From Blastopirellula sediminis (GTDB lineage Bacteria > Planctomycetota > Planctomycetia > Pirellulales > Pirellulaceae), in NCBI RefSeq assembly GCF_020966755.1, contig NZ_JAJKFT010000004.1, positions 186,001 through 250,000 of the forward strand: a DNA stretch of 64,000 nt. Direction: 5' to 3'. This document shows, piece after piece, positions 1-64,000 of the stretch; position 1 is the first letter of the stretch; every line of letters begins with the position of its first letter. Both the position numbers and the translations under genes were made by a program. The notes under the pieces were generated by a model. That model did no database searches. It worked only from the letters and a program-made list of their open reading frames with translations, and was not told the origin of the DNA.

Positions 1-10
1 GAGGTGTCGC

Positions 11-1051
11 GTGGCCCTGAACAAGATTATTTTTCAATCCTATCCGCTACGTGCAGGCGTCGCGTCGCTTGCGCTAGCCGGCGCGATGTGGACTGCGCCG
101 CTCCGCGCTGAAGAGGCCAGCGGTGGATTGCTGGACAAGCTCCCCTCGTTTAACGTGCGCCAAGTGCAGTTCACGGGCGACAGCGACGAGAATCAGACGC
201 TCGACGAATACATCCGCGAGTCGGAAGAGCGGAGCAAAAAGAAATCGGGTAACGGTTTCACTGCAACGCTGAAGAGCGCCGGCAAGAGCATCCAAGATGC
301 GTTCACGATCAAGTCGTCCAACGTCCCGGCCGACGATCCGCTGAGCTTGTCGAATACGCCGGACCATCTGGACGTCAACATCTATCTGAGCACCGGTCGG
401 ATCCTCGAACAGCAAGGAAAGTTCGAAGAAGCCGGCAAACAGTATATGACGGCGCTCGATCAGTATCCGGACAACCTGTTCGCGCTGCTCAGCTACGCCC
501 GGTTGATGGACCGTCAAGGGAAGTCGACCGCCGCGCTGGAATTCTATCAGAAAGCGGCGACCGCTCATCCCGAGAGCGCGATCGCGATGAACGACCTGGG
601 GCTCTGCTACCTGAAGCTAAAGCGTTTTGACGACGCGATGGCGTCGATCTTTAAGGCGACGACCATCGAGCCGGAAAACAAACGCTATCGCAACAATATG
701 GCCAGTGCGCTGGTTGACGCCAATCGCCTGGAAGAAGCGTTCTCGCAGCTCGAGTACGCTCACGGCGCCGCGACGGCCCATTACAACCTGGGCTATCTGC
801 TTTACAAGAAAGGGGACGCCAATTTGGCTCGCCTTCACTTGAACTTGGCGCTGGAGAAGGATCCCGAATTGCACGCGGCTCGCCAGTTGCTGATGATCGT
901 CGATCGCAGCCAACCGGAAGTCGCTTATCGCCCTGGCTACGGTCAGCAGCCGAATCTGCGTCGCCTGCCGGCGGCGCCGAATCCGCCGCAACTGAACTTC
1001 AATCAGGGAGCGGTCGGCAACATGCAGATGCAGCCGCCGATTCGTCGCTAA
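11..1051 (+). CDS. Exported tetratricopeptide-repeat protein
   Basis: A 346-residue protein with a GTG start preceded by a GAGGTG-like ribosome site. Residues about 1-33 form a signal peptide: a basic start, a hydrophobic stretch (VASLALAGAMW) and a likely cleavage after LRAEE or nearby. From about residue 120 to 295 there are at least four or five TPR units, recognisable by the GKFEEAGKQYMTAL, GKSTAALEFYQKA, KRFDDAMASIFKA and GDANLARLHLNLAL helices. The last 45 residues are proline, asparagine and glutamine rich and probably disordered. TPR proteins act as protein-protein scaffolds; the export signal puts this one in the periplasm or envelope. The specific partner cannot be told from the sequence. 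The gene start lies near the window edge, so an upstream operon partner cannot be excluded. Confidence 0.8.
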   Translation: MALNKIIFQSYPLRAGVASLALAGAMWTAPLRAEEASGGLLDKLPSFNVRQVQFTGDSDENQTLDEYIRESEERSKKKSGNGFTATLKSAGKSIQDAFTIKSSNVPADDPLSLSNTPDHLDVNIYLSTGRILEQQGKFEEAGKQYMTALDQYPDNLFALLSYARLMDRQGKSTAALEFYQKAATAHPESAIAMNDLGLCYLKLKRFDDAMASIFKATTIEPENKRYRNNMASALVDANRLEEAFSQLEYAHGAATAHYNLGYLLYKKGDANLARLHLNLALEKDPELHAARQLLMIVDRSQPEVAYRPGYGQQPNLRRLPAAPNPPQLNFNQGAVGNMQMQPPIRR

Positions 1052-1077
1052 TCGGATTGGATCCAGGGTAAAACAAA

Positions 1078-1105
1078 ACGACGCCGACCGCTTGGTCGGC
1101 GTCGT
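1078..1105. terminator. Bidirectional intrinsic terminator
   Basis: A perfect 12-bp stem (1078-1089 with 1094-1105) closed by a GCTT loop, A-rich on the left (AAAACAAAACG) and T-rich on the right (TCGTTTCTT). It lies between the convergent TPR gene and hemL and can serve both. Confidence 0.8.
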
Positions 1106-1134
1106 TCGTTTCTTGTCGAGGAAGCTCGGCTGAT

Positions 1135-2415
1135 TTACGCCTTCAGCGCTTCGCGAGCCGCGGCGATCGTCGCGTCGATGTCGGCGTCGGTGTGCGTCAC
1201 CGAAATGAAGAGGGCTTCAAACTGGCTGCAGGGGAAGTAGACCCCACGGTCGATCAAGCCCCAGAAAAAGTCGGCGTACCGCTTGGTATCGCTCTTGGCG
1301 GCGGTATCCCAATCGACGATCGGACCTTCGCCAAAGAAGAGGGTCGCCATGCTGCCGACACGCGCGACCGAATGAGCGACGCCGGCATCGGAGGCCGCTT
1401 TGGCCAGCCCGGTCATCAGTCGCTCGCCCAACTTCTCAAGCTGCGGATAGGGGTTCGTCTCTTTGAGGATCGACAGCGTCGCGATTCCCGCCGCGGTCGC
1501 CAGCGGATTGCCGCTCAGCGTTCCGGCTTGGAATACCTTCCCGGCCGGCAGAACGTTATTCATGATGTCGGCCCGCCCGCCGTACGCTGCGATCGGCAAA
1601 CCGCCGCCGACGATCTTCCCCATCGTCGTCAGGTCAGGCGTCACGCCGAACAGTTCCTGCGCCCCGCCGAGCGCCACTCGGAAGCCGGTCATCACTTCGT
1701 CCATCAGCATCACGGCGCCATACTTGGTGCAGAGCTCGCGAATCGCTCCCAAAAACTCCGGCGTCGGAATCACCGTTCCCATGTTGCCGACGATCGGTTC
1801 GAAGATCACGCATGCCAGTTCGTCGCCATACTTCTCGAACGTGCTGGTCAGCGCTTCGACGCTGTTGTACGGCAACACGATCGTATCGGCAGTGGTGCCC
1901 GGAGTAACGCCTGGCGAGTTAGGAACGCCCAAAGTCGCCGCGGCGCTTCCCGCGGCGACCAGCAGGCTATCGACATGGCCATGATAGTTGCCGGCAAACT
2001 TGATGATCTTGTTTCGTCCGGTATACCCGCGGGCGACGCGGATGGCGCTCATCGTCGCTTCGGTGCCGCTATTCACCAGGCGAACCTTTTCGACCGACGG
2101 CACGATGTCGATGATCAGCTCGGCGAGTTGATTCTCCCGTTCGGTCGGAGCGCCAAAACTGGTTCCTTGATCGACCGCGGCGTGAATAGCAGCGCGAACC
2201 TTTTCGTTGCCGTGCCCCAGGATCATCGGGCCCCATGAGCCGATGTAGTCGATGTAGCGGTTCCCATCGACGTCAAACAGGTAGGCGCCTTCGCCCCGTT
2301 CGAAGACCAGCGGTTCGCCGCCAACTCCGCCAAACGCTCGGGCCGGGCTGTTCACGCCGCCGGGCATCAGTTCTAAAGCGCGCTGGAAAATCTCGTGACT
2401 GCGGGAGCGTGACAT
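1135..2415 (-). CDS. hemL: Glutamate-1-semialdehyde 2,1-aminomutase
   Basis: PLP-dependent enzyme converting glutamate-1-semialdehyde to 5-aminolevulinate, the C5 route to tetrapyrroles. The product from the ATG at 2415 begins MSRSRSHEIFQRALELMPGG and is 426 residues, the usual HemL length. Visible class-III aminotransferase features include NSGTEATMSAIRVARGYTG, the HGHVDS segment, FEPIVGNMG, the LMDEVMTGFR aspartate motif that holds the PLP ring, and TMGKIVGGGLP with the Schiff-base lysine near residue 267. The reading frame stays open a further 67 codons upstream, but that part is only the antisense of truB and has no family similarity, so the shorter start is chosen. It is transcribed divergently from truB, with about 100 bp between the starts. 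Confidence 0.95.
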   Translation of the reverse strand: MSRSRSHEIFQRALELMPGGVNSPARAFGGVGGEPLVFERGEGAYLFDVDGNRYIDYIGSWGPMILGHGNEKVRAAIHAAVDQGTSFGAPTERENQLAELIIDIVPSVEKVRLVNSGTEATMSAIRVARGYTGRNKIIKFAGNYHGHVDSLLVAAGSAAATLGVPNSPGVTPGTTADTIVLPYNSVEALTSTFEKYGDELACVIFEPIVGNMGTVIPTPEFLGAIRELCTKYGAVMLMDEVMTGFRVALGGAQELFGVTPDLTTMGKIVGGGLPIAAYGGRADIMNNVLPAGKVFQAGTLSGNPLATAAGIATLSILKETNPYPQLEKLGERLMTGLAKAASDAGVAHSVARVGSMATLFFGEGPIVDWDTAAKSDTKRYADFFWGLIDRGVYFPCSQFEALFISVTHTDADIDATIAAAREALKA

Positions 2416-2517
2416 GCGAGGGGTCTTCTTTGAGGGGCCTGTTCGGGTGGCGAAACACTTCTTAGTTTTATAGTCAAAACCACTGATTTCGCTACCGCCT
2501 CCCCCAATTCTCGCAGC

Positions 2518-3393
2518 ATGCACGGCATTCTCAATATCTACAAACCGCCGCAATGGACCTCGCGCGATGTGGTGAACCGGGTCAACCGGTTCGTCCGACC
2601 AGCCAAAGTGGGGCATGCCGGGACGCTCGACCCGTTGGCGACCGGGGTCCTAATCTGCTGCGTCGGCAGCGGGACGCGGTTGATCGAAAACGTGCAAAAC
2701 ATGCCGAAGCGGTACCTTGGCCAGTTTGAACTCGGGAAGACGAGCGATACGGAGGACCTGGAAGGAACGATTACTGAACTTGCGGACGCTCCCATCGTCA
2801 CCGCCGACCAACTTGCCGCCGTCTTGCCGGAGTTCGTTGGCCAGATCCAACAACGCCCTTCTTCCTTCTCGGCCCTGAAGATCGACGGCAAGCGAGCCTA
2901 CGATTTGGCTCGTCAAGGAGAAGCGGTCGAGCTGGCGCCGCGCGAAGTCTCGATCTATGAGATCACCTTGCGCGGGTTCGAGTATCCGCTGTTTGAGATT
3001 GACGTCCTCTGCGGCGGCGGAACCTACATGCGTGCGCTCGGCCGCGACATCGGCGAGCGACTCGACAGCGGCGCAGTGATGACTGGGCTAACGCGGACGG
3101 CGATCGGCGAGTTTCGCCTGGAAGATGCGTTGCCGGTAGAGCAATTGAGCGCCGAAACAGTCGCCGCCAACCTCGCTCCTCTGGCGACCGCCGTCGCGGG
3201 AATGCCGCAGATCACGCTCACGCCGGAAGAACTGAACGAGATGCGTTTCGCTCGCGGCATTCGCCCTGAGATGGAATCGGCCGAAGTGGAAGTCGCCGCG
3301 CTCGACGAAGCGGGACGCCTGGTCGCGATTTTGACGAAACGAACCGACGGCAGTTGGAAGCCGGCCAAGAACTTCGTCCACACGCTTGAGTAA
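2518..3393 (+). CDS. truB: tRNA pseudouridine(55) synthase
   Basis: Isomerises U55 to pseudouridine in the T loop of tRNAs. The 291-residue product carries the TruB signature GHAGTLDPLATGVL with the catalytic Asp at residue 38, followed by the KRYLGQFELGKTSDTEDLEG and QRPSSFSALKIDGKRAYDLAR motifs and the CGGGTYMRALGRDIGE segment. The final 60 residues fit the C-terminal RNA-binding extension (TPEELNEMRFARGI). Full length for the family. The ATG at 2518 gives the classical MHGILNIYKP start. It stands alone, followed at once by a REP-like palindrome that may end its transcript. Confidence 0.95.
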   Translation: MHGILNIYKPPQWTSRDVVNRVNRFVRPAKVGHAGTLDPLATGVLICCVGSGTRLIENVQNMPKRYLGQFELGKTSDTEDLEGTITELADAPIVTADQLAAVLPEFVGQIQQRPSSFSALKIDGKRAYDLARQGEAVELAPREVSIYEITLRGFEYPLFEIDVLCGGGTYMRALGRDIGERLDSGAVMTGLTRTAIGEFRLEDALPVEQLSAETVAANLAPLATAVAGMPQITLTPEELNEMRFARGIRPEMESAEVEVAALDEAGRLVAILTKRTDGSWKPAKNFVHTLE

Positions 3394-3757
3394 TGGGTGA
3401 CACTGCTGGCTTGTCCAGCAGTGTGCAGCCTCAAAGTCGCTAGATATCCATCTGTCGATTCGTTTTGAGGGGCAATCTTTTCAGAATTCGTTCCATAACG
3501 CCACACTGCTGGACAAGCCAGCAGTGCCACCCCTTCGAGTCGCATTTCCACTCTTGCCGACTGTGCCGGTCGTGCCGCGGGCTCCGATTCTTTTCACCAG
3601 CGAAACGGCGCCGCGCGGCGATCTGTCGCTGATTTCGTCTCGCTAGCAATGCCGAAGTAGAGAGAGACGGACCAACAGGATTTGTCGGGCAAGGATTCGC
3701 CCTGCGACTTCGCGACATGCGCGGCATGTCGTTTGCCATAAAGGAGTGGCGCCCGCC
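3394..3757. repeat. Intergenic region with an inverted pair of REP-like palindromes
   Basis: No gene is supported between truB and ftsK. Two palindromes of the same family lie here in opposite orientation. The first (3400-3424) has a 10-bp stem around CACTGCTGG / CCAGCAGTG with a CTTGT loop. The second (3504-3526) has the same 9-bp arms with the complementary ACAAG loop, so it is the reverse complement of the first. Both stems are perfect, and the pair could also fold on itself. This arrangement is typical of interspersed REP/BIME-like sequences. The rest of the region has no clear promoter, except a purine-rich AAGGAG at 3741-3746 that serves ftsK. Confidence 0.7.
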
Positions 3758-6637
3758 ATGTTCGAAAATCGCAGCCTTCATCGCGACCTAATCGCAATCG
3801 GTTTGGCGGCGGCGGTCTTATTTCTCATACTCTCGCTCGTCAGCTACGACGCAGCGGATCCGATCCCTGCGCCGATTTTTCCGATCAGCGAAGTTTATCA
3901 GCCTGACGTGGTGGTCTACCCGCCTACGCAGCGCGCCCACAACATCTGCGGCGGCATGGGCGCCTTGGCGGCCGATTTGCTCTTTTCGCGACTCGGCGGA
4001 CTGGGAGCCTTTTATCTGGTCATTTCGCTGGCCGCACTCGACTTCATTTTGCTGAAGCGGATGGAAGTCTCGGCGCCGGCGATTCGCATGTTCGGCTGGC
4101 TCGCCTCGCTGACCGGTTTGACCGCGCTGGCGGCGATGTATGCGCCCGCCATGGGGAACGGTCCCTTGGCCGGTTCCGGCGGCGCCCTCGGCATGTTGGC
4201 ATCGACGCTGCTGCATCAGCACTTTGCGGCGGTCGGCGGAACGCTGCTCGCCCTGACCGTCACGGCGGTCGGACTCTTCCTTTGCACCGACTATGAGATT
4301 CTCCGCATTGCGATGATCGTCGGCGTCAAGGGAATCGAGACGGCGGTTCTCGGCAAACAAATGGTCGCCAAGCGAATTGGTAAGAAGGGGGTCGCGGAAG
4401 ATGCCGAAGCTGCGGACGAGGAAGCCGAAACGACTGACCTGGAAGATGTCGAAGAAGAAATCGCCGAAGGGATGACCATTCGCATCGGTGGTCGCCAGGT
4501 AGAAGTCGCCGAAGACGAAGAGGAAGTCGAGTACGAGGAAGAGGAAGCCGAAGGGGAAGAGTGGGAAGAAGAAGAGGAGGTCGCCGCCGAAGAGGAAGAA
4601 GGCGAGTGGGAAGAGGAAATCGAAGAAGAGGAAGCGGCGGAAGACGAAGCGATCCCGGTCAAAACGCTCGCCGATAAGGCGGCGGAGAAGGCCGAGGATC
4701 CGCTCGCGGTCAAGAACCGCAATTCGAAAAAGAAGGCGAAGGAAGACGATCGCGCCGCGGTAATCAAAGAACTGAACGCCGCCGCCGACGACGAGCCGAA
4801 GCACGAGCATTACGAACTGCCGCCGATCGACCTGCTCATCGAGAACGAAGAGTTCTCGTACGAGGCGCAAGAGAAAGAAGTCCGTCAAAAGGCGAAGGTC
4901 CTCGAAAAGACGTTCGCCAACTTCGGCTTCAACGTCAAGGTGGTCGAAATCGAGACCGGTCCGGTCATCGCCCAGTACGAAGTCGAACTCGAAGCCGGTC
5001 TCCGACTTTCGAAGATCACCGGCCTGGCCGACGACCTGGCGATTGCGCTCCGCGTGCCGAGCGTCCGCATCGTTGCGCCGATCCCCGGCAAGAACACCGT
5101 CGGGATCGAAGTGCCGAACGAAGAGCGGCAGATGGTCCGCCTGCGCGAAGTGATGGAAGAAGGACTCGGCCGTTCGGGCAAGATGAAGATTCCGATCTTC
5201 CTCGGCAAGGACGTCTCTGGCAATCCGCTGGTCGTCGACCTGGCGTCGATGCCTCACTTGTTGATCGCCGGTCGTACAGGTACCGGTAAGTCGGTCTGTT
5301 TGAACGCGCTGATCACTTCGATTTTGATGACCCGTCGTCCCGACGAAGTCCGCATGCTGATGATCGACCCGAAGATGGTCGAATTGAGCTGCTACAAGAC
5401 GCTGCCGCACCTGATGCACCCGGTGGTTACCGACATGAAGAAGGCGGAAGCGATCTTGGCCTGGGCGGTCGAGAAGATGGAAGAGCGGTATCAACTGCTC
5501 GCCAAGGTTGGCGTCCGTCACTTGAGCGTCTTCAACCAGCTGAGCGCCGAAGAGATCTACGAACGTCTGGAAGTGGGAGACGAAGAAGATCGCAAATCGG
5601 TTCCGACGCACTTGCCCTACATCGTGATCGTCGCCGACGAAATGGCGGACCTCATGATGACCGCCGGGAAGGAAGTCGAACAGCACATCATTCGTCTCGC
5701 TCAGAAGAGCCGAGCGGTCGGGATCCACCTGATCCTTGCGACGCAAAAGCCGACGGTCGACGTCATCACCGGTTTGATCAAGTCGAACTTGCCGGCTCGC
5801 TTGGCGTTCCAGGTGGCCAGCCGTACGGACAGCCGCGTTGTGCTCGACGAAATGGGCGCCGACAAGCTGCTCGGCAACGGCGACATGCTCTTCCTCTGGC
5901 CAGGGACCAGCTCGCTGATGCGTGGTCAGGGTACCTACCTCTCGGACGAAGAGATCAACAGCGTCGTCGATTTCGTCAGCACCGGCGAACAGGACTTCGT
6001 CAAAGAACTGGTCCAGCTGCGCGTCGAAGATGGCGCCGTCGCCGATCCCAGCAAGATGAAGAAGCGGGACGAAATGTACGAGCAGGCGGTCGACGTGATC
6101 GTCGCCGAGCAGCGCGGCAGCGTTTCTTTGCTGCAGCGGGCGCTTGGCGTCGGTTATGGTCGTGGCGCACGCTTGATCGACTTCATGGCGGAAGATGGAA
6201 TCGTTGGTCCGTACAACGGTTCTCAGGCCCGCGAGGTATTGATCAGCGTCGCCGAATGGGAGCAAATGAAGGCCGGGGACGGCGTCGGCAAGATTGAAAT
6301 GGAAGAAGAGCCGGAGATCAACGAAGCTCCGCCTAAGAAGAAAGAAGAGCCGAAAGCGAAACGCTCGAACAAAGTCGTCCCGGTTCCTGCGATGGAAGAA
6401 GAGGAGGAGGAAGAGGAATACGACGAAGAAGAAGAGGAAGTGTTCGAAGAGGAAGAGGAGTACGAAGAAGTCGAAGAGTACGACGAAGACGACTCCGAGT
6501 ATGAAGAAGAGGAAGCGGAAGGGGACGAAGAAGAGTACGAGTACGAAGAGGAAGAATACGAGGAAGAGGAGTACGAGGAGGAAGACGAAGAGGAAGAAGA
6601 GGACGAGGACGAAGGAGATCGCCAGAAGACGGCGTAA
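3758..6637 (+). CDS. ftsK: FtsK/SpoIIIE DNA translocase with acidic linker and acidic tail
   Basis: Hexameric ATP-driven DNA pump for chromosome segregation and dimer resolution, anchored in the inner membrane. From the ATG at 3758 (AAGGAG 11 nt upstream; an in-frame GTG lies at 3746) it has 959 residues. Residues about 12-195 hold four or so membrane helices. Residues about 208-327 are a Glu-dominated linker. The motor follows: an alpha part around 365-480, Walker A GRTGTGKS near 504-512, Walker B IVIVADEMADL near 621, and LAQKSRAVGIHLILATQKPT. The gamma winged-helix domain that reads KOPS sites is seen as VSLLQRALGVGYGRGARLIDFM near 790-815. Unusually, some 80 residues after gamma are almost all Glu, Asp and Tyr. 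Planctomycetes generally lack FtsZ, so a divisome role cannot be assumed. The motor assignment is certain; the meaning of the acidic parts is not. Confidence 0.95.
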   Translation: MFENRSLHRDLIAIGLAAAVLFLILSLVSYDAADPIPAPIFPISEVYQPDVVVYPPTQRAHNICGGMGALAADLLFSRLGGLGAFYLVISLAALDFILLKRMEVSAPAIRMFGWLASLTGLTALAAMYAPAMGNGPLAGSGGALGMLASTLLHQHFAAVGGTLLALTVTAVGLFLCTDYEILRIAMIVGVKGIETAVLGKQMVAKRIGKKGVAEDAEAADEEAETTDLEDVEEEIAEGMTIRIGGRQVEVAEDEEEVEYEEEEAEGEEWEEEEEVAAEEEEGEWEEEIEEEEAAEDEAIPVKTLADKAAEKAEDPLAVKNRNSKKKAKEDDRAAVIKELNAAADDEPKHEHYELPPIDLLIENEEFSYEAQEKEVRQKAKVLEKTFANFGFNVKVVEIETGPVIAQYEVELEAGLRLSKITGLADDLAIALRVPSVRIVAPIPGKNTVGIEVPNEERQMVRLREVMEEGLGRSGKMKIPIFLGKDVSGNPLVVDLASMPHLLIAGRTGTGKSVCLNALITSILMTRRPDEVRMLMIDPKMVELSCYKTLPHLMHPVVTDMKKAEAILAWAVEKMEERYQLLAKVGVRHLSVFNQLSAEEIYERLEVGDEEDRKSVPTHLPYIVIVADEMADLMMTAGKEVEQHIIRLAQKSRAVGIHLILATQKPTVDVITGLIKSNLPARLAFQVASRTDSRVVLDEMGADKLLGNGDMLFLWPGTSSLMRGQGTYLSDEEINSVVDFVSTGEQDFVKELVQLRVEDGAVADPSKMKKRDEMYEQAVDVIVAEQRGSVSLLQRALGVGYGRGARLIDFMAEDGIVGPYNGSQAREVLISVAEWEQMKAGDGVGKIEMEEEPEINEAPPKKKEEPKAKRSNKVVPVPAMEEEEEEEEYDEEEEEVFEEEEEYEEVEEYDEDDSEYEEEEAEGDEEEYEYEEEEYEEEEYEEEDEEEEEDEDEGDRQKTA

Positions 6638-6779
6638 TTCGGGCGGCGATCCCCGGTTTTCCCCGTAGAACTGGCAAAATGGGAAGTTTTTGCCAGATCG
6701 TCGATCGCAGCCGCCGCCGGGTCGATCTAAAGGGAATGTGGATCAGACCGCGAACCGCCCAGCTGGTGGGGGCGTCTGG

Positions 6780-6808
6780 TTGACATAGAATAATGGTAAT
6801 TTTAGACT
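6780..6808 (+). promoter_or_regulatory. Sigma70-type promoter of the cimA leader
   Basis: TTGACA at 6780-6785, a 17-bp spacer, and TAGACT at 6803-6808 (4 of 6 consensus positions). Transcription would start near 6815 and give a leader of about 265 nt before the citramalate synthase gene, containing the leader ORF and the attenuator. Confidence 0.55.
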
Positions 6809-6867
6809 TACGTCTTCCACGCACACTTGTGTGAGACAGCCGTCCGCCTCAGTAGGGTGCAGATAAA

Positions 6868-6957
6868 ATGCCCAACACGCTGATCAACGTAGGCTCGCAG
6901 ATTGGACCGATTACGATCGTACGGATCGTAGTACCGGGCCGTTGTGGGCTTGGCTAG
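6868..6957 (+). CDS. Branched-chain-amino-acid leader peptide
   Basis: A 29-codon ORF in the leader of the citramalate synthase gene (ATG 6868, TAG 6955). The peptide starts MPNTLINVGSQIG and then has the core PITIVRIVVPG followed by RCGLG. Five isoleucines, four valines and two leucines make 11 of 29 residues, with six Ile/Val codons among codons 15-22. A weak AGGGTG ribosome site lies about 10 nt upstream. The peptide itself probably has no function; its translation rate would report charged tRNA-Ile and tRNA-Val levels. It is followed by mutually exclusive hairpins (see the attenuator entry) and sits ahead of an isoleucine-pathway gene, exactly where such a leader is expected. The Ile/Val content, the position and the structures agree, but translation is inferred. 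Confidence 0.75.
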   Translation: MPNTLINVGSQIGPITIVRIVVPGRCGLG

Positions 6958-7024
6958 AGGAAACGGCAAATCACCGAAATCCAACAGCCCTGAAGCCCGT
7001 TGCGGCCTCAGGGCTTTTTTTATT
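6912..7024 (+). promoter_or_regulatory. Transcription attenuator upstream of citramalate synthase
   Basis: Three competing structures are visible. A pause-type hairpin pairs 6912-6918 with 6924-6930 inside the Ile/Val codons. An antiterminator pairs 6936-6944 with 6982-6990 (8 of 9 pairs). An intrinsic terminator pairs 6986-6993 (AGCCCTGA) with 7008-7015 (TCAGGGCT) and ends in TTTTTTTATTTT. The antiterminator and terminator share 6986-6990, so only one can form. A ribosome stalled at codons 15-22 leaves 6936-6944 free and favours read-through; one that reaches the stop at 6955 covers that strand and favours termination. This is the standard logic of ilv/leu-type attenuation; the folding is read by eye. 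Confidence 0.7.
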
Positions 7025-7080
7025 TTCGTCGCTAACCGCGGCAACCCAAACGGCACGCCCCGCCAGTAGGGACTTTCTTC

Positions 7081-8706
7081 ATGAGAAAAATCGAGATCTA
7101 CGACACGACGCTTCGTGACGGCGCCCAAGGAGAAGGCGTAAGCTTTTCTTTGCAGGACAAGCTGTCGATTACCGAGCGTCTGGATGAGATCGGCGTCGAT
7201 TTCGTGGAGGGAGGCTATCCCCTGTCGAATGAAAAAGACGCCGAGTACTTCAAGCGGGTCCAAGAGCTCGACCTGAAACATACGAAGGTCTGCGCCTTCG
7301 GCATGACCCGCCGTAAGGGAATGGCCGCCGCTGACGATCCCGGCATGCAAGCGCTGGTCGATTCGGGCGCGCCGGTCGTCACCATCGTCGGTAAGACGCA
7401 TGACTTTCATGTGACCGACGTCCTCCGCGTGACGCTGGAAGAAAACCTGGCGATGATCGCCGACTCGATCAGCTACATCGTCAGCCAAGGGCGCGAAGTC
7501 ATTTACGACGCCGAGCACTTCTTCGACGGCTGGAAAGCGAACCCGGAATACGCGGCCGAAACGATTCGGACCGCCGCCAAAGCGGGCGCACGCTTGGTGG
7601 TGATGTGCGATACCAACGGCGGCAGCCTGCCGGAAGAAATCGCCGACTACGCCAAGAAGGCGATCGAAGCGCTGGCCGAATTCAACGTGCCGGTCGGCAT
7701 CCATACGCATAACGATGGCGATCTAGCGGTCGCCAACAGTCTGGCCGCAGTCGACGCCGGCGCTGTCCAGGTGCAAGGAACGATCAACGGCTTCGGCGAA
7801 CGTTGCGGCAACGCCGACCTGATCTCGGTGATCGCAAACCTTGGCTTGAAAAAGAAAGGTTACGACGTCATCGGGGGCGCGGGCTTCGATCATTTGACCG
7901 AACTTTCGCGTTACGTCTACGACACCGCCAACGTCAATCGTCGCAACAACCAACCGTTCGTCGGGCAAAGCGCCTTCGCTCACAAAGGGGGAATGCACGT
8001 CCACGCGATCAACCGGGCCGCGTCGAGCTACGAACATATCGACCCGCAAACGGTCGGCAACGAACGTCGCGTCTTGGTGAGCGAATTGTCGGGTCGCTCG
8101 AACATCGTCGCCCTGACGACCAAGCACAACCTGCAAGACGATCGCGTCTTGATGGATAAGATCCTGGCCGAGGTCGTCAGCAAGGAAAACCAAGGTTACC
8201 AGTACGAAGCGGCCGAAGCGTCGTTCGACTTGCTGGTCAAACGGGTCGCCGGCGTCTTTCGGCCCCACTTCGAGATTTTGAAGTACCACGTCGAAGTCGA
8301 AGACCTGGTCGAACACAAAGTGGTCGACCTGGTGACCGAAGCGACGGTGAAAGTTTCGGTCGACGGCGAAGTACGCTACGAAGTCGGCGAAGGAGACGGT
8401 CCGGTGCAGGCGCTCGACGTGGCGCTCCGCAAGGCGCTGAACGGCTGCTTCCCGACGCTCGAAACGATGCACCTGGTCGACTACAAGGTACGCGTCGTCA
8501 ATCAAGAGGCGGGGACCGCCGCCAGAATCCGCGTGATGATCGAAAGCGCGGACGAAGATGACGTCTGGGGAACCATCGGCGTCAGTGAGAATATCATCCA
8601 GGCCAGCTGGAACGCGCTGGTCGATTCCATCGAATACAAACTTCACAAAGATGAGCAACGGGGCAAGTCGCCGGCGCGGGCCAGCGCTGAATCGACGGCG
8701 AAGTAA
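7081..8706 (+). CDS. cimA: Citramalate synthase (LeuA-related)
   Basis: Condenses pyruvate with acetyl-CoA to (R)-citramalate, opening the threonine-independent path to 2-oxobutyrate and isoleucine. The 541-residue protein begins with the DRE-TIM metallolyase signature DTTLRDGAQGEGVSFS at residues 8-23; the GEGVSFS form is typical of the CimA subgroup, whereas 2-isopropylmalate synthases usually read PGA in this place. The metal-binding HTHNDGDLAVANS lies near residue 208 and GTINGFGERCGNADL near 232. Residues about 395-515 form the LeuA-type regulatory domain where isoleucine would bind. The length matches this CimA subgroup. It is preceded by an Ile/Val leader and attenuator. A 2-isopropylmalate synthase role is the main alternative, less likely given the N-terminal motif. 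Confidence 0.88.
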   Translation: MRKIEIYDTTLRDGAQGEGVSFSLQDKLSITERLDEIGVDFVEGGYPLSNEKDAEYFKRVQELDLKHTKVCAFGMTRRKGMAAADDPGMQALVDSGAPVVTIVGKTHDFHVTDVLRVTLEENLAMIADSISYIVSQGREVIYDAEHFFDGWKANPEYAAETIRTAAKAGARLVVMCDTNGGSLPEEIADYAKKAIEALAEFNVPVGIHTHNDGDLAVANSLAAVDAGAVQVQGTINGFGERCGNADLISVIANLGLKKKGYDVIGGAGFDHLTELSRYVYDTANVNRRNNQPFVGQSAFAHKGGMHVHAINRAASSYEHIDPQTVGNERRVLVSELSGRSNIVALTTKHNLQDDRVLMDKILAEVVSKENQGYQYEAAEASFDLLVKRVAGVFRPHFEILKYHVEVEDLVEHKVVDLVTEATVKVSVDGEVRYEVGEGDGPVQALDVALRKALNGCFPTLETMHLVDYKVRVVNQEAGTAARIRVMIESADEDDVWGTIGVSENIIQASWNALVDSIEYKLHKDEQRGKSPARASAESTAK

Positions 8707-8750
8707 CTCTCGCCTGCCCCTGATGCAAACAACGCTGTAGACCAAAGAAA

Positions 8751-11700
8751 GTGGAAGCTGTGACTTTCAATCCGAAAGATCTCCCGAATCGATTTGATTT
8801 CGTGGCCGCCCAGCAGCGCATCTACCCGATGTGGGAAGAGCGGGGCTACTTCCACGCCGAGCCGAATCCGAACAAAGATCCCTACACGATCGTGATTCCG
8901 CCGCCGAACGTGACCGGCGCTCTGCACCTGGGACACGCCCTCAACAACACGCTGCAAGACGTGCTGATCCGCTACAAGCGGATGAAAGGGTTTGAAGCCC
9001 TCTGGATCCCCGGTACCGATCACGCGGGCATCGCGACGCAAGCGGTGGTGGAACGTCGCATTCTGGAAGAAGAAGGCCTATCGCGCCACGACCTGGGCCG
9101 CGAGAAGATGGTCGAGCGGATCTGGAAGTGGAAAGATCAGTACGAAGCTCGCATTCTCGGCCAGCTGAAGCGGATGGGTAGCAGTTGCGATTGGGAGCGG
9201 ACGCGGTTCACGCTCGACCCGGTCTGCGCTCGCGCCGTGCGGAGCACCTTCTACGATCTGTTCGCGAAGAACCTGATCTACAAAGGGAAGCGTCTGGTCA
9301 ACTGGGACACGTTCCTGCAAACCGCTGTGAGCGACGATGAAGTGTTCCACGAAACGACCCAAGGGCACTTCTGGCACTTCAGCTATCCGGTGATCGACCC
9401 GCAACCAGGCGAACCGCCAGTGGTGACGATCGCGACGACCCGGCCCGAGACGATGCTCGGCGATACGGCGGTGGCGGTCCACCCCGATCCAGAGCAGGCG
9501 CTCAACGACTTGGAAGCGGAGCTGAAAGAAAAGCTGAAGACGGCGCCGGGAAAAGAGAAGCCGGAGATTCAGGCGGAACTCGACCGCATCGCCGAACGCC
9601 GCAAGACGATGCTGCCGCAGCTGATCATCTTGCGCGACATGGCGCTGGCCGGCCGCAAGCTGATGCTACCGCTGATCGAACGCGAAATTCCGCTGATCGC
9701 CGACCAGTGGGCGAAGCCGGAGCTTGGGTCCGGCTGCGTGAAGATCACGCCGGCGCATGATCCGAACGACTATGAAGTCGGCATTCGGAACGAGCTGCCG
9801 ATGATCAACATCCTGAACCCGGACGGCACGCTCAACGAGAACGCCGCTCAGTACAAAGGGCTGAAGATCTACGACGCCCGCGAAAAAGTGGTGGCCGATC
9901 TCGACGCCATCGGTTTGCTCGACAAGGTGGAAGATCGCGAGATCGACCTGGCGCACTCCGACCGGAGCAAGACGCCGATCGAGCCGTACCTGGCCGACCA
10001 GTGGTTCATCCGCATGGACGAACTGGCGCAAAGCGCGATGGACGCGGTGACCGATGGTCGCGTGAAGATCTTCCCGACCCGTTACGCCAAGGGCTACGTC
10101 GATTGGCTCAGCGAAAAGCGCGATTGGCCGGTTAGCCGTCAGCTCTGGTGGGGACATCAGATTCCGATCTGGTCGCAAACTTGCCAGTTGAAAGAAGATC
10201 ACGACGAGCTGATCGCGAAGCTCGACGCCGATCCCGATATCAAAGCGGAACGCGCCGCCTATCAGGTGGAACGAGATCCCGAACGTCAGGCCGCCGAAAA
10301 GACCGGCACCATCCAAGGCGCCGCGCGGGTGGGGATGCCCTACTCGATGATCCACGTCTGCATCAACGAAGATGACGACGCCCTGGCCACGAAGTACGAA
10401 AAGCTCGGCTTCGTGCGGGAAAATGACGTGCTCGATACCTGGTTCAGCTCGGCGCTCTGGCCCCACTCGACCTTGGGTTGGCCCGAGAAGACGCCGGAGC
10501 TGGAGTACTTCTATCCGACCAGCACGCTGATCACCAGCCGCGACATCATCACGTTGTGGGTGGCCCGCATGGTGCTGGCCGGCCTGAACAACATGGGCGA
10601 GATTCCGTTCCGCGAAGTCTTCATTCACCCGACCATTCTGGATGGCCTGGGAGAACGAATGTCGAAGTCGAAGGGGAACGGGGTCGATCCGTTGGATGTG
10701 ATCGAGAAGTTCGGCGCCGACTCGCTTCGCTTTGGTTTGGCCTATCTGACCACCGAAACGCAAGACGTGCGGATGCCGGTGCAGTTCGAGTGCCCCCACT
10801 GCGGCGCGCTAATCGATCAGACGAAGAAGAACCGGATCCAGCCGAAGATCGAATGCAAGAAGTGCTCGAAGGAATTCTCGACGCAGTGGGCGTTTAGCGA
10901 CGCCGACCTGGCGCTGCCGCGCGGCGCTGTGGTGAGCGAACGCTTCGAGATTGGGCGTAACTTCTGCAACAAGCTGTGGAACGCCGCTCGGTTCACGATG
11001 ATCAACCTGGAAGGGTTCGAACCGGCCCCGATCGACGACGCCGATTTGCTGCTCGAAGATCGTTGGATTCTCAGTCGGTTGGCTTCGGCCGAAGCGGAAA
11101 TGACTCGCTGCCTGGAATCGTATCGCTACGCCGATGCGGCCCGTGCGCTGTACGACTTCGCGTGGGACAACTTCTGCAGCTTCTATCTCGAAATGACGAA
11201 GGAACGATTCACCGATCCGGCGCAGCGTCCGCTGGCTCAACGCGTGATCATCTTCGTGCTCGATTCGCTATTGCGAATGCTCCATCCGCTGGTGCCGTTC
11301 ATCACGGAAGAAATTTGGCAGTCGCTCGGCAAGCTCGCGCCGAAACGCGGTTTCGCCGAAGTGACCGAAGCGACCGAGAGCATCATGATCGCCGAGTGGC
11401 CGCCGATTGATCCGGCCTGGCAAGACGAAAAGATCGAAGCGCAGTTCGCCAAGTTCCAAGAAACGCTGGCCAGTCTGCGCGAAATCCGCAGCCGCCAGAA
11501 CATTGCGCCGCGCGAGATGATCGAGTTCACGATTCGCTGCGACGCCAAGACGGTCGAACTGCTCGAGTCGATGGAAGCTTACTTCGGTTCGATGGCCAAC
11601 GCGAAGAGCGTCGGTTGGGGCGCCGAAGTGACGATTCCGGAAACCAACGCTCGCATCGACTTGCCGGGGATGGAAGTCTATGTCGACCTGAAGGACTTCA

Positions 11701-11909
11701 TCGACGTCGGCGCCGAAATCGAACGAAACGAAAAGCAGCGCGAGCGTTTGCTGGGGATGATCACCGGCAAAGAGAAGAAGCTTTCGAACGCCAGTTTCGT
11801 CGAACGCGCACCGGCCGACGTGGTCGCCAAAGAACGGGAAAGCTTGGAAAACGCCCAGCGCGAGCTGGAAACGGTCGAAGCCGCCCTGGCGAAACTGCTG
11901 AAAAAGTAA
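8751..11909 (+). CDS. valS: Valyl-tRNA synthetase
   Basis: Charges tRNA-Val. The 1052-residue class I enzyme shows PPPNVTGALHLGHALNN (HIGH motif as HLGH, near residue 57), WIPGTDHAGIATQ, the ATTRPETMLGDTAVAVHP segment of the CP1 editing domain, LDTWFSSALWPHST and the signature loop MSKSKGN near residue 636. A C-terminal coiled-coil arm ends the protein (residues about 980-1052). Two additions stand out: a charged helical insert around residues 247-290 in the editing domain, and a four-cysteine zinc-ribbon-like insert near 680-710 (CPHC and CKKC) after the signature loop. A GTG at 8751 is used, 44 bp after cimA; another GTG at 8760 is possible. It may be co-transcribed with cimA. Confidence 0.95.
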   Translation: MEAVTFNPKDLPNRFDFVAAQQRIYPMWEERGYFHAEPNPNKDPYTIVIPPPNVTGALHLGHALNNTLQDVLIRYKRMKGFEALWIPGTDHAGIATQAVVERRILEEEGLSRHDLGREKMVERIWKWKDQYEARILGQLKRMGSSCDWERTRFTLDPVCARAVRSTFYDLFAKNLIYKGKRLVNWDTFLQTAVSDDEVFHETTQGHFWHFSYPVIDPQPGEPPVVTIATTRPETMLGDTAVAVHPDPEQALNDLEAELKEKLKTAPGKEKPEIQAELDRIAERRKTMLPQLIILRDMALAGRKLMLPLIEREIPLIADQWAKPELGSGCVKITPAHDPNDYEVGIRNELPMINILNPDGTLNENAAQYKGLKIYDAREKVVADLDAIGLLDKVEDREIDLAHSDRSKTPIEPYLADQWFIRMDELAQSAMDAVTDGRVKIFPTRYAKGYVDWLSEKRDWPVSRQLWWGHQIPIWSQTCQLKEDHDELIAKLDADPDIKAERAAYQVERDPERQAAEKTGTIQGAARVGMPYSMIHVCINEDDDALATKYEKLGFVRENDVLDTWFSSALWPHSTLGWPEKTPELEYFYPTSTLITSRDIITLWVARMVLAGLNNMGEIPFREVFIHPTILDGLGERMSKSKGNGVDPLDVIEKFGADSLRFGLAYLTTETQDVRMPVQFECPHCGALIDQTKKNRIQPKIECKKCSKEFSTQWAFSDADLALPRGAVVSERFEIGRNFCNKLWNAARFTMINLEGFEPAPIDDADLLLEDRWILSRLASAEAEMTRCLESYRYADAARALYDFAWDNFCSFYLEMTKERFTDPAQRPLAQRVIIFVLDSLLRMLHPLVPFITEEIWQSLGKLAPKRGFAEVTEATESIMIAEWPPIDPAWQDEKIEAQFAKFQETLASLREIRSRQNIAPREMIEFTIRCDAKTVELLESMEAYFGSMANAKSVGWGAEVTIPETNARIDLPGMEVYVDLKDFIDVGAEIERNEKQRERLLGMITGKEKKLSNASFVERAPADVVAKERESLENAQRELETVEAALAKLLKK

Positions 11910-11973
11910 GGGAAAGCGGCGGGCCGCATAGGGCGAAATCGCCTTGCTCTGGTCGCCGCAATCCTCCGCCGTC

Positions 11974-11979
11974 TATAAT
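11974..11979 (+). promoter_or_regulatory. Possible -10 element for the BFN-family gene
   Basis: A perfect TATAAT in the 124-bp gap after valS, 55 bp before the next start. No good -35 lies at 16-19 bp, so this is only a candidate. Confidence 0.3.
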
Positions 11980-12033
11980 GGAGACGCGTCCCCAGGCCCG
12001 TCTCCTCGCCTCACGATCATCGGTTTACCATCT

Positions 12034-12435
<402 letters not shown>

Positions 12436-12558
12436 GCCCGCCGCCGCTTTGCGAAACCAACCTTCGCCCGATTTTGAAGTTTGCCGGTTGGGTTGTTTCG
12501 CGCGGCCAGGGGACTACGATGACGGTTGATACCTGTTCCCCGTCACTGGAGTTCCCCC

Positions 12559-13500
12559 ATGCCGCGACTTCTCCTTTCGCTGCTGTTGGCAGCCGCTTTC
12601 GCACTTCCCGCCTATGCCGGTCATCGTCTCGTCACGCAAGGCGCCGGCAAACTGGCGATCGTCGACGCCGACGGCAAGGTTGAGTGGGAGATGCCGTTTG
12701 GCGACATCCATGACATTCACGTCACCGCCGACGGACACATCTACGCCCAGCAAGGGATGAAGAAGATCGTCGAGATCGACCCGGCCCAAAAGAAGATCGT
12801 CTGGTCGTACGACTGTGCGAACGAAAACGGCAACGCCGGCAAGCCGATCGAAGTTCACGCCTTTCAACCGCTGGCCGATGGCAAGATGATGATCGCCGAA
12901 TCAGGTATCGGTCGCATTATCGAAATCGACCGCGACGGCAAACTGCTGAAGGAAGTGAAGCTGGTCGTCGACAATCCGCACCCGCATCGCGACACGCGGC
13001 TGGTTCGCAAGCTGGAAAACGGCAACTACCTCGTCTGTCACGAAGGGGACGGCAAGGTCCGCGAATATGACGGCGAGACCGGCGACATCGTCTGGGAATA
13101 CAACGTGCCGCTGTTCGACAAGAAGCCGGCCGGCGGTCATGGTCCGGAAGCGTGGGGCAATCAATGCTTCGCCGCAGTTCGTCTGAAGAACGGCAACACG
13201 TTGATCTCGACCGGCAACGGGCACGGCGTGATCGAAGTCGATCATGATCAAAAAGTCGTCTGGCGATTGGAGCAGAACGAACTGCCGGGGATCACGTTCG
13301 CTTGGGTGACGACGCTGGAAGTGCTCCCCAACGGCAACTATGTCATCGGCAATTGCCACGCTGGCCCGGGACAACCGTTGCTGGTTGAGATCGAACCGAA
13401 GGCGAAGAAAGTCGTCTGGACCTTCGATCAATATGATCGCTTCGGCAACTCGGTACCGAACTCGCAACTGCTCGACGTCGAAGGAGAAGTGATTCGCTAA
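12559..13500 (+). CDS. Exported beta-propeller (PQQ/arylsulfotransferase-like) protein
   Basis: A 313-residue protein with a clear signal peptide (MPRLLLSLLLAAAFALPAYAG) whose position fixes the ATG at 12559, although an in-frame TTG lies upstream at 12526. The mature part is built of repeated blades with the motif K-x-V-W-x-Y/F and N-G-N: EIDPAQKKIVWSYD, EYDGETGDIVWEYN, EVDHDQKVVWRLE, EIEPKAKKVVWTFDQYD, with LENGNYLVC, LKNGNTLIS and LPNGNYVIG between them. This pattern is seen in PQQ-like and arylsulfotransferase-type propellers. No catalytic site can be pointed to. It probably acts in the periplasm as a binding or sensing protein. A strong terminator follows directly. Confidence 0.75.
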   Translation: MPRLLLSLLLAAAFALPAYAGHRLVTQGAGKLAIVDADGKVEWEMPFGDIHDIHVTADGHIYAQQGMKKIVEIDPAQKKIVWSYDCANENGNAGKPIEVHAFQPLADGKMMIAESGIGRIIEIDRDGKLLKEVKLVVDNPHPHRDTRLVRKLENGNYLVCHEGDGKVREYDGETGDIVWEYNVPLFDKKPAGGHGPEAWGNQCFAAVRLKNGNTLISTGNGHGVIEVDHDQKVVWRLEQNELPGITFAWVTTLEVLPNGNYVIGNCHAGPGQPLLVEIEPKAKKVVWTFDQYDRFGNSVPNSQLLDVEGEVIR

Positions 13501-13549
13501 CCCGGCCGCGGTTGCGAAAATCGAAATTCAGCTTTTTAGCAAAAATATG

Positions 13550-13600
13550 ACTACGCATTAGTTGCCACCTTTTTGCGGCGACTGATGCGTAGTTTTTTTG
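13550..13600 (+). terminator. Strong intrinsic terminator
   Basis: A 17-bp stem (13550-13566 with 13577-13593, two G-U pairs) with a 10-nt loop, followed by seven T residues. It ends the propeller gene and separates it from the DUF1559 gene. Confidence 0.88.
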
Positions 13601-13774
13601 TTGCGTGAAACCCCTCCCTATTGCGGGCGAATTCGCCTATGGAGCGATTGGGCGCTTGTCTACAATTGACCCAACCTTTTCGCACGACCCGAAATCCAAG
13701 GGGATTTTGGACCTCTCTCGTGCAGCAATCGCCCTCGCTCTCTTGTTTCTTTCATTCATATCTGGGGAAGCGCT

Positions 13775-14827
13775 ATGCAACATACGGTATCGAAGCGAAA
13801 ACGTTCCGGCTTCACGCTGGTTGAACTCTTGGTTGTGATCGCCATCATCGGCGTGTTGATCGCTCTGCTTTTGCCGGCAGTTCAACAGGCGCGCGAAGCG
13901 GCTCGTCGGATGCAATGCACGAACAACCTGAAGCAGCACGGCCTCGGGCTGCACAATTTCCACGATACGTACGGCCGCTTTCCTCCAGGCAGCGCCAATG
14001 ACCTCGCGCCGTTCGGCAAAGCGACCGCCACCAACTGGGGCGTTTCGTGGATGGGTTACCTGATGCCGTTCCTCGAACTCGGGAACGCCTTCGATCAAGC
14101 GCAGCTGACCTCGGGCAACAGCTACAACTCGACCGCGATTCTCAATGCGCTCGGCAACGGGGCAGGGGACACGCCGATATTTGACGCCTACGTTTGTCCG
14201 TCGTCGCCGATGGATCACGTCGCTGCGTTCACGCCGAAGGCGATGATTTCGGACTACGTCGGCATCTCGGGTACGATTAACGGCTTTGGCGGAACGGTCG
14301 CGGCTAATAACGTCGAACAGTTCTATTCCTCTTCCTACTTTGGCGCAGCGACGATCAACGGCGTGCTGCACATGAACTCGCAGACCAAGTTCGCCGACGT
14401 CACCGACGGCACGAGCAACACGATGGTGGTGAGCGAAGTGAGCGACTGGATCTACAAGGACGCCGGCACTCCATTCGACTTCCGTCCGAGCGGTCGCCAT
14501 GGCTTCTTCATGGGGTCGAAAGGAACCGACGCTCGTCCGATCGTGACGCTAGGAACCGGCGGTCGTGCGTTCAGCCTGACCTCGATTCGCTACAAGATTA
14601 ACCCGGGCAAGTCGCAGTTCTTTTCGGGTACGGCCGCCTCCGGCGTCTTTATCGAAAGCGGCTATACCAGCGGCGGCGCCAATACTCCGCTCGCTTCGGC
14701 TCATCCCGGCGGCGTGCAGGCGACGTTGTGCGACGGTTCGGTTCGCTTCATTGCGGAAACGATCGATAACACGACGCTCGCCAACCTGGCGATCCGCCAT
14801 GACGGCTACGTGTTGGGCGAGTTCTAA
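13775..14827 (+). CDS. DUF1559 protein with prepilin-type N-terminus
   Basis: A 350-residue member of the large planctomycete DUF1559 family. Residues about 8-32 are a type IV prepilin leader: basic KRKR, then GFTLVELLVVIAIIGVLIAL, with cleavage expected after the glycine before FTLVE. QQAREAARRMQCTNNLKQ and LGLHNFHDTYGRFPPGS follow, and the family's C-terminal marker HPGGVQATLCDGSVRFI lies near 306. Such proteins should be processed by a prepilin peptidase and assembled or anchored in the envelope; their function is not established. A putative lipoprotein gene follows 67 bp downstream, a common pairing in the phylum. The 270-bp upstream gap holds the terminator of the previous gene and no recognised operator. 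Confidence 0.92.
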   Translation: MQHTVSKRKRSGFTLVELLVVIAIIGVLIALLLPAVQQAREAARRMQCTNNLKQHGLGLHNFHDTYGRFPPGSANDLAPFGKATATNWGVSWMGYLMPFLELGNAFDQAQLTSGNSYNSTAILNALGNGAGDTPIFDAYVCPSSPMDHVAAFTPKAMISDYVGISGTINGFGGTVAANNVEQFYSSSYFGAATINGVLHMNSQTKFADVTDGTSNTMVVSEVSDWIYKDAGTPFDFRPSGRHGFFMGSKGTDARPIVTLGTGGRAFSLTSIRYKINPGKSQFFSGTAASGVFIESGYTSGGANTPLASAHPGGVQATLCDGSVRFIAETIDNTTLANLAIRHDGYVLGEF

Positions 14828-14894
14828 TCGCGAACCTCACGTAACGCCTTGGTAATTCCGCCTACAGCAGACTCGCATACGGATAACAATAGAC

Positions 14895-15308
14895 ATGCTT
14901 GTAAAGATTCATCCCTGGTCGCTGGCGATCGCGCCGGCGCTCTTGGTTTTGACGCTCGGATGCGGCGCAGCGCAGGACGATCGCTTCGCCCCACGGTTTG
15001 AAATCTCTGGATCGGTCACCTTGCAAGGGAAGCCGCTAGAGTCGGGCGACATTCAGTTCACTTCGCCAGCGGACGTTTCGGAAGGCTCAGAAGCGTTCGG
15101 CGTGATCGAAAACGGTAAGTATTCGACGCAAGTTACCGCCGGCAAGAAGCAGGTGATCATTCGCTCGCCGAAGGCGGCCGGCAAACCGGATGAAACCGGA
15201 TTTCAGCCGGTCGTCGATCGCGTACCGGCGAAATACAACGACGCGTCGACGCTGGAAGTCGAAATCACGGCCGATGCGGAGTCGGTTGATTTCGATCTGA
15301 AGAAGTAA
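14895..15308 (+). CDS. Small lipoprotein following the DUF1559 gene
   Basis: A 137-residue protein with a type II signal peptide: hydrophobic core then lipobox LTLGC, putting the acylated cysteine at residue 23. The mature part reads ISGSVTLQGKPLESGDIQFTSP, ending in a beta-rich segment (VEITADAESVDFDLKK). The G-x-V-T-L-x-G-K-P-L pattern is that of transthyretin/carboxypeptidase-regulatory-like beta-sandwich lipoproteins frequently found next to DUF1559 genes in planctomycetes. It is probably attached to a membrane and may work with the DUF1559 protein; the pairing is positional evidence only. Confidence 0.75.
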   Translation: MLVKIHPWSLAIAPALLVLTLGCGAAQDDRFAPRFEISGSVTLQGKPLESGDIQFTSPADVSEGSEAFGVIENGKYSTQVTAGKKQVIIRSPKAAGKPDETGFQPVVDRVPAKYNDASTLEVEITADAESVDFDLKK

Positions 15309-15334
15309 CGCCTCGCGGCGCTATTCAAGAGACG

Positions 15335-15368
15335 AAAAAGGGAAGCGAAATTGCTCGCTTCCCTTTTT
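15335..15368. terminator. Bidirectional intrinsic terminator
   Basis: A 14-bp stem (15335-15348 with 15355-15368), loop AATTGC, with a T run on one strand and the matching A run on the other. It lies between the convergent lipoprotein gene and lysC. Confidence 0.85.
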
Positions 15369-15392
15369 TGTTCCCAAAACGACGAGCTTGAC

Positions 15393-17171
15393 CTAGTCGA
15401 GCAGCACGTCGGCGAAGGCTTTGTTCAAAGCGGTCAGGCCGGCTTTTCCTTGTTTGCCTTCGACGATCACGTTGACCATCACTTCCGACGTGTTGATCAA
15501 CTCGACATTGATCCCAGCGTCGCTCAAGGCGCGGAACATGCGAATGCCGACGCCGGTATGGCTGCGAAGACCGATGCCGGAGACCGACAGTTTCGCGGCG
15601 TCCGCCTTGCACAAGATTTCTTCGGCGCCCAACTGTTCGCCAATCTTCTTGGCGACCAACAGCGCGTTCTCGCTGTCTTCTTTCGGAACCGTCAAGCTCA
15701 GGTTCGCCGCATCGCCGCGTCCGACGTTCTGGACAATCATGTCGACCAGAATTCCTTTCGCCGCAATCGCTTCAAAGACCTGGGCCGCGATACCGGGGCG
15801 ATCAGGAATGCGACGCAGCGCGATGACCGACTGCGAATCGTCGAGCACGATGCTGTCGATCGTCAGGTCTTCCATCGTGCGAAGTCGCGCGACCACTTCG
15901 GCGGCGTCATGAGCGCGTGCCCGCGAAACGGCCGCGACCGACTCCGGAGCGTCGTCCGGTTTGACGTCGAGCAGGAAGCCGGAGTGAACCGCGGCCAAGG
16001 CTCGCTGGGCGTCGGCTCGCGAAACCAGCACCGAGATCTTGATCTCGCTGGTGGTGATCATCTGGATGTTGATCCCAGCGTCGGCCAGGACGCGGAACAT
16101 CTTGTCGGCGACGCCCGATTGCTCGGCCATGCCGAGACCAACGACCGAGATCTTCGAGACGTTTTCGTCGTGGGCGACGTTTTCGTACTGCAAAATGTCG
16201 GCGGCGCTGCGGACCGCTTCGAGCGTTTGTTCCAGTTCATCGCGCGGCACGGTGAACGAAATGTTCGCACGGCCGTCGGCGCCGATGTTCTGCACGATCA
16301 TGTCGACTGAGATCGCCTTCGACGCGATGCTATGGAACAGTTCGTGCGAGATCCCCGGGACGTCCGGCACTCCTTCGATTGTGACGCGGGCTTCGTTCTT
16401 GGTCATCGCGGCGCCGCCGACCGGGCGAGTTTTCGACTCGGGCTGATCGACGATCATCGTGCCGGTGATGTCGGTAAAGCTGCTGCGAACGTGAATCGGC
16501 ACGCCGAACTTCTTGGCGAACTCGATCGAGCGACTGTGCATGACGCCGGCGCCAAGGCTGGCGAGCTCCAGCATTTCGTCGTAGCTGATTTGCAGCACGC
16601 GACGCGCTTCGGCCAGCAGACGCGGGTCGGTCGTGTAAACGCCGTCGACGTCGGTGTAAATCTCGCAGGCGTCGGCGTCGAGCACCGCAGCGAGCGCAAC
16701 GGCCGTGGTATCGCTACCGCCGCGGCCGAGCGTCGTAATGTTCATGTTCTCGTCGATCCCCTGGAAGCCGGCGGCGATGACGATGTTGCCGGCGTCGAGC
16801 AGCTGTTTGACTCGCTCGGTTTCGATCGAGATGATGCGGGCCTTGGTGTGCGTGCTGTCGGTCTTGATGCCGATCTGCGCACCGGTTAGGCTGACCGCTT
16901 TGGCGCCCAGCGAGTGGATCGCCATCGCCATCAGCGCGACGCTGACCTGCTCGCCGGTCGAGAGGAGCATGTCCATCTCGCGGGCCGGCGGACGATCATT
17001 GATCTGCTTCGCCAGGTCGACCAGGACGTCGGTATTCTTGCCCATCGCGCTGACCACCATCACGACCTGGTGGCCTTCTTTTTGAGCGCGGATCGCCTTG
17101 CGAGCGGCGGCGACGATTTTCTCGCAATCAGCGACGCTGGTGCCGCCGAACTTTTGAACGATCAAAGACAT
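15393..17171 (-). CDS. lysC: Aspartate kinase with four ACT domains
   Basis: Phosphorylates aspartate, the first step to lysine, threonine and methionine. The 592-residue protein starts MSLIVQKFGGTSVADCEK (KFGGTS nucleotide/aspartate motif), then LLSTGEQVSVALMA, GFQGIDENMNITTLGRGGSDTTA and EIYTDVDGVYTTDPR of the kinase domain to about residue 250. After that come four ACT domains in two similar pairs: about 265-325 (VPDVPGISHELF), 345-410 (GVADKMFRVLADAGINIQMI), 450-515 (IPDRPGIAAQVF) and 525-590 (GVGIRMFRALSDAGINVELI). Usual bacterial enzymes have one pair and about 410 residues; the duplicated form is known in cyanobacteria. It is the last gene of the hom - apgM-like - lysC cluster, 55 bp after the middle gene. 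Confidence 0.95.
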   Translation of the reverse strand: MSLIVQKFGGTSVADCEKIVAAARKAIRAQKEGHQVVMVVSAMGKNTDVLVDLAKQINDRPPAREMDMLLSTGEQVSVALMAMAIHSLGAKAVSLTGAQIGIKTDSTHTKARIISIETERVKQLLDAGNIVIAAGFQGIDENMNITTLGRGGSDTTAVALAAVLDADACEIYTDVDGVYTTDPRLLAEARRVLQISYDEMLELASLGAGVMHSRSIEFAKKFGVPIHVRSSFTDITGTMIVDQPESKTRPVGGAAMTKNEARVTIEGVPDVPGISHELFHSIASKAISVDMIVQNIGADGRANISFTVPRDELEQTLEAVRSAADILQYENVAHDENVSKISVVGLGMAEQSGVADKMFRVLADAGINIQMITTSEIKISVLVSRADAQRALAAVHSGFLLDVKPDDAPESVAAVSRARAHDAAEVVARLRTMEDLTIDSIVLDDSQSVIALRRIPDRPGIAAQVFEAIAAKGILVDMIVQNVGRGDAANLSLTVPKEDSENALLVAKKIGEQLGAEEILCKADAAKLSVSGIGLRSHTGVGIRMFRALSDAGINVELINTSEVMVNVIVEGKQGKAGLTALNKAFADVLLD

Positions 17172-17226
17172 GTTGGTTTTCGGCCTTTTGGCAAGTGCTG
17201 CAGGTGGGGGAGCAGGGGAGACGCGT

Positions 17227-18429
17227 TTAGCCGTCGAGGAAATGACGCATCATGCGCCAGCCATCGTCAAACGATAGCGCGGATTGTCCGGCGTTTTCCT
17301 CGTCGTACGTCTTGTATTCGTCCGCGGCGACGCCGGTACCGCAAATCGCCAGCGGCACAAAGCCGTGGCTGTGGGTCTTGGTTCGGACCGGCGTCGGATG
17401 ATCCGGGGTGACCAGAATGCGATAGTCGCCTTGCTTCTTCAACGCTTCGTGAAGCGGGCCGACAATGTGCTTGTCGATTTCTTCGAGCGCTTTGATCTTG
17501 GCGTCGGCGCGTCCTTCGTGCGACGCTTCATCGGGAGCTTCGACATGGACGCAAATGATGTCGGTCGTCGGCAACGCGTCGATCGCGTACTTCCCTTTGG
17601 CGGCGTAATCAGTGTCGATGTAGCCGGTCGCGCCGGGAACTTCGATCCGGTCCCAACCAACGAGCGCGGCCAAACCACGCAGCAGGTCGACCGCAGTGAT
17701 CATCTTGCCGCTACGGCCGTAGACTTCTTGGAATGACTTCAGCGCCGGACGCTTGCCGATTCCCCACAGCCAGACGTTGGTCGCCGGAAGCTTCCCTTCG
17801 GCGATTCGCTTTTTGTTGACCGGGTGATCGGCGAAGATCTCGACGCTGCGGCTCATCAGTTCGGCCAGCAGATCGCTGCCTGGACCGCGCGGGTAATCGT
17901 CGGCGACCGACTTGTCGGTCAGGTCGTGCGGCGGCGTGGTGCGCGTGTCTTGCGAGAAGGGCGCCGGCGACTTTTCGCCGCGATAGAGAAGCAGGTTGCG
18001 ATAGCTGACGCCGGGGATGAATTCGAGCAGTTCGCTGCCGAGTTCCTCTTGCGCCGCTTTCAGCAGTTCGGCTGCTTCTTCGCTGGAGATATGTCCGGCG
18101 GTGAAGCTCTTCATCGTCTGGTCTTGCACGCAGACCAGGTTGCAGCGAATCGCCCAGTCTTCTGGCGCCAGGACGATCCCTTGCGCGGCCGCTTCCAGCG
18201 GAGCGCGGCCGGTGAAGTATTCGTTCGGGTTGTAGCCGAGCAAGCTGAGGTTCGCCACGTCGCTACCGGCCGGCAAATGGTCCGGCACGTTGTTCGCGCG
18301 GCCGACGGTACCAGCCGCGACGATGGCGTCCATGTTGGGCGTGTTGGCGGCCGCCAGCGGCGTTTTGCCGCCGAGCGACTCTTGAGGTTCGTCTGCGCAA
18401 CCGTCCGGAATGATGATGGCGTATTTCAT
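17227..18429 (-). CDS. apgM: ApgM-family phosphotransferase, probable homoserine kinase
   Basis: A 400-residue member of the alkaline-phosphatase superfamily, archaeal-type cofactor-independent phosphoglycerate mutase branch. It starts MKYAIIIPDGCADEPQESLGGKTPL with the metal Asp of PDG, followed by AANTPNMDAIV, PAGSDVANLSLLGYNP with the likely nucleophilic serine, CVHVEAPDEASHEGRADAKIKALEEID and the metal-binding VTPDHPTPVRTKTHSHGFVP. Members of this family encoded with threonine genes have been classified as a proposed homoserine kinase. Here it sits 12 bp after hom and 55 bp before lysC, and no classical thrB is in the window, so homoserine kinase is the better guess. A glycolytic mutase remains possible. 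Confidence 0.8.
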   Translation of the reverse strand: MKYAIIIPDGCADEPQESLGGKTPLAAANTPNMDAIVAAGTVGRANNVPDHLPAGSDVANLSLLGYNPNEYFTGRAPLEAAAQGIVLAPEDWAIRCNLVCVQDQTMKSFTAGHISSEEAAELLKAAQEELGSELLEFIPGVSYRNLLLYRGEKSPAPFSQDTRTTPPHDLTDKSVADDYPRGPGSDLLAELMSRSVEIFADHPVNKKRIAEGKLPATNVWLWGIGKRPALKSFQEVYGRSGKMITAVDLLRGLAALVGWDRIEVPGATGYIDTDYAAKGKYAIDALPTTDIICVHVEAPDEASHEGRADAKIKALEEIDKHIVGPLHEALKKQGDYRILVTPDHPTPVRTKTHSHGFVPLAICGTGVAADEYKTYDEENAGQSALSFDDGWRMMRHFLDG

Positions 18430-18441
18430 CGCTATCTCGCT

Positions 18442-19743
18442 TTAGTCTTGAACGCGAAGTTTGCGGTTGCCGGCTCGCACGCTATCGAGCCGAACGATTT
18501 CTGTGAGCGCGGCGTCTGCGTCGCCGTCGGTCGCTGTGTGGGTCATGATGATGAGCGAGACGACGGCGTTTTCCCCCTCTTCGTCCGGCTCGTGCTGAAT
18601 GACCGACGCGATCGAAATGTTGTGCGTTCCCAGGATCGCCGCGATCTCGGCCAATACGCCGGGGCGATCGTCGACCAGGAAGCGGAAGTAGTAGCGGCCG
18701 ACAATTTCCGTCGCCGGGCAGATCGCCACGTCAGGATTGTGGCTGGTGAACAGCTTCAGCGTGCGGAAGGTGAGCGCGGTGCGTCCGACGGCGGTGTCGA
18801 TCAGGTCGGCGACGACCGACGAAGCGGTTGGCTTTTGCCCGGCGCCCAAGCCGTGATAGAACAACTCGCCTACCTGATCGCCGGTGACGCTGATCGCGTT
18901 GTACGCGCCACGGACTTCGGCCAGCGGGCGACCGATCTTCACCAGCGTCGGCGAGACGTGCAGTTCCAGCCCGGTCTCGGTCATGCGAGCGACCGCCAAC
19001 AGTTTGACGCGATAACCAAGTTCCTTGGCGAACTTCAGGTCGATCGGATCGAGCGAATCAATGCCGACGCGAGGAATCTTCTTCCAGTCGATCGCGGCGC
19101 CAAAGGCGATGTGGGCGAGGATCGCCAGCTTTTGGGCGGCGTCCGAACCGTCGACGTCCATCGTCGGATCGGCTTCGGCGTAGCCGCGGGCTTGGGCTTC
19201 GCGGACGGCGTCGTTGTAGTCGTGGCCGTCTTCCTCCATCTTCGAGACGATGAAGTTGCTGGTGCCGTTCAGAATGCCGACCAGCGACGTTACTTGATTT
19301 GCGGTCAGGCACTGCGTCAGGTTCGTAATGATCGGAATCCCGCCGGCGACTGCGGCGTCGAACGCGATCGAGCGTCCCAGTTCATGGGCGCGGCTGAACA
19401 GCTCGGGACCATGTTCGGCGATCAGCGCCTTGTTGGCGGTGACGATGTCTTTGCCCGCTTCCAGCAGACGGAGCATCGTGGTCCGGGCTTGATCAATGCC
19501 CCCCATCAACTGCGCGACGACTTTGATCTCCGGATCATTGACGATGTCGTTCAGGTCGTCCGTCAGGACACCTTCCGGCAGCTGGCAATCGCGCTGCCGT
19601 TTGAGATCGCGGACGACCGCTTTTTGCAGCCAGAGCGTCGCACCTGCATTTTTTGCGGTGCGATCGCCGTGGTCGAGTAGAATGCGCGCTACGCCGGCGC
19701 CTACGGTGCCGACGCCGACGATGGCGACCTTCGTTTTTGGCAT
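18442..19743 (-). CDS. hom: Homoserine dehydrogenase
   Basis: Reduces aspartate semialdehyde to homoserine. The 433-residue protein has an N-terminal Rossmann motif (VAIVGVGTVGAGVARIL), then VTANKALIAEHG, FDAAVAGGIPIITNL, the substrate motif NGTSNFIVSKMEEDG, and EADPTMDVDGSDAAQKLAILAHIAFG with the catalytic Asp/Lys region. Residues about 350-433 form an ACT domain (DRPGVLAEIAAILGTHNISIASV) for threonine feedback. First gene of the threonine-branch cluster; a putative promoter lies about 50 bp upstream. Confidence 0.95.
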   Translation of the reverse strand: MPKTKVAIVGVGTVGAGVARILLDHGDRTAKNAGATLWLQKAVVRDLKRQRDCQLPEGVLTDDLNDIVNDPEIKVVAQLMGGIDQARTTMLRLLEAGKDIVTANKALIAEHGPELFSRAHELGRSIAFDAAVAGGIPIITNLTQCLTANQVTSLVGILNGTSNFIVSKMEEDGHDYNDAVREAQARGYAEADPTMDVDGSDAAQKLAILAHIAFGAAIDWKKIPRVGIDSLDPIDLKFAKELGYRVKLLAVARMTETGLELHVSPTLVKIGRPLAEVRGAYNAISVTGDQVGELFYHGLGAGQKPTASSVVADLIDTAVGRTALTFRTLKLFTSHNPDVAICPATEIVGRYYFRFLVDDRPGVLAEIAAILGTHNISIASVIQHEPDEEGENAVVSLIIMTHTATDGDADAALTEIVRLDSVRAGNRKLRVQD

Positions 19744-19794
19744 GGCGAAACGCTCTACTCCCCAAGCTGACTAAGATATCGAAGCGAATCGTTC

Positions 19795-19824
19795 ATCGTA
19801 GATGGCCGCGGCGGCCGTCGTCAA
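19795..19824 (-). promoter_or_regulatory. Possible promoter of hom - apgM - lysC
   Basis: On the minus strand TTGACG (19824-19819) and TACGAT (19800-19795) are spaced by 18 bp, giving a start near 19788 and a leader of about 45 nt. No Thr/Ile-rich leader peptide was found here. Confidence 0.4.
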
Positions 19825-19887
19825 CCGGGCTAAAGTTGTTATAGGGTAAAGGTTTCGGGGGCTTTACGACCTGATTTAGGACGAGGT

Positions 19888-20217
19888 ATGACGCAGCTTG
19901 ATAATCCCCCTTACTATGCGGTTATCTTTACCAGTCAGCGGACGAACAACGATCGACAGGGTTACCTGGCCGCGGCCGAGCGCATGGAGGACCTGGCTCG
20001 CGAGCAGGCCGGCTTTTTGGGGATCGAATCGGTCCGGGACGTCGACGGATTCGGTATCACCGTTTCTTATTGGACCGATCTGGCCGCGATCGACGCCTGG
20101 AAGAACCAGGTCGATCATCTTGGGGTCCAACGACTAGGGCGAAAGGAGTGGTACGAAAGCTACCCGCTGCAAATCGCGCGGGTAGAGCGTGCTGTTGAGT
20201 TTCCGCCAAGCCGTTAA
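19888..20217 (+). CDS. Antibiotic-biosynthesis-monooxygenase (ABM) domain protein
   Basis: A 109-residue single-domain protein of the dimeric alpha/beta-barrel ABM group. Features are the first strand YYAVIFTSQR, the helix GYLAAAERMEDLAREQAGFLGIESVRDVDG, and YWTDLAAIDAWKNQVDHLGVQRLGRKEWYESY, where the W-K-x-x-x-x-H helix is typical. These proteins are heme-degrading enzymes, quinone-forming monooxygenases or stress proteins; the substrate cannot be told. It is divergent from hom and followed 45 bp later by an M42 peptidase gene. Confidence 0.8.
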   Translation: MTQLDNPPYYAVIFTSQRTNNDRQGYLAAAERMEDLAREQAGFLGIESVRDVDGFGITVSYWTDLAAIDAWKNQVDHLGVQRLGRKEWYESYPLQIARVERAVEFPPSR

Positions 20218-20262
20218 GATAGAGCCTTTGACCCTTCTCGTTTTTTGTCTGCAAAGGACGCC

Positions 20263-21315
20263 ATGGAATCTGCGCCGCTCGAATTCTTTAAGCGTTTGCT
20301 CGATACTCCCAGTCCCTCTGGTTATGAAAAACCGGTCCAGGATCTGGTTCGCTCCTATCTGAAGCCGATCGCCGACTCGGTCGAGACCGACCTCCACGGA
20401 AACGTGATCGGCGCCAAGAATACGTCGGCCCCCCTGCGGGTGATGTATGCCGGGCACTGCGATCAGATCGGGATGCTCGTCTCGCAGATCGATGAGCTCG
20501 GTTTTATCTACGCCCAGACGATCGGCGGTTGGGATCCACAGCAGTTGATCGGTCAGCGGATGGTAATCTGGACGTCGACCGGTCCGGTTCCGGCGGTGAT
20601 CGCCCGCAAGCCGATTCACTTGCTGACCGACGAAGAACGAAAGACGGTCGTCCAGACGAAAGACCTCTGGCTCGACATTGGCGCCAAAGATCAGGCCGAA
20701 GCGAAAGAGTTGGTCCGGATTGGCGATCCGGTGACGTTGAAGCTTGGCTTTGAAGAAATGCGAAACGGCCTGGCCAACGCACCGAAGATGGACAACACGA
20801 CCGGTCTCTGGGTCGTGCTCGAAGCCCTCCGTCGCGCCGGCAAGCTGAACTGCGCCCTCTACAGCGTTTCGACCGTCCAGGAAGAAATCGGTCTCCGCGG
20901 CGCCAAGACGAGCGCTCACGGCATCAACCCGCAAGTTGGCATCGGCGTCGACGTGTTCCATGCGACCGACTGCCCGACGATCGACAAACGCCAACTGGGG
21001 GAAATCACCCTCGGCAAAGGCCCGGTGATCTTCCGCGGTCCGAACATGAACCCGAAGGTGGTCGACCTGCTGGTCGAAGCGGCCGAGTCGTACAAGATTC
21101 CGTATCAACTGGCGGCGCTCGGCAAACCGGCTTCCAACGATTCCAACGCGCTGCAAATGTCGCAAGCGGGCGTTGCGGCCGGCTGCGTTTCGATTCCGAA
21201 TCGCTACATGCACAGCGCGGTGGAAGTGATCTCGCTGGAAGATCTCGACAACGCCGCGACGCTGCTGGCTCGCTTCGCCGAGATGATCGACGCCGACCAC
21301 GACTTCCGTCCGTAG
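20263..21315 (+). CDS. M42 family metallo-aminopeptidase
   Basis: Cytoplasmic zinc/cobalt aminopeptidase (FrvX/TET-like) that trims peptides released by larger proteases. The ATG at 20263 follows an AAAGGA site and gives 350 residues; a TTG 18 nt further up is less likely. Metal and catalytic motifs are in order: AGHCDQIG with the first His, PKMDNTTGLW with the bridging Asp, TVQEEIGLRGA with the general-base and metal Glu pair, GIGVDVFHATD with the metal Asp, and the last His in IPNRYMHSAVEVISLED. Lengths and spacing are usual for M42. Family members form tetrahedral 12-mers. A strong terminator follows. Confidence 0.9.
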   Translation: MESAPLEFFKRLLDTPSPSGYEKPVQDLVRSYLKPIADSVETDLHGNVIGAKNTSAPLRVMYAGHCDQIGMLVSQIDELGFIYAQTIGGWDPQQLIGQRMVIWTSTGPVPAVIARKPIHLLTDEERKTVVQTKDLWLDIGAKDQAEAKELVRIGDPVTLKLGFEEMRNGLANAPKMDNTTGLWVVLEALRRAGKLNCALYSVSTVQEEIGLRGAKTSAHGINPQVGIGVDVFHATDCPTIDKRQLGEITLGKGPVIFRGPNMNPKVVDLLVEAAESYKIPYQLAALGKPASNDSNALQMSQAGVAAGCVSIPNRYMHSAVEVISLEDLDNAATLLARFAEMIDADHDFRP

Positions 21316-21341
21316 TCAACGGCACCCGAAAGATCGCAAGA

Positions 21342-21380
21342 AACAGAGCAGGGCGTCCCAAACGGGACGCCCTCTCTGTT
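21342..21380. terminator. Bidirectional intrinsic terminator
   Basis: An inner 9-bp GC stem (21351-21359 with 21364-21372, loop AAAC) extended by a 7-bp outer stem (21342-21348 with 21374-21380) across a small internal loop, between the convergent M42 gene and the coiled-coil membrane protein. Confidence 0.75.
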
Positions 21381-21404
21381 TACGCAAACCGCATCGAACC
21401 GGCG

Positions 21405-23069
21405 TTATTCGCCGTCTCGAATCAGGTCGAAGTATTGCTGGGCGTTCTTCTCGTGATCGCGTGATAGTCGTTTTTCGACGATCGCGTCGGCGTCGTCGGA
21501 CGAGCCGGCCGACATCGCTTCTTTGATTTCGATCAACGTTTTGCCGGCCATGTTCTTGCCGTCGATATAGTCGACGATCACCCCTTTCCCCTTCTTGGGA
21601 TCGGCGCGAACTTGCGAGTCATAGAAGCCGGTGTCGGTTTCTTCTTCCGGACGATCGCCGCGGCCTTGGCCTTCGCCCATGCCGTTGCCGGGCTTCTGGC
21701 CTTGGCCCATGCCCATCTGGCCCATTTGACCCATGCCGTCCATCCCTTCGCCACCTTGGCAGGCTTTGCACATCGACTCTTTGGCGGCCATCATCTGGTC
21801 CATCGCTTCGTCCATCATCTCGAGCTGGTCCATCTGACCTTGCAGATCTTCCAACTGTTGCTGCATCTGGCTTAGCTGCTGCTGCGCTTCCTGCATGTTG
21901 CCGGCCTGCATTTGTTCGGCCGCTTCGCCCAATTGCTGGGCCATCTGGTTCATGCGTTGCGTCTGTTCGCTCTGCATTTCCATTTGGTCGAGCTGCTTTT
22001 GCAGCTTGTTGGCCGCTTCTTGATCGCCGGCCGCCTTGGCCTGTTCGATCTGCTTCTTCAGATCTTCTTTCGCTTGCGCTTCAGCCTCGGCCATCTGCTT
22101 CATCTTGTCGGCCATTTCCTGCAGCTGCTGACCGAGCTGTTGCTGCTCTTCTTTCGAGAGCTCGCCGTTGGCCATCTTCTGCTGCAGCTTCTTCATCTCT
22201 TCGATCGCCTTTTTCAGGTCGCCATCTTTAAGGGCGTCGGCGATCTTGTCGGCCGGACCTTTCGAGAGATTCTTCAGCGCTTCAAGTTTGTCTTTCAGCG
22301 CCTCGGACATGCCGAGCTCTTTGACTTTATCTTTGAGCGCCTGGGCCAGGTCGTTCAGCTCGAGCAAGGTCTTCTTCTGATCGCCATCTTTCTTCTTGGC
22401 GATCTTTTCGGTCCCTTCTTCCAGCTTCTTGAACAGCTCCGACGCTTCGGTCAGTCCTTTTTCTTCCGCTTCTTTACGGCGTTCTTCCAACTTCTTTTTC
22501 AGCTCTTCAGTCGTCGTTTTGACGATCTTCTTTTCCTGATCGATGTTGCTGGCGATCGCCTGACCGGCAGTTGGATCAGGCTGCGCGTCAGGGACGAAGA
22601 TCGCGACCATAAACGCGACCGCCGCCACCAGAACCGGCAGCAGACCTTTCCACGAAGTGTGGATCGGGAACTTTTCGCGAACGTCGATTCGTTCGACTCG
22701 GCGGACGGCGTCCGAGAGGAGCGCCTGGCCAAACTCCGAATCCAATTCTTCCTGGTCGAGCGAGAGCGAGCTGGAAACTCGTTCCCGCAGGCCATAACGG
22801 AGGTCAATTTCGATCGCCGCTTCCAGCGAGTTGCGACGGACGACGTAGGTCCAGATCATCGCGCTCAGCAGCCCAACGACCGCGGCGCCGGCGAGCCAAC
22901 TCCACTTCCAGACTTCTCCGTCGACGCCGATCGGCCAGATCTTCGGCACGGCCAGCGCGATCGCCGCCGCGAGATAGGCGAACAACAACGACCAGACGAG
23001 CCGCTCCAGAAATTGCTGGGCGTTCAGTCGCCAACGTGCGGCGCCAACTTGCTGATGCAACTTGTCCAT
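21405..23069 (-). CDS. Membrane-anchored coiled-coil protein, Gln/Met-rich (DUF4175-like layout)
   Basis: A 554-residue protein. Two membrane helices lie near residues 22-45 and 57-77 and a third near 150-170. Between them is a cytoplasmic segment (AAIEIDLRYGLRERVSSSLSLDQ). From about 190 to 450 the chain is an almost unbroken highly charged helix, first Lys/Glu rich (EELKKKLEERRKEAEEKG), then Gln/Met rich with heptad spacing. A CKACQGG pair of cysteines and a GMGQMGQMGMGQGQ stretch follow, then a conserved-looking tail (FYDSQVRADPKKGKGVIVDYIDGKN). The N-terminal helices plus a long coiled coil resemble DUF4175-type proteins. It may be an envelope scaffold working with MoxR/VWA-type neighbours, but none is seen here. 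Function unknown. Confidence 0.7.
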   Translation of the reverse strand: MDKLHQQVGAARWRLNAQQFLERLVWSLLFAYLAAAIALAVPKIWPIGVDGEVWKWSWLAGAAVVGLLSAMIWTYVVRRNSLEAAIEIDLRYGLRERVSSSLSLDQEELDSEFGQALLSDAVRRVERIDVREKFPIHTSWKGLLPVLVAAVAFMVAIFVPDAQPDPTAGQAIASNIDQEKKIVKTTTEELKKKLEERRKEAEEKGLTEASELFKKLEEGTEKIAKKKDGDQKKTLLELNDLAQALKDKVKELGMSEALKDKLEALKNLSKGPADKIADALKDGDLKKAIEEMKKLQQKMANGELSKEEQQQLGQQLQEMADKMKQMAEAEAQAKEDLKKQIEQAKAAGDQEAANKLQKQLDQMEMQSEQTQRMNQMAQQLGEAAEQMQAGNMQEAQQQLSQMQQQLEDLQGQMDQLEMMDEAMDQMMAAKESMCKACQGGEGMDGMGQMGQMGMGQGQKPGNGMGEGQGRGDRPEEETDTGFYDSQVRADPKKGKGVIVDYIDGKNMAGKTLIEIKEAMSAGSSDDADAIVEKRLSRDHEKNAQQYFDLIRDGE

Positions 23070-23301
23070 CGTTCTGACCTTTACGGGAGAAACGGAAGAA
23101 AAGGGGCGTTTCTTGGTAATTCGTGCGAAAAAGCCCCATCTAAGAAGTGTACCGAAATTCCCCCCGATTTATCCACACAAATGGGGAAAAATCGTTGCGG
23201 AGCCGCGCCGGTCGCAGTTCTTAGCTTGGGTAGTTTCCAGCTGTAAGTTAGACTCCCCAGCAGAGAGGTTTGTTTCCTCCAAATTCAGAAGTGATCCGGG
23301 A

Positions 23302-23742
23302 ATGTTAGCTACCGACAAAAAAGCGGAACGCCCGCTGGCCAGCCCCAGCGAAGCCCCGGATCGCGACGTCTTGATCTACGACGGACATTGCCGCTTTTGC
23401 ACCCGCAGCGTTCGCTGGATCGACTTTTTGGGGGGAAAGGGACGACTTTCCTACCTTTCGCTGCATGATCCGGCCGTTTCGCAGTATGCCGCCGATCTGA
23501 CGCATGACCAGCTGATGGAAGAAATGCTGGTCGTCGAGCCCAACGGAACGCGTCACGCCGGGGCGGCCGCATTTCGGTACCTGACCCGCAAGCTGCCACC
23601 CTTATGGATCTTGGCGCCGCTCCTGCATATTCCCTACAGTCTGCCTATCTGGGCCTTCTTCTACCGGCAATTTGCACGAATTCGGTACAGATTTGGGCGG
23701 AATCAATGCGACGGGGACTCCTGCAAGATACATTTCGACTAG
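23302..23742 (+). CDS. DCC-family (DUF393) thiol-disulfide oxidoreductase-like protein
   Basis: A 146-residue protein from the ATG at 23302. The family hallmark D-x-x-C-x-x-C is present as YDGHCRFCTRSVRW near residues 31-44, followed by the helix/strand pattern SYLSLHDPAVSQ and RHAGAAAFRYLTRKLPPLW, and the hydrophobic end ILAPLLHIPYSLPIWAFFYRQFARIR. DCC proteins are thioredoxin-fold and thought to be redox active, but few are characterised. The frame is open 80 codons upstream, without family similarity. It stands divergently from the coiled-coil membrane protein gene. Confidence 0.82.
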   Translation: MLATDKKAERPLASPSEAPDRDVLIYDGHCRFCTRSVRWIDFLGGKGRLSYLSLHDPAVSQYAADLTHDQLMEEMLVVEPNGTRHAGAAAFRYLTRKLPPLWILAPLLHIPYSLPIWAFFYRQFARIRYRFGRNQCDGDSCKIHFD

Positions 23743-23824
23743 ATCACCGAAGTTGCCAGCACCGATCTAATCCGAATAACTGATCGTTTCGATCCAAGGA
23801 CGGGGCAGTCAAGGAGCCGACTCA

Positions 23825-24253
23825 ATGTTCGATTTTCGCTCGCGCGATCATGACGATCTGCCGGTGCGTGCTCATCGCATGGGAACTGAACTGGCCCTGG
23901 TCGAAAACCATGGCGCCTGGCAGATGACCATTCAGCGCCGGCTTTCTGGAACCACCGTCCGTCGCCATGTGTACAGCGTACAGCTGGTAGGTCACGAATC
24001 GTGCCTCCGCGAGTTCATGACCGGCTTCACGTCGCTCAACAGCGCCCGCAATGCGGCCCTCGAAAAGATCGACAAGCTCGAAGACAAGTACTACAAGACG
24101 ACGTCGATCGAAGACGATTTCACGCCGCTGCCGGACATGCTCGATTCGCTCAAGAAGCAGAAGCAGATCAAGAAGGTCGCCGGCATGAAGCAGCGCCTGA
24201 GCGACGCCAAACGCCGGAAAGCGCTGGAAGACGGCAGCAATAAAGACGAGTAA
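23825..24253 (+). CDS. Conserved-looking hypothetical protein
   Basis: A 142-residue protein of unknown function. The N-terminal 75 residues look like a small globular beta-rich domain (ALVENHGAWQMTIQRRLSG, RRHVYSVQLVGHESCLREFMTGF); the rest is helical and very basic (SLKKQKQIKKVAGMKQRLSDAKRRKAL). The ATG at 23825 follows an AGGAG at 23813 to 23817. There is no signal peptide or membrane segment. Codon use resembles neighbouring genes, so it is likely real. The basic tail could bind nucleic acid, which is only a guess. Confidence 0.6.
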   Translation: MFDFRSRDHDDLPVRAHRMGTELALVENHGAWQMTIQRRLSGTTVRRHVYSVQLVGHESCLREFMTGFTSLNSARNAALEKIDKLEDKYYKTTSIEDDFTPLPDMLDSLKKQKQIKKVAGMKQRLSDAKRRKALEDGSNKDE

Positions 24254-24430
24254 TTTGTCGTTTTTCTCGGATTGTTTATTTTCGCCGGACTTGGCGCGAA
24301 TTTTCGAGACTTTCGCTGGTCCTCCTGTTCAACGCCCCCCTTCTTCCGTCAGATTGGTACGCAATGCGCCGATTCCTTTTTTCGGGGAAGCGGACGCGTA
24401 CAATTACCAGCGGAAGCGAGTCGGGCGATT

Positions 24431-25801
24431 ATGATCAGCGTCTTCGAGCTATTCACGATTGGAATTGGACCCTCGAGTTCTCACTCGGTCGGGCCGATGC
24501 GGGCCGCGCATCGCTTTCTGGCCGATCTCGCCGCCGCCGGCCAAATGGAAAAAGTGGCCCGCGTTCAGGCCGAACTGTACGGCTCGCTGGCTTTGACCGG
24601 CATCGGGCACGGTACCGACAAAGCGGTCCTGGTCGGACTGGAAGGGGAAACCCCCGAAGCGGTCGACCCCGAGTCGATCGTCCCGACCGCCGAGCGGATC
24701 GAATCAACCAGCAAACTGAACCTGGCTGGCCAACGCGAGATCCCGTTCGACTGCGAAACTGACCTACTGTTCCATCGCCGTAAATCGCTGCCGGCCCATC
24801 CCAACGGGCTGAAATTCACCGCGTATGACGCCGCCGGCGCCATCCTGCAGGAGACCGCCTATTACTCGATCGGCGGCGGTTTCGTCGTTTCGGAAGAAGA
24901 GCTGGCGAAAGGCCCGCAGCCCGACGCGGTGAAGTTCCCCTACCCATTTGAAAAGGCGGCCGATCTCCTCCGCATCTCGCAAGAAACCGGTCTGCCGTTC
25001 AGCGGCATCATGCTGGAGAACGAAAAGTCGCTTCGGAGCGAAGCGGAAGTTCGCGAGGGGCTAAAGAAGATCTGGGAAGCGATGCAGGCCTGCGTCGAGA
25101 AAGGCCTGTCGACCGACGGCGTCCTTCCCGGCGGATTGAAAATCAAACGCCGCGCCCACGCGATCACCAAGGAGCTGATGAAGCGCTACGGCGGCGCGAA
25201 CGATCCGCTGTCGGTCCTCGACTGGGTCAACGCCTTCGCGATGGCGGTCAACGAAGAGAACGCGGCCGGCGGCCGAGTCGTCACCGCGCCGACCAATGGC
25301 GCGGCCGGCATTATCCCGGCGGTGCTTCACTACTATGCCCGCTTTTGCCCGCAGGCCAATGAAGACGGCATCATCCGCTTCCTGCTGACCGCCGGCGCGA
25401 TCGCGGTTCTTTACAAGAAGAACGCGTCGATCTCCGGCGCCGAAGTTGGATGCCAGGGAGAAGTCGGCGTCGCCTGTTCGATGGCGGCCGCCGCGCTGAC
25501 CGAAGTGTTGGGCGGAACGCCGCAGCAGGTCGAACAAGCGGCTGAAATCGGGATGGAGCACAATCTCGGTCTGACCTGCGATCCGATCGGCGGCCTGGTG
25601 CAAGCTCCCTGCATCGAACGGAACGCGATGGGCGCCACCAAAGCGATCAACGCGTCGCGACTTGCACTGCGCGGCGACGGCACGCATCACGTGTCGCTCG
25701 ACCGCGTCATCAACGTCATGCGCCGCACCGGCGCCGACATGTCGAAGAAGTACAAAGAAACGTCCCGCGGCGGTTTGGCGGTCAACTGGACCGAGTGCTA
25801 G
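24431..25801 (+). CDS. sdaA: L-serine ammonia-lyase (iron-sulfur type)
   Basis: Deaminates L-serine to pyruvate with a [4Fe-4S] cluster. From the ATG at 24431 the product is 456 residues, the standard single-chain length, starting [29 protein letters not shown], the beta-domain signature. The alpha domain shows [31 protein letters not shown] and the cluster cysteines in [25 protein letters not shown] and QAPCIERN. The frame extends 53 codons upstream but without similarity. Transcribed alone; its end abuts a long inverted repeat. Confidence 0.95.
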
Positions 25802-25811
25802 GCGCGATCCA

Positions 25812-25923
25812 CTGGCGCCATGCTTTCACGGCGTCTTCGCCGGGTAAGCATGTCTTTAATGCGTAAAATCAGGACGAAGACATGCTCATTCCGCGAAGAC
25901 GCGGCAAGAGTGCATGGCGCCAG
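25812..25923. repeat. Long imperfect inverted repeat (stem-loop)
   Basis: Two arms of about 45-47 nt (25812-25856 and 25877-25923) are near-perfect inverted copies. Both begin with CTGGCGCCATGC, share GCGTCTTCGC in the middle and end with AGCATGTCTT, around a 20-nt loop. It fills the gap between the convergent sdaA and TPR genes and could act as a terminator, a REP-like element or a MITE. Confidence 0.75.
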
Positions 25924-25926
25924 GCG

Positions 25927-26652
25927 CTACTCACTAGCGATTTCTAAGAGCCGGCGTCGGCAAAAGGCGGATCGTTCCTGGTCGCCGAATTTCTCAAACA
26001 GCCCGACCAGCCGTGCAATGCAGCAGGTGCAGTCGACCGAATAGAGCTCTTTGGTCGTCGCGTCGGCGATCGCCAGGTACGCTTTCTCCCATTCTTCCAA
26101 GATGCAGTAGAGGGTCGCCAGCGAAATTCGATAGCGAAAGATACGCGGCGCCAGGTCGATCAAGCGTTCGACCAGCGGGATCGACTTTTCCGCAGGTTCC
26201 CCGGCTCGCGTCATGTAGAAGACGACGCCGTACAGGGCGGAATGACTCTCCGGATTTCGGCGAACGGCCGTTTCGCAGACTCGCTTCGCCAGCTCAAACT
26301 CTTGCAAACGGCCAAGTCCTTCGGCCAGCGACGAGAGGAGGGACGTCGGAAAGTCGTAACGCTCGGCCAATGCGTAATAGATCTCACGCGCTTCTTCGAT
26401 GTCGCCCGACTCGCAATAGCATTCGGCGATCGCCAGCTGCGCCGCCATCGAAAGAGGCTGCAGCTTTTGGGCTTCGAGCAGAGGTCTTAGCGCCAAGTGG
26501 TGTTCTCCCTGCATTTGCAGGATCACCCCTTTCAACTCGAGCGCATCGGCGGCGACGTCTCCGTCGGCGAGCGCCGCTTCGACATGACGAAGCGCCTCGG
26601 GCAACAGACCCCGGCTGTAGCACGCCACGGCGCGTTGTAAGCGATCTTGCAT
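25927..26652 (-). CDS. TPR-repeat protein (downstream paralogue)
   Basis: A 241-residue, entirely helical TPR protein. The ATG at 26652 follows a GGAGGG site; the longer open frame upstream is antisense to nothing useful and lacks TPR pattern. Repeats are seen at LQRAVACYSRGLLPEALRHV, ADALELKGVILQMQGEHHLA, LSMAAQLAIAECYCESGDIEEAREIYYALAERYD and EFELAKRVCETAVRRNPESHSAL. No signal peptide, so probably cytoplasmic. It is clearly related to the next upstream gene. Function not known. Confidence 0.75.
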   Translation of the reverse strand: MQDRLQRAVACYSRGLLPEALRHVEAALADGDVAADALELKGVILQMQGEHHLALRPLLEAQKLQPLSMAAQLAIAECYCESGDIEEAREIYYALAERYDFPTSLLSSLAEGLGRLQEFELAKRVCETAVRRNPESHSALYGVVFYMTRAGEPAEKSIPLVERLIDLAPRIFRYRISLATLYCILEEWEKAYLAIADATTKELYSVDCTCCIARLVGLFEKFGDQERSAFCRRRLLEIASE

Positions 26653-26704
26653 CTCAGAAATCCCTCCAAGCGATTCAGTTGGCAAGCGCGAAGGGGCGTG
26701 CGAC

Positions 26705-27466
26705 TTAGTCGTCGCCATCCTCTTCGTCGCTCGGTCGGTACGACGAAACCGTCTCGTATTCGATCTGCGCCAAGCGGGCATGACACGCTTCGGCTCGCTC
26801 CTCTTCGCCGCAAGCCGCCAACAGCAGTCGTAACCGTTGCAGCGAAGCGACGCAGTCGAGCGACTCGACCTCGATGACTCGCAACCGGCGAACGGCGTCC
26901 AGACGCCGCCCCGCTTCGACCAACCGCTTGATCACCGCGATCTTGTAGTGGAGATTCTTCGGCTGCAGACGTTCGGCCTGCAGCAACATCGGGAGCGCCG
27001 CTTGGGGACCAAGTCCCGATCGTTCCAGGCCGTCGGCGACCAACATCAGCAGCCGATGGTTTTCCCGAAAACGGCGGAGCGTCAAAAGTCCAAGCTCCAC
27101 TCCTTCTCCAATCGCGTCGACCCGCAGTAAGCCGCGCACCGTATCGACCGCATCCGCCTCATCGAGATTCTCGATCGTCGCCAGATGCCGGTAGATGCAG
27201 GCCGCCAGATCCGGACGCTGCGTGCGGAGGTAACATTCGGCCAGACGGCACTGAGCCGCCGCCGAGAGAGGAAGGAGAATCGCGGCGATTTCGAGCGCTG
27301 CGGCGGCCGCCGACAAGTCGCCCAGGTCGAAATGAATCTGCCCGGCTAACTCCCAGCAGCGACCATCGGCATCCCACTGGTCCCGAATTCGGCCAAGCAC
27401 ATGCAGTGCCTGACCGCTTCGTCCCTGGCGAAACCGATCCGCAGCAAGCGCGTAATAATCGACCAT
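26705..27466 (-). CDS. TPR-repeat protein (upstream paralogue)
   Basis: A 253-residue helical TPR protein from the ATG at 27466 (GGGAGAG site just upstream), starting MVDYYALAADRFRQGRSGQAL. It aligns along its length with the gene 52 bp downstream: LSAAAQCRLAECYLRTQRPDLAACIYRHLA here against LSMAAQLAIAECYCESGDIEEAREIYYALA there. The pair looks like a tandem duplication in one operon. The acidic end (PSDEEDGDD) is not shared. Cytoplasmic, function unknown. Confidence 0.75.
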   Translation of the reverse strand: MVDYYALAADRFRQGRSGQALHVLGRIRDQWDADGRCWELAGQIHFDLGDLSAAAAALEIAAILLPLSAAAQCRLAECYLRTQRPDLAACIYRHLATIENLDEADAVDTVRGLLRVDAIGEGVELGLLTLRRFRENHRLLMLVADGLERSGLGPQAALPMLLQAERLQPKNLHYKIAVIKRLVEAGRRLDAVRRLRVIEVESLDCVASLQRLRLLLAACGEEERAEACHARLAQIEYETVSSYRPSDEEDGDD

Positions 27467-28114
27467 TCTCTCCCTTTCGTGCCGAAGCCAGCGGTCGCAA
27501 CGACCGGTCGGTAACCAACCGGCGTCCGCGTCGAGCCAACCAAGTTCGCCGCAATCGGCGAATCGGACGGTCCTTCCAGCAGGGCTGGCTCTCAGTCGTA
27601 AAAACCGAGCAGGCTGGCAGCTGAAATGATAGTGAGTCTCAATAGCGACAATGGTAGCAGGGGTCTTTTGTCGCGTCAACAGATTTACCAGCGGATTTAT
27701 GGTTCGACGTATCTTCTCAGTACGTCAGTGCTTGAATCGATCTCGACGGAATCGAGGAGGGCTAGGGCCTCAATCCGTTAGTTCTTCTGTGGCGGGTTGT
27801 AGGGGCGAGAGAGCAATCCAGGAGCGGATTCGGAATGGGGATCGGAAGTTTCTTTTCCCTCCGATGGGCCGTCGATTGGCGGTTCAATCGGCTCGATTTC
27901 GCCGACGCAATTGTCTGCTAGAGAGAACTCATAAAATGGAATGCCGCGTTTCAAGCCTGCAGCGGCAACATCAAGGTTCTGGCGAAAGCCGGCTCAAGTT
28001 ACGTCAAAAAGGACGACGGACCTACGTTTGCTACTCCACTACGGCTGGATGATCTCGAATACTGAAACAACTGCACGTTCCCTGCCCGGCGACGACGACG
28101 AAAACGAGTGAACC
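27467..28114. other. Non-coding or degraded region, with a possible gene remnant
   Basis: No complete gene is supported in these 648 bp. An open stretch at 27922-28065 on the plus strand reads like the end of a protein (KWNAAFQACSGNIKVLAKAG then SSYVKKDDGPTFATPLRLDD) but has no start codon and a stop just before it, so it could be the 3' remnant of a lost gene. The rest shows no repeat, promoter or hairpin I can defend. It forms the left end of an accessory stretch. Confidence 0.4.
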
Positions 28115-28435
28115 ATGACCACTGAAGATTTCCAAATCCGGCAACTCGCCGACGAACTCCAGCCGCCCGAGTCCGGCAAGCAGAGCATCGTGCTCGCCGA
28201 CGATGCCATTACAAAAGTTGTATTGTTCGCCTTCGCCGCTGGTGACGGACTCGCTGAACACGTTGCTCCACTGCCAGCGATTATCCAGATCATCAAGGGT
28301 GAAGCTTCACTGACGGTCAACGAGGAGACCGTGGTAGGCAAGTCGGGCACATGGATTCAGATGGCTGCCAAAACGCCGCACAGCGTCAAAGCCCAAACGC
28401 CTGTGGTGATGTCGCTGACGTTGATGAAGAAGTAG
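28115..28435 (+). CDS. Small cupin-domain protein
   Basis: A 106-residue single-domain cupin. The fold is suggested by SGKQSIVLADDAITKVVLFAFAAGDGLAEHVAP, where the metal-binding G-x-x-x-x-x-H motif is reduced to a single His, then IIQIIKGEASLTVNEETVVGKSGTWIQMAAKTPHSVKAQ with the second cupin motif (G-x-W-x-x-x-x-x-x-P-H). Such proteins may bind metals or small ligands or act as sensors; the role is unknown. The stop is 2 bp from the start of a methyltransferase gene, so the two are co-transcribed. Both look like accessory genes. Confidence 0.8.
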   Translation: MTTEDFQIRQLADELQPPESGKQSIVLADDAITKVVLFAFAAGDGLAEHVAPLPAIIQIIKGEASLTVNEETVVGKSGTWIQMAAKTPHSVKAQTPVVMSLTLMKK

Positions 28436-28437
28436 CG

Positions 28438-29157
28438 ATGCCGACAAATCAAACATCAACCCCAGATCAATCGCCACAAGGAATCAACCGCCGGCAACTG
28501 ATTCTGCGACTAGCCTGCCTGCCTGTATTCTTCGCCCTGTTCATGTTTCTTCCCGCAGGAACATGGACGTGGCCGAAAGGCTGGCTGTTCATCCTCGTTC
28601 TATTGGGCATCATTTTGGTGGGGTCGCTGATTCTTCAGCGTGTGAATCCCGAAGTCATCGTTGCCAGAAGACGCATCCACAAAGGAACAAAACCTTGGGA
28701 CAAGATTCTGCTCTGGCTTTACGTTACGACGACCTTGGCTGCCGTACCCGTTGCGGCTTTGGATGAGAGCCGGTACCACTGGTTCCCGGTTCCTTGGTGG
28801 GTTTGCGGCATCGGCTACGCTGTGCTGCTTGCGGGGTGTGGAATCGTCACTTGGGCCGAGGGAGTGAACAAGTTCTTTGAAATCACCGTGCGGATTCAGA
28901 CAGACCGCGGGCATACGGTGATCGACAAAGGCCCCTATGCCATCATTCGTCATCCCGGCTATGTCGGGGCGATTTTCACTGCAATTGGCGTGGCACTATC
29001 GTTAGGGTCTTTGTGGGCTTTGATTCCTGCGGGTGTTGCCTCAATCGTGTTGATCGTACGGACCGAGTGGGAGGACCAAACTTTGCAGGATGAATTGACC
29101 GGGTACAAAGAATACGCTCAGAGAGTCCGGTACAAGCAGATTCCGGGCGTCTGGTAA
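28438..29157 (+). CDS. Isoprenylcysteine-carboxyl-methyltransferase-family membrane protein
   Basis: A 239-residue integral membrane protein with about five helices (LACLPVFFALFMFLP, GWLFILVLLGIILVGSLIL, ILLWLYVTTTLAAVPVAAL, VCGIGYAVLLAGCGIVTWA, VGAIFTAIGVALSLGSLWALIP). The cofactor motif of the ICMT/PEMT group is present: GPYAIIRHPGYVGAI near residue 161, and a C-terminal E-E-x-x-L-like region (EWEDQTLQDELTGYKEYAQRVRYKQIPGVW). Family members methylate phospholipids or small hydrophobic thiols/amines using SAM; the substrate is not known. The ATG at 28438 follows the cupin stop directly. Neighbours on both sides are accessory. Confidence 0.82.
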   Translation: MPTNQTSTPDQSPQGINRRQLILRLACLPVFFALFMFLPAGTWTWPKGWLFILVLLGIILVGSLILQRVNPEVIVARRRIHKGTKPWDKILLWLYVTTTLAAVPVAALDESRYHWFPVPWWVCGIGYAVLLAGCGIVTWAEGVNKFFEITVRIQTDRGHTVIDKGPYAIIRHPGYVGAIFTAIGVALSLGSLWALIPAGVASIVLIVRTEWEDQTLQDELTGYKEYAQRVRYKQIPGVW

Positions 29158-29393
29158 CGAGAAAGAACGCACGACGAGACAATAGGGTGTTCATCGCCAC
29201 GAGTCGCTTCTCGTGGCAGCACGATGTCGACCTCTTCTGAGCGGCAGATTCTCCAGAAGTGTGCCGCCGAGACGATTCGCTAAATTGCGTCTTCAGATTC
29301 GAGTTGTGGAGTCAGCACCAGTAACGTCGAATCCTTGAAATCCTCTGTTTGAACTGCACGCTTGATGACGTAAACCAGTGGTTAGAAATAAGA

Positions 29394-29423
29394 AAGCCCT
29401 TCGGCCTGTTGGCCAAAGGGCTT
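29394..29423 (-). terminator. Intrinsic terminator on the minus strand
   Basis: An 8-bp outer stem (29394-29401 with 29416-29423) and a 4-bp inner stem (GGCC/GGCC, loop TGTT) split by one mismatch; on the minus strand it is followed by TTTCTTATTT. It lies just after the tRNA 3' remnant and may be that tRNA's old terminator. Confidence 0.6.
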
Positions 29424-29434
29424 GTCTTGAAAGA

Positions 29435-29458
29435 TAGTCGAGGTGGCAGGATTTGAAC
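29435..29458 (-). pseudogene. tRNA 3'-end remnant
   Basis: On the minus strand, 24 nt match the last part of a tRNA: GTTCAAATC (T loop), CTGCC region and a CACCTCG acceptor strand followed by A. The 5' two thirds of the tRNA are missing: instead the sequence runs into a purQ 3' fragment. A terminator-like hairpin follows. tRNA 3' ends are common integration sites, so this may be an old attachment site. Confidence 0.5.
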
Positions 29459-29476
29459 GTTTTCAGAACCGCGTCT

Positions 29477-29540
29477 CTACGCGAAGTGCTGCACCGCGTT
29501 CTGGAAGATCTTCAAACCGTCCTCACTTCCCCCGCGTCGC
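29477..29540 (-). pseudogene. Duplicated 3' end of purQ
   Basis: The minus strand encodes GGSEDGLKIFQNAVQHFA and a TAG stop, nearly the C-terminus of the intact PurQ at 31110-31883 (DGLKIFQNAVQYFA). At the DNA level 29475-29518 and 31108-31151 match at 43 of 44 positions, and weaker similarity continues on both sides, including the tRNA-like part. It is a truncated direct-repeat copy; nothing upstream of it codes for the rest of PurQ. Confidence 0.8.
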
Positions 29541-30293
29541 TTAGGGTAACGTCATGCAATCAACGGCCGGGTCCGATTTGAGCGATTCTCTCCCAATCCA
29601 TTCGTGTTGGATGCCTCGCATTAACAGCGCCGAATCAAGCTCGATCGATCCCATTGGAAAGAGGTTTTGATCCTCAAAATAGCTCGATTCGACCCGCTCG
29701 ATTTTCAGTGGTTGGACTTCCCAATTGAAGGATCGAAGTTCCAGTCCGTCGTACTCGTTGGTTTGGGCCGCATCCGAGTAACCAACACAGCCGGATTCAA
29801 AAAAGTCCGACGCCTCCTGTAGCGAAGAAAATATGGAGTTGGTCGGCAACTCCGCGGCAATCGAAGCTTGGACCGCGACGTGCGTTTTTTGATCGTCGCT
29901 GTCGAGATCAAGACGGTAGCGTTCTTCCTGCTCGTCAACTCGGAACCGTGCGTGATGATGAACGCCAGGAAACAGTCTGCCTCCCGCGAAAGCGTTTAGC
30001 CGAGACGAGGTGTCTCGTCGCGGAATGTAGACCCCTTGGTGCGTTTGCCCGTTTTGATCCCATTCGACCGCAAATCGATGGGCGGCATTTTCGGAAGAGA
30101 TGCCCAGAAAGCCGGGCAATGGTCGCGGCACAATGTTCTTCAGGCGAATCAGACAAATCCCGGCCATGCCGAAGCCGTGGACCAGCTTCGGTCGAAACGG
30201 GGACGGAAGGAGCTTGGCGAGCGTGTCGGGATCGACGCGATAATTGACCAAGATTCGACGGTCGATCGTGCCGGTGATGGTTGGAATTCGCAT
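29541..30293 (-). CDS. DUF2071 family protein
   Basis: A 250-residue protein with the family start MRIPTITGTIDRRILVNYRV, then LLPSPFRPKLVHGFGMAGICLIRLKNI, PGFLGISSENAAHRFAVEWD and GVYIPRRDTSSRLNAFAGGRLFPGVHHHARF. DUF2071 proteins resemble acetoacetate decarboxylase-like folds; their function is not established. The stop codon at 29541 touches the duplicated purQ fragment, so this gene belongs to the inserted piece. Divergent from the acetyltransferase gene, 222 bp away. Confidence 0.8.
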   Translation of the reverse strand: MRIPTITGTIDRRILVNYRVDPDTLAKLLPSPFRPKLVHGFGMAGICLIRLKNIVPRPLPGFLGISSENAAHRFAVEWDQNGQTHQGVYIPRRDTSSRLNAFAGGRLFPGVHHHARFRVDEQEERYRLDLDSDDQKTHVAVQASIAAELPTNSIFSSLQEASDFFESGCVGYSDAAQTNEYDGLELRSFNWEVQPLKIERVESSYFEDQNLFPMGSIELDSALLMRGIQHEWIGRESLKSDPAVDCMTLP

Positions 30294-30515
30294 AGTTCGT
30301 GCTCCCCTGAAGTAGATAACCGCAAACTTCGCCCCGGCGGTAACAGGTGGGAGCGAGAAGTTTCTGATGAACCACCAGATTCAACCGGACGGTTCGTTTT
30401 TGTTGATTCGAGAGTCGATCGATAAAACAGGATGTCACCCAAACGAGAACCTGCTAGGCTCATGAGAATTGCCCAATTCTGAACGTGTCAAAACCAAATC
30501 GAGTAGTCGTCGCGA

Positions 30516-31055
30516 ATGATCTTGCAGACGGAACGCCTGGTTCTCAGGGGGTGGAATGACGCCGACCTGGCGCACTTCGCGGAACTCAATGCCGATCCCC
30601 TGGTCATGGAATTCTTCCCGGCGCTGTTAAGCAGGGTCGAAAGTGACGCGATGGCCATGCGAATGCAGAGGCACCTAGATCAGTACGGCTGGGGGCTGTG
30701 GGCCGTCGAGGTGCGCGAAACAGGTTTATTCGCGGGATTCATTGGACTAGCAGAGCCGAAGTTCCAAGCCGACTTCACTCCCTGCGTTGAAATTGGTTGG
30801 CGTCTGGGAACGCCATTCTGGCGAAAAGGGTATGCGACAGAAGGGGCGGCGGCCGTCCTCGCGTTTGGTTTCGGCGAACTCGGACTTGGCGAAATCGTCT
30901 CGTTCACGACCGAGTCCAATTGGCGTTCTCGTCGCGTCATGGAACGAATCGGCATGACCCGCGATCCGACTGGCGACTTTGATCATCCGAGTTTGCCGGG
31001 TGAGTCACATCTCCGCCGCCATGTCCTTTATCGCAAGGCTGCGAACCGCATCTAG
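30516..31055 (+). CDS. GNAT acetyltransferase, RimJ/RimL type
   Basis: A 179-residue protein with the RimJ/RimL pattern: ILQTERLVLRGWNDADLAHFAELNADPLVMEFFP at the N-terminus, GLWAVEVRETGLFAGFIGL, VEIGWRLGTPFWRKGYATEGAAAVLAFGF (acetyl-CoA pyrophosphate loop R-K-G-Y-A-T-E-G) and the closing ESNWRSRRVMERIGM. It probably N-acetylates an amine of a protein or small molecule. It lies between the two purQ 3' copies with the DUF2071 gene. Confidence 0.88.
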   Translation: MILQTERLVLRGWNDADLAHFAELNADPLVMEFFPALLSRVESDAMAMRMQRHLDQYGWGLWAVEVRETGLFAGFIGLAEPKFQADFTPCVEIGWRLGTPFWRKGYATEGAAAVLAFGFGELGLGEIVSFTTESNWRSRRVMERIGMTRDPTGDFDHPSLPGESHLRRHVLYRKAANRI

Positions 31056-31109
31056 AAGCCAATGCGATGCGGCGGCAAGATTTGCACGTTCGCGCAGAAC
31101 CGATCGCCT

Positions 31110-31883
31110 CTACGCGAAGTACTGCACCGCGTTCTGGAAGATCTTCAAACCATCTCCCACTTCCCCCGCTTCGCCGCGCGTCCAGCGCGGGTGATGCGTC
31201 GGATCGAGGTGACGTTCGGGATGCGGCATCAGGCCGAAGACGCGGCCGGTTGCGTCGCAGGCTCCGGCGACTCCCAGTTGGGCGCCGTTCGGGCAATCGG
31301 GGAAGGCCGCTTCTCCGCCGGCGGCGTTGGTGTAGCGGAGAGCCAGTTGCCCGGCCGTTTCGAGCGACTTCAGCATCGCGGCGTCGCGAGCGGCAAAGCG
31401 TCCTTCGGCATGCGCGACCGGTAGGTACATCTTTTCAATGTCTTTGAGGAAGACGCACTTGTCGCCGAAGGTCTTCAGGTGAACCCAGCGATCGACGAAC
31501 CGCTGCGACTCGTTCCAGGCCAAGGTCGCCGGCGGGTGGCCGTCGTCGGAGTCAGGAAGCAGGATCCCGGACTTCAGCAAGATCTGGAAGCCGTTGCAGA
31601 TCCCCAGGACCAGCTTGCCGGCGTCGATGAACTCACGCAGCACGTCATCCAGGTGATGACGAATCTGGCTACCGACGATGCGGCCGGCGGCGATATCGTC
31701 GCCGTAGCTGAATCCGCCGGGCAGGCAGAGAATCTGAAAGCCTTCGGCCAGGCTCGGCTGATCGAGCAAGCGGTTCAGGTGAACGCGCTCGGCCTGGCCG
31801 CCGGCAAGCTGAAACGCAAACGCCGTTTCGCGATCGCAATTGGTGCCGGGGGCTCGCAGGATCAAGGCCTTGGGAGTCGCCAT
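31110..31883 (-). CDS. purQ: Phosphoribosylformylglycinamidine synthase, glutaminase subunit
   Basis: Supplies ammonia from glutamine to PurL in the fourth step of purine synthesis. The 257-residue class I glutaminase starts MATPKALILRAPGTNCDRETAFAF, has PGGFSYGDDIAAGRIVGSQI, the nucleophile in LGICNGFQILLKSG (Cys near residue 95) and the His/Glu of GLMPHPERHLDP near residue 225. Its C-terminal coding end is duplicated 1.6 kb away. It follows purL by 57 bp on the same strand, consistent with a tyrA-purL-purQ operon. Confidence 0.95.
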   Translation of the reverse strand: MATPKALILRAPGTNCDRETAFAFQLAGGQAERVHLNRLLDQPSLAEGFQILCLPGGFSYGDDIAAGRIVGSQIRHHLDDVLREFIDAGKLVLGICNGFQILLKSGILLPDSDDGHPPATLAWNESQRFVDRWVHLKTFGDKCVFLKDIEKMYLPVAHAEGRFAARDAAMLKSLETAGQLALRYTNAAGGEAAFPDCPNGAQLGVAGACDATGRVFGLMPHPERHLDPTHHPRWTRGEAGEVGDGLKIFQNAVQYFA

Positions 31884-31940
31884 CGTCGGTTACTTTTTCT
31901 TGAAAGGTGCTGCAAACGGGAATTGAGATAATCGGGTCGT

Positions 31941-34865
31941 CTACCAATCGAGCGGCGACAACCAGGCTTGCTTCAGCTGGTCGAGCTTCGCCGCAACGAG
32001 CGTCGTCTTGTCGTGCGAGATCGTGACCGTCGGTTCGGCGACGACCGTACCGATTGCGGCGTGCGGAACGCCGGCCATGAGCGACTGGAACTGCTTTTCG
32101 TGATCAGCCGGGACTTCGACCAGGAAGCGGGTGTTCGATTCGCTGAAGAGCAAGCTGACCGCGTGCTTGGCCGCTTCGTCATGCGGCATCGCGTCGAGCG
32201 AGACTTCGGCGCCCAGACCGCCGGCGAACGCCATTTCGGCGAGCGCGACCGCCAAGCCCCCTTCCGACAGGTCGTGACACGCACGAACCAGGCCGCCGTG
32301 AATCGCCTTGTGGAGCGAATTGAAGGTCGCTTTGGCGACGGCCGGGTTGACCTTTGGCGCGGCGCCATCTTTCTGATCGTGGATCAGGGCCCAGTGCGAA
32401 CCGCCCAACTCGTTGAAGGTCTTGCCGACCACGTACAGCTTGCTGCCGGCTTGCTTCAGGTCCATCGTCACGCAGCGGCGGACGTCGTCGACCTGGCCCA
32501 GGGCGCTGATCAGCAGCGACGGCGGAATCGAGATCGTCTGCTTTTCGCCATCTTCGTTGAAGTAGCTGAACTCGTTGTTCAAGCTGTCTTTGCCGGAGAT
32601 GAACGGCGTGCCGAGCGCGATCGCCATGTCGTAGCACGCAATCGCCGAACGGACGAGCGAGCCGAGCGTTTCGGGACGATCGGTATAGCCCCAGCAGAAG
32701 TTGTCGAGGATCGCGATTTGCGACGGGTCGGCGCCGACGGCGACGCAGTTGCGCAATGCTTCGTCGATGGCGCTGGTCGCCATGTCGTAGGTGTCGAAGT
32801 CGCCGTAGCGCGGGTTCATGCCGCACGAGACGACCACGCCGCGATGCGAAGTCAGAACCGGGCGAACGACCGAAGCGTCGCCGGGACCATCGTTCAGCAC
32901 GCCGACCAGCGGTTTGATGGCGCTGCCCCCCTGAACTTCGTGATCGTACTGGCGGATGATCCAGTGCTTGCTCGCTACGTTGAGCGAGCCGAGGATTTGC
33001 TTTAGATCGGCGGCGAAATCGCAGCTCTTCGCGGCCGGCAGCTTCAGTTCTTTGACCGGCAGCGGCTTGTAGGTCGCTTCGCGGACGACCGGCGGACGCC
33101 CGTCGTGCAGGAACTTCATGTCGAGGTCGCCGACCTGCTCGTTGTAGTAGAACAACTTCAGGCGTCCGGTCGGAACGTAGCGGCCGATGATGGTCGCTTC
33201 GACCCCTTCGCTGCTGCACAGCTCTTCCAGCTCGTCCCACTTGTTGTCCGGAACGGCCAGGATCATTCGTTCCTGCGCTTCGCTGATCCAGATTTCGGTG
33301 TAGGAGAGACCGTCGTATTTCAGTGGAGCCCGATCGAGCCAGACGTCGGCGCCGATCTTTTCCCCCATTTCGCCGACCGCACTGGAGAACCCACCGGCGC
33401 CGCAGTCGGTCACCGCATTAAAGAGCCCGCGATCGCGAGCTTCGAGCAGGACGTCGAGCACCATCTTCTCGGTGATCGCGTTGCCGATCTGCACGGCGCC
33501 GCCGGAGAGCGATTCGCTCTCGCTGGTCAGTTCGGCCGAGCTGAACGTCGCGCCATGGATGCCGTCGCGACCGGTCCGTCCGCCGAGGGCGACGATCAAG
33601 TCGTTCGGCTTCGGTTCTTTGAACGAGTATTGCTGCGGGATCAGGCCGACGTTGCCGCAGTAAACGAGCGGGTTACCAAGGTAACGCTCGTCGAAGTAGA
33701 CGGCGCCGTTGACGGTCGGAATCCCCATCCGGTTGCCGTAGTCGCGGACGCCGCTGACGACGCCGTTCATCACGCGGCGCGGATGCAGTACGCCCGGCGG
33801 CAGCGTTTCGGGATCGACATCCGGCGGAGCGAAGCAGAAGACGTCGGTGTTGCAGATCGGCTTGGCGCCCATGCCGGTCCCCATCGGATCGCGGACGACG
33901 CCGCCGATGCCGGTGTTGGCGCCGCCGTAAGGTTCCAGCGCCGACGGGTGGTTGTGGGTCTCGACCTTGAAGACGACATTGTGCTCTTCGTCAAAGCGGA
34001 CGATGCCGGCGTTGTCTTGGAACACGCTGACGCACCAGTCCTTATCGCCCAGCGATTTGCGGATTTCCTGGGTCGCGGCGAAGATCGTCTCCTTCAACAT
34101 GTTGTTGAAGCGGCGTTCTCCCTTTTCGTCTTTGTAGGCGATGCGGCCGGCCAAGGTCTTGTGGCTGCAGTGTTCGCTCCAGGTCTGGGCGACCGATTCC
34201 AATTCGATGTCGGTCGGGTCGCGGCCCAATTCGACGAAGTACTTCTGGATCGTCTGCATTTCGACCAGCGTCAGATAGAGCTGGCCATCTTTGCTCAGCT
34301 TCGCCAGCCCGGCGTCGTCGAGCTTGCGAATCGGCGTCGTCTTCAGGGCGAACTCGTACGGCTTGCCGAACGAAAGCTGCTCGAACGGAATCGGCCCGAT
34401 GATGACTTGTTCGATCGCGTCGTTGGCCAGCAGCTTGCCGCACAGCTTTTCGAATTGGGCTTTCGGCAGCGCCGGCAGCCAATATTTGCGGAACGTGCGA
34501 ACCGCCGCGGCCGATTGGCCGAAGTCGGCGATCGCCGTCATCGTGCTTTGGGCGACCGGGTCCATCACGCCGGGCTTCGGCAAGACGTAGACCAATTGCG
34601 ACAATTCCGCTTTCGGCGACTTCGACAGCGAGTCGGCGCCGGCTTCGTCGATCTTCGCCGTTTCGACCACCGTGTCGCACAGCAGTTGATCGGAGAGGAG
34701 CTCGACGTACTCGCGATTGAAGTCGGCCTGAATCAGAAACCCGCGCGCGGCGGCGACGTGCAGATCGGACGCCAGGCCCAGATCGGCCGCAGCGGCGATC
34801 AGCGAATCAGCGGCAGCGTCGCGCTCGGCAGCGGACGGATAGATGTCAATTTCCCACAGCGTCAC
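31941..34865 (-). CDS. purL: Phosphoribosylformylglycinamidine synthase, synthetase subunit with PurS-like N-terminus
   Basis: Makes FGAM from FGAR, ATP and ammonia. The 974-residue chain starts at a GTG (34865). Residues about 1-200 contain two PurS-like modules (LWEIDIYPSAAERDAAADS and LVYVLPKPGVMDPVAQSTMTAI). The catalytic core begins with IELESVAQTWSEHCSHKT near 222, followed by FKVETHNHPSALEPYGGANTGIGGVVRD, CGAGGFSSAVGEMGE and ACHDLSEGGLAVALAEM. It is larger than the 740-residue small PurL and smaller than the 1300-residue fused enzyme, so it is a PurS-PurL fusion and PurQ is separate. The start overlaps the end of tyrA by 20 nt, suggesting translational coupling. Confidence 0.95.
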   Translation of the reverse strand: MTLWEIDIYPSAAERDAAADSLIAAAADLGLASDLHVAAARGFLIQADFNREYVELLSDQLLCDTVVETAKIDEAGADSLSKSPKAELSQLVYVLPKPGVMDPVAQSTMTAIADFGQSAAAVRTFRKYWLPALPKAQFEKLCGKLLANDAIEQVIIGPIPFEQLSFGKPYEFALKTTPIRKLDDAGLAKLSKDGQLYLTLVEMQTIQKYFVELGRDPTDIELESVAQTWSEHCSHKTLAGRIAYKDEKGERRFNNMLKETIFAATQEIRKSLGDKDWCVSVFQDNAGIVRFDEEHNVVFKVETHNHPSALEPYGGANTGIGGVVRDPMGTGMGAKPICNTDVFCFAPPDVDPETLPPGVLHPRRVMNGVVSGVRDYGNRMGIPTVNGAVYFDERYLGNPLVYCGNVGLIPQQYSFKEPKPNDLIVALGGRTGRDGIHGATFSSAELTSESESLSGGAVQIGNAITEKMVLDVLLEARDRGLFNAVTDCGAGGFSSAVGEMGEKIGADVWLDRAPLKYDGLSYTEIWISEAQERMILAVPDNKWDELEELCSSEGVEATIIGRYVPTGRLKLFYYNEQVGDLDMKFLHDGRPPVVREATYKPLPVKELKLPAAKSCDFAADLKQILGSLNVASKHWIIRQYDHEVQGGSAIKPLVGVLNDGPGDASVVRPVLTSHRGVVVSCGMNPRYGDFDTYDMATSAIDEALRNCVAVGADPSQIAILDNFCWGYTDRPETLGSLVRSAIACYDMAIALGTPFISGKDSLNNEFSYFNEDGEKQTISIPPSLLISALGQVDDVRRCVTMDLKQAGSKLYVVGKTFNELGGSHWALIHDQKDGAAPKVNPAVAKATFNSLHKAIHGGLVRACHDLSEGGLAVALAEMAFAGGLGAEVSLDAMPHDEAAKHAVSLLFSESNTRFLVEVPADHEKQFQSLMAGVPHAAIGTVVAEPTVTISHDKTTLVAAKLDQLKQAWLSPLDW

Positions 34866-35688
34866 GGCGATTTTTTCCGTCGTTTAGGAGTTTTTCGAGC
34901 TTAGCGTCATTCTCGGTTTCGAGAGCTTCACGCAAAGCCGCCAGCACTTTCTCAAACTTGTCCAGCGCCTTCAAGACGTGGCCTCGATTCGAGGTAAATA
35001 TCTGTCGCCACAACGCAGCGTCGCCGCCGGCGATCCGCGTCGTGTCGTACCAGCCGGTTGCGGTCAGGGGCAACCACTTCTCGGGGGTCGTCGCGGCGAT
35101 CGCCGCTGCGGCCCAGTGAGGCAGATGGCTGGTGAAGGCCAACGCCTCGTCATGTTCTTTCGGTTTCATCAAGACGACCGTCGCGCCGAGGGACGTCCAT
35201 AAATCTTCGACCGCTGCCGCGGCTTCTTGATCGGTCTTGGCCGTTGGCGTCAGCACCACCGTCCGTCCGACATACAGGCAGGCGTCGGCATGTTTGGGGC
35301 CAGCTTTCGCGCCGCCGGCCAAGGGATGACCGCCTACGAACCGGGCGTTCTGCAAACCTTTGCTCAGCGCCGCGGCGATTTCCCCTTTGGTGCTGCCGGC
35401 GTCGGTCACGATGGTCCCCGGCTGGCAGTGGCGATCAACTTCCTGCACCAAGTGGACGATCTTGTCGACCGGAGCGCAGACCACCACCAGTTCGGCCTCT
35501 TTGACCCCTTCGGCGATGTCGGTCGCCGCGATGTCGATCGCGCCGACCTTCAGCGCGTCCGCCAAACTTTCTTTATTCCGTCCGACCCCGACAATCGTTT
35601 TCGCCAAGCCGCGGGCTCGCATCGCCAGGCCGATCGAACCGCCGATCAGGCCGACTCCTACGATCGTGGCTTGGTTCCATTGGGGCAT
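34846..35688 (-). CDS. tyrA: Prephenate dehydrogenase
   Basis: Oxidative decarboxylation of prephenate to 4-hydroxyphenylpyruvate for tyrosine. From the ATG at 35688 the product has 280 residues: the Rossmann motif TIVGVGLIGGSIGLAMRARG, VVCAPVDKIVHLVQEV, IVTDAGSTKGEIAAAL and the substrate-binding FVGGHPLAGGAKAGPKHA and ALAFTSHLPHWAAAAI. The open frame goes on about 318 codons upstream but that part is antisense to the GspF-like gene. The stop lies inside purL, so tyrA is the first gene of a tyrA-purL-purQ unit. Confidence 0.92.
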   Translation of the reverse strand: MPQWNQATIVGVGLIGGSIGLAMRARGLAKTIVGVGRNKESLADALKVGAIDIAATDIAEGVKEAELVVVCAPVDKIVHLVQEVDRHCQPGTIVTDAGSTKGEIAAALSKGLQNARFVGGHPLAGGAKAGPKHADACLYVGRTVVLTPTAKTDQEAAAAVEDLWTSLGATVVLMKPKEHDEALAFTSHLPHWAAAAIAATTPEKWLPLTATGWYDTTRIAGGDAALWRQIFTSNRGHVLKALDKFEKVLAALREALETENDAKLEKLLNDGKNRRDAVGN

Positions 35689-35847
35689 GGGGGCAACGGG
35701 GGTGTTAGTCGTAATTGGCTGAATCTGGGAATCGGTTAGTTTAACAAAATCCGGGGACTTGGGCGGAGGGGCCAGGCGCTCCCTTTCATGATTTCCCCAG
35801 GTATCTTGGGAGGGTACTCTTCCGACTCCCTTAGATCGCGAGATGGC

Positions 35848-36894
35848 ATGTTTTTTTCCCCACGCATCGGACTCAACCCCCTTGTCCAGCTTTGCCAACG
35901 CGTGGGAACGCAATTGGAAGCCGGTGTGGATGACCGCACCATCTGGCGGCGCGAAGTCGATCGGGCCCGGGGACCGCATCGGCGCGTCATGGAGGAGATC
36001 AACGATGGGATTCAGCAGGGAGCGACCCTGGGGGACGCGCTGAAGCGAACCGGCGACTACTTTCCCCACGTTTTTCGGGAAATGGTCCGCTTGGGGGACG
36101 AAACTGGACATCTCGATCGGATTCTGCGGGAACTCTCGGACCGGTACGAACATCGGCTCCAACTCCGCCGCGCGTTTCTGGCCGGGATCGCCTGGCCGAT
36201 GATTCAGTTCATCTTTGCGGTCCTCTTCATCGGCTTCGTGATCGGCCTGATGGGTTTCCTGGGCGATTTGACCGGCAAGCCGATCGACATCCTGGGGCTT
36301 GGGCTGGTCGGAACCAAGGGGGTAATCCTTTACTTTGCGGGAGTCGGCGGCCTGCTCTTCTGCGCATGGCTGGTCTGGATGTTCTACAGCCGCGGACAAC
36401 TCGATTTCCTGCCGATCGGACGAATCGTGATGAGCATCCCCGTCGTCGGCAGCCCGCTGAAGACGATCGCCCTGTCGCAAATGGCCTGGACGCTCGCGCT
36501 GACGACCGGCGGCGGTCTCGATGCACGGCGTGCGGTCCGGCTCGGGCTCGAGTCGACCAATAGCGACTACTACACGCACTACATCGAACAAGTCGATAAA
36601 GAAATCTTGGCTGGCGAAGATATCGGCGGCGCGCTCCGCCATACCGGCGTCTTTCCAGAAGAATTTCTCGACGCCATCTATACCGGCGAGATCACCGGCA
36701 AGCTTTCCGAAATGATGGAAAAGCTTTCCGCCGACTACCAGGCCCGCGCCAAAGCGGCCCTTAACACCTTGGCGATCCTCGCCGGCTTCCTGGTCTGGAT
36801 GATGGTAGCGGGGCTGATCATCGCACTGATCTTCCGCATCTTCTTCACCGCCTACTTGGGCCCGATGAACGAAGCGCTGGAAGGACTGAAGTAG
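35848..36894 (+). CDS. Type II secretion/pilus-assembly inner-membrane protein, GspF/PilC family
   Basis: A 348-residue membrane protein with two T2SSF domains. The first lies at about 15-120 (LCQRVGTQLEAGVDDRTIWRRE, GATLGDALKRTGDYFPHVFREMVRLGDETGHLDRIL), then membrane helices near 125-150 and 175-195. The second lies at about 205-310 (SQMAWTLALTTGGGLDARRAVRLGLEST, FPEEFLDAIYTGEITGKLSEMMEKLSADY), with a final helix near 315-337. GspF proteins form the inner-membrane platform of pilus or type II secretion machines. No ATPase or secretin gene is near, so it may serve a machine encoded elsewhere, perhaps related to the many prepilin-like proteins of planctomycetes. The ATG at 35848 is favoured over an upstream one at 35788. 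Confidence 0.88.
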   Translation: MFFSPRIGLNPLVQLCQRVGTQLEAGVDDRTIWRREVDRARGPHRRVMEEINDGIQQGATLGDALKRTGDYFPHVFREMVRLGDETGHLDRILRELSDRYEHRLQLRRAFLAGIAWPMIQFIFAVLFIGFVIGLMGFLGDLTGKPIDILGLGLVGTKGVILYFAGVGGLLFCAWLVWMFYSRGQLDFLPIGRIVMSIPVVGSPLKTIALSQMAWTLALTTGGGLDARRAVRLGLESTNSDYYTHYIEQVDKEILAGEDIGGALRHTGVFPEEFLDAIYTGEITGKLSEMMEKLSADYQARAKAALNTLAILAGFLVWMMVAGLIIALIFRIFFTAYLGPMNEALEGLK

Positions 36895-36902
36895 GAACGT
36901 CT

Positions 36903-36941
36903 TTAAAAAAACGGTAGGCAGGAAAATGTCCCTGCCTACCG
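36903..36941 (-). terminator. Intrinsic terminator of the first PcfJ-like gene
   Basis: An 11-bp perfect stem (36912-36922 with 36931-36941) followed on the minus strand by a run of seven or eight T residues. On the plus strand no T run follows, so it mainly serves the minus-strand gene. Confidence 0.75.
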
Positions 36942-36949
36942 CACTTCAA

Positions 36950-38428
36950 CTACGCATATTTGCCGAGCTTCAAACCGGCCGTTGCGCCCCACTCGCGCAG
37001 CACGGCCCGTTCCGCGTCGGTCGCCAGGCGATTCCATTTGCCGCGGGCCTGCACGATGGTGCGCGTCGCGACGTCGACTTCCAACGTCAACGCTTTCTCG
37101 TGCAAGCCGCTCGACTCGACTTCCATCCGCCAAATCGAGCGCTCTCCCCGCGAGCAGGTCCAAGCGTACGTGGCGACGCAGTGATGCATCTTGCGACCCT
37201 CGGCGACCAGTTCTTTCGCCGAACAGATCTCGCGGATCGACCAGAGTTGCTCAGTCCCGCTCTTCGACATCTTGAGAACGTCAAACGGCGGATAGCCGCT
37301 TGGCTTCCAACTGGGGACGTCGAACGCCGAATTGCATTCGAGTCGCACATGCCAGCGATTCACTTCCCGCAACAGCGACTTCGGCGACCGCCCTTTCATC
37401 GTGAAGTTCGGCTGCCGCGCAGGGCCGGCTTCGTTCCGATCGCCGTCCAGGTAGTAATACGCGACCTGAAACCGTTGGAAATGGATGTAGTCGATGATCG
37501 GACCGACTTGCGTCAGGTCGTTCAGCGGATTGCGAATCAACCACTGAATCACCGTCGTCCAAAACTGGTCATGCGCGAACGTCCCGGTGAGCCGCGTTCT
37601 CAGGATCGCTTTGGCCAAGCGGGCGTTTCCACCCAGTCCCAGAACTTGTCCCCAGCGAATCGCCTCGTTGACCGAAGCGTCGTCCGGGGCGGTCAAAAAG
37701 TAATGCGCCATCCTTTTGGTGAAAGGAATCGGCGCATCGCACTGGCGGAAGTTCTCGCCAGCGCCGACCCGTACGTACCAGCGCCGTTGGCGGGCCGCTT
37801 CCGTACCATGACCGGCGAACCAGACCCGATGGAAGAACGCCGGCATGTCGCCGTAGCGCACCAGCAAGTGATGCAGCAGCGAAAGGAATTGCTTCCGCCC
37901 GCTCCGTGATGTCGGCGCCCAGTCATCCAGCGGACGAACCCATTGGTCTGAGAAGGTTGCCAGCAGCGGCAGCGCTTCGAGCGCCGAGTTGCCATCGATC
38001 CGTCCATCGTCCTGATAGAACGGGGCGCCATCCAAAAAGCTGGCCCGTTGTCGTAGCAAATGCTTCAGCAACTCGGCCAACGGCTCCTGCTTGCAGCGCG
38101 TTTGTCGGACCGATTCGGCGAAACGTTGTTGGGCCGGATCCGAGACTTGGCGGGCGTCGATTTCGCCGCGAGCGATCGCCAGCAAGCGTTCGGCCTGACG
38201 ACGCGCGTCCCGCTTCTTACAGAGAAGTCGGCGGTGAGCCCGCATGCGATCGGCATGCGCCCCCTCCAGATGACGTTGATGCTCGGTTTTGCGGAGCTTG
38301 TCCGAAAAGCCGTTGTCCGCGCACCAGGCGCGATATTGCTCGACCGTATCCAGGCCCAGCCGCGTCAGGTGATCGCGAAAGTAGCGATCGTTATCAATCG
38401 ATTGTTTCCGTTTTTGTTTGTTCGCCAT
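36950..38428 (-). CDS. PcfJ-like protein (copy 1)
   Basis: A 492-residue soluble protein. The C-terminal third carries the PcfJ-like signature: SAKELVAEGRKMHHCVATYAWTC, then SRGERSIWRMEV and KALTLEVDVATRTIVQARGKWNR. The N-terminal two thirds (starting MANKQKRKQSID, basic, with KLRKTEHQRHLEGAH) contain motifs shared with the second copy: RASFLDGAPFYQDDG, GNSALEALPLLATF, WVRPLDDW, KQFLSLLHHLLVRYGDMPAFFHRVWF and QFWTTVIQWLIRNP. PcfJ was named from a conjugative plasmid of Enterococcus and its function is unknown. No signal peptide. It is tail-to-tail with the GspF gene and has its own terminator; a 15-nt motif is shared with copy 2 upstream of the start. Confidence 0.82.
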   Translation of the reverse strand: MANKQKRKQSIDNDRYFRDHLTRLGLDTVEQYRAWCADNGFSDKLRKTEHQRHLEGAHADRMRAHRRLLCKKRDARRQAERLLAIARGEIDARQVSDPAQQRFAESVRQTRCKQEPLAELLKHLLRQRASFLDGAPFYQDDGRIDGNSALEALPLLATFSDQWVRPLDDWAPTSRSGRKQFLSLLHHLLVRYGDMPAFFHRVWFAGHGTEAARQRRWYVRVGAGENFRQCDAPIPFTKRMAHYFLTAPDDASVNEAIRWGQVLGLGGNARLAKAILRTRLTGTFAHDQFWTTVIQWLIRNPLNDLTQVGPIIDYIHFQRFQVAYYYLDGDRNEAGPARQPNFTMKGRSPKSLLREVNRWHVRLECNSAFDVPSWKPSGYPPFDVLKMSKSGTEQLWSIREICSAKELVAEGRKMHHCVATYAWTCSRGERSIWRMEVESSGLHEKALTLEVDVATRTIVQARGKWNRLATDAERAVLREWGATAGLKLGKYA

Positions 38429-38442
38429 GATGGATCACTCGT

Positions 38443-38457
38443 GCGCATGGGATCTCT
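38443..38457 (-). promoter_or_regulatory. Shared motif upstream of PcfJ-like copy 1
   Basis: On the minus strand AGAGATCCCATGCGC ends 14 nt before the ATG of the gene. The same motif (one base different) is at exactly the same distance in copy 2. It contains an ATG that opens a 27-codon ORF (38448 to 38365) overlapping the PcfJ-like start out of frame, so the motif may be an operator or a ribosome site plus upstream start. Confidence 0.5.
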
Positions 38458-38765
38458 GCAGTTTCGCTGGGACACGGATAAGAGTTCGGAGCTACCGGAA
38501 ATCAGGGTCACGTCGGCTCGCTTTCGGAAAGAGTCCAAGAATGTGGAACTAGGGAGACACATGCTAAAGGGGGTGGTTCGCGCCTTCGCCGCAAACGATC
38601 TCAGGCGAACAGGCAATCGTGCGGAAGTAGTGGTCGCCGATGCGGCGAACGGCTCGAAAAGAAGGTGTTGCTCTGGTAATTCGCGCGGCGGAAAACTACC
38701 TTAGAACTTGCATCGAGCGACAGCGAATAACTCATTCCCCTTTGAACTCACCTTGAGAAGGGCTC
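38458..38765. other. Intergenic region upstream of the DUF1553 gene
   Basis: About 308 bp between the divergent PcfJ-like and DUF1553 genes. I see no gene or repeat. The last 30 bp include a GAGAAGGG ribosome site for the plus-strand gene. Promoters of both genes must lie here but none stands out. Confidence 0.5.
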
Positions 38766-41700
38766 ATGCAGCTTACCCGCCTTTTGCCTGCCGCGATTCT
38801 TTTCCTCGCCGTTTTCTTTCTCGCCCCGCTCACGCAACTGACCGCGGCCGAGATCGATTTCAATCGCGACATCCGACCTTTGTTTGCGTCGAAGTGCTTC
38901 GCCTGCCATGGGCCGGACGAATCGCACCGCGAAGCCGATTTGCGCCTGGACGAAAGAGAAGCGGCGGTCGAATATGGCGCCATCGTCCCTGGCGAGCCGG
39001 GCGATAGTCTGCTGCTCGAGCGGATCATGTCGGAAGATCACGATCTGCAGATGCCTCCCCCGCACACCGGCGACACGCTGACCGCGGCGCAAAAGAAGCT
39101 ATTCGAAGAGTGGATCAAAGCGGGCGCAAAGTACGACAAGCACTGGGCGTTCGTCCGACCAGAGAAAGCGGCGCTGCCGGAAGTCTCCGATGCGACTTGG
39201 ACGCACGGGCCGATCGACCAGTTCATCCTCGCCCGCTTGGATCAAGAAGGACTAAAGCCCTCGGCGGAAGCGGACCGCTATGCGTTGATTCGGCGGGCCA
39301 GTCTTGATCTGACCGGTTTGCCGCCGACGCGCGAAGAAACGGAAGCGTTCGTCAACGATCCCGATCCCAACGCCTACGAGAAGCTGGTCGACCGGCTCCT
39401 CGCTTCCCCTCGCTATGGCGAACGCTGGGCCCGCGATTGGTTGGACCTGGTTCGCTACTCCGATACCAACGGCTACGAAAAAGACCGGGAGCGATCGATC
39501 TGGCCCTATCGCGACTGGGTCATCCGCGCGATCAACGACGACATGCCGTTCGATCAATTCACGATTGAGCAACTCGCCGGCGATATGCTTCCCCACGCGA
39601 CCGAGAGCCAACGGGTCGCGACCGGACTACATCGCAATACGATGCTCAACGAAGAAGGGGGGATCGATCCGCTCGAGTTCCGCTTCTACGCGATGGTCGA
39701 CCGCGCGGCGACGACCGGCACGATCTGGCTCGGCATGACGGTCGGCTGCGCTCAATGTCACACCCACAAGTATGACCCGATCACGCATACCGACTTCTAC
39801 TCGTTCCTGGCGCTGCTCAACAACGCCGATGAACCTGACCTGCTGCTGAAGACGCCGGCCCTGAACAAGGAGCGGGAGAAGTTGCTCTCCCAGATCGAGC
39901 AGGCCGAGTCGCAGCTTCCCAGCCAGTTTCCGCCGGAAGAAGGCGAAGGAGATGTCGAACAGCGTCGAGCAGCTAACTTCCACAAGCAAAAGGAAGCCTG
40001 GCTCACCCAGTCGCAAGCCGACGCGGTCGATTGGCGAACGCTGCCAGCGACTAACTTGCAAAGCAATCTGCCGAAGCTCGAAACGCTCGCCGATGGCGCG
40101 ATCTTCGCCTCCGGAGATTTCACCAAGCGTGACGTCTATACGCTGACCTACACGATCGACGAGTCGCAACTGCCGCTGACGGCGCTTCGGCTCGAGGTCT
40201 TGCCCGACGAACGACTACCGGCCGGCGGTCCTGGTCGCTGTTACTACGAAGGACGCAAAGGGGACTTCTTTTTGAGCGAACTCTCGGCGAAATTCGCCGA
40301 TCAGCCGCTCAAACTGGCCGACGCGTCGCACAGCTACGGTAAGAACGGTTTGGGAAGCGGCAGCGCCGATGCGGCGAATGTGTTGGACGAAAACGGTTCG
40401 ACGGGGTGGTCGACCGCCGATCGCGAAGGAGAAGCCAATCAACTGGTCGTCAACTTGCCCGAGCCGATTGAAGTCGCCGGCGAACTGACGCTGGAGCTGT
40501 TGTTCGAGCGGCACTATACCGCCAGCTTGGGCAAGTTCCGGATCTCGGCGGCGTCGACTCCCAACAAAGCGGCCGCCAAGCAGATGCCGGCCGAAATCGA
40601 AACGCTCCTTGCTCGCAAGTCGGACGAACTGACCGCAGAAGAAGCGAAGCAAGTGGAACGCTACTACTGGTCGGTCGCTCCGGAACTGGCCGAGGCTCGC
40701 AAGCCGATCGACGAATTGCGGAAGCGGCTCCCGAAGTTTTCCTCTTCGATGGTGATGCTCGAGCGTCCGGCCGACAATCCGCGGGAAACGTTCCGCCATC
40801 ATCGGGGCGAGTATCTGAGCCCCAAGGAAAAGATGACGCCGCGGATTCCGGAGTTTCTGGGGAAAGACTCGGAAAACGCCCCGGCCGATCGGTTGGAACT
40901 AGCCAAGTGGCTGGTCAGTAAAGAAAATCCGCTCGCCGCCCGAGTCGCCGCCAATCGCGCGTGGCAAGCGCTCTTTGGTCGCGGCCTGGTCGAAACAAGC
41001 GGCGACTTCGGCACGCAATCCGATCCGCCGAGTCATCCGGAACTGCTCGACTATCTCGCTTGCTCGCTGATGGAAAACGGTTGGTCGATTAAAAAGCTCC
41101 ATCGCGAAATCGTCCTCAGCAGCACCTATCGCCAAGACTCGCAGGTGACCGAGAAAGGGAAAGAAGTCGATCCGCAAAATCGCCTCTTGGCGCGCGGACC
41201 GCGGTTTCGCATGGAGGCCGAAATGGTTCGTGACGCAATGTTGCGAGCCAGCGGCAAGCTCTCGGACAAGATGTACGGCCACGGCGTCTTTCCGCCGCAA
41301 CCGGCCAGCGTGACGGCCCTGGCGTACGGCGGTTTCGCCTGGAATGCGTCGCAGGGAGAAGATCGCTATCGCCGCTCGATCTACACCTTCAGCAAACGAA
41401 CTTCGCCGTTCGCCGCCTACGCCGCGTTTGACGCTCCCAGCGGCGAAGAATGCACCGCGAAGCGAGATCGGAGCAACACGCCGCTGCAAGCGCTAACGCT
41501 GCTCAATGACGCAATGTTCATCGAACTCGCTCAAGCGATGGCGAAGGAAGCGAAGCAAGGGGCTGAGTCGGAGCAAGCGATCGCCGAGAATCTGTTCGAG
41601 CGGCTCATGACCCGTCCCCCGACGGCCGCCGAACTGAAAGCGATTTTGCAGTATCGCACGGCACAGCTCGAGCGACTCCAAAATGGTCAGCTCAGCGCGG

Positions 41701-41801
41701 CGACGATTGGGGGCGATCCTTCCGCTTCGCCGGAAGATGCGGCTTGGGTGATGGTCGCCCGCTCGCTGATGAATCTGGACGAAGCGATTACCAAGTATTG
41801 A
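38766..41801 (+). CDS. PSCyt1-DUF1549-DUF1553 planctomycete cytochrome protein
   Basis: A 1011-residue exported protein. A signal peptide (residues 1-27, ending LTQLTAAE) is followed by the planctomycete cytochrome c domain with CFACHGPDE near residue 43, a c-type heme site, and the distal LQMPPPHTG. DUF1549 follows (HGPIDQFILARLDQEGLKPS, RRASLDLTGLPPT, LLASPRYGERWARDWLDLVRYSDTNGYEKD), containing a second CXXCH as CAQCHTHKYDPI near 323. A beta-sandwich region is in the middle (about 430-600) and DUF1553 at the end (NPLAARVAANRAWQALFGRGLVETSGDFG, FSKRTSPFAAYAAFDAPSGEECTAKR, RSNTPLQALTLLND). The pair with the DUF1501 gene is a hallmark of the phylum, perhaps for periplasmic degradation or electron transfer; function is unproven. 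Confidence 0.92.
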   Translation: MQLTRLLPAAILFLAVFFLAPLTQLTAAEIDFNRDIRPLFASKCFACHGPDESHREADLRLDEREAAVEYGAIVPGEPGDSLLLERIMSEDHDLQMPPPHTGDTLTAAQKKLFEEWIKAGAKYDKHWAFVRPEKAALPEVSDATWTHGPIDQFILARLDQEGLKPSAEADRYALIRRASLDLTGLPPTREETEAFVNDPDPNAYEKLVDRLLASPRYGERWARDWLDLVRYSDTNGYEKDRERSIWPYRDWVIRAINDDMPFDQFTIEQLAGDMLPHATESQRVATGLHRNTMLNEEGGIDPLEFRFYAMVDRAATTGTIWLGMTVGCAQCHTHKYDPITHTDFYSFLALLNNADEPDLLLKTPALNKEREKLLSQIEQAESQLPSQFPPEEGEGDVEQRRAANFHKQKEAWLTQSQADAVDWRTLPATNLQSNLPKLETLADGAIFASGDFTKRDVYTLTYTIDESQLPLTALRLEVLPDERLPAGGPGRCYYEGRKGDFFLSELSAKFADQPLKLADASHSYGKNGLGSGSADAANVLDENGSTGWSTADREGEANQLVVNLPEPIEVAGELTLELLFERHYTASLGKFRISAASTPNKAAAKQMPAEIETLLARKSDELTAEEAKQVERYYWSVAPELAEARKPIDELRKRLPKFSSSMVMLERPADNPRETFRHHRGEYLSPKEKMTPRIPEFLGKDSENAPADRLELAKWLVSKENPLAARVAANRAWQALFGRGLVETSGDFGTQSDPPSHPELLDYLACSLMENGWSIKKLHREIVLSSTYRQDSQVTEKGKEVDPQNRLLARGPRFRMEAEMVRDAMLRASGKLSDKMYGHGVFPPQPASVTALAYGGFAWNASQGEDRYRRSIYTFSKRTSPFAAYAAFDAPSGEECTAKRDRSNTPLQALTLLNDAMFIELAQAMAKEAKQGAESEQAIAENLFERLMTRPPTAAELKAILQYRTAQLERLQNGQLSAATIGGDPSASPEDAAWVMVARSLMNLDEAITKY

Positions 41802-41818
41802 GCAGGGATCGACGTTTC

Positions 41819-43252
41819 ATGAATTGGCTCCACGAACAAACGCGACGGCATTTCTTCCGCAACTGCGGCGTCGGTCTCGGCAAGATCGCGCTCGCATCGC
41901 TGTTGGCCGAGTCGAGCCTCGGCGTCAGCGCCGCCGATACGGTCAGTCCCTTCGCACCGAAGCCGACCCATTTTCCGGCCAAAGCGAAGCGGGTGATCTA
42001 CCTGTTCATGGCCGGGGCGCCGAGCCAGCTCGACATGTTCGACTACAAGCCGAAGCTGGCCGAAATGGAAGGAAAGCCGATTCCGCCGTCGGTGATCGCC
42101 GGGCAGCGGTATGCGTTCATTCAGCCCGATGCGGCGGTCTTAGGCCCACAGTTCAAGTTCGCCAAACATGGCGAGTGCGGCGCCGAGATTTCCGACACGC
42201 TCCCCCACTTAGCCAAAGTGGTCGACGACATCGCGATCGTCCGCTCGGCCACGACCGACCATTTCAATCACGCTCCGGCGCAGCTCTTCTGCAACACCGG
42301 CAACGGCGTTCCGGGACGACCGAGCATGGGCGCCTGGCTCAGCTATGGAATCGGGAGCGAAGCGAATGATCTGCCGTCGTTCGTCGTCCTGAAAAGCGGC
42401 GGCAATCTTAGCGGCGGCGCCGCGATGTGGAACGCCGGCTTTCTACCGTCGGTCCATCAAGGGGTTCCGTTCCGCGGGGAAGGGGACCCGATTCTGCATG
42501 TCTCCAATCCGCCCGGCTACGACAATCAGGCGCAGCGCGATTCGCTTGACCTGATTCGTGATTTGAATCGGCAGCAGTTGGACCAGATTGGCGATCCCGA
42601 GATCCGCACGCGGATGGAAGCGTACGAAATGGCGTATCGGATGCAGTCCCGCGCGCCGGAGCTGATGGACTTTTCGCAGGAAACGAAAGAGACGCTCGAC
42701 CTGTACGGCGCTGATCCGAACGATACCAAGAAGTCGTTCGCCAACAATTGTCTGTTGGCACGCCGTCTGGTTCAGCGAGGCGTCCGCTTCGTGCAGATCT
42801 ATCAAGCCGAATGGGATCACCACAGCGACGTCAAAGGGGGCGTCCGCGGGCAGTGCTTGAAGACCGACCAGGCCTGCGCCGCGTTGATTCAAGACCTGAA
42901 ACGGAGCGGGATGCTGGAAGATACGCTGGTAATCTGGGGTGGCGAATTCGGCCGGACCCCGATGGTCGAATCAAGCGCCGCCCTCGGCCGCAGCCAAGGC
43001 CGCGACCATCACCCGCAGGCCTTCACCATGTGGATGGCCGGCGGCGGGATCAAGCCGGGGATCAGCTACGGTCAGACAGATGAACTTGGTTTCAACGTCG
43101 TCGAAAACAAAGTCCACGTCCACGACATCCAGGCGACCATCCTGCACTGCCTGGGGATCGACCACACCAAACTCACCTTCCGCCACCGCGGTTTGAATTT
43201 CAAACTGACCGGCGTCGAAGAGCATCATCCGGTGATGGATCTGTTGAGCTAG
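41819..43252 (+). CDS. DUF1501 family protein, TAT-exported
   Basis: A 477-residue protein of the alkaline-phosphatase-like fold. The ATG at 41819 (17 bp after the previous stop) gives a N-terminus with a twin-arginine motif (RRHFFRNCGVGLGKIALASLL) and a cleavage region near ADTVSPFAP. Typical segments follow: KRVIYLFMAGAPSQLDMFDYKP, RSATTDHFNHAPAQLFCNTG, RPSMGAWLSYGIGS, FANNCLLARRLVQRGVRFVQIYQAEWDHHSD, LVIWGGEFGRTP and the C-terminal GRDHHPQAFTMWMAGGGIKPG. The metal-site residues (D/H) are consistent with a sulfatase-like hydrolase, but activity is unknown. It is co-transcribed with the DUF1553 gene. Confidence 0.92.
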   Translation: MNWLHEQTRRHFFRNCGVGLGKIALASLLAESSLGVSAADTVSPFAPKPTHFPAKAKRVIYLFMAGAPSQLDMFDYKPKLAEMEGKPIPPSVIAGQRYAFIQPDAAVLGPQFKFAKHGECGAEISDTLPHLAKVVDDIAIVRSATTDHFNHAPAQLFCNTGNGVPGRPSMGAWLSYGIGSEANDLPSFVVLKSGGNLSGGAAMWNAGFLPSVHQGVPFRGEGDPILHVSNPPGYDNQAQRDSLDLIRDLNRQQLDQIGDPEIRTRMEAYEMAYRMQSRAPELMDFSQETKETLDLYGADPNDTKKSFANNCLLARRLVQRGVRFVQIYQAEWDHHSDVKGGVRGQCLKTDQACAALIQDLKRSGMLEDTLVIWGGEFGRTPMVESSAALGRSQGRDHHPQAFTMWMAGGGIKPGISYGQTDELGFNVVENKVHVHDIQATILHCLGIDHTKLTFRHRGLNFKLTGVEEHHPVMDLLS

Positions 43253-43811
43253 GGCATCGCTCCCGCCGGCCAAAGTTTGTCCATTGACAAAGCGCACGGA
43301 GTCATGGTCGATTGCGCGATGGCGGAGCGTCGGCCAGGGACGCTTCTTGGCGAGTCGACCTTGCTGTTCGACCGAACGCTCTTTGAAAATCGAAACGGCG
43401 ATCCGCCCTACGCGCGTCTGGTCCAGTCCACTCCCCATAAAAAATGTGCGCCGTGCGGTCCACATGATAGGTGGACTGGGGGAGATGCGTCGCAGGCCGA
43501 TGGGCGAAACGGCCGATTTAGCGTCGCCTGACCGCGCCGAAAAAAATGCACAGCGGTCCAGTCCACTGCCGACGCAAAAAAAAAATGGGGGGTGCGGTCC
43601 ATAGTATTGACGTTGATTGATGGGTTGGCGGCGCATGGGACGAAAGTCTCTGTCGCTGTGCGTATTGCGGAAGTAAATCGCAGTGGTCCAGTCCAGTTTG
43701 GCAATTCCGACCGAATGGCGCGGCATCGTATCGCAGCGCGACCCGCCCGGTCTTTGACAGACGGGACGGGCCACCCTGGTTGAGAAAAAATGGAGAGGTC
43801 CGGTCAGTCGT
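43253..43811. repeat. Degenerate tandem repeat, period about 130 bp
   Basis: No gene is supported in this 559-bp gap. Units begin at GGTCCAGTCCAC-like sequence at 43420, 43555 and 43685, with a partial one at 43797 (GGTCCGGTCAGT); spacings are 135, 130 and 112 bp. Each unit also shows an A run plus ATG (AAAAAATG) 15-40 bp later and a second GCGGTCCA. Inverted copies of the core occur too (GTGGACTGG at 43471). The repeat ends directly before the stop of the second PcfJ-like gene. Confidence 0.65.
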
Positions 43812-45305
43812 TTACCACGACAACTGCAATTTCGCCTGATTGGCCCAGTGGCGAAGGATGCGAAGTTCGTCGGAGGTCGCTTCGCGATTGAATTTGCCGC
43901 TATAGTCGCAAATCCTTCGCTGGTAGGGACGGACTTCGATCGTCAGCATACGAGTTTTATCTTGGGAAGTTTCCCGCTGGAGCGACCAGATGGACGACTC
44001 CCCTTGTTGGCAGAGATCGGCGTAGGTTGCGACGCAATGGTTCATCGCGGCGCCTTCCTGAACAAGCGCTTTGCTACTGAGCAGTTCGTGAATCGTCCAG
44101 GCCGTAATTTCTCCGTTCCGACTTTCCTCGAGCAACTCCATGCCGGCGATGCCGCAGGGCGGCCATTCGAGTGTACCGAAGAGAAACGTCTCGTGCACAT
44201 TGCTGTGCCAGCGTTTTACTTGTCGCAGCAGCGTCTGGGGCGTCCGTCCCCGCATGGTGAAGTTCGGCTCACGGGCGGCAATCGCTTCCTGCCGTTCGTC
44301 GCCGGTCATGGCGAAACGAGGAACGAAGCGTTGGAACTGGATGTAATCGATGATCGAGCTGACCTGGCCGCGATCGATTTCCCGATATCGAATCAGCCAC
44401 TGCAGGACGATATTCCAGAACTTGTGGTGCCGGAAGTCGACCGTCAGGCGGCTGTTCATGACGGCGTGGGCCAGTTTGTCGTCTCCCCCCATCCCTTTCA
44501 CTTCTCCCCAACGCAGCGCTTGCTCGATCGACGGGTTTTGCGGGGCCGCGAGAAAGTGGTGGGCCATCTTCTTGGTATAGGGAAACGGCATGAGTTCGCA
44601 ACTGGCCAGGTTCAAACCGGCCGCCGCGTGCAAATAAATCGGACGGAACAATTCGGCGCGATCCGCGAAACCGCCGAACCAAACCTTATCGAGGAACGCC
44701 GGTAACTTTCCATAGCGGACGAACAAGTGCTGCATCAATGACTTGAACTGTCGACGCGGGCTATGGCTGGTCGGCTCCCACGACTCGACAGGGCGAATCC
44801 AACGATGACGATAAGCGACGATCAGCGGCAACGCTTCGAGCGCCGAGTTGCCTGCTCGCTGGCCATATTGCGGATAGTAAGGGCTGCCGTCGAGGAACCG
44901 AACTTTGCGTCGCAGCAAGTAAGAGATCAGCGACCTCAGCACGCGGAAGTTGCTCTCCGACGAGGCGTCATCTCGGTACGCCTGGCGAGAAGCGTGATAG
45001 AAAGCGCTTAGCGCGGGGCGGCAGTAGTAGTTCAAAGCGTCGCTGCGACAGATTTCGAGAAGCGGACGATCGCCGCGGCGTGATTCGCGGCGTTTCGCGA
45101 ACATCACATCGATGGCGAACTTCTTGCGGAAATGCCGTCGTTCGCGAAGACGCAATTTCCGAGACTTGCCGATTCTTCGCGTGAAGCCGTTTTCGGCACA
45201 CCAGCGGCGATACTCTTTGAGCGAACCGAGCTGGAGTATCCGGAGATGGATTCTCAGGTTCGGATCGGATTGCAGAATCTCTTCGTCAGTTTGTTTAGTA
45301 GCCAT
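43812..45305 (-). CDS. PcfJ-like protein (copy 2)
   Basis: A 497-residue soluble protein, paralogue of the gene at 36950-38428 over its whole length. The PcfJ-like part near the C-terminus reads SSKALVQEGAAMNHCVATYADLC, then QQGESSIWSLQRE and a closing KTRMLTIEVRPYQRRICDYSGKFNREA. Shared N-terminal blocks are KVRFLDGSPYYPQYG, GNSALEALPLIVAYRHRWIRPVESWEPTS, RRQFKSLMQHLFVRYGKLPAFLDKVWFGG, FWNIVLQWLIRYREIDRGQVSSIIDYIQFQRF and EPNFTMRGRTPQTLLRQVKRWHSNV. The invariant M-x-H-C-V-A-T-Y suggests a metal or catalytic centre. Function unknown. Its 3' end lies against a tandem repeat; its start is preceded by the same 15-nt motif as copy 1. Confidence 0.82.
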   Translation of the reverse strand: MATKQTDEEILQSDPNLRIHLRILQLGSLKEYRRWCAENGFTRRIGKSRKLRLRERRHFRKKFAIDVMFAKRRESRRGDRPLLEICRSDALNYYCRPALSAFYHASRQAYRDDASSESNFRVLRSLISYLLRRKVRFLDGSPYYPQYGQRAGNSALEALPLIVAYRHRWIRPVESWEPTSHSPRRQFKSLMQHLFVRYGKLPAFLDKVWFGGFADRAELFRPIYLHAAAGLNLASCELMPFPYTKKMAHHFLAAPQNPSIEQALRWGEVKGMGGDDKLAHAVMNSRLTVDFRHHKFWNIVLQWLIRYREIDRGQVSSIIDYIQFQRFVPRFAMTGDERQEAIAAREPNFTMRGRTPQTLLRQVKRWHSNVHETFLFGTLEWPPCGIAGMELLEESRNGEITAWTIHELLSSKALVQEGAAMNHCVATYADLCQQGESSIWSLQRETSQDKTRMLTIEVRPYQRRICDYSGKFNREATSDELRILRHWANQAKLQLSW

Positions 45306-45319
45306 GTCAAATCAAGTGG

Positions 45320-45334
45320 GCGCATAGGATCTCT
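45320..45334 (-). promoter_or_regulatory. Shared motif upstream of PcfJ-like copy 2
   Basis: On the minus strand AGAGATCCTATGCGC, 14 nt before the start codon, identical to the motif of copy 1 at 14 of 15 positions and at the same distance. Its ATG opens a 23-codon ORF (45325 to 45254) that overlaps the gene start out of frame. Confidence 0.5.
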
Positions 45335-45476
45335 ATAGTGAGAAAACGACGGCAATAGACAGGCGCTGTTCGGCTTTGGTTTCATGGGTAAAAACTCCAA
45401 CAAGAAATGGGGTCGTGGAGAAGGAGACACGCGCGTAAAGATGCGGTTCGCGCACGTTGACGACAGAGAGCGTCAA

Positions 45477-45761
45477 CTAAAGAAGCTTGGGATCTTGGTC
45501 GCCGCTAAGAATGCGAACGATTTCCACGTCGGAAGTGCGATACCGAAAGAAGATCACGAATCGACCAAACGCAGTTGCCCGGATACCGGTCCCGAGTTCC
45601 TCACGCGCATCTCCGACATCCGGCTGCGTTGCGATGAATCGGCATTTGTCGCGGATTTTGACCTACCAACGTCGCGCGGCGTTCGGCTTGTCGCGAGCGA
45701 TATGAGAGGCGATGTTCGTGAGATCCGCTTTCGCTTCGGCCGAATATCGCAATCGACTCAT
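45477..45761 (-). pseudogene. parE: ParE-type toxin gene interrupted by an in-frame TAG
   Basis: The minus strand from the ATG at 45761 reads MSRLRYSAEAKADLTNIASH then IARDKPNAARRW, a TAG at codon 33 (45665-45663), and in the same frame VKIRDKCRFIATQPDVGDAR, EELGTGIRATAFGRFVIFFR and YRTSDVEIVRILSGDQDPKLL before the final stop at 45479-45477. Without the TAG this is a full 94-residue RelE/ParE toxin (mRNA interferase or gyrase poison family). The start is 12 bp after the antitoxin stop, the usual layout. The single point change (from CAG, GAG or AAG) probably silences the toxin; no internal start after it gives a complete domain. Confidence 0.82.
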
Positions 45762-45773
45762 GGGCAGTCCGCG

Positions 45774-46016
45774 TTAGGAACGCTCTGATTCGATTTTAGA
45801 AATCGCAGCTTTTACTTCCGCGAAAACTTCGTCCTCGTCAAAAGCTTCGCCGGCGTCGAGTTGTCGAGCCCCTTTGGCGATTTCCTGGCGTAGCGATTCC
45901 TGAGTTTGCAGCAAGCGGATTCCTGCGGCGACCGCTTCTTCAGCTGAGGAGAACCGCCCCTGTTTCACAAGCGATTGGATGAAATCGTCGAATTCGGTGG
46001 GAAGTGACAAGTTCAT
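45774..46016 (-). CDS. parD: ParD-type antitoxin
   Basis: An 80-residue protein with the ribbon-helix-helix start MNLSLPTEFDDFIQSLVKQG then RFSSAEEAVAAGIRLLQTQE, followed by an acidic toxin-binding tail (GEAFDEDEVFAEVKAAISKIES). It matches the short ParD/CC2985 family of type II antitoxins, which bind the toxin and repress their own operon. The reading frame is intact although the toxin gene behind it has a premature stop. Confidence 0.85.
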   Translation of the reverse strand: MNLSLPTEFDDFIQSLVKQGRFSSAEEAVAAGIRLLQTQESLRQEIAKGARQLDAGEAFDEDEVFAEVKAAISKIESERS

Positions 46017-46161
46017 GCGAGTTCTTTGTGGAACGCCAGCGTAAGAGGCAATAAGAATATCAAAACGGATCGTCCACTACGAACAACGCTAGTATACGCT
46101 CCCTAATCCGATTGGGACAAATCGATTCCCATTACCAAGTTCGCAGAGCGGACCCTACGAC

Positions 46162-46389
46162 CTACAAGCTCACATAGACGACCACCGCCGTCAGGATGCT
46201 GATGACGATGCCGTAAAAGGCTTCCTGTTCAAATTCGGCGCCAAGTTCCGGATTGTAGGAGGAGATCATCGACCAGCAGAGGATCACCCCCATCGGCAAT
46301 GCGAAGATGGGGTGCGTATTGACGGCGACGGCGAAACAAATCGAAACGCCGCAGACCAGTACGAACAGCGTTTTGAGGCCGAAGATCAT
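46162..46389 (-). CDS. Small hydrophobic membrane protein
   Basis: A 75-residue protein with membrane stretches LKTLFVLVCGVSICFAVAV, IFALPMGVILCWSMI and GIVISILTAVVVYVSL, probably three helices. It starts 9 bp after the sulfatase stop, so it may be its operon partner. No family is recognised. It is short, so it is moderately uncertain that it is a gene, but the spacing and composition are good. Confidence 0.5.
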   Translation of the reverse strand: MIFGLKTLFVLVCGVSICFAVAVNTHPIFALPMGVILCWSMISSYNPELGAEFEQEAFYGIVISILTAVVVYVSL

Positions 46390-46398
46390 CCGTGTGCG

Positions 46399-47865
46399 TT
46401 ACAGCTCCGGAATTGGATCGTCCTTGTGAATGACTTCCCCTTCCCAGATCGGGATGTTGTCATCGTAGGTCAAAATGCGATGGGCGCTGCCAGGCGCCGC
46501 GTGGACGTCGACTTTCGGCAGCCACGACGCAAGTTCCTTTTTGACCTCGGCTAGCTCCGGTTTGTCGGCGAGGTTGTTGATTTCCTGCGGGTCGGACTGC
46601 ATGTCGTACAGCTCTTCCGAACCGTCGGCGTAGTGAATGTAACGCCATTTTTCGGTACGGATGCCGTGGTTGCCTTGGTTGTGCGTCGTGATCGCCGGAC
46701 GTTCGCGCTCGGCTTTCGCATCTTGCAGTTGCGGCGTTAGCGAGAGTCCTTCCAGATCGCCCTTGGCCGGCAGGCCGCACAAGTCGATGAGCGTCGGATA
46801 GATGTCGAGCAGTTCGACCGGCTGCGTGCATTTCCCTTGGATCGCCACGCCGGGGCCGGCGAAGATCAGCGGGACGCGAGTCGAACGATCCCAAAGCGTG
46901 TTCTTGCCGGTGATTCCTTTTTCGCCCAAGTGCCAACCATGGTCGGACCAGAGAACGACGACGGTGTTGTCGGCGTAGCCGTTCGCTTCGAGCGCCTTCA
47001 TGACGCGACCAACTTGATCGTCGACGAAGCTAGTGCAGGCCAAGTACGAGCGGACCAGATTGCGCCACTCGCCCGACTCGACCAGGAACTTTTGACGCGG
47101 TTCAGGGAGCTTCCAGTGCAGATACCACGAGAAGCGGGGCGTATCGTCTCGATCCTCTTGCATGAACGGCGGGAGTTGGACTTCGTCTTCCGGATAAAGA
47201 TCAAACCACTTCTGCGTCGCATAGCAAGGAACATGCGGCAGGAAGAAACCGACCGACAGGAAGAAGGGCTCTTTCGGTTTGTTGTCGAGCGTTTCGACCG
47301 CCCAGCTGGCGACGTGGTAATCTCCCTTATCTTCGTCGCGATGTGGGAAGGTCCCCCAGTCGACCAGCGGATGAGGCGCTGGCGTTTGCACCAGTTTTTC
47401 TTTCGGCTTGGCGCCGACGGCCGATGCCGGACCAAGATGATCGAACTCGTCATCCTTTTTCGGATGACGGCCGTAGTTGCCGTGAAAGATCTTGCCGGTC
47501 GAGTAAGAGGTGTAGCCGTTCTTTCGCAGGTACTGCGGCAGCGTGACCAGATCGCTCAGGCTGTCGACGTCGCGGAACCAAGGAGCCAGACCATGAATAC
47601 CGGTCGTGCTGGGACGAAGTCCCGTCAACAAACTGGTGCGGGACGAATTGCAAAGGGGCGCCTGACAGTGGGCGTTCAAGAAGACGGTGCCGCGGGCGGC
47701 GAGCGCGTCGATGTAAGGAGTCTTCGCTTGAGGATGTCCGCCGAGACAGCCGATCCAATCGTTTTGATCATCGATGGCGATGAACAGGATGTTGGGCTTT
47801 TCGGCAAGCGCGAGCGACGTGAAAAACGGGAGTGCGAGGAGCGCACAGAAGGCAAGACGAATCAT
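46399..47865 (-). CDS. Exported sulfatase, iduronate-2-sulfatase type
   Basis: A 488-residue enzyme with a signal peptide (MIRLAFCALLALPFFTSLALAE) and the type I sulfatase layout. Metal motif: NILFIAIDDQNDWIGCLGGH. Active-site motif: CQAPLCNSSRTSLLTGLRPSTTG, where the modifiable residue is the Cys of CNSSR; the canonical CXPXR has Pro in place of Ser. Then GKIFHGNYGRHPK, WSDHGWHLGEKGITGKNTLWDRSTRVPLIFAGPGV (second metal site) and the C-terminal WRYIHYADGSEELYDMQSDPQEINNLAD. The closest type is iduronate-2-sulfatase-like, used by planctomycetes on sulfated polysaccharides. A formylglycine-generating enzyme is needed for activity and is not in this window. Confidence 0.92.
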   Translation of the reverse strand: MIRLAFCALLALPFFTSLALAEKPNILFIAIDDQNDWIGCLGGHPQAKTPYIDALAARGTVFLNAHCQAPLCNSSRTSLLTGLRPSTTGIHGLAPWFRDVDSLSDLVTLPQYLRKNGYTSYSTGKIFHGNYGRHPKKDDEFDHLGPASAVGAKPKEKLVQTPAPHPLVDWGTFPHRDEDKGDYHVASWAVETLDNKPKEPFFLSVGFFLPHVPCYATQKWFDLYPEDEVQLPPFMQEDRDDTPRFSWYLHWKLPEPRQKFLVESGEWRNLVRSYLACTSFVDDQVGRVMKALEANGYADNTVVVLWSDHGWHLGEKGITGKNTLWDRSTRVPLIFAGPGVAIQGKCTQPVELLDIYPTLIDLCGLPAKGDLEGLSLTPQLQDAKAERERPAITTHNQGNHGIRTEKWRYIHYADGSEELYDMQSDPQEINNLADKPELAEVKKELASWLPKVDVHAAPGSAHRILTYDDNIPIWEGEVIHKDDPIPEL

Positions 47866-47959
47866 GGGGCGATCTCGGGGCGGGAGATGGTGACAGGAGT
47901 CGACGCCCCGATTCTAGTTGATCCCGCCGTGAGATTCACCCTTTCGGCCGACGAATCGC

Positions 47960-48244
47960 TTATTCGGCCGGCGGATTCTCTTCGTTCCCTTGTTGCCGAG
48001 CGGCCAGGATCGCGTTGATCAGCGCGTCCGGAGCCGGTGGGGGAGGGTTCATCTTGTTGCAGCAAGCCGCTTTGCCCAGGATCAACGTTTCGCGGTAGTT
48101 GTCGAGGTAATGCTTGCAGCAAGGGCAATGCTCGAGGTGCGTTTCCATCACCTCTTGCTGGTTGGTGGGAAGCGCTTGGTCGAGAAAATCAGCGAGGTAC
48201 TCGTAGATTTCTTTGCAGGATAGTTTGGCGTGGTTCATGTTCAT
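47960..48244 (-). CDS. Zinc-finger anti-sigma factor
   Basis: A 94-residue cytoplasmic protein. It has the H-x-x-x-C-x-x-C motif of ZAS anti-sigma factors (HLEHCPCC near residues 37-44) and an upstream Cys (LSCKEIYEYLADFLDQAL), the usual N-terminal layout of RsrA/ChrR-like proteins. Its ATG overlaps the sigma-factor stop (ATGA), so they are translationally coupled. No membrane helix, so probably a soluble redox or metal-responsive partner. The C-terminal part (PPPPAPDALINAILAARQQG) is short. Confidence 0.88.
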   Translation of the reverse strand: MNMNHAKLSCKEIYEYLADFLDQALPTNQQEVMETHLEHCPCCKHYLDNYRETLILGKAACCNKMNPPPPAPDALINAILAARQQGNEENPPAE

Positions 48245-48855
48245 GCACCTTGCATATGAGGATCTAGCAAGGATTTGAGCGCTTGGCGTGCCCGATGAAG
48301 TCGCGTTTTTACAGCGCCGGGCGACAGTTCCAAAACTTCCGCCGTTTCTTCGGTGCTCATCTGTTCGATGTCGCGGAGGAGCAAAACGGTTCGGTAGGAT
48401 TCTGGCAATTCGGAAATCTTCGTCCGGACAAGTTCGCGAATCTCGCGGTCGTTAACGGCGGTATCAATGGTAACGGCCCAAGCCGGTTCATGACCGTCGC
48501 GATGACCGTTACTCACAAATTGCGGCAACAAATCATCAATCGGCTTCTCCGGCTTCCGGCGACGCGTCCGCAGCTTCATCAGCGACGCGTTGACCACAAT
48601 CCGGTGGAGCCAGGTCGAAAGTTGCGAGTTTCCCTCGAACCGTTCAATGGACCGAAATGCTGACAGGAACGCATCTTGCAACGCATCCTGGGCATCTTGC
48701 TCCTGGGTCAGAAAACGACGGGCTACGGCGAGCATTCGCCCGCTGTAGTCTCGCACCAAACGCTCGAAAGCGGCCGGATCGCCCGACTGTAACCCCTGCA
48801 CCAATTCGGCTTCGGTTACGAAGGGATCGGCGAGTGGACGTTGAAAACTTTCCAT
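48241..48855 (-). CDS. ECF RNA polymerase sigma factor
   Basis: A 204-residue sigma70-family ECF factor. Region 2: AFERLVRDYSGRMLAVARRFLTQEQDAQDALQDAFLSAFRSI then LSTWLHRIVVNASLMKLR. Region 4: ELPESYRTVLLLRDIEQMSTEETAEVLELSPGAVKTRLHRARQALKSLL. It is encoded directly upstream of its presumed anti-sigma factor with a 4-nt overlap. The target genes and the trigger are not shown by the sequence. Confidence 0.92.
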   Translation of the reverse strand: MESFQRPLADPFVTEAELVQGLQSGDPAAFERLVRDYSGRMLAVARRFLTQEQDAQDALQDAFLSAFRSIERFEGNSQLSTWLHRIVVNASLMKLRTRRRKPEKPIDDLLPQFVSNGHRDGHEPAWAVTIDTAVNDREIRELVRTKISELPESYRTVLLLRDIEQMSTEETAEVLELSPGAVKTRLHRARQALKSLLDPHMQGA

Positions 48856-48996
48856 GTTTGGCAGAATAACAGATCGAGAAACGGCCGTCTATTCGGACAA
48901 GTAAGGTAGGATTTTCCTAGCAAGGCTTGAATCGGCGCGGGGCCAAGCGCACGATCAGATAGTCGGGCGGTAGATAATGCATCAAAGGGTATTGAG

Positions 48997-50418
48997 ATGT
49001 CGAAGCTGACCGGATGGTTACTCCTAACCTTGGCGGTAATTCTGCCGCAAGCGTCCCAGGCCGCTCCGCTGAGCGTCGCCTTTGGCGAAGTGGACATTAC
49101 CCCTGAGGTCAAAGCGGGCAAGCCGGTCTTCCTGGCCGGCTACGGCTATAACCGTCGCGCCACTGGCGTCCATGATCCGATCATGGCCCGAGCCGTGCTG
49201 CTCGACGACGGTCAGCAGCGAATCGCGATCGTCGGCGTCGACCTGATCGGGCTCGCCTTTCCTGACGTCGAGCGAATTCGCGAAAAGCTTCCCAACGTCG
49301 ATTACACGCTCGTCGCCAGCAGCCACAGTCATGAAGGCCCCGACGTGATTGGGATCTGGGGACCGAATCCTTTTACGCGCGGCGTCAATGACGACTACGT
49401 CACGATGGTCGTCGACAAGGTGAGCGAGATGGTGGCGTCGCTCGAAAAAGAGTTGAAGCCGGCCACCATTAAGTTTGGAACGGCCGAGGATGCGAAGCTG
49501 CTCCGCGATAGTCGCTTGCCCGTCGTTTACGATCCGACGCTGCGTGCGCTGCGATTCCAATCGCCCGATTCCGGCGTCGATCTCGGAATGCTGGTGCAGT
49601 GGAACTGCCATCCCGAAGCGATGGGCCCCAAGAACACGCTGCTGACCGGCGACTTTCCGGCGACGACCGTTGCGGAACTGCAAAAGAAGTATCACTGCCC
49701 CATCGTCTATATATCCGGCGCGGTTGGCGGACTGTTGGCTCCGCCGCGCGGACTGTTTCATGACGCGCAGGGAAATGAACTGAAAGAAGGGGATTTCGCC
49801 TACTGCGAAGCGTACGGACGAGCCGTCGCCCAGCTTGCCGAATCGGCGATTGACGCGGCGACGCCGCTCACCGCGACGCCGTTTCGGGTGGTCGCCAAGC
49901 CGGTGCTGATTCCGGTCGAAAACCCCCTTTATCGCTTGGCTCGCAAGGTGGGGATCGTGAAGCGACCCGTCTTTCAGCTGACGGACGATTTTGAAACGTT
50001 CGGACGCCAGGCGACCGAAGAGTTTCGACCCGAAGATGCCGGCGTCAAATCGGAAGTCGCCGTCGTGGCGCTAGGCGAATTGCGAATCGCCTGCATCCCG
50101 GGCGAGATTTACCCTGAGCTTGTTTACGGCGATTTCCAAATCCCGGCCGATCCGAACGCCGACTTCTCGGAGTCGCCGCGCGAGCCAAGTGCGGCGGCGC
50201 TGTTGGCCGACAAAAAGTGGATGTTGTTCGGCTTGGCGAATGACGAAGTGGGGTACATCATCCCGAAAAGCCAATGGGACTCGAAGGCCCCCTACGCTTA
50301 CGATCGCGAAGATCGCCAATATGGCGAAATTAATAGTTGCGGGCCGGAAGTCGCTCCGATCGTGATGGAAGCGCTGCGACGCCGGGTTGTGGAAATGGAT
50401 GGGGCAGGGAAGGAGTAA
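48997..50418 (+). CDS. Exported neutral/alkaline ceramidase-like protein
   Basis: A 473-residue protein with a signal peptide (MSKLTGWLLLTLAVILPQASQAA) and the N-terminal non-lysosomal ceramidase domain: VAFGEVDITPEVKAGKPVFLAGYG, ARAVLLDDGQQRIAIVGVDLIGL, then VASSHSHEGPDVIGIWG with the zinc-site histidines and NCHPEAMGPKNTLLTGDFPA. GAVGGLLAPPRG follows. Bona fide ceramidases are longer and have an extra C-terminal domain, so this is ceramidase-like and the substrate is uncertain. The gene is convergent with tsaB with no gap. Confidence 0.85.
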   Translation: MSKLTGWLLLTLAVILPQASQAAPLSVAFGEVDITPEVKAGKPVFLAGYGYNRRATGVHDPIMARAVLLDDGQQRIAIVGVDLIGLAFPDVERIREKLPNVDYTLVASSHSHEGPDVIGIWGPNPFTRGVNDDYVTMVVDKVSEMVASLEKELKPATIKFGTAEDAKLLRDSRLPVVYDPTLRALRFQSPDSGVDLGMLVQWNCHPEAMGPKNTLLTGDFPATTVAELQKKYHCPIVYISGAVGGLLAPPRGLFHDAQGNELKEGDFAYCEAYGRAVAQLAESAIDAATPLTATPFRVVAKPVLIPVENPLYRLARKVGIVKRPVFQLTDDFETFGRQATEEFRPEDAGVKSEVAVVALGELRIACIPGEIYPELVYGDFQIPADPNADFSESPREPSAAALLADKKWMLFGLANDEVGYIIPKSQWDSKAPYAYDREDRQYGEINSCGPEVAPIVMEALRRRVVEMDGAGKE

Positions 50419-51096
50419 CTACGCCTTCTCTTCCAATTTTTCCTCGGCCGCACTTTTGCGGTAGTACTGCGGGGCCAGTTTCCAGTGGTCGCCGCGAGCT
50501 CCGGCTTGATAGTCGGCCCAGGCTAACTGTCCGACGGTTGCCGCCATCGGTCGCCAGCAAGTTTCGGGCAGGATTTCGACGCCGGTCGGGATCTCCCCCT
50601 GCAGCTTGGAGAGGGCGGTTCCGCTGACGCAATCGCCGGGAGATAGCGCCGCGAGCCAGGCGTCGATCTCGACGATCTCCGTCGTACTGGCGACGACCCA
50701 ATCGGCGGCGTCACGCTGGTATTTCGCTGTGAATAGTTCCTGCCGCTGAGCGTCGATGATGGTCAGAACCGTATCGACTTCGGCCGGAGACTGGGCGGCG
50801 ATCACGCGCAAAGTATCAATCCCCAGGACTTCCGCCTTGGCGACGTAGGCGAGCGCTTTGGCGGTCGCAACGCCGATCCGTAAGCCCGTAAAGGATCCGG
50901 GGCCATGCGAAACGGCGATCAACTCGATCTCGGTCGGTTTCCAGCCAACTTCACGAAAGGTTTCGTCCAGAGCCGGTGTGATCGCGGCGGCGGTGCGGAG
51001 CGACGGGTCGAGTTCTACCTGTCGCAACAGTTGATCCCCCTCCAGCAAGGCAAAGGAAGATTGGCGAAGCGAGGTCTCAAGTGCCAGCAGCTTCAT
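50419..51096 (-). CDS. tsaB: tRNA threonylcarbamoyladenosine biosynthesis protein
   Basis: Partner of TsaD in making t6A37 of ANN-decoding tRNAs. The 225-residue protein shows the ASKHA family start MKLLALETSLRQSSFALLEG, the hallmark AVSHGPGSFTGLRIGVATAKAL near 63-83 and VLTIIDAQRQELFTAKYQ. It ends with a helical region. The stop lies directly against the ceramidase-like stop, with opposite direction. Confidence 0.93.
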   Translation of the reverse strand: MKLLALETSLRQSSFALLEGDQLLRQVELDPSLRTAAAITPALDETFREVGWKPTEIELIAVSHGPGSFTGLRIGVATAKALAYVAKAEVLGIDTLRVIAAQSPAEVDTVLTIIDAQRQELFTAKYQRDAADWVVASTTEIVEIDAWLAALSPGDCVSGTALSKLQGEIPTGVEILPETCWRPMAATVGQLAWADYQAGARGDHWKLAPQYYRKSAAEEKLEEKA

Positions 51097-51154
51097 GGCG
51101 ATGTATGATTTCCGGGCGTGCGAATCTGGACGACGACAAGGGCGTGGTTCATGC

Positions 51155-51183
51155 TTGACCTAGGTCTTTATCCTACCTAAACT
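51155..51183 (+). promoter_or_regulatory. Possible promoter of the phosphoesterase pair
   Basis: TTGACC at 51155-51160, a 17-bp spacer and TAAACT at 51178-51183 (5 of 6 and 4 of 6 matches). Transcription would begin near 51190, with a leader of about 115 nt. Confidence 0.45.
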
Positions 51184-51306
51184 TCGGGGCTAGGTCTGCA
51201 ATCGCGACGCCTAATAGGCTACCATTGATGCATCGCTCCGGTAGGGGAGCCCCGGCCGAAAGCAGTTCCGAAATACCCTCCCTAGGCAAACGAAAGGTAG
51301 TCAGGC

Positions 51307-52059
51307 TTGAAACGAGCGCTGATTAGCGACATTCATGGCAATCTAGAAGCGCTGACCGCGGTTCTGGATGACATTCGACAGCAGGGTATCACCGAGATCT
51401 ACTGCCTGGGGGATGTTATCGGATATGGACCGAATCCGGTCGAGTGCCTGGACCTGATCCGTCGCAAATGCACGATGTGCCTTCTGGGCAATCACGATCA
51501 AGCGGCCCTGTTTGATCCGGACGGTTTCAACCCGGTCGCGTTTCGCGCGATCTTGTGGACCCGCGATCAGATCGACAATTCGACCGGCGGCCCCAACCTG
51601 GTGAACGAACGCTGGGACTTTCTGGGGGAACTTCCCCGCACGCACGTGGAGCCGAGTCGGCTGTTCGTGCATGGCTCGCCGCGCGACCCAACAAACGAAT
51701 ACGTCTTTCCGGAAGATGTCTACAATCAACGGAAGATGGAAAACCTGTTCGATCGGCTCGACCAGTTCTGCTTCCAGGGACACACCCACATCCCGGGGAT
51801 CTTCACGCCGAGCCTCGAGTTCTTCGGACCGGACGAATGCGACAACGTTTATCGTCTCGGTGACGAGAAGGCGATGTTCAACGTCGGCAGCGTCGGCCAG
51901 CCGCGTGACGGAGACCCGCGTTCGTGCTACGTGATCCTGACGGAAGAGTCGGTGATGTACCGTCGCGTCGAATACGATTTCAACGTCACCGCCAAGAAGA
52001 TCTACGAAATTCCGGACCTCGACAACATGTTGGGAGACCGGTTGAAGGAAGGCAGATAG
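51307..52059 (+). CDS. Metallophosphoesterase (first of a tandem pair)
   Basis: A 250-residue calcineurin-like phosphoesterase starting at a TTG. All metal motifs are seen: [62 protein letters not shown] and [20 protein letters not shown]. It is a phosphodiesterase/phosphatase of the YfcE-like or diadenosine-tetraphosphatase-related group; substrate unknown. The gene 45 bp downstream is a close paralogue of equal length. Probably cytoplasmic. Confidence 0.85.
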
Positions 52060-52103
52060 GATTCTGCCTCGCAATACGCCGCTAGCCTGATGAGACGACT
52101 TCG

Positions 52104-52856
52104 ATGAAACGCGCGATCGTCAGCGACATCCACGGAAATCTCGAAGCGCTGACGGCAGTGATGACCGATATCGCCTCGATCGGAGTCACCCAGATTTACT
52201 GTCTGGGGGACATCATCGGCTACGGTCCGAATCCGCGCGAATGCGTCGACGCCGCGCGGCGGTTCGATTTCTGCATTCTCGGCAACCACGATCAGGCCGC
52301 CTTGTTTGATCCGGAAGGCTTCAGCCAGGGCGCCGAGCGGGCGATCTTCTGGACCCGCGAGCAACTGGAAACCGGCGGCGATACCGATCCGGAAGTCGCC
52401 AAACGGTGGAAATTTTTGTGCGAATTGCCGCGAACTCGGATCGAGGGGGACTGGATGTACGTACACGGTTCAGCCCGCAACCCGCTGAACGAGTACGTTT
52501 TTCCCGAGGACGTCTACAACAGCCGCAAGCTGGAGCGGATTTTCTCGATCATTCCGAAGTATTGCCTCCAGGGGCATACCCATGTTCCCGGCGTTTTTGC
52601 CGATGATTTCACCTTCGTCGCTTCGGCCGATCTCGAAAATAGTCGCTATCGGCTGGGGCAGCGGAAATTGATGGTGAATGTGGGAAGCGTAGGGCAGCCG
52701 CGAGACGGCGATCCGCGCAGCAGTTACGTGGTGCTTCACGACGACGAAGTCGAATTTCGCCGCGTTCCGTACGATTTTCACGTGACGGCCGCCAAGATTC
52801 GGGGAATCGATAGTCTCGACAACACTCAGGCCGACCGCCTTTCGGACGGGCGTTAA
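52104..52856 (+). CDS. Metallophosphoesterase (second of a tandem pair)
   Basis: A 250-residue paralogue of the preceding gene with the same motifs: [85 protein letters not shown] and [20 protein letters not shown]. Both genes begin at very similar positions ([11 protein letters not shown] and [11 protein letters not shown]), so this is a tandem duplication. Divergence is mainly in the central loop and the last 30 residues. The two could form a heteromer or act on related phosphodiesters. A small gap then leads to yidC. Confidence 0.85.
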
Positions 52857-53067
52857 ATCCGCGATAATCGGCCTATTCTCGCTAGCAGCGGCTTCGCTCT
52901 TCTTTCAGCGCGAAATAAGGCGAAATAGACGTATCGGATTGTTTCTCGATTTGCGCGGCGTGGTTGCAAGATTCTCCCATGCCATGAGAATACATCCAAA
53001 TAGGCTTTGATCACGCGCCTCCGCTATGGGGTCGCATTGTTTCTTTCGTCCAGCAGGGTTTGTAGTT

Positions 53068-55404
53068 GTGGAACGTCGCGTAATCGCGTTTTGTCTTATC
53101 GCTGCCGCGATGTTCATGACGATGAACTTGCTCAGTCGCAACAAGAATGCCGACGAGCAGAAACCGGACGCCGAGGTCGCTCAGAACGACGACCAGCCGA
53201 AAGGCGCAGACGCCGACAGCAAAAAGGCGGAGATCAAACCGGCGGAAGACGAAGCCGAAAAGGTCGAAGAAAAGCAGCAGCCGCGCAAGTTCGTGACCCT
53301 CGGATCGGTCGACTCGGACGTAGCCGACATGCTGGTGACGTTCGACTCTCGCGGCGGCGCCGTGTCGCGAATCGAATTGCCGGCCGACCGATTCCACAGT
53401 CTCGAAGATCGCCGGCTCGGCGGTTATTTCGGTTGGCTGATGCCGTTTGACGCAGCCGCGGGTTGCGAAATCCGGATTGTTGGCCCGGGAACTCCGGCCG
53501 CGATCGCGACTCCCAAAGAAGCCTCCTCCGGAGTTGGTCTCCAGGTGGGGGACATTATCAAGAACCTCGCCGGCTTCGAGGTGGTTGACGTCGAATCTTA
53601 TGTCGACGCTTTGAAGCAAACCAAAGCCGGCGACGAGATCGAAGTCGTCGTGGAGCGCAAAGGCGCCGACGCCGTTTCGCTTCTCACCTACACGGCCAAG
53701 CTGACCGATACGCCGCTCGAAGTGATCAAGCCGGAAGTGTCGGACGTGGTCGACAAGGTGACTGGACTGTCCAGAACGGTCGAACATCCTTCCGCCTATC
53801 TGACGTCGTTGGCCCGCATCAACGGCTCGGTGATTCCAGTCGAAGGGAAGATGGTCGCCGACATGCCGCTGGTCGAAAAGAACTGGCGCCTGGTCGAAAA
53901 CGAAGATCCGACGATCGTTCAGTTTGAAACGCTGGTCACGCCGGAAGATCTGCCGCAAGGAGTTCGTTTCGCTCGTTTGCGTCTGGTTAAAACGTATCAG
54001 CTGCCGACGCGACCGGTCGAAGGGGTCGCCGATCCAAACTACAAACCTTATGGCTTGAAGTACACGCTGCAAGTCTTCAACGACGGCGAAGAAGCGGTCG
54101 ACGCCGCGTTCCGCCAGTTCGGAGCGACTGGCCTGCCGACCGAAGGTTGGTGGTATAGCAACAAGATCTCGCGCGGTTGGGGTGGCGCCGGTCTTCGCGA
54201 CGTCGTCTGGGAAGACTCCCGCGGCGACTACGAAATGTTCACCGTCGCCAATATCGTCGCCAAATATGAAGACCTGGAGAGCGACCGCCAGGTGTCGATG
54301 TTCAAGGTCGACGAGCAAGTGAAGGCGAAGTTCGCCGGCGTCGACGCCGTTTACTTCGCTTCGGCGATGGTTTTCGACAATCCGGAAAAAGATCCGACCC
54401 TTTCGCGTGGCGCTGCGTTTGTCGCCGCCGCCGTCAGCGACGTGATGAAGCAGAAGACCGACTGCACCTATCGCCTGGATGGTTCGCCGACGACGATTCA
54501 GCCCGGCGACAAGCCGTTTGAAATGTCGTGCACGATCTTCTCCGGTCCGAAGAAGAGCGAGCTGTTGGCGCTTTATGGTCTGGAAAACCTGGAGTACTTC
54601 GGCTGGTTCCATTACGTGTCGACCGCGCTGCTCGGCGTGCTCCACTTCATGCACGATTACCTCTACATCCCGTATGGTCTGGGGATCATCTTCCTGACGC
54701 TGATGGTTCGCTCGGCTCTCTTCCCACTGAGCCGGAAGCAGGCCCGCAACATGCTGATCCAACAGCAGCTTGCGCCGGAGATGAAGAAGATCAGCGAGAG
54801 GTACAAGGATGACCCGATCAAGCAGCGCCAGGCGCAGCAAGAGTTGTTCACCAAGTACAACTTCAACCCGCTCGGCGGCTGCGGCGTCATGTTCCTGCAG
54901 TTGCCGATCTTCCTGGGGCTCTATCGAGCCTTGGCGGTCGACATTCAGCTCCGTCAGGCTCCGTTTATTCCAGGCATTCAATGGTGCTCGAACCTGGCCG
55001 CGCCGGATCAATTCTGGTACTGGGTCGGCGTGCTTCCTGACTTTATGACGAGCATTCCGTCGACCAGCTTCCCGACCAGTTTCTTGTTCCTCGGACCCTA
55101 CTTGAATCTGTTGCCGCTGGTAACGATCGCGTTGTTCCTGGTGCAGCAGAAGATGTTCATGCCGCCGCCGACCGATGAGCAGCAGAAGATGCAGCAGCAG
55201 ATGATGACCTACATGATGGTCTTCATCGGCTTCATGTTCTTCCGCGTCCCGTCCGGTTTGTGCATCTACTTCATCACGCAAAGCGTCTGGGGGATTGTCG
55301 AGCGGAAGTTGATTCCGAAGCCGCAGTTGCCCGATCTTTCGGACACGATTGAATCGACCGCGACGCCGAAGAAACCGAAGAAGCGTCCGCCGGGCAAGAA
55401 GTAG
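53068..55404 (+). CDS. yidC: Membrane protein insertase YidC with a PDZ-like insertion
   Basis: Inserts proteins into the cytoplasmic membrane, alone or with Sec. The GTG at 53068 gives MERRVIAFCLIAAAMF..., the usual YidC signal anchor, and 778 residues. The large periplasmic P1 domain runs from about 40 to 490. Within it, at about 145-210, is a PDZ-like segment: SSGVGLQVGDIIKNLAGFEV, VDVESYVDALKQ and AGDEIEVVVERKG. The conserved membrane domain starts near 511 (EYFGWFHYVSTALLGVLHFM) with IIFLTLMVRSALFPLSRKQ, FTKYNFNPLGGCGVMFLQLPIFLGLYRAL and the last helices to about 730, then a basic tail (KKPKKRPPGKK). It is next to mnmE, as in many bacteria near oriC. Confidence 0.92.
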   Translation: MERRVIAFCLIAAAMFMTMNLLSRNKNADEQKPDAEVAQNDDQPKGADADSKKAEIKPAEDEAEKVEEKQQPRKFVTLGSVDSDVADMLVTFDSRGGAVSRIELPADRFHSLEDRRLGGYFGWLMPFDAAAGCEIRIVGPGTPAAIATPKEASSGVGLQVGDIIKNLAGFEVVDVESYVDALKQTKAGDEIEVVVERKGADAVSLLTYTAKLTDTPLEVIKPEVSDVVDKVTGLSRTVEHPSAYLTSLARINGSVIPVEGKMVADMPLVEKNWRLVENEDPTIVQFETLVTPEDLPQGVRFARLRLVKTYQLPTRPVEGVADPNYKPYGLKYTLQVFNDGEEAVDAAFRQFGATGLPTEGWWYSNKISRGWGGAGLRDVVWEDSRGDYEMFTVANIVAKYEDLESDRQVSMFKVDEQVKAKFAGVDAVYFASAMVFDNPEKDPTLSRGAAFVAAAVSDVMKQKTDCTYRLDGSPTTIQPGDKPFEMSCTIFSGPKKSELLALYGLENLEYFGWFHYVSTALLGVLHFMHDYLYIPYGLGIIFLTLMVRSALFPLSRKQARNMLIQQQLAPEMKKISERYKDDPIKQRQAQQELFTKYNFNPLGGCGVMFLQLPIFLGLYRALAVDIQLRQAPFIPGIQWCSNLAAPDQFWYWVGVLPDFMTSIPSTSFPTSFLFLGPYLNLLPLVTIALFLVQQKMFMPPPTDEQQKMQQQMMTYMMVFIGFMFFRVPSGLCIYFITQSVWGIVERKLIPKPQLPDLSDTIESTATPKKPKKRPPGKK

Positions 55405-55430
55405 TTTCAAACGATAGCGACGGACCAAGC

Positions 55431-56768
55431 ATGTCGGCCGCACTGGAAGACACCATCGTGGCGATCGGCAGCGGCGCAAGCGGAGCGCTGCGAGGCGTAG
55501 TGCGCATCAGCGGCGTCGGCGCCTATGACTGCGTGAAGTCCTGGATCGAACTTTGCGACCCGCCCGAATCCTTCGGGCGAACGTCGGCGATGGCGACCGC
55601 AACGGCTCGCATCGCCGATCGTCAGCTGGCGTGCGATCTCTACTATTGGCCGAACGAGCGGAGTTATACGCGGCAACCGTCGATTGAAATCCATACGATC
55701 GGCTCGCGTCCGCTGCTGGAAGAGATGGTCGCCGCCGCTTGTCGCCATGGGGCGCGGATGGCCGAGCCCGGGGAATTCACGCTCCGCGCGTTTCTCGCTG
55801 GGCGACTGGATTTGACCCAGGCTGAAGCGGTCCTCGGTGTGATCGACGCCGAAGGGGACGCCCGATTGAAGCAGTCGCTTGCGCAACTTGCCGGCGGACT
55901 TTCTTCCCCGTTGGCGGACGCGCGTACCAAGTTGCTCGAACTTCTCGCTCACTTGGAAGCTGGACTCGACTTTGTCGAAGAGGACATTGAGTTCATCACT
56001 TCCGACGAACTGTGCGCTCAACTGGAAGAAGCCCGCGGATCCGTTGATCATGCCCTCACGCAATTGATTGGCCGCGACGCCGGAGACGAAATGATCAAGG
56101 TCGTCTTCTGCGGCGCTCCAAACGTCGGCAAGAGCAGTCTTTTCAACGCGATTGTCGGCGAAGAGGCGGCGATCGTCGCCGATTTGGCCGGGACGACGCG
56201 CGATACGTTGGTCCGTGCGATCGTGATCGGCGGCGAACAAGTGGCGCTGATTGATACGGCAGGGCAGGAAGAAGCGGCGGCGGGTCCGCTGCAATCGGCT
56301 CAGCGACTGGGAGGCCAGCAGGTGGAGCGGGCCGACTTGCGGGTGATCTGCTGGGATGCCGGACGAGAAGCGACCGAAGCGGAGCGGAAGCTATGGGACG
56401 CGGCGCCGGAAGAACGCCGGTTGTTGGTCTTCACCAAGTGCGACCTGGCGGCACCGACCATCTCCGCCGCCGTGGCGACCAGTTCTACGACGGGGGAGGG
56501 AATCGCGGAGCTCCGCAAGGCGATCGCCGAGAAGCTGGCTCAGATGCCGGCGACCGAAGATGCGACGGCGGCTCGCTGTCGAGCGAGTCTCCAACAGGCG
56601 GCAGAGTCGCTATCGGCGGCGCTAACCGCAGCGGAGAACGGTTTAGGGGAAGAATTGGTCGCCGTCGAGATTCGGATGGCGCTGGCGGAACTGGGACGCG
56701 TCGTCGGAGCGATCGCAACCGATGACATTCTGGACGTCATCTTCAGCCGCTTCTGTATTGGCAAATAA
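55431..56768 (+). CDS. mnmE: tRNA modification GTPase
   Basis: With MnmG it adds the carboxymethylaminomethyl group to wobble uridine 34. The 445-residue protein has the N-terminal domain (SAALEDTIVAIGSGASGALRGVVRISG, GARMAEPGEFTLRAFLAGRLDLTQAEAVLGVIDA), the G domain with P loop CGAPNVGKSSLFNAI near 223, LAGTTRDTL, DTAGQE and FTKCDLA, and the C-terminal CIGK (Cys at 442). Slightly short in the loop between switch regions, as in other planctomycetes. It follows yidC by 26 bp. Confidence 0.95.
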   Translation: MSAALEDTIVAIGSGASGALRGVVRISGVGAYDCVKSWIELCDPPESFGRTSAMATATARIADRQLACDLYYWPNERSYTRQPSIEIHTIGSRPLLEEMVAAACRHGARMAEPGEFTLRAFLAGRLDLTQAEAVLGVIDAEGDARLKQSLAQLAGGLSSPLADARTKLLELLAHLEAGLDFVEEDIEFITSDELCAQLEEARGSVDHALTQLIGRDAGDEMIKVVFCGAPNVGKSSLFNAIVGEEAAIVADLAGTTRDTLVRAIVIGGEQVALIDTAGQEEAAAGPLQSAQRLGGQQVERADLRVICWDAGREATEAERKLWDAAPEERRLLVFTKCDLAAPTISAAVATSSTTGEGIAELRKAIAEKLAQMPATEDATAARCRASLQQAAESLSAALTAAENGLGEELVAVEIRMALAELGRVVGAIATDDILDVIFSRFCIGK

Positions 56769-57082
56769 AACGCCATTTTGAGATTCTTTGCCCCCTCCAG
56801 GGGCCCCTGGGTGGGTCTGCACAAATCTGCCTATTCTTGACAATTAGTTGAGGAATTTTGCCGGTTTCGCGGCTCGGTTGAATTGCGAAATTTGCGGCAA
56901 GCCGGTATCGTAGACCAATACGGTGGTAAATTGTGCGCACCAACGGGGCCTCTGATGAAGGCATTTCCGTCAAAGTACAAACCACCCGCCCTCTCAAAAA
57001 GCCACATCGATCTCGCAATATTAGCGCGACCTACCTCGTCGTTTGTGGTTGATGTTGACCACCGGTTTAGGAGCTTTCCTCT
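56769..57082. other. Intergenic region with a GC-rich palindrome
   Basis: About 314 bp between mnmE and the oxidoreductase gene. A 14-bp perfect palindrome CCAGGGGCCCCTGG lies at 56797-56810 and TTGACA at 56837, but there is no matching -10. I see no gene; the small open frame around 56883-57086 is not convincing. Confidence 0.45.
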
Positions 57083-58411
57083 ATGACAATGAATAACAAC
57101 CGTCGTAATTTTTTGAAGATTTCGGCGGCTGCTGGCGTCGGTTACTGGGCGTCGAACATGCAAGCGGCGGAATCGAAGTCGCCGAACGAACAAATCAATT
57201 TCGCTTGCATCGGCGTGCAGGGTAAAGGTTCGAGCGATTCTCGTGACGCCAGCCGTTCGGGCAATATCGTCGCGATCTGCGATATCGACGACAACAACCT
57301 CGACAAAGCCGCGAAGGAATTCGAGGGCGCGAAGAAGTACAACGACTTCCGCAAGATGCTCGATGAAATGGACAAAGAGATCGACGCTGTGACGGTCAGC
57401 ACGCCGGACCATTGCCACGCCGTCGTCTCGGCCGACGCGATGAAGCGCGGTAAGCACTGCTTCACGCAGAAGCCGCTGACCCACAGCATCTGGGAAGCTC
57501 GTCGCTTGGGCGAAATCGCCAAAGAAAACAAAGTGGTTACCCAGATGGGCAACCAGGGTACCTCGCACGCTGGTCTACGTCGCGCCGCCGAAGTGATTCA
57601 GTCGGGCGCCATCGGTACCGTCGCTGAAGTTCACGTCTGGACGAATCGTCCGATCTGGCCGCAAGGTCAAGGTTACGACGAAGCCGAAGCGGCTCCGAAG
57701 ACCGTCCACTGGGACAACTTCATCGGTCCGGCCAAGATGATCGACTACCGCCCGAACATTCATCCCTTCAAGTGGCGCGGTTACTGGGAATTCGGCACCG
57801 GCGCCCTCGGCGACATGGCCTGTCATACGGTCAACATGCCGTACATGGCGCTGAAGCTGCGTGACCCGGTCTCGGTCGAAGCGGTCACCTCGGGCCACAA
57901 CGGCATCACCTATCCGAAATGGTCGACCATCACCTTCGACTTCCCGGAACTGAACGGTCGCCCGGCCTTGAAGCTGTACTGGTATGACGGCGGTAAGATG
58001 CCTGACAACGCGCTGCTGGACGGCGTGCCGCGCAACGGCGAAGGCAAAGTGGCCGACAGCGGCTGCTTGCTGGTCGGCGACAAGGGGCGTCTCTACTCGT
58101 CGAGCGACTACGGCGCCAGCTTCCAGCTGTTGCCGGAAGAAGCCTACAAGAATTACGAAGGACCGGCCGAAACGATTCCGCGTTCGCCGGGTCACTTCAA
58201 AGAATTCGCCGACGCCATCAAGGGCGGTCCGGAACCGATGTCGAACTTCCCCAACTACGCTGGCCCGTTGTCCGAGACGATCCTGCTCGGCAACCTGTCG
58301 GTTTGGGCGGGCAAGAAGATCGAATGGGACGCCCAGAACATGGTCGCCAAGAATGCTCCGGAAGTCGCCGAGATCATTCGTCCGACCTATCGCGAAGGTT
58401 ACACGCTGTAA
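57083..58411 (+). CDS. Gfo/Idh/MocA family oxidoreductase, TAT-exported
   Basis: A 442-residue NAD(P)-dependent dehydrogenase. The N-terminus has the TAT motif (RRNFLKISAAAGVGYWASNM) followed by the Rossmann fold NEQINFACIGVQGKGSSDSRDAS, VTVSTPDHCHAVVSADAMKRGKHCFTQKPLTHS (EKP-type lysine region as QKP) and FGTGALGDMACHTVNMPY. It is typical of exported planctomycete sugar or inositol-type dehydrogenases; the substrate cannot be named. It starts ATG at 57083, after a possible promoter region, and ends before a strong terminator. Confidence 0.9.
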   Translation: MTMNNNRRNFLKISAAAGVGYWASNMQAAESKSPNEQINFACIGVQGKGSSDSRDASRSGNIVAICDIDDNNLDKAAKEFEGAKKYNDFRKMLDEMDKEIDAVTVSTPDHCHAVVSADAMKRGKHCFTQKPLTHSIWEARRLGEIAKENKVVTQMGNQGTSHAGLRRAAEVIQSGAIGTVAEVHVWTNRPIWPQGQGYDEAEAAPKTVHWDNFIGPAKMIDYRPNIHPFKWRGYWEFGTGALGDMACHTVNMPYMALKLRDPVSVEAVTSGHNGITYPKWSTITFDFPELNGRPALKLYWYDGGKMPDNALLDGVPRNGEGKVADSGCLLVGDKGRLYSSSDYGASFQLLPEEAYKNYEGPAETIPRSPGHFKEFADAIKGGPEPMSNFPNYAGPLSETILLGNLSVWAGKKIEWDAQNMVAKNAPEVAEIIRPTYREGYTL

Positions 58412-58461
58412 GGCGTTACTTCGCCAATCTGGCCCCATGGCCAAATCTGGTAAATTCAGGG

Positions 58462-58495
58462 GGAGAGTCGCTTTGGGCGACTCTCCTCTTTTTTT
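58462..58495 (+). terminator. Intrinsic terminator
   Basis: A perfect 10-bp stem (58462-58471 with 58477-58486, loop TTTGG) followed by TCTTTTTTT. It ends the oxidoreductase transcript. Confidence 0.88.
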
Positions 58496-58606
58496 ATGCG
58501 CCGGTGGACGAGAACTGACGGATTGTTTGCATATTCTTCAGGTTTTGCGATAACATGGAACGAGTCGTCCTCACCTCGCACCTTCCTCCTGCCAGCGGCC
58601 AACGTC

Positions 58607-59272
58607 ATGCCATCCGGCCAGTCGACATCTTATCTGCCTGACGCCGCGACCTTGCCGTTCGATTTGCGGGCCGCGATGGGGCAGAACGTGTGCGACGCTC
58701 GGCACGACGTCGTCGCCGCCGATGACGACGCCCTCTTGATCGAAGCGATCAAAGGCCAAGATCGCGAAGCGTTTGCGGCGTTCGTTTCGCGGCAGCAAGG
58801 TTTCGTATTTGGCTATCTCCGTTCGCGGATGTTGGAGCCGTCCGACGCCGAGGATTTGTGCCAGGAGGTCTTTCTCCGCTGCTTCGTCGGCAAGGTTCGC
58901 TTTCCGGAAAACGTGCCGGTACGTCCCTGGCTGTTGGGCGTCGCACGCAATGTCTTGCGCGAACACGTTCGCAAAGTGAATCGTCGCAAAGAAGTCGCGT
59001 GGACCGAGCTCTGTTTGGAAATCGACGCGCTCGCTGAGAACAACCATGACGACTATTCCGCCGTGCAAGGCTTCTTGAAGCAATGCTTGGATTCGCTGGG
59101 TAAGAGCGCTCGCGACGCGCTCGACATGCACTACTACGCCCAGATGAAGATGTCGTCGATCGGCGCCAAGCTGCGTCGCAGCGAAGGCGCCGTGAAGCTG
59201 CTCGTCTTTCGCGCTCGCCAGGCGCTGAAAAACTGCATCACGCGAAAGATCCACGCCAGCGCCGATGACTAA
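58607..59272 (+). CDS. ECF sigma factor paired with the giant envelope protein
   Basis: A sigma70-family protein of about 221 residues from the ATG at 58607 (another at 58676 gives 198). Region 2: DREAFAAFVSRQQGFVFGYLRSRMLEPSDAEDLCQEVFLRCFVGKVRF then VRPWLLGVARNVLREHVRK. Region 4: CLDSLGKSARDALDMHYYAQMKMSSIGAKLRRSEGAVKLLVFRARQALKNC. The stop overlaps the start of the next gene by 8 nt. The arrangement points to a dedicated regulatory pair. Start choice is uncertain since no clear ribosome site is seen. Confidence 0.85.
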   Translation: MPSGQSTSYLPDAATLPFDLRAAMGQNVCDARHDVVAADDDALLIEAIKGQDREAFAAFVSRQQGFVFGYLRSRMLEPSDAEDLCQEVFLRCFVGKVRFPENVPVRPWLLGVARNVLREHVRKVNRRKEVAWTELCLEIDALAENNHDDYSAVQGFLKQCLDSLGKSARDALDMHYYAQMKMSSIGAKLRRSEGAVKLLVFRARQALKNCITRKIHASADD

Positions 59273-62200
59273 TGAAGAACTAATCGAGCTCGTTCAGTCC
59301 CATACTCCCGCTGAACTGAAGCTTGAAGAGATTGAATTGCTGCGCCAGCGGATCGCGGAATCGGCCGAGTTGCGCCGCGTGCTGATCGATCAGCTGCAGA
59401 TGGAGCACTATCTCAACGATGCGCTGGGGCGGATCGGATTCTCGGCCGAATCGTTGCTCGACAAGTTCGATCGCGACCAACGTCGCCGCCGCACCGTTCG
59501 CGCGATTGGCGGTTTGCTTGCCCTGATCGTCTTCGCTTCCGCCGCAGGTACGATCTATTACCTGCAGCCCAAGAAAGAAGTTGCGGAAGCGACGATTGAT
59601 CCTGATCCGAGCAACCTAAGCGAAAAGATTTCCGCGGAACAAACCGCGTCGCCGACGCGGTCTGGGGAAGTTCCGGAGCAAAACGGGACAAGCGCTGATC
59701 CCACAATGCCGTCCAATCGCGGCAATGAAGAGCAGGGGGGCGAAGCCGACCAGCCCGCCAAGCAGGGACCGTGGGACACTTCTCTCGCGCGTCCGCCGGT
59801 TCGTTTCGCCGACGCATGGTTCCATGACTTTGATCCCGCCCGCGAAGCGCCGACGCAGGATTCGCTTAGCCAATGGTTCACTCCTCTGCAAAAGCAGGGA
59901 GGTCGCTTCGAGACCCAAAAGCATCACAACACCGTCCGCACCGGGATGTTCGGCTCGTTTCGCCTGAACGCACCTTGGCCGCGGGACGCTGCGCTGCGGC
60001 TCTCGGTCTGGGACGCCGAGCAATACGCGATCCACTTTCTGAACGGCGACGAAGGGATTTCGATCGTTCGTCACAATCGTGATTACGATCCGTGGAACGC
60101 CTACGCCGTCTCGCGCAAATCGGGCGAAGAAGAGATCCAGCGTCATTCGATCATCGCCAGCGACGGCTTCGCCGATCGCCGCTCTGATTTGTTTGAAGCG
60201 CCGATCACGTGGTACTACTACGACGAAACGCAGCACGAGATGGTGCTGCTTCGCGGCGAAATCGAAATGTTGCGCGCTCCTCTCGCCAACCCGCCCACCG
60301 AAGTCGTCTTCGAAGGGAAGGCCTGGCTCCGCGGGCTCGATTTCCAACGTCTCAGCGAACTCCCTCCTTCGAGCCGACTGGAACTGCCGATCGTCGCCGA
60401 ACTTGATCGTCCTGCAGACTTGCCATGGACGGAACGTTTGCCGATGGAAGGTGGGGTAACGTTCAACAAACTGGACGACGGCGCGGTTGAGTTAGTCGGG
60501 GTTAAGGGAGACGGTTTGGTTACGACGCCAATCCCTGGCGAAGGAATTCGCGTCGTCGACATGCTGCTTGATGAGTTTGAAGTTGGCGGTTCGGTCCTGC
60601 TCGCCTTTCTCGCCAATCCTGGTGAAGAGACTCCTCGCTACGATCCCGGCGTCGCGATTCCGTTTGGTCGTAACAATGTGACGAAGCAGGTCTTCCCCTT
60701 CTTTTCGTGGTGGGGAGATGACGGTCGTCAAGATAATCGTCGTCCGCAGGAACTGCCGACCACCGACATCGTCGCGCCAATCTGGATTCGGATCTTGGCC
60801 TGCGACGGTCAAGCTCGTTTTTGGACCAGCGCTGACGGTCGCAATTGGGCGCTCTATCCGTCCGGCGTCGGCGGCATCAATCGACCGCAGACTGAGTTCG
60901 GCATCTCGATCAAATCCGGCGGAGGTCAGCCGCGGAAGATTCGTTTGCGGAAGGTGGTCGTTCGCCACGTCGACCTGTTGCCGGACGTCGTCTCCGCCGA
61001 AAGACTGGCCGCCACGCCGACCGAGGTAAAACATTCGATCGATTGGATCACGAAGACGATTGCCGCTCGCCCGAGCGACGTGCCGCTGGAACAATGGATG
61101 GCCGCCGCCGCGGAAAAGTCGATCAACGCCGGGTCGGACAATCCGAACGTCTTGAGGCAGTTAGTCCCCTTGCTCAACGATCCGGCGTCGCTTGAAACGA
61201 CGCTCGACCGCCTGCGCAAATTCGCCTACATCACGAAGAGTTGGCCGCCGGGGCAGAACGAAAGGGAATGGTTCGATTTCTATCGCGACTTCGCGGCCGA
61301 TTTGATCGGACGCGAGTATGCCGACGGCCGCGAGTTTGACGTCGATGACATGCGCCGCACGATGTTATCGCTGCCGATCGACATGCGAGATCGCGTCAAC
61401 CTGGTGGATGAAGGGGCGATTCGTGATGCGATGCTGCAGAAGCTCGCCGAGCGAGACTGGAACGGGGCGATCGACCTTTGCTTGCGGCAACGTAACTATT
61501 CCGGCCGCGACGAATATCGGATGCGCCGCGACTTCCAACTTCCGATGTGGGTTTATAACGCCGCAATTCGTGAGGCGAACGCTCGCGTTGAAGGCGAATG
61601 GCCGTCGATCGACGCACGGTATCGCTCTCCGCTGTTGGAAGAGTTGAGCAAAGACGCCTACAACGTTAGCGCCGATCTTTCTGCGGCGATCGACAGCAAC
61701 GCGATGGCCGACGCTTGTCGCATTATTAACAGCGTGAATCTGCATGGCGCGAACGGCTTGGCGCCTGATCGCGAAGACCCCGATCTCTACTTCTCCCTTC
61801 CCGCCGCGATCACGATGGCGATGCGGCGAAATCCGCAACTGCGGGAAGAGATGAATCGCAACTTCTCGGAAGTCGCGCGGCTGCGAGCCAGTTCGGAGAT
61901 TCACTCCGGAGACGTCGAAGCGGTCGAACTGGTCACCTTGCAGTTCTTCGGCACGCAGGCCGCGTCCGAGGCCCACTTGTGGCTCGGCGATCAGGCGCTC
62001 GCTGTTGGGCAAGTCGCCCGTGCGATCGCCCATTACCGTCAGGCCGGCGGAGAACAATCGACGATTGACGAGCAGATGCTCAACGCTCGTTTAGCGCTGG
62101 CGGCGGCGATGATCGGCGCTCCGGAAAGCGCCGAGCTTTCCACCTCCGTCGCGATCGGCGGAGAGTCCCTTTCTCCCGATGCGATCAAGCAGTTCGGCGA

Positions 62201-63923
62201 GCAGCGGCGTTCGATCGGTTCCGACAACTGGAGCGCAGCGCGTCAGATGTCGATCGATTCGTCCCAGCTCGACTTCCCCCCGACCAATCCCAAAGTTGGC
62301 GACGCCGTTCGCCTGCAACTCGATTTCGGCGAAGGGGCGAACGACCGGGACAACCTCTATGCGTCGAAGGATGTCGATTGGACCGCCGAAACGTTGGCGG
62401 CGACGATGGCCGACGATCGCATTTATCTGAACAATCGCTTTCAACTGTTGGAGCTGAAGCCGGACTCGGGCGAAATCGCCTGGAAGACCGCGCGTATCGA
62501 CAGCCATCGCGCTCGCGCTCATGACAAGTGGCCGCTGACGCCGATGCGGCCGGTCGTTGTCGGCGATCGCATTTTCGTCCGCTTGCTCCACTCCAATCGC
62601 CCCGAGCTCTATTGCTTCAATCGGGCCGACGGAAAGAAGATTTGGCGTGCCGAGAGCGAACTGCCGGTCCTTTCCGATCCGCTTTGGATTCAGGGAGAGC
62701 TGTTCGCCATCGTCGGTGAGGAAGACTCGCAAAACCTGTGGCAGATTCAACTGGCCCGCATCGATGCAGAAACAGGGGAAACGCTTAGCAAGCATTCGCT
62801 GGTTCGGCTGCGACAATCGTGGGGCGAGCGGCGACTTTGTGCGGCGTCGGTCGCCGGCGACCTGATTGTGGTCGACTTGGGAGGCGCCGTGCTGGCTTGC
62901 GATTTGTCCGGCGGCGTCCGCTGGGTTCGCAAGCAGACGTCGACGCCGACTTCCGCCGACAGCGATCTGGTCCGGCAGCAAGAGATGGCGCCGATCGTTG
63001 TCGACAATCGGGTGATCGTTCGCCAGGTTGGCGCACTTTCAATCGATTGCATCGACATTGCGACCGGTCGGCTCCTCTGGTCTCACTTCGCGCCCAATAT
63101 GGAGCGGAGCGTTGGACTGGCCGACGGTAAGTTTGTTTATTTGAATCGCGGCGAAGCGGTCGCGCTCCATGCCGAGGATGGCGAAGTCGCTTGGAAGCAC
63201 GACGACGATTGGCAAGTCTATTCCGCCGCGATCGCCGGTTCGTATCTGATCGAAGTCGCCGGCGGCGGTCGCCGTCTTGGCAACGATCGGGAAATCACTC
63301 CCTGGATTCGTTGGCTGTCGCTTGAGACTGGGCGGCCGATAGCCGGCGTACCGCTTGCCAAGCTGACTGACAAAGATCCACAGCTCGGCAAGCTGCTGAT
63401 TCACCCGCAGGGAACTTACGTCAGTCATCGCAAAGAGGCGCGCGATCTGGATCTCCGTCTGCATCGTCTGGAAGCGGCCAGCGATCCGTTGAAGCTGGGA
63501 GACTATCAGCCGGTCGCTGGCGCCAAACCGATCTTCCCGACGTTCGCCGCCGCTTGGGGCGGCAGCTTTCCTGGCTGGCGTTTCGCTACAGCGGAAACGA
63601 CGAGTGGGCAGTTGATCATCGAACAGGATGGCAAACCCGAGTTTGAACTCAATCTCCATCCGACGAATGAAACGACGCTGATCCATCCGGCCGAAGCAGG
63701 CAAGCAGGTCACGCTGGCGGTCGACCGCCGTGGCGCCAGAGGGGCGATTCGCGCACAGGTCCGTTGCGGAGACCAAATGCTGCTGGAAGGCCCCATGACC
63801 GACGAGGGGGATCAGGCCAAATTCTCGGTCAACTTGCCCCCCAATCATCAGGCCGGCGACCTGGTCGAAATCTCGCTGACCGGGGGCGGCAAGATCTTGG
63901 TGAGGAATTTAACGATTCAGTAG
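59265..63923 (+). CDS. Giant membrane-anchored protein with anti-sigma-like N-terminus and PQQ-type propeller
   Basis: A 1552-residue protein. Residues 1-75 are a small cytoplasmic helical domain (LELVQ... LRQRIAESAELRRVLIDQLQMEHYL), in the position and style of planctomycete anti-sigma domains. One membrane helix follows (AIGGLLALIVFASAAGTIYYL, about 80-100), then a disordered linker. The outside part is large: a middle region with a beta-sandwich look (about 350-580), a helical region (about 620-960) and near 1020-1400 a PQQ-like propeller with blades such as LLELKPDSGEIAWKTA, YCFNRADGKKIWRAE, IDIATGRLLWSHF and ALHAEDGEVAWKHDD. The end is a beta domain. It overlaps the sigma gene and probably senses an envelope or substrate signal. 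Confidence 0.8.
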   Translation: MTNEELIELVQSHTPAELKLEEIELLRQRIAESAELRRVLIDQLQMEHYLNDALGRIGFSAESLLDKFDRDQRRRRTVRAIGGLLALIVFASAAGTIYYLQPKKEVAEATIDPDPSNLSEKISAEQTASPTRSGEVPEQNGTSADPTMPSNRGNEEQGGEADQPAKQGPWDTSLARPPVRFADAWFHDFDPAREAPTQDSLSQWFTPLQKQGGRFETQKHHNTVRTGMFGSFRLNAPWPRDAALRLSVWDAEQYAIHFLNGDEGISIVRHNRDYDPWNAYAVSRKSGEEEIQRHSIIASDGFADRRSDLFEAPITWYYYDETQHEMVLLRGEIEMLRAPLANPPTEVVFEGKAWLRGLDFQRLSELPPSSRLELPIVAELDRPADLPWTERLPMEGGVTFNKLDDGAVELVGVKGDGLVTTPIPGEGIRVVDMLLDEFEVGGSVLLAFLANPGEETPRYDPGVAIPFGRNNVTKQVFPFFSWWGDDGRQDNRRPQELPTTDIVAPIWIRILACDGQARFWTSADGRNWALYPSGVGGINRPQTEFGISIKSGGGQPRKIRLRKVVVRHVDLLPDVVSAERLAATPTEVKHSIDWITKTIAARPSDVPLEQWMAAAAEKSINAGSDNPNVLRQLVPLLNDPASLETTLDRLRKFAYITKSWPPGQNEREWFDFYRDFAADLIGREYADGREFDVDDMRRTMLSLPIDMRDRVNLVDEGAIRDAMLQKLAERDWNGAIDLCLRQRNYSGRDEYRMRRDFQLPMWVYNAAIREANARVEGEWPSIDARYRSPLLEELSKDAYNVSADLSAAIDSNAMADACRIINSVNLHGANGLAPDREDPDLYFSLPAAITMAMRRNPQLREEMNRNFSEVARLRASSEIHSGDVEAVELVTLQFFGTQAASEAHLWLGDQALAVGQVARAIAHYRQAGGEQSTIDEQMLNARLALAAAMIGAPESAELSTSVAIGGESLSPDAIKQFGEQRRSIGSDNWSAARQMSIDSSQLDFPPTNPKVGDAVRLQLDFGEGANDRDNLYASKDVDWTAETLAATMADDRIYLNNRFQLLELKPDSGEIAWKTARIDSHRARAHDKWPLTPMRPVVVGDRIFVRLLHSNRPELYCFNRADGKKIWRAESELPVLSDPLWIQGELFAIVGEEDSQNLWQIQLARIDAETGETLSKHSLVRLRQSWGERRLCAASVAGDLIVVDLGGAVLACDLSGGVRWVRKQTSTPTSADSDLVRQQEMAPIVVDNRVIVRQVGALSIDCIDIATGRLLWSHFAPNMERSVGLADGKFVYLNRGEAVALHAEDGEVAWKHDDDWQVYSAAIAGSYLIEVAGGGRRLGNDREITPWIRWLSLETGRPIAGVPLAKLTDKDPQLGKLLIHPQGTYVSHRKEARDLDLRLHRLEAASDPLKLGDYQPVAGAKPIFPTFAAAWGGSFPGWRFATAETTSGQLIIEQDGKPEFELNLHPTNETTLIHPAEAGKQVTLAVDRRGARGAIRAQVRCGDQMLLEGPMTDEGDQAKFSVNLPPNHQAGDLVEISLTGGGKILVRNLTIQ

Positions 63924-63956
63924 GTCGAGCCGCCGATTTTGGGGGAAACGGCCGGG

Positions 63957-64000
63957 ATGTTTGAAATTCTGCGTAACGATCCCAGGACCTCCTTACATAC
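63957..64000 (+). CDS. Possible start of a next gene, cut by the window end
   Basis: An ATG at 63957, 33 bp after the giant-protein stop, opens a frame reading MFEILRNDPRTSLH to the window end. Only 14 codons are visible, so it is a weak call. Confidence 0.3.
   Translation, partial: MFEILRNDPRTSLH

Follow-up and report, generated by a model that had tools for sequence, protein, structure and literature searches.

A putative isoleucine/valine leader-peptide attenuator in front of the citramalate synthase gene of Blastopirellula sediminis and other planctomycetes

The leader that precedes cimA, the citramalate synthase gene with which isoleucine synthesis begins in Blastopirellula sediminis, is very probably a transcription attenuator of the trp/ilv type, mediated by the ribosome, as judged from sequence comparison. 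Its parts can be read on the DNA, they recur in front of cimA in related genomes, two alternative hairpins covary, and in two genes, cimA and leuA, the leader codons match the product of the pathway.

The cimA locus and its leader

The locus lies in a stretch of 64,000 nucleotides (positions 186,001 to 250,000 of contig NZ_JAJKFT010000004.1), hereafter the window, whose numbering is used throughout. Its features are the following:

3746-6637, plus strand: ftsK-like gene, flanking the leader region (6780-7021) on the upstream side
6780-6808, plus strand: sigma70-type promoter TTGACA-17-TAGACT, 10 of 12 consensus matches
6868-6957, plus strand: leader reading frame of 29 codons with stop TAG, translation MPNTLINVGSQIGPITIVRIVVPGRCGLG, 5 Ile and 4 Val codons
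6883, 6901, 6910, 6916 and 6925, plus strand: regulatory Ile codons, from the leader translation
6889, 6919, 6928 and 6931, plus strand: regulatory Val codons, all GTA, from the leader translation
6891-6954, plus strand: possible pause or protector hairpin across the Ile/Val codons, weak (z -1.77)
6946-6955, plus strand: 5' strand of the antiterminator, its last base being the first base of the leader stop codon; pairs with 6986-6998 (-13.5 kcal/mol) and covaries in relatives
6986-7021, plus strand: intrinsic terminator (stem 6986-7015, T run 7015-7021), z -4.27, covarying, its 5' arm common to the antiterminator
7081-8706, plus strand: cimA, citramalate synthase (TIGR00977, 674.9 bits for a cut-off of 450)
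8751-11909, plus strand: valS, valyl-tRNA synthetase, starting 44 nt past the end of cimA

A preliminary description of this DNA, made from the letters alone, had already named the promoter, the 29-codon frame with its nine Ile/Val codons, the terminator followed by a T tract and the citramalate synthase gene downstream; all four hold. Long Glu-rich stretches are found in the ftsK-like protein, both within the N-terminal half and at the C-terminus.

cimA and valS are probably co-transcribed. Where a leader is detected and the downstream sequence reaches 800 nt or more, valS is the next gene on the same strand after cimA in 80 of 100 loci, and it holds this place in 36 of the 73 loci where no leader was detected. 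The leader suggests that cimA and valS are under joint regulation. As for threonine deaminase, the best match in the genome of B. sediminis reaches 317 bits, under the cut-off of 378.75, and only one of 13 genomes has a match above that value.

The device would work as follows. RNA polymerase would start at about 6815, the presumed transcript start, and a ribosome would begin to translate the leader at 6868. With an ample supply of charged Ile- and Val-tRNA, this ribosome would reach the stop codon (6955-6957) and cover the antiterminator strand; the terminator at 6986-7021 would then form, and transcription would end before cimA. If these charged tRNAs run short, it would stall on the Ile/Val codons of 6883-6933 and leave the strand 6946-6955 free; the latter would pair with 6986-6998 before the 3' arm of the terminator is made, with readthrough into cimA and valS. 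Such a switching of hairpins in cells is what we infer from the arrangement.

Recurrence before cimA

The layout was searched with a detector requiring a terminator and a reading frame that ends at most 100 nt before it and whose final 20 codons include 5 or more for Ile or Val. The family sample covers 110 of the 147 genomes with a cimA match (30 loci and 80 stretches), the matches left aside being many distant ones together with the usable G017, G052, G070, G123 and G125. To this sample were added the best 80 named loci of a genome scan, giving 190 loci, 177 of them unique; with the exclusion of L021, which has 6 nt upstream, 176 upstreams were analysed. The leader layout was detected in 108 of them, against 1/176 dinucleotide shuffles and 2/176 reverse complements, and is absent or undetected in 68. 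With the same threshold applied to other residues, the same upstreams gave 10 frames for Leu, 35 for Ser+Thr, 47 for Ala+Gly and 21 for Arg.

Besides, 92 of 107 leaders have a site of the form TTGAC-N-16..18-NANNNT in the 130 nt that precede them, whereas 2.2 are expected from shuffles. This promoter-like site, standing between the genes, argues against the reading of the hairpin as the terminator of the upstream ftsK and of the frame as a chance product, and so do the absence of Ile/Val frames from shuffles (1/176) and the covariation of the stop-codon strand with the terminator, described below. It is true that ftsK precedes the leader on the same strand in the window, and that 16 of the 100 leader-bearing loci with 1200 nt or more of upstream sequence have an ftsK match there—a count probably too low, as 1500 nt may not reach the conserved part of the gene. 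We nevertheless hold an ftsK terminator to be very improbable.

The terminator and the pairing that competes with it

The terminator of B. sediminis pairs 6986-6993 with 7008-7015, with three inner pairs more, and its T run occupies 7015-7021. Its stability (-20.0 kcal/mol, z -4.27) was equalled by none of 200 shuffles. A simple hairpin scan lists the stem for the minus strand and not for the plus strand; as we read the rule of that scan, an A-C mismatch carries the plus-strand loop beyond its limit.

Two elements of the preliminary description need to be amended. The pause hairpin that it placed within the Ile/Val codons exists, but stands weakly above chance (z -1.77, 10 of 200 shuffles being as good). 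The antiterminator that it drew, 6936-6944 with 6982-6990, is present (8 of 9 positions complementary, -10.6 kcal/mol) but is not the conserved pairing: of the four members of the genus that were compared, L004 and L005 have an extra mismatch in it. It was rejected in favour of 6946-6955 with 6986-6998, which fits the relatives better; with this pairing, the idea that antiterminator and terminator share a strand is retained.

In the 91 leaders, among the 108, whose gap between stop and terminator does not exceed 60 nt, the segment at the leader stop forms with the 5' arm of the terminator a duplex of -17.6 kcal/mol on average, against about -9 kcal/mol for segments taken 42-120 nt further upstream. 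When terminator arms are swapped between leaders the value is -14.8 kcal/mol (own arms -17.6); the own arm has a median rank of 0.23 and is among the best 5% in 17/91 leaders, so that its advantage is moderate.

Covariation was analysed on an alignment (A1) of 24 relatives of a single architecture, hand-picked from 47 candidate rows, which themselves have only TAG or TAA stops and gaps of 26-31. In these 24 rows both sides of the antiterminator change together in 5 of 10 pairs (13 cells), a result reached by 0/500 shuffles, while versions of the pairing slid along the alignment give at most 6 double-change cells. The terminator likewise displays changes on both sides in 4 of 11 pairs (11 cells; 0/500 shuffles). 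On the same rows weaker measures are less clear-cut: further pair types in the antiterminator amount to 12 against 9.9 in shuffles, 39/500 being as high, and the number of terminator pairs with a double change is matched by 29/500 shuffles. At a fixed register, over 98 leaders of mixed architecture, no excess of pairing appears: 53.5% of the variable cells are paired, against 53.2% after permutation (221/500 as high). We ascribe this null result to the mixture of architectures, i.e. a TAG-GGG type, a TGA type, and leaders whose strand lies downstream of the stop.

The geometry of ribosome-mediated attenuation, previously read on this locus only, is thus supported in outline by the recurrence of the layout (108/176) and by the covarying hairpins: across related cimA genes the Ile/Val frame, the terminator and the competing pairing all recur, and both alternative hairpins covary on the 24 aligned relatives.

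The position of the ribosome in a folding model

We modelled the folding of the RNA left free by the ribosome, up to the terminator loop, and considered the terminator arm as sequestered when its score exceeded 0.5. In this model a ribosome at codon -8 leaves the arm sequestered in 87/91 leaders, and one at the stop in 9/91; for footprints of 9, 12 or 15 nt the figures are 86-87/91 and 0-21/91 respectively. With a shuffled linker, the arm is still sequestered in 51/91 leaders at codon -8, which indicates that part of its pairing comes from composition. With no ribosome the modelled arm is sequestered in 71/91, so that a general protector hairpin is not seen.

At full-length equilibrium the terminator is favoured even with a stalled ribosome, its mean probability being 0.82-0.87 for codons -16 to -6 and 0.96 for a ribosome at the stop; therefore the antiterminator must win by forming first. 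For the leader of B. sediminis itself, the modelled probability of the terminator rises from 0.01 to 0.60 and then 0.89 as the ribosome moves from codon -10 to -9 and -8, and sequestration falls between codons -7 and -6, just past the last Val codon (-8).

Amino-acid specificity of the leaders

A leader rich in Leu also precedes leuA in the same genome, 41 nt upstream of a terminator:

G000:C10:2930000-2931300, minus strand: leuA leader locus (L311), Leu-rich reading frame MPCISLLPLLLLTGLRP followed by a stop, and terminator

Among 21 leuA upstreams—that of the same genome and 20 chosen among the matches listed—a leader with at least 5 Leu was found in 15, six of which form two trios of close relatives (L311, L313, L314; L322-L324), against 1/105 shuffles; a leader with 5 Ile+Val was found in none of the 21. 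Conversely, Ile/Val leaders outnumber Leu leaders before cimA by 108 to 10 in the 176 upstreams. With Ile/Val before cimA and Leu before leuA, the identity of the leader codons follows the product of the pathway, as translation-based sensing requires. The gene ilvB was considered as a further target and set aside: none of 13 planctomycete loci has a leader with 5 Ile+Val.

Compared with the cimA genes, the 108 cimA leaders have a 4.3x share of Ile, 1.5x of Val and 0.3x of Leu; the enrichment in Ile and Val is partly inherent in the way the frames were selected, but the Leu depletion and the choice of codons are not. The Ile codon ATT makes up 71% of Ile codons in leaders and 26% in cimA genes. 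GTA, which represents 4.5% of the Val codons in 75 related cimA genes, is used four times out of four in the leader of B. sediminis. The leuA leaders have 95 Leu codons, of which 43% are CTA, while the share of CTA in cimA genes is 3%.

This preference for codons rare in the genes could also be expected if the leader were an attenuator responding to something other than the charging of Ile- and Val-tRNA, such as the speed of translation over rare codons or an effect of the nascent peptide. The stretch AAQGVR, common to the peptides of several Gemmatales-like leaders, goes in this direction, as does the ilvB leader of Streptomyces described in PMC1262725, whose candidate codons proved unimportant. 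Slow codons, however, would not require the amino acid to change with the pathway, as it does from Ile/Val before cimA to Leu before leuA, and we consider such another signal unlikely. Less likely still, the main action of the leader RNA or its peptide would be in trans, in the manner of a small RNA or a small protein: a trans role has been described for a trp leader peptide (PMC7298713), but the fixed position before cimA and leuA across families and the covarying antiterminator point to an action in cis. An attenuator sensing charged Ile- and Val-tRNA is thus the reading that we keep.

Distribution among planctomycetes

In a search of the phylum, the best-matching loci bear a leader in 23/24 cases, two of them being repeats from the own family of B. 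sediminis; in a search of the class, whose best-matching loci are mostly from its own order, the figure is 12/17. Thirty genomes were then chosen in other families of the class: the leader is found in 12/16 genomes of f89, 0/9 of f5, 1/2 of f90 and 1/3 of f92, the single f92 leader (L234) being doubtful. The family f89 groups with the Gemmataceae locus L106: four f89 proteins share 88.7-95.1% identity with the CimA of this locus. As no cimA leader was found in the nine f5 genomes (L237, L240, L242, L245, L246, L248, L249, L254, L258), it was either lost in f5 or never present. Outside the class but in the same phylum, 30 genomes were chosen, and a cimA leader rich in Ile stands in 5 of them (L269, L275, L277, L278, L281). 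Together with the counts by family, this indicates a patchy distribution across the phylum.

The Gemmatales-like cimA leaders with the common stretch AAQGVR are those of L239, L241, L243, L247, L255, L262, L082, L233 and L235, with the variant EAQGVR in L082. The stretch is encoded by GCGCAGGGAGTGCGC, in which a small hairpin could form.

Transcription-translation coupling

Classical attenuation needs the leader to be translated while the polymerase is some tens of bases ahead. In planctomycetes such as Gemmata obscuriglobus, the papers are at odds on this point: a separation of transcription from translation has been proposed for G. obscuriglobus, with Gottshall 2014 as the cited source (PMC5394234, PMC6212462), and was called an outdated view elsewhere (PMC6554331). 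A sorting of phyla into coupled and runaway does not name Planctomycetota among the runaway ones (PMC13323073).

From the distribution above, attenuation of branched-chain genes is probably old and widespread in Planctomycetia, acting through Ile/Val on cimA-valS and through Leu on leuA, Gemmataceae included, and ribosomes would follow the polymerase closely there, at least during transcription of these genes. This implication for coupling is the main interest of the cimA leader. Should the attenuator work as we read it, these genes would be translated while they are being transcribed throughout the Planctomycetia that bear it, Gemmataceae among them. Such coupling is disputed, and Gemmataceae is the family where a physical separation was proposed. 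A device depending on coupling, present in 12/16 chosen genomes of the Gemmataceae-grouping f89, would open the question to ordinary genetics. It would also offer switches responsive to Ile/Val and to Leu for organisms with few genetic tools.

Comparison with known systems

The proteobacterial leaders of ilvGMEDA and ilvBN consist of a short reading frame with runs of branched-chain codons, and of a terminator and an antiterminator that have an arm in common. The cimA leader shares this short frame of branched-chain codons and this arm common to both hairpins. It differs by the phylum, by its target, which is cimA, apparently with valS, instead of an ilv operon, by the depletion of Leu (0.3x), and by an antiterminator strand that here overlaps the leader stop codon.

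A T-box leader, as found before branched-chain genes, would respond to the same signal and likewise act by antitermination. The two differ in that the cimA layout depends on a translated frame, and the T-box model has no match to it, whether in positions 6600-7300 of the window up to an E-value of 10 or in 18 whole loci at the gathering score. The leader families of Rfam 15 likewise gave no match in the window, where two chance-level matches to other families appeared, nor in the 18 loci, where the sole match was the sRNA Acido-Lenti-1 in L102 (3114-3159, minus strand, 52.4 bits for a gathering score of 37), just past cimA.

The mechanism of attenuation is already known; its planctomycete case is new as far as we found. 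The preliminary description knew of no such leader for a planctomycete cimA and a search of the open-access literature yielded no article about a cimA leader, and none about attenuation by amino acids in planctomycetes. One study counts short leader genes by their distance to the next gene, Planctomycetes included, and its text does not contain the words citramalate, isoleucine or valine (PMC4833913). According to PMC2965389, leader-peptide systems were unknown to its authors in 2010 outside Proteobacteria and Actinobacteria, and one in bacilli was then added.

Among Actinobacteria, the ilvB leaders of Corynebacterium, Mycobacterium and Streptomyces, as described in PMC1262725, resemble the cimA leader by their short frames of Ile, Val and Leu codons placed before a terminator. 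They differ in that their frame and terminator overlap and that they serve ilvB; the 13 planctomycete ilvB loci showed no leader of this kind. In Streptomyces coelicolor, codon changes in a similar-looking ilvB leader remained without effect (same source), which may be taken as a caution for the cimA case. Finally, the attenuators of Streptomyces leuS, also from PMC1262725, put the gene of an aminoacyl-tRNA synthetase under the control of a leader peptide; the same would hold for the cimA leader, except that the synthetase gene, valS, comes second, behind cimA.
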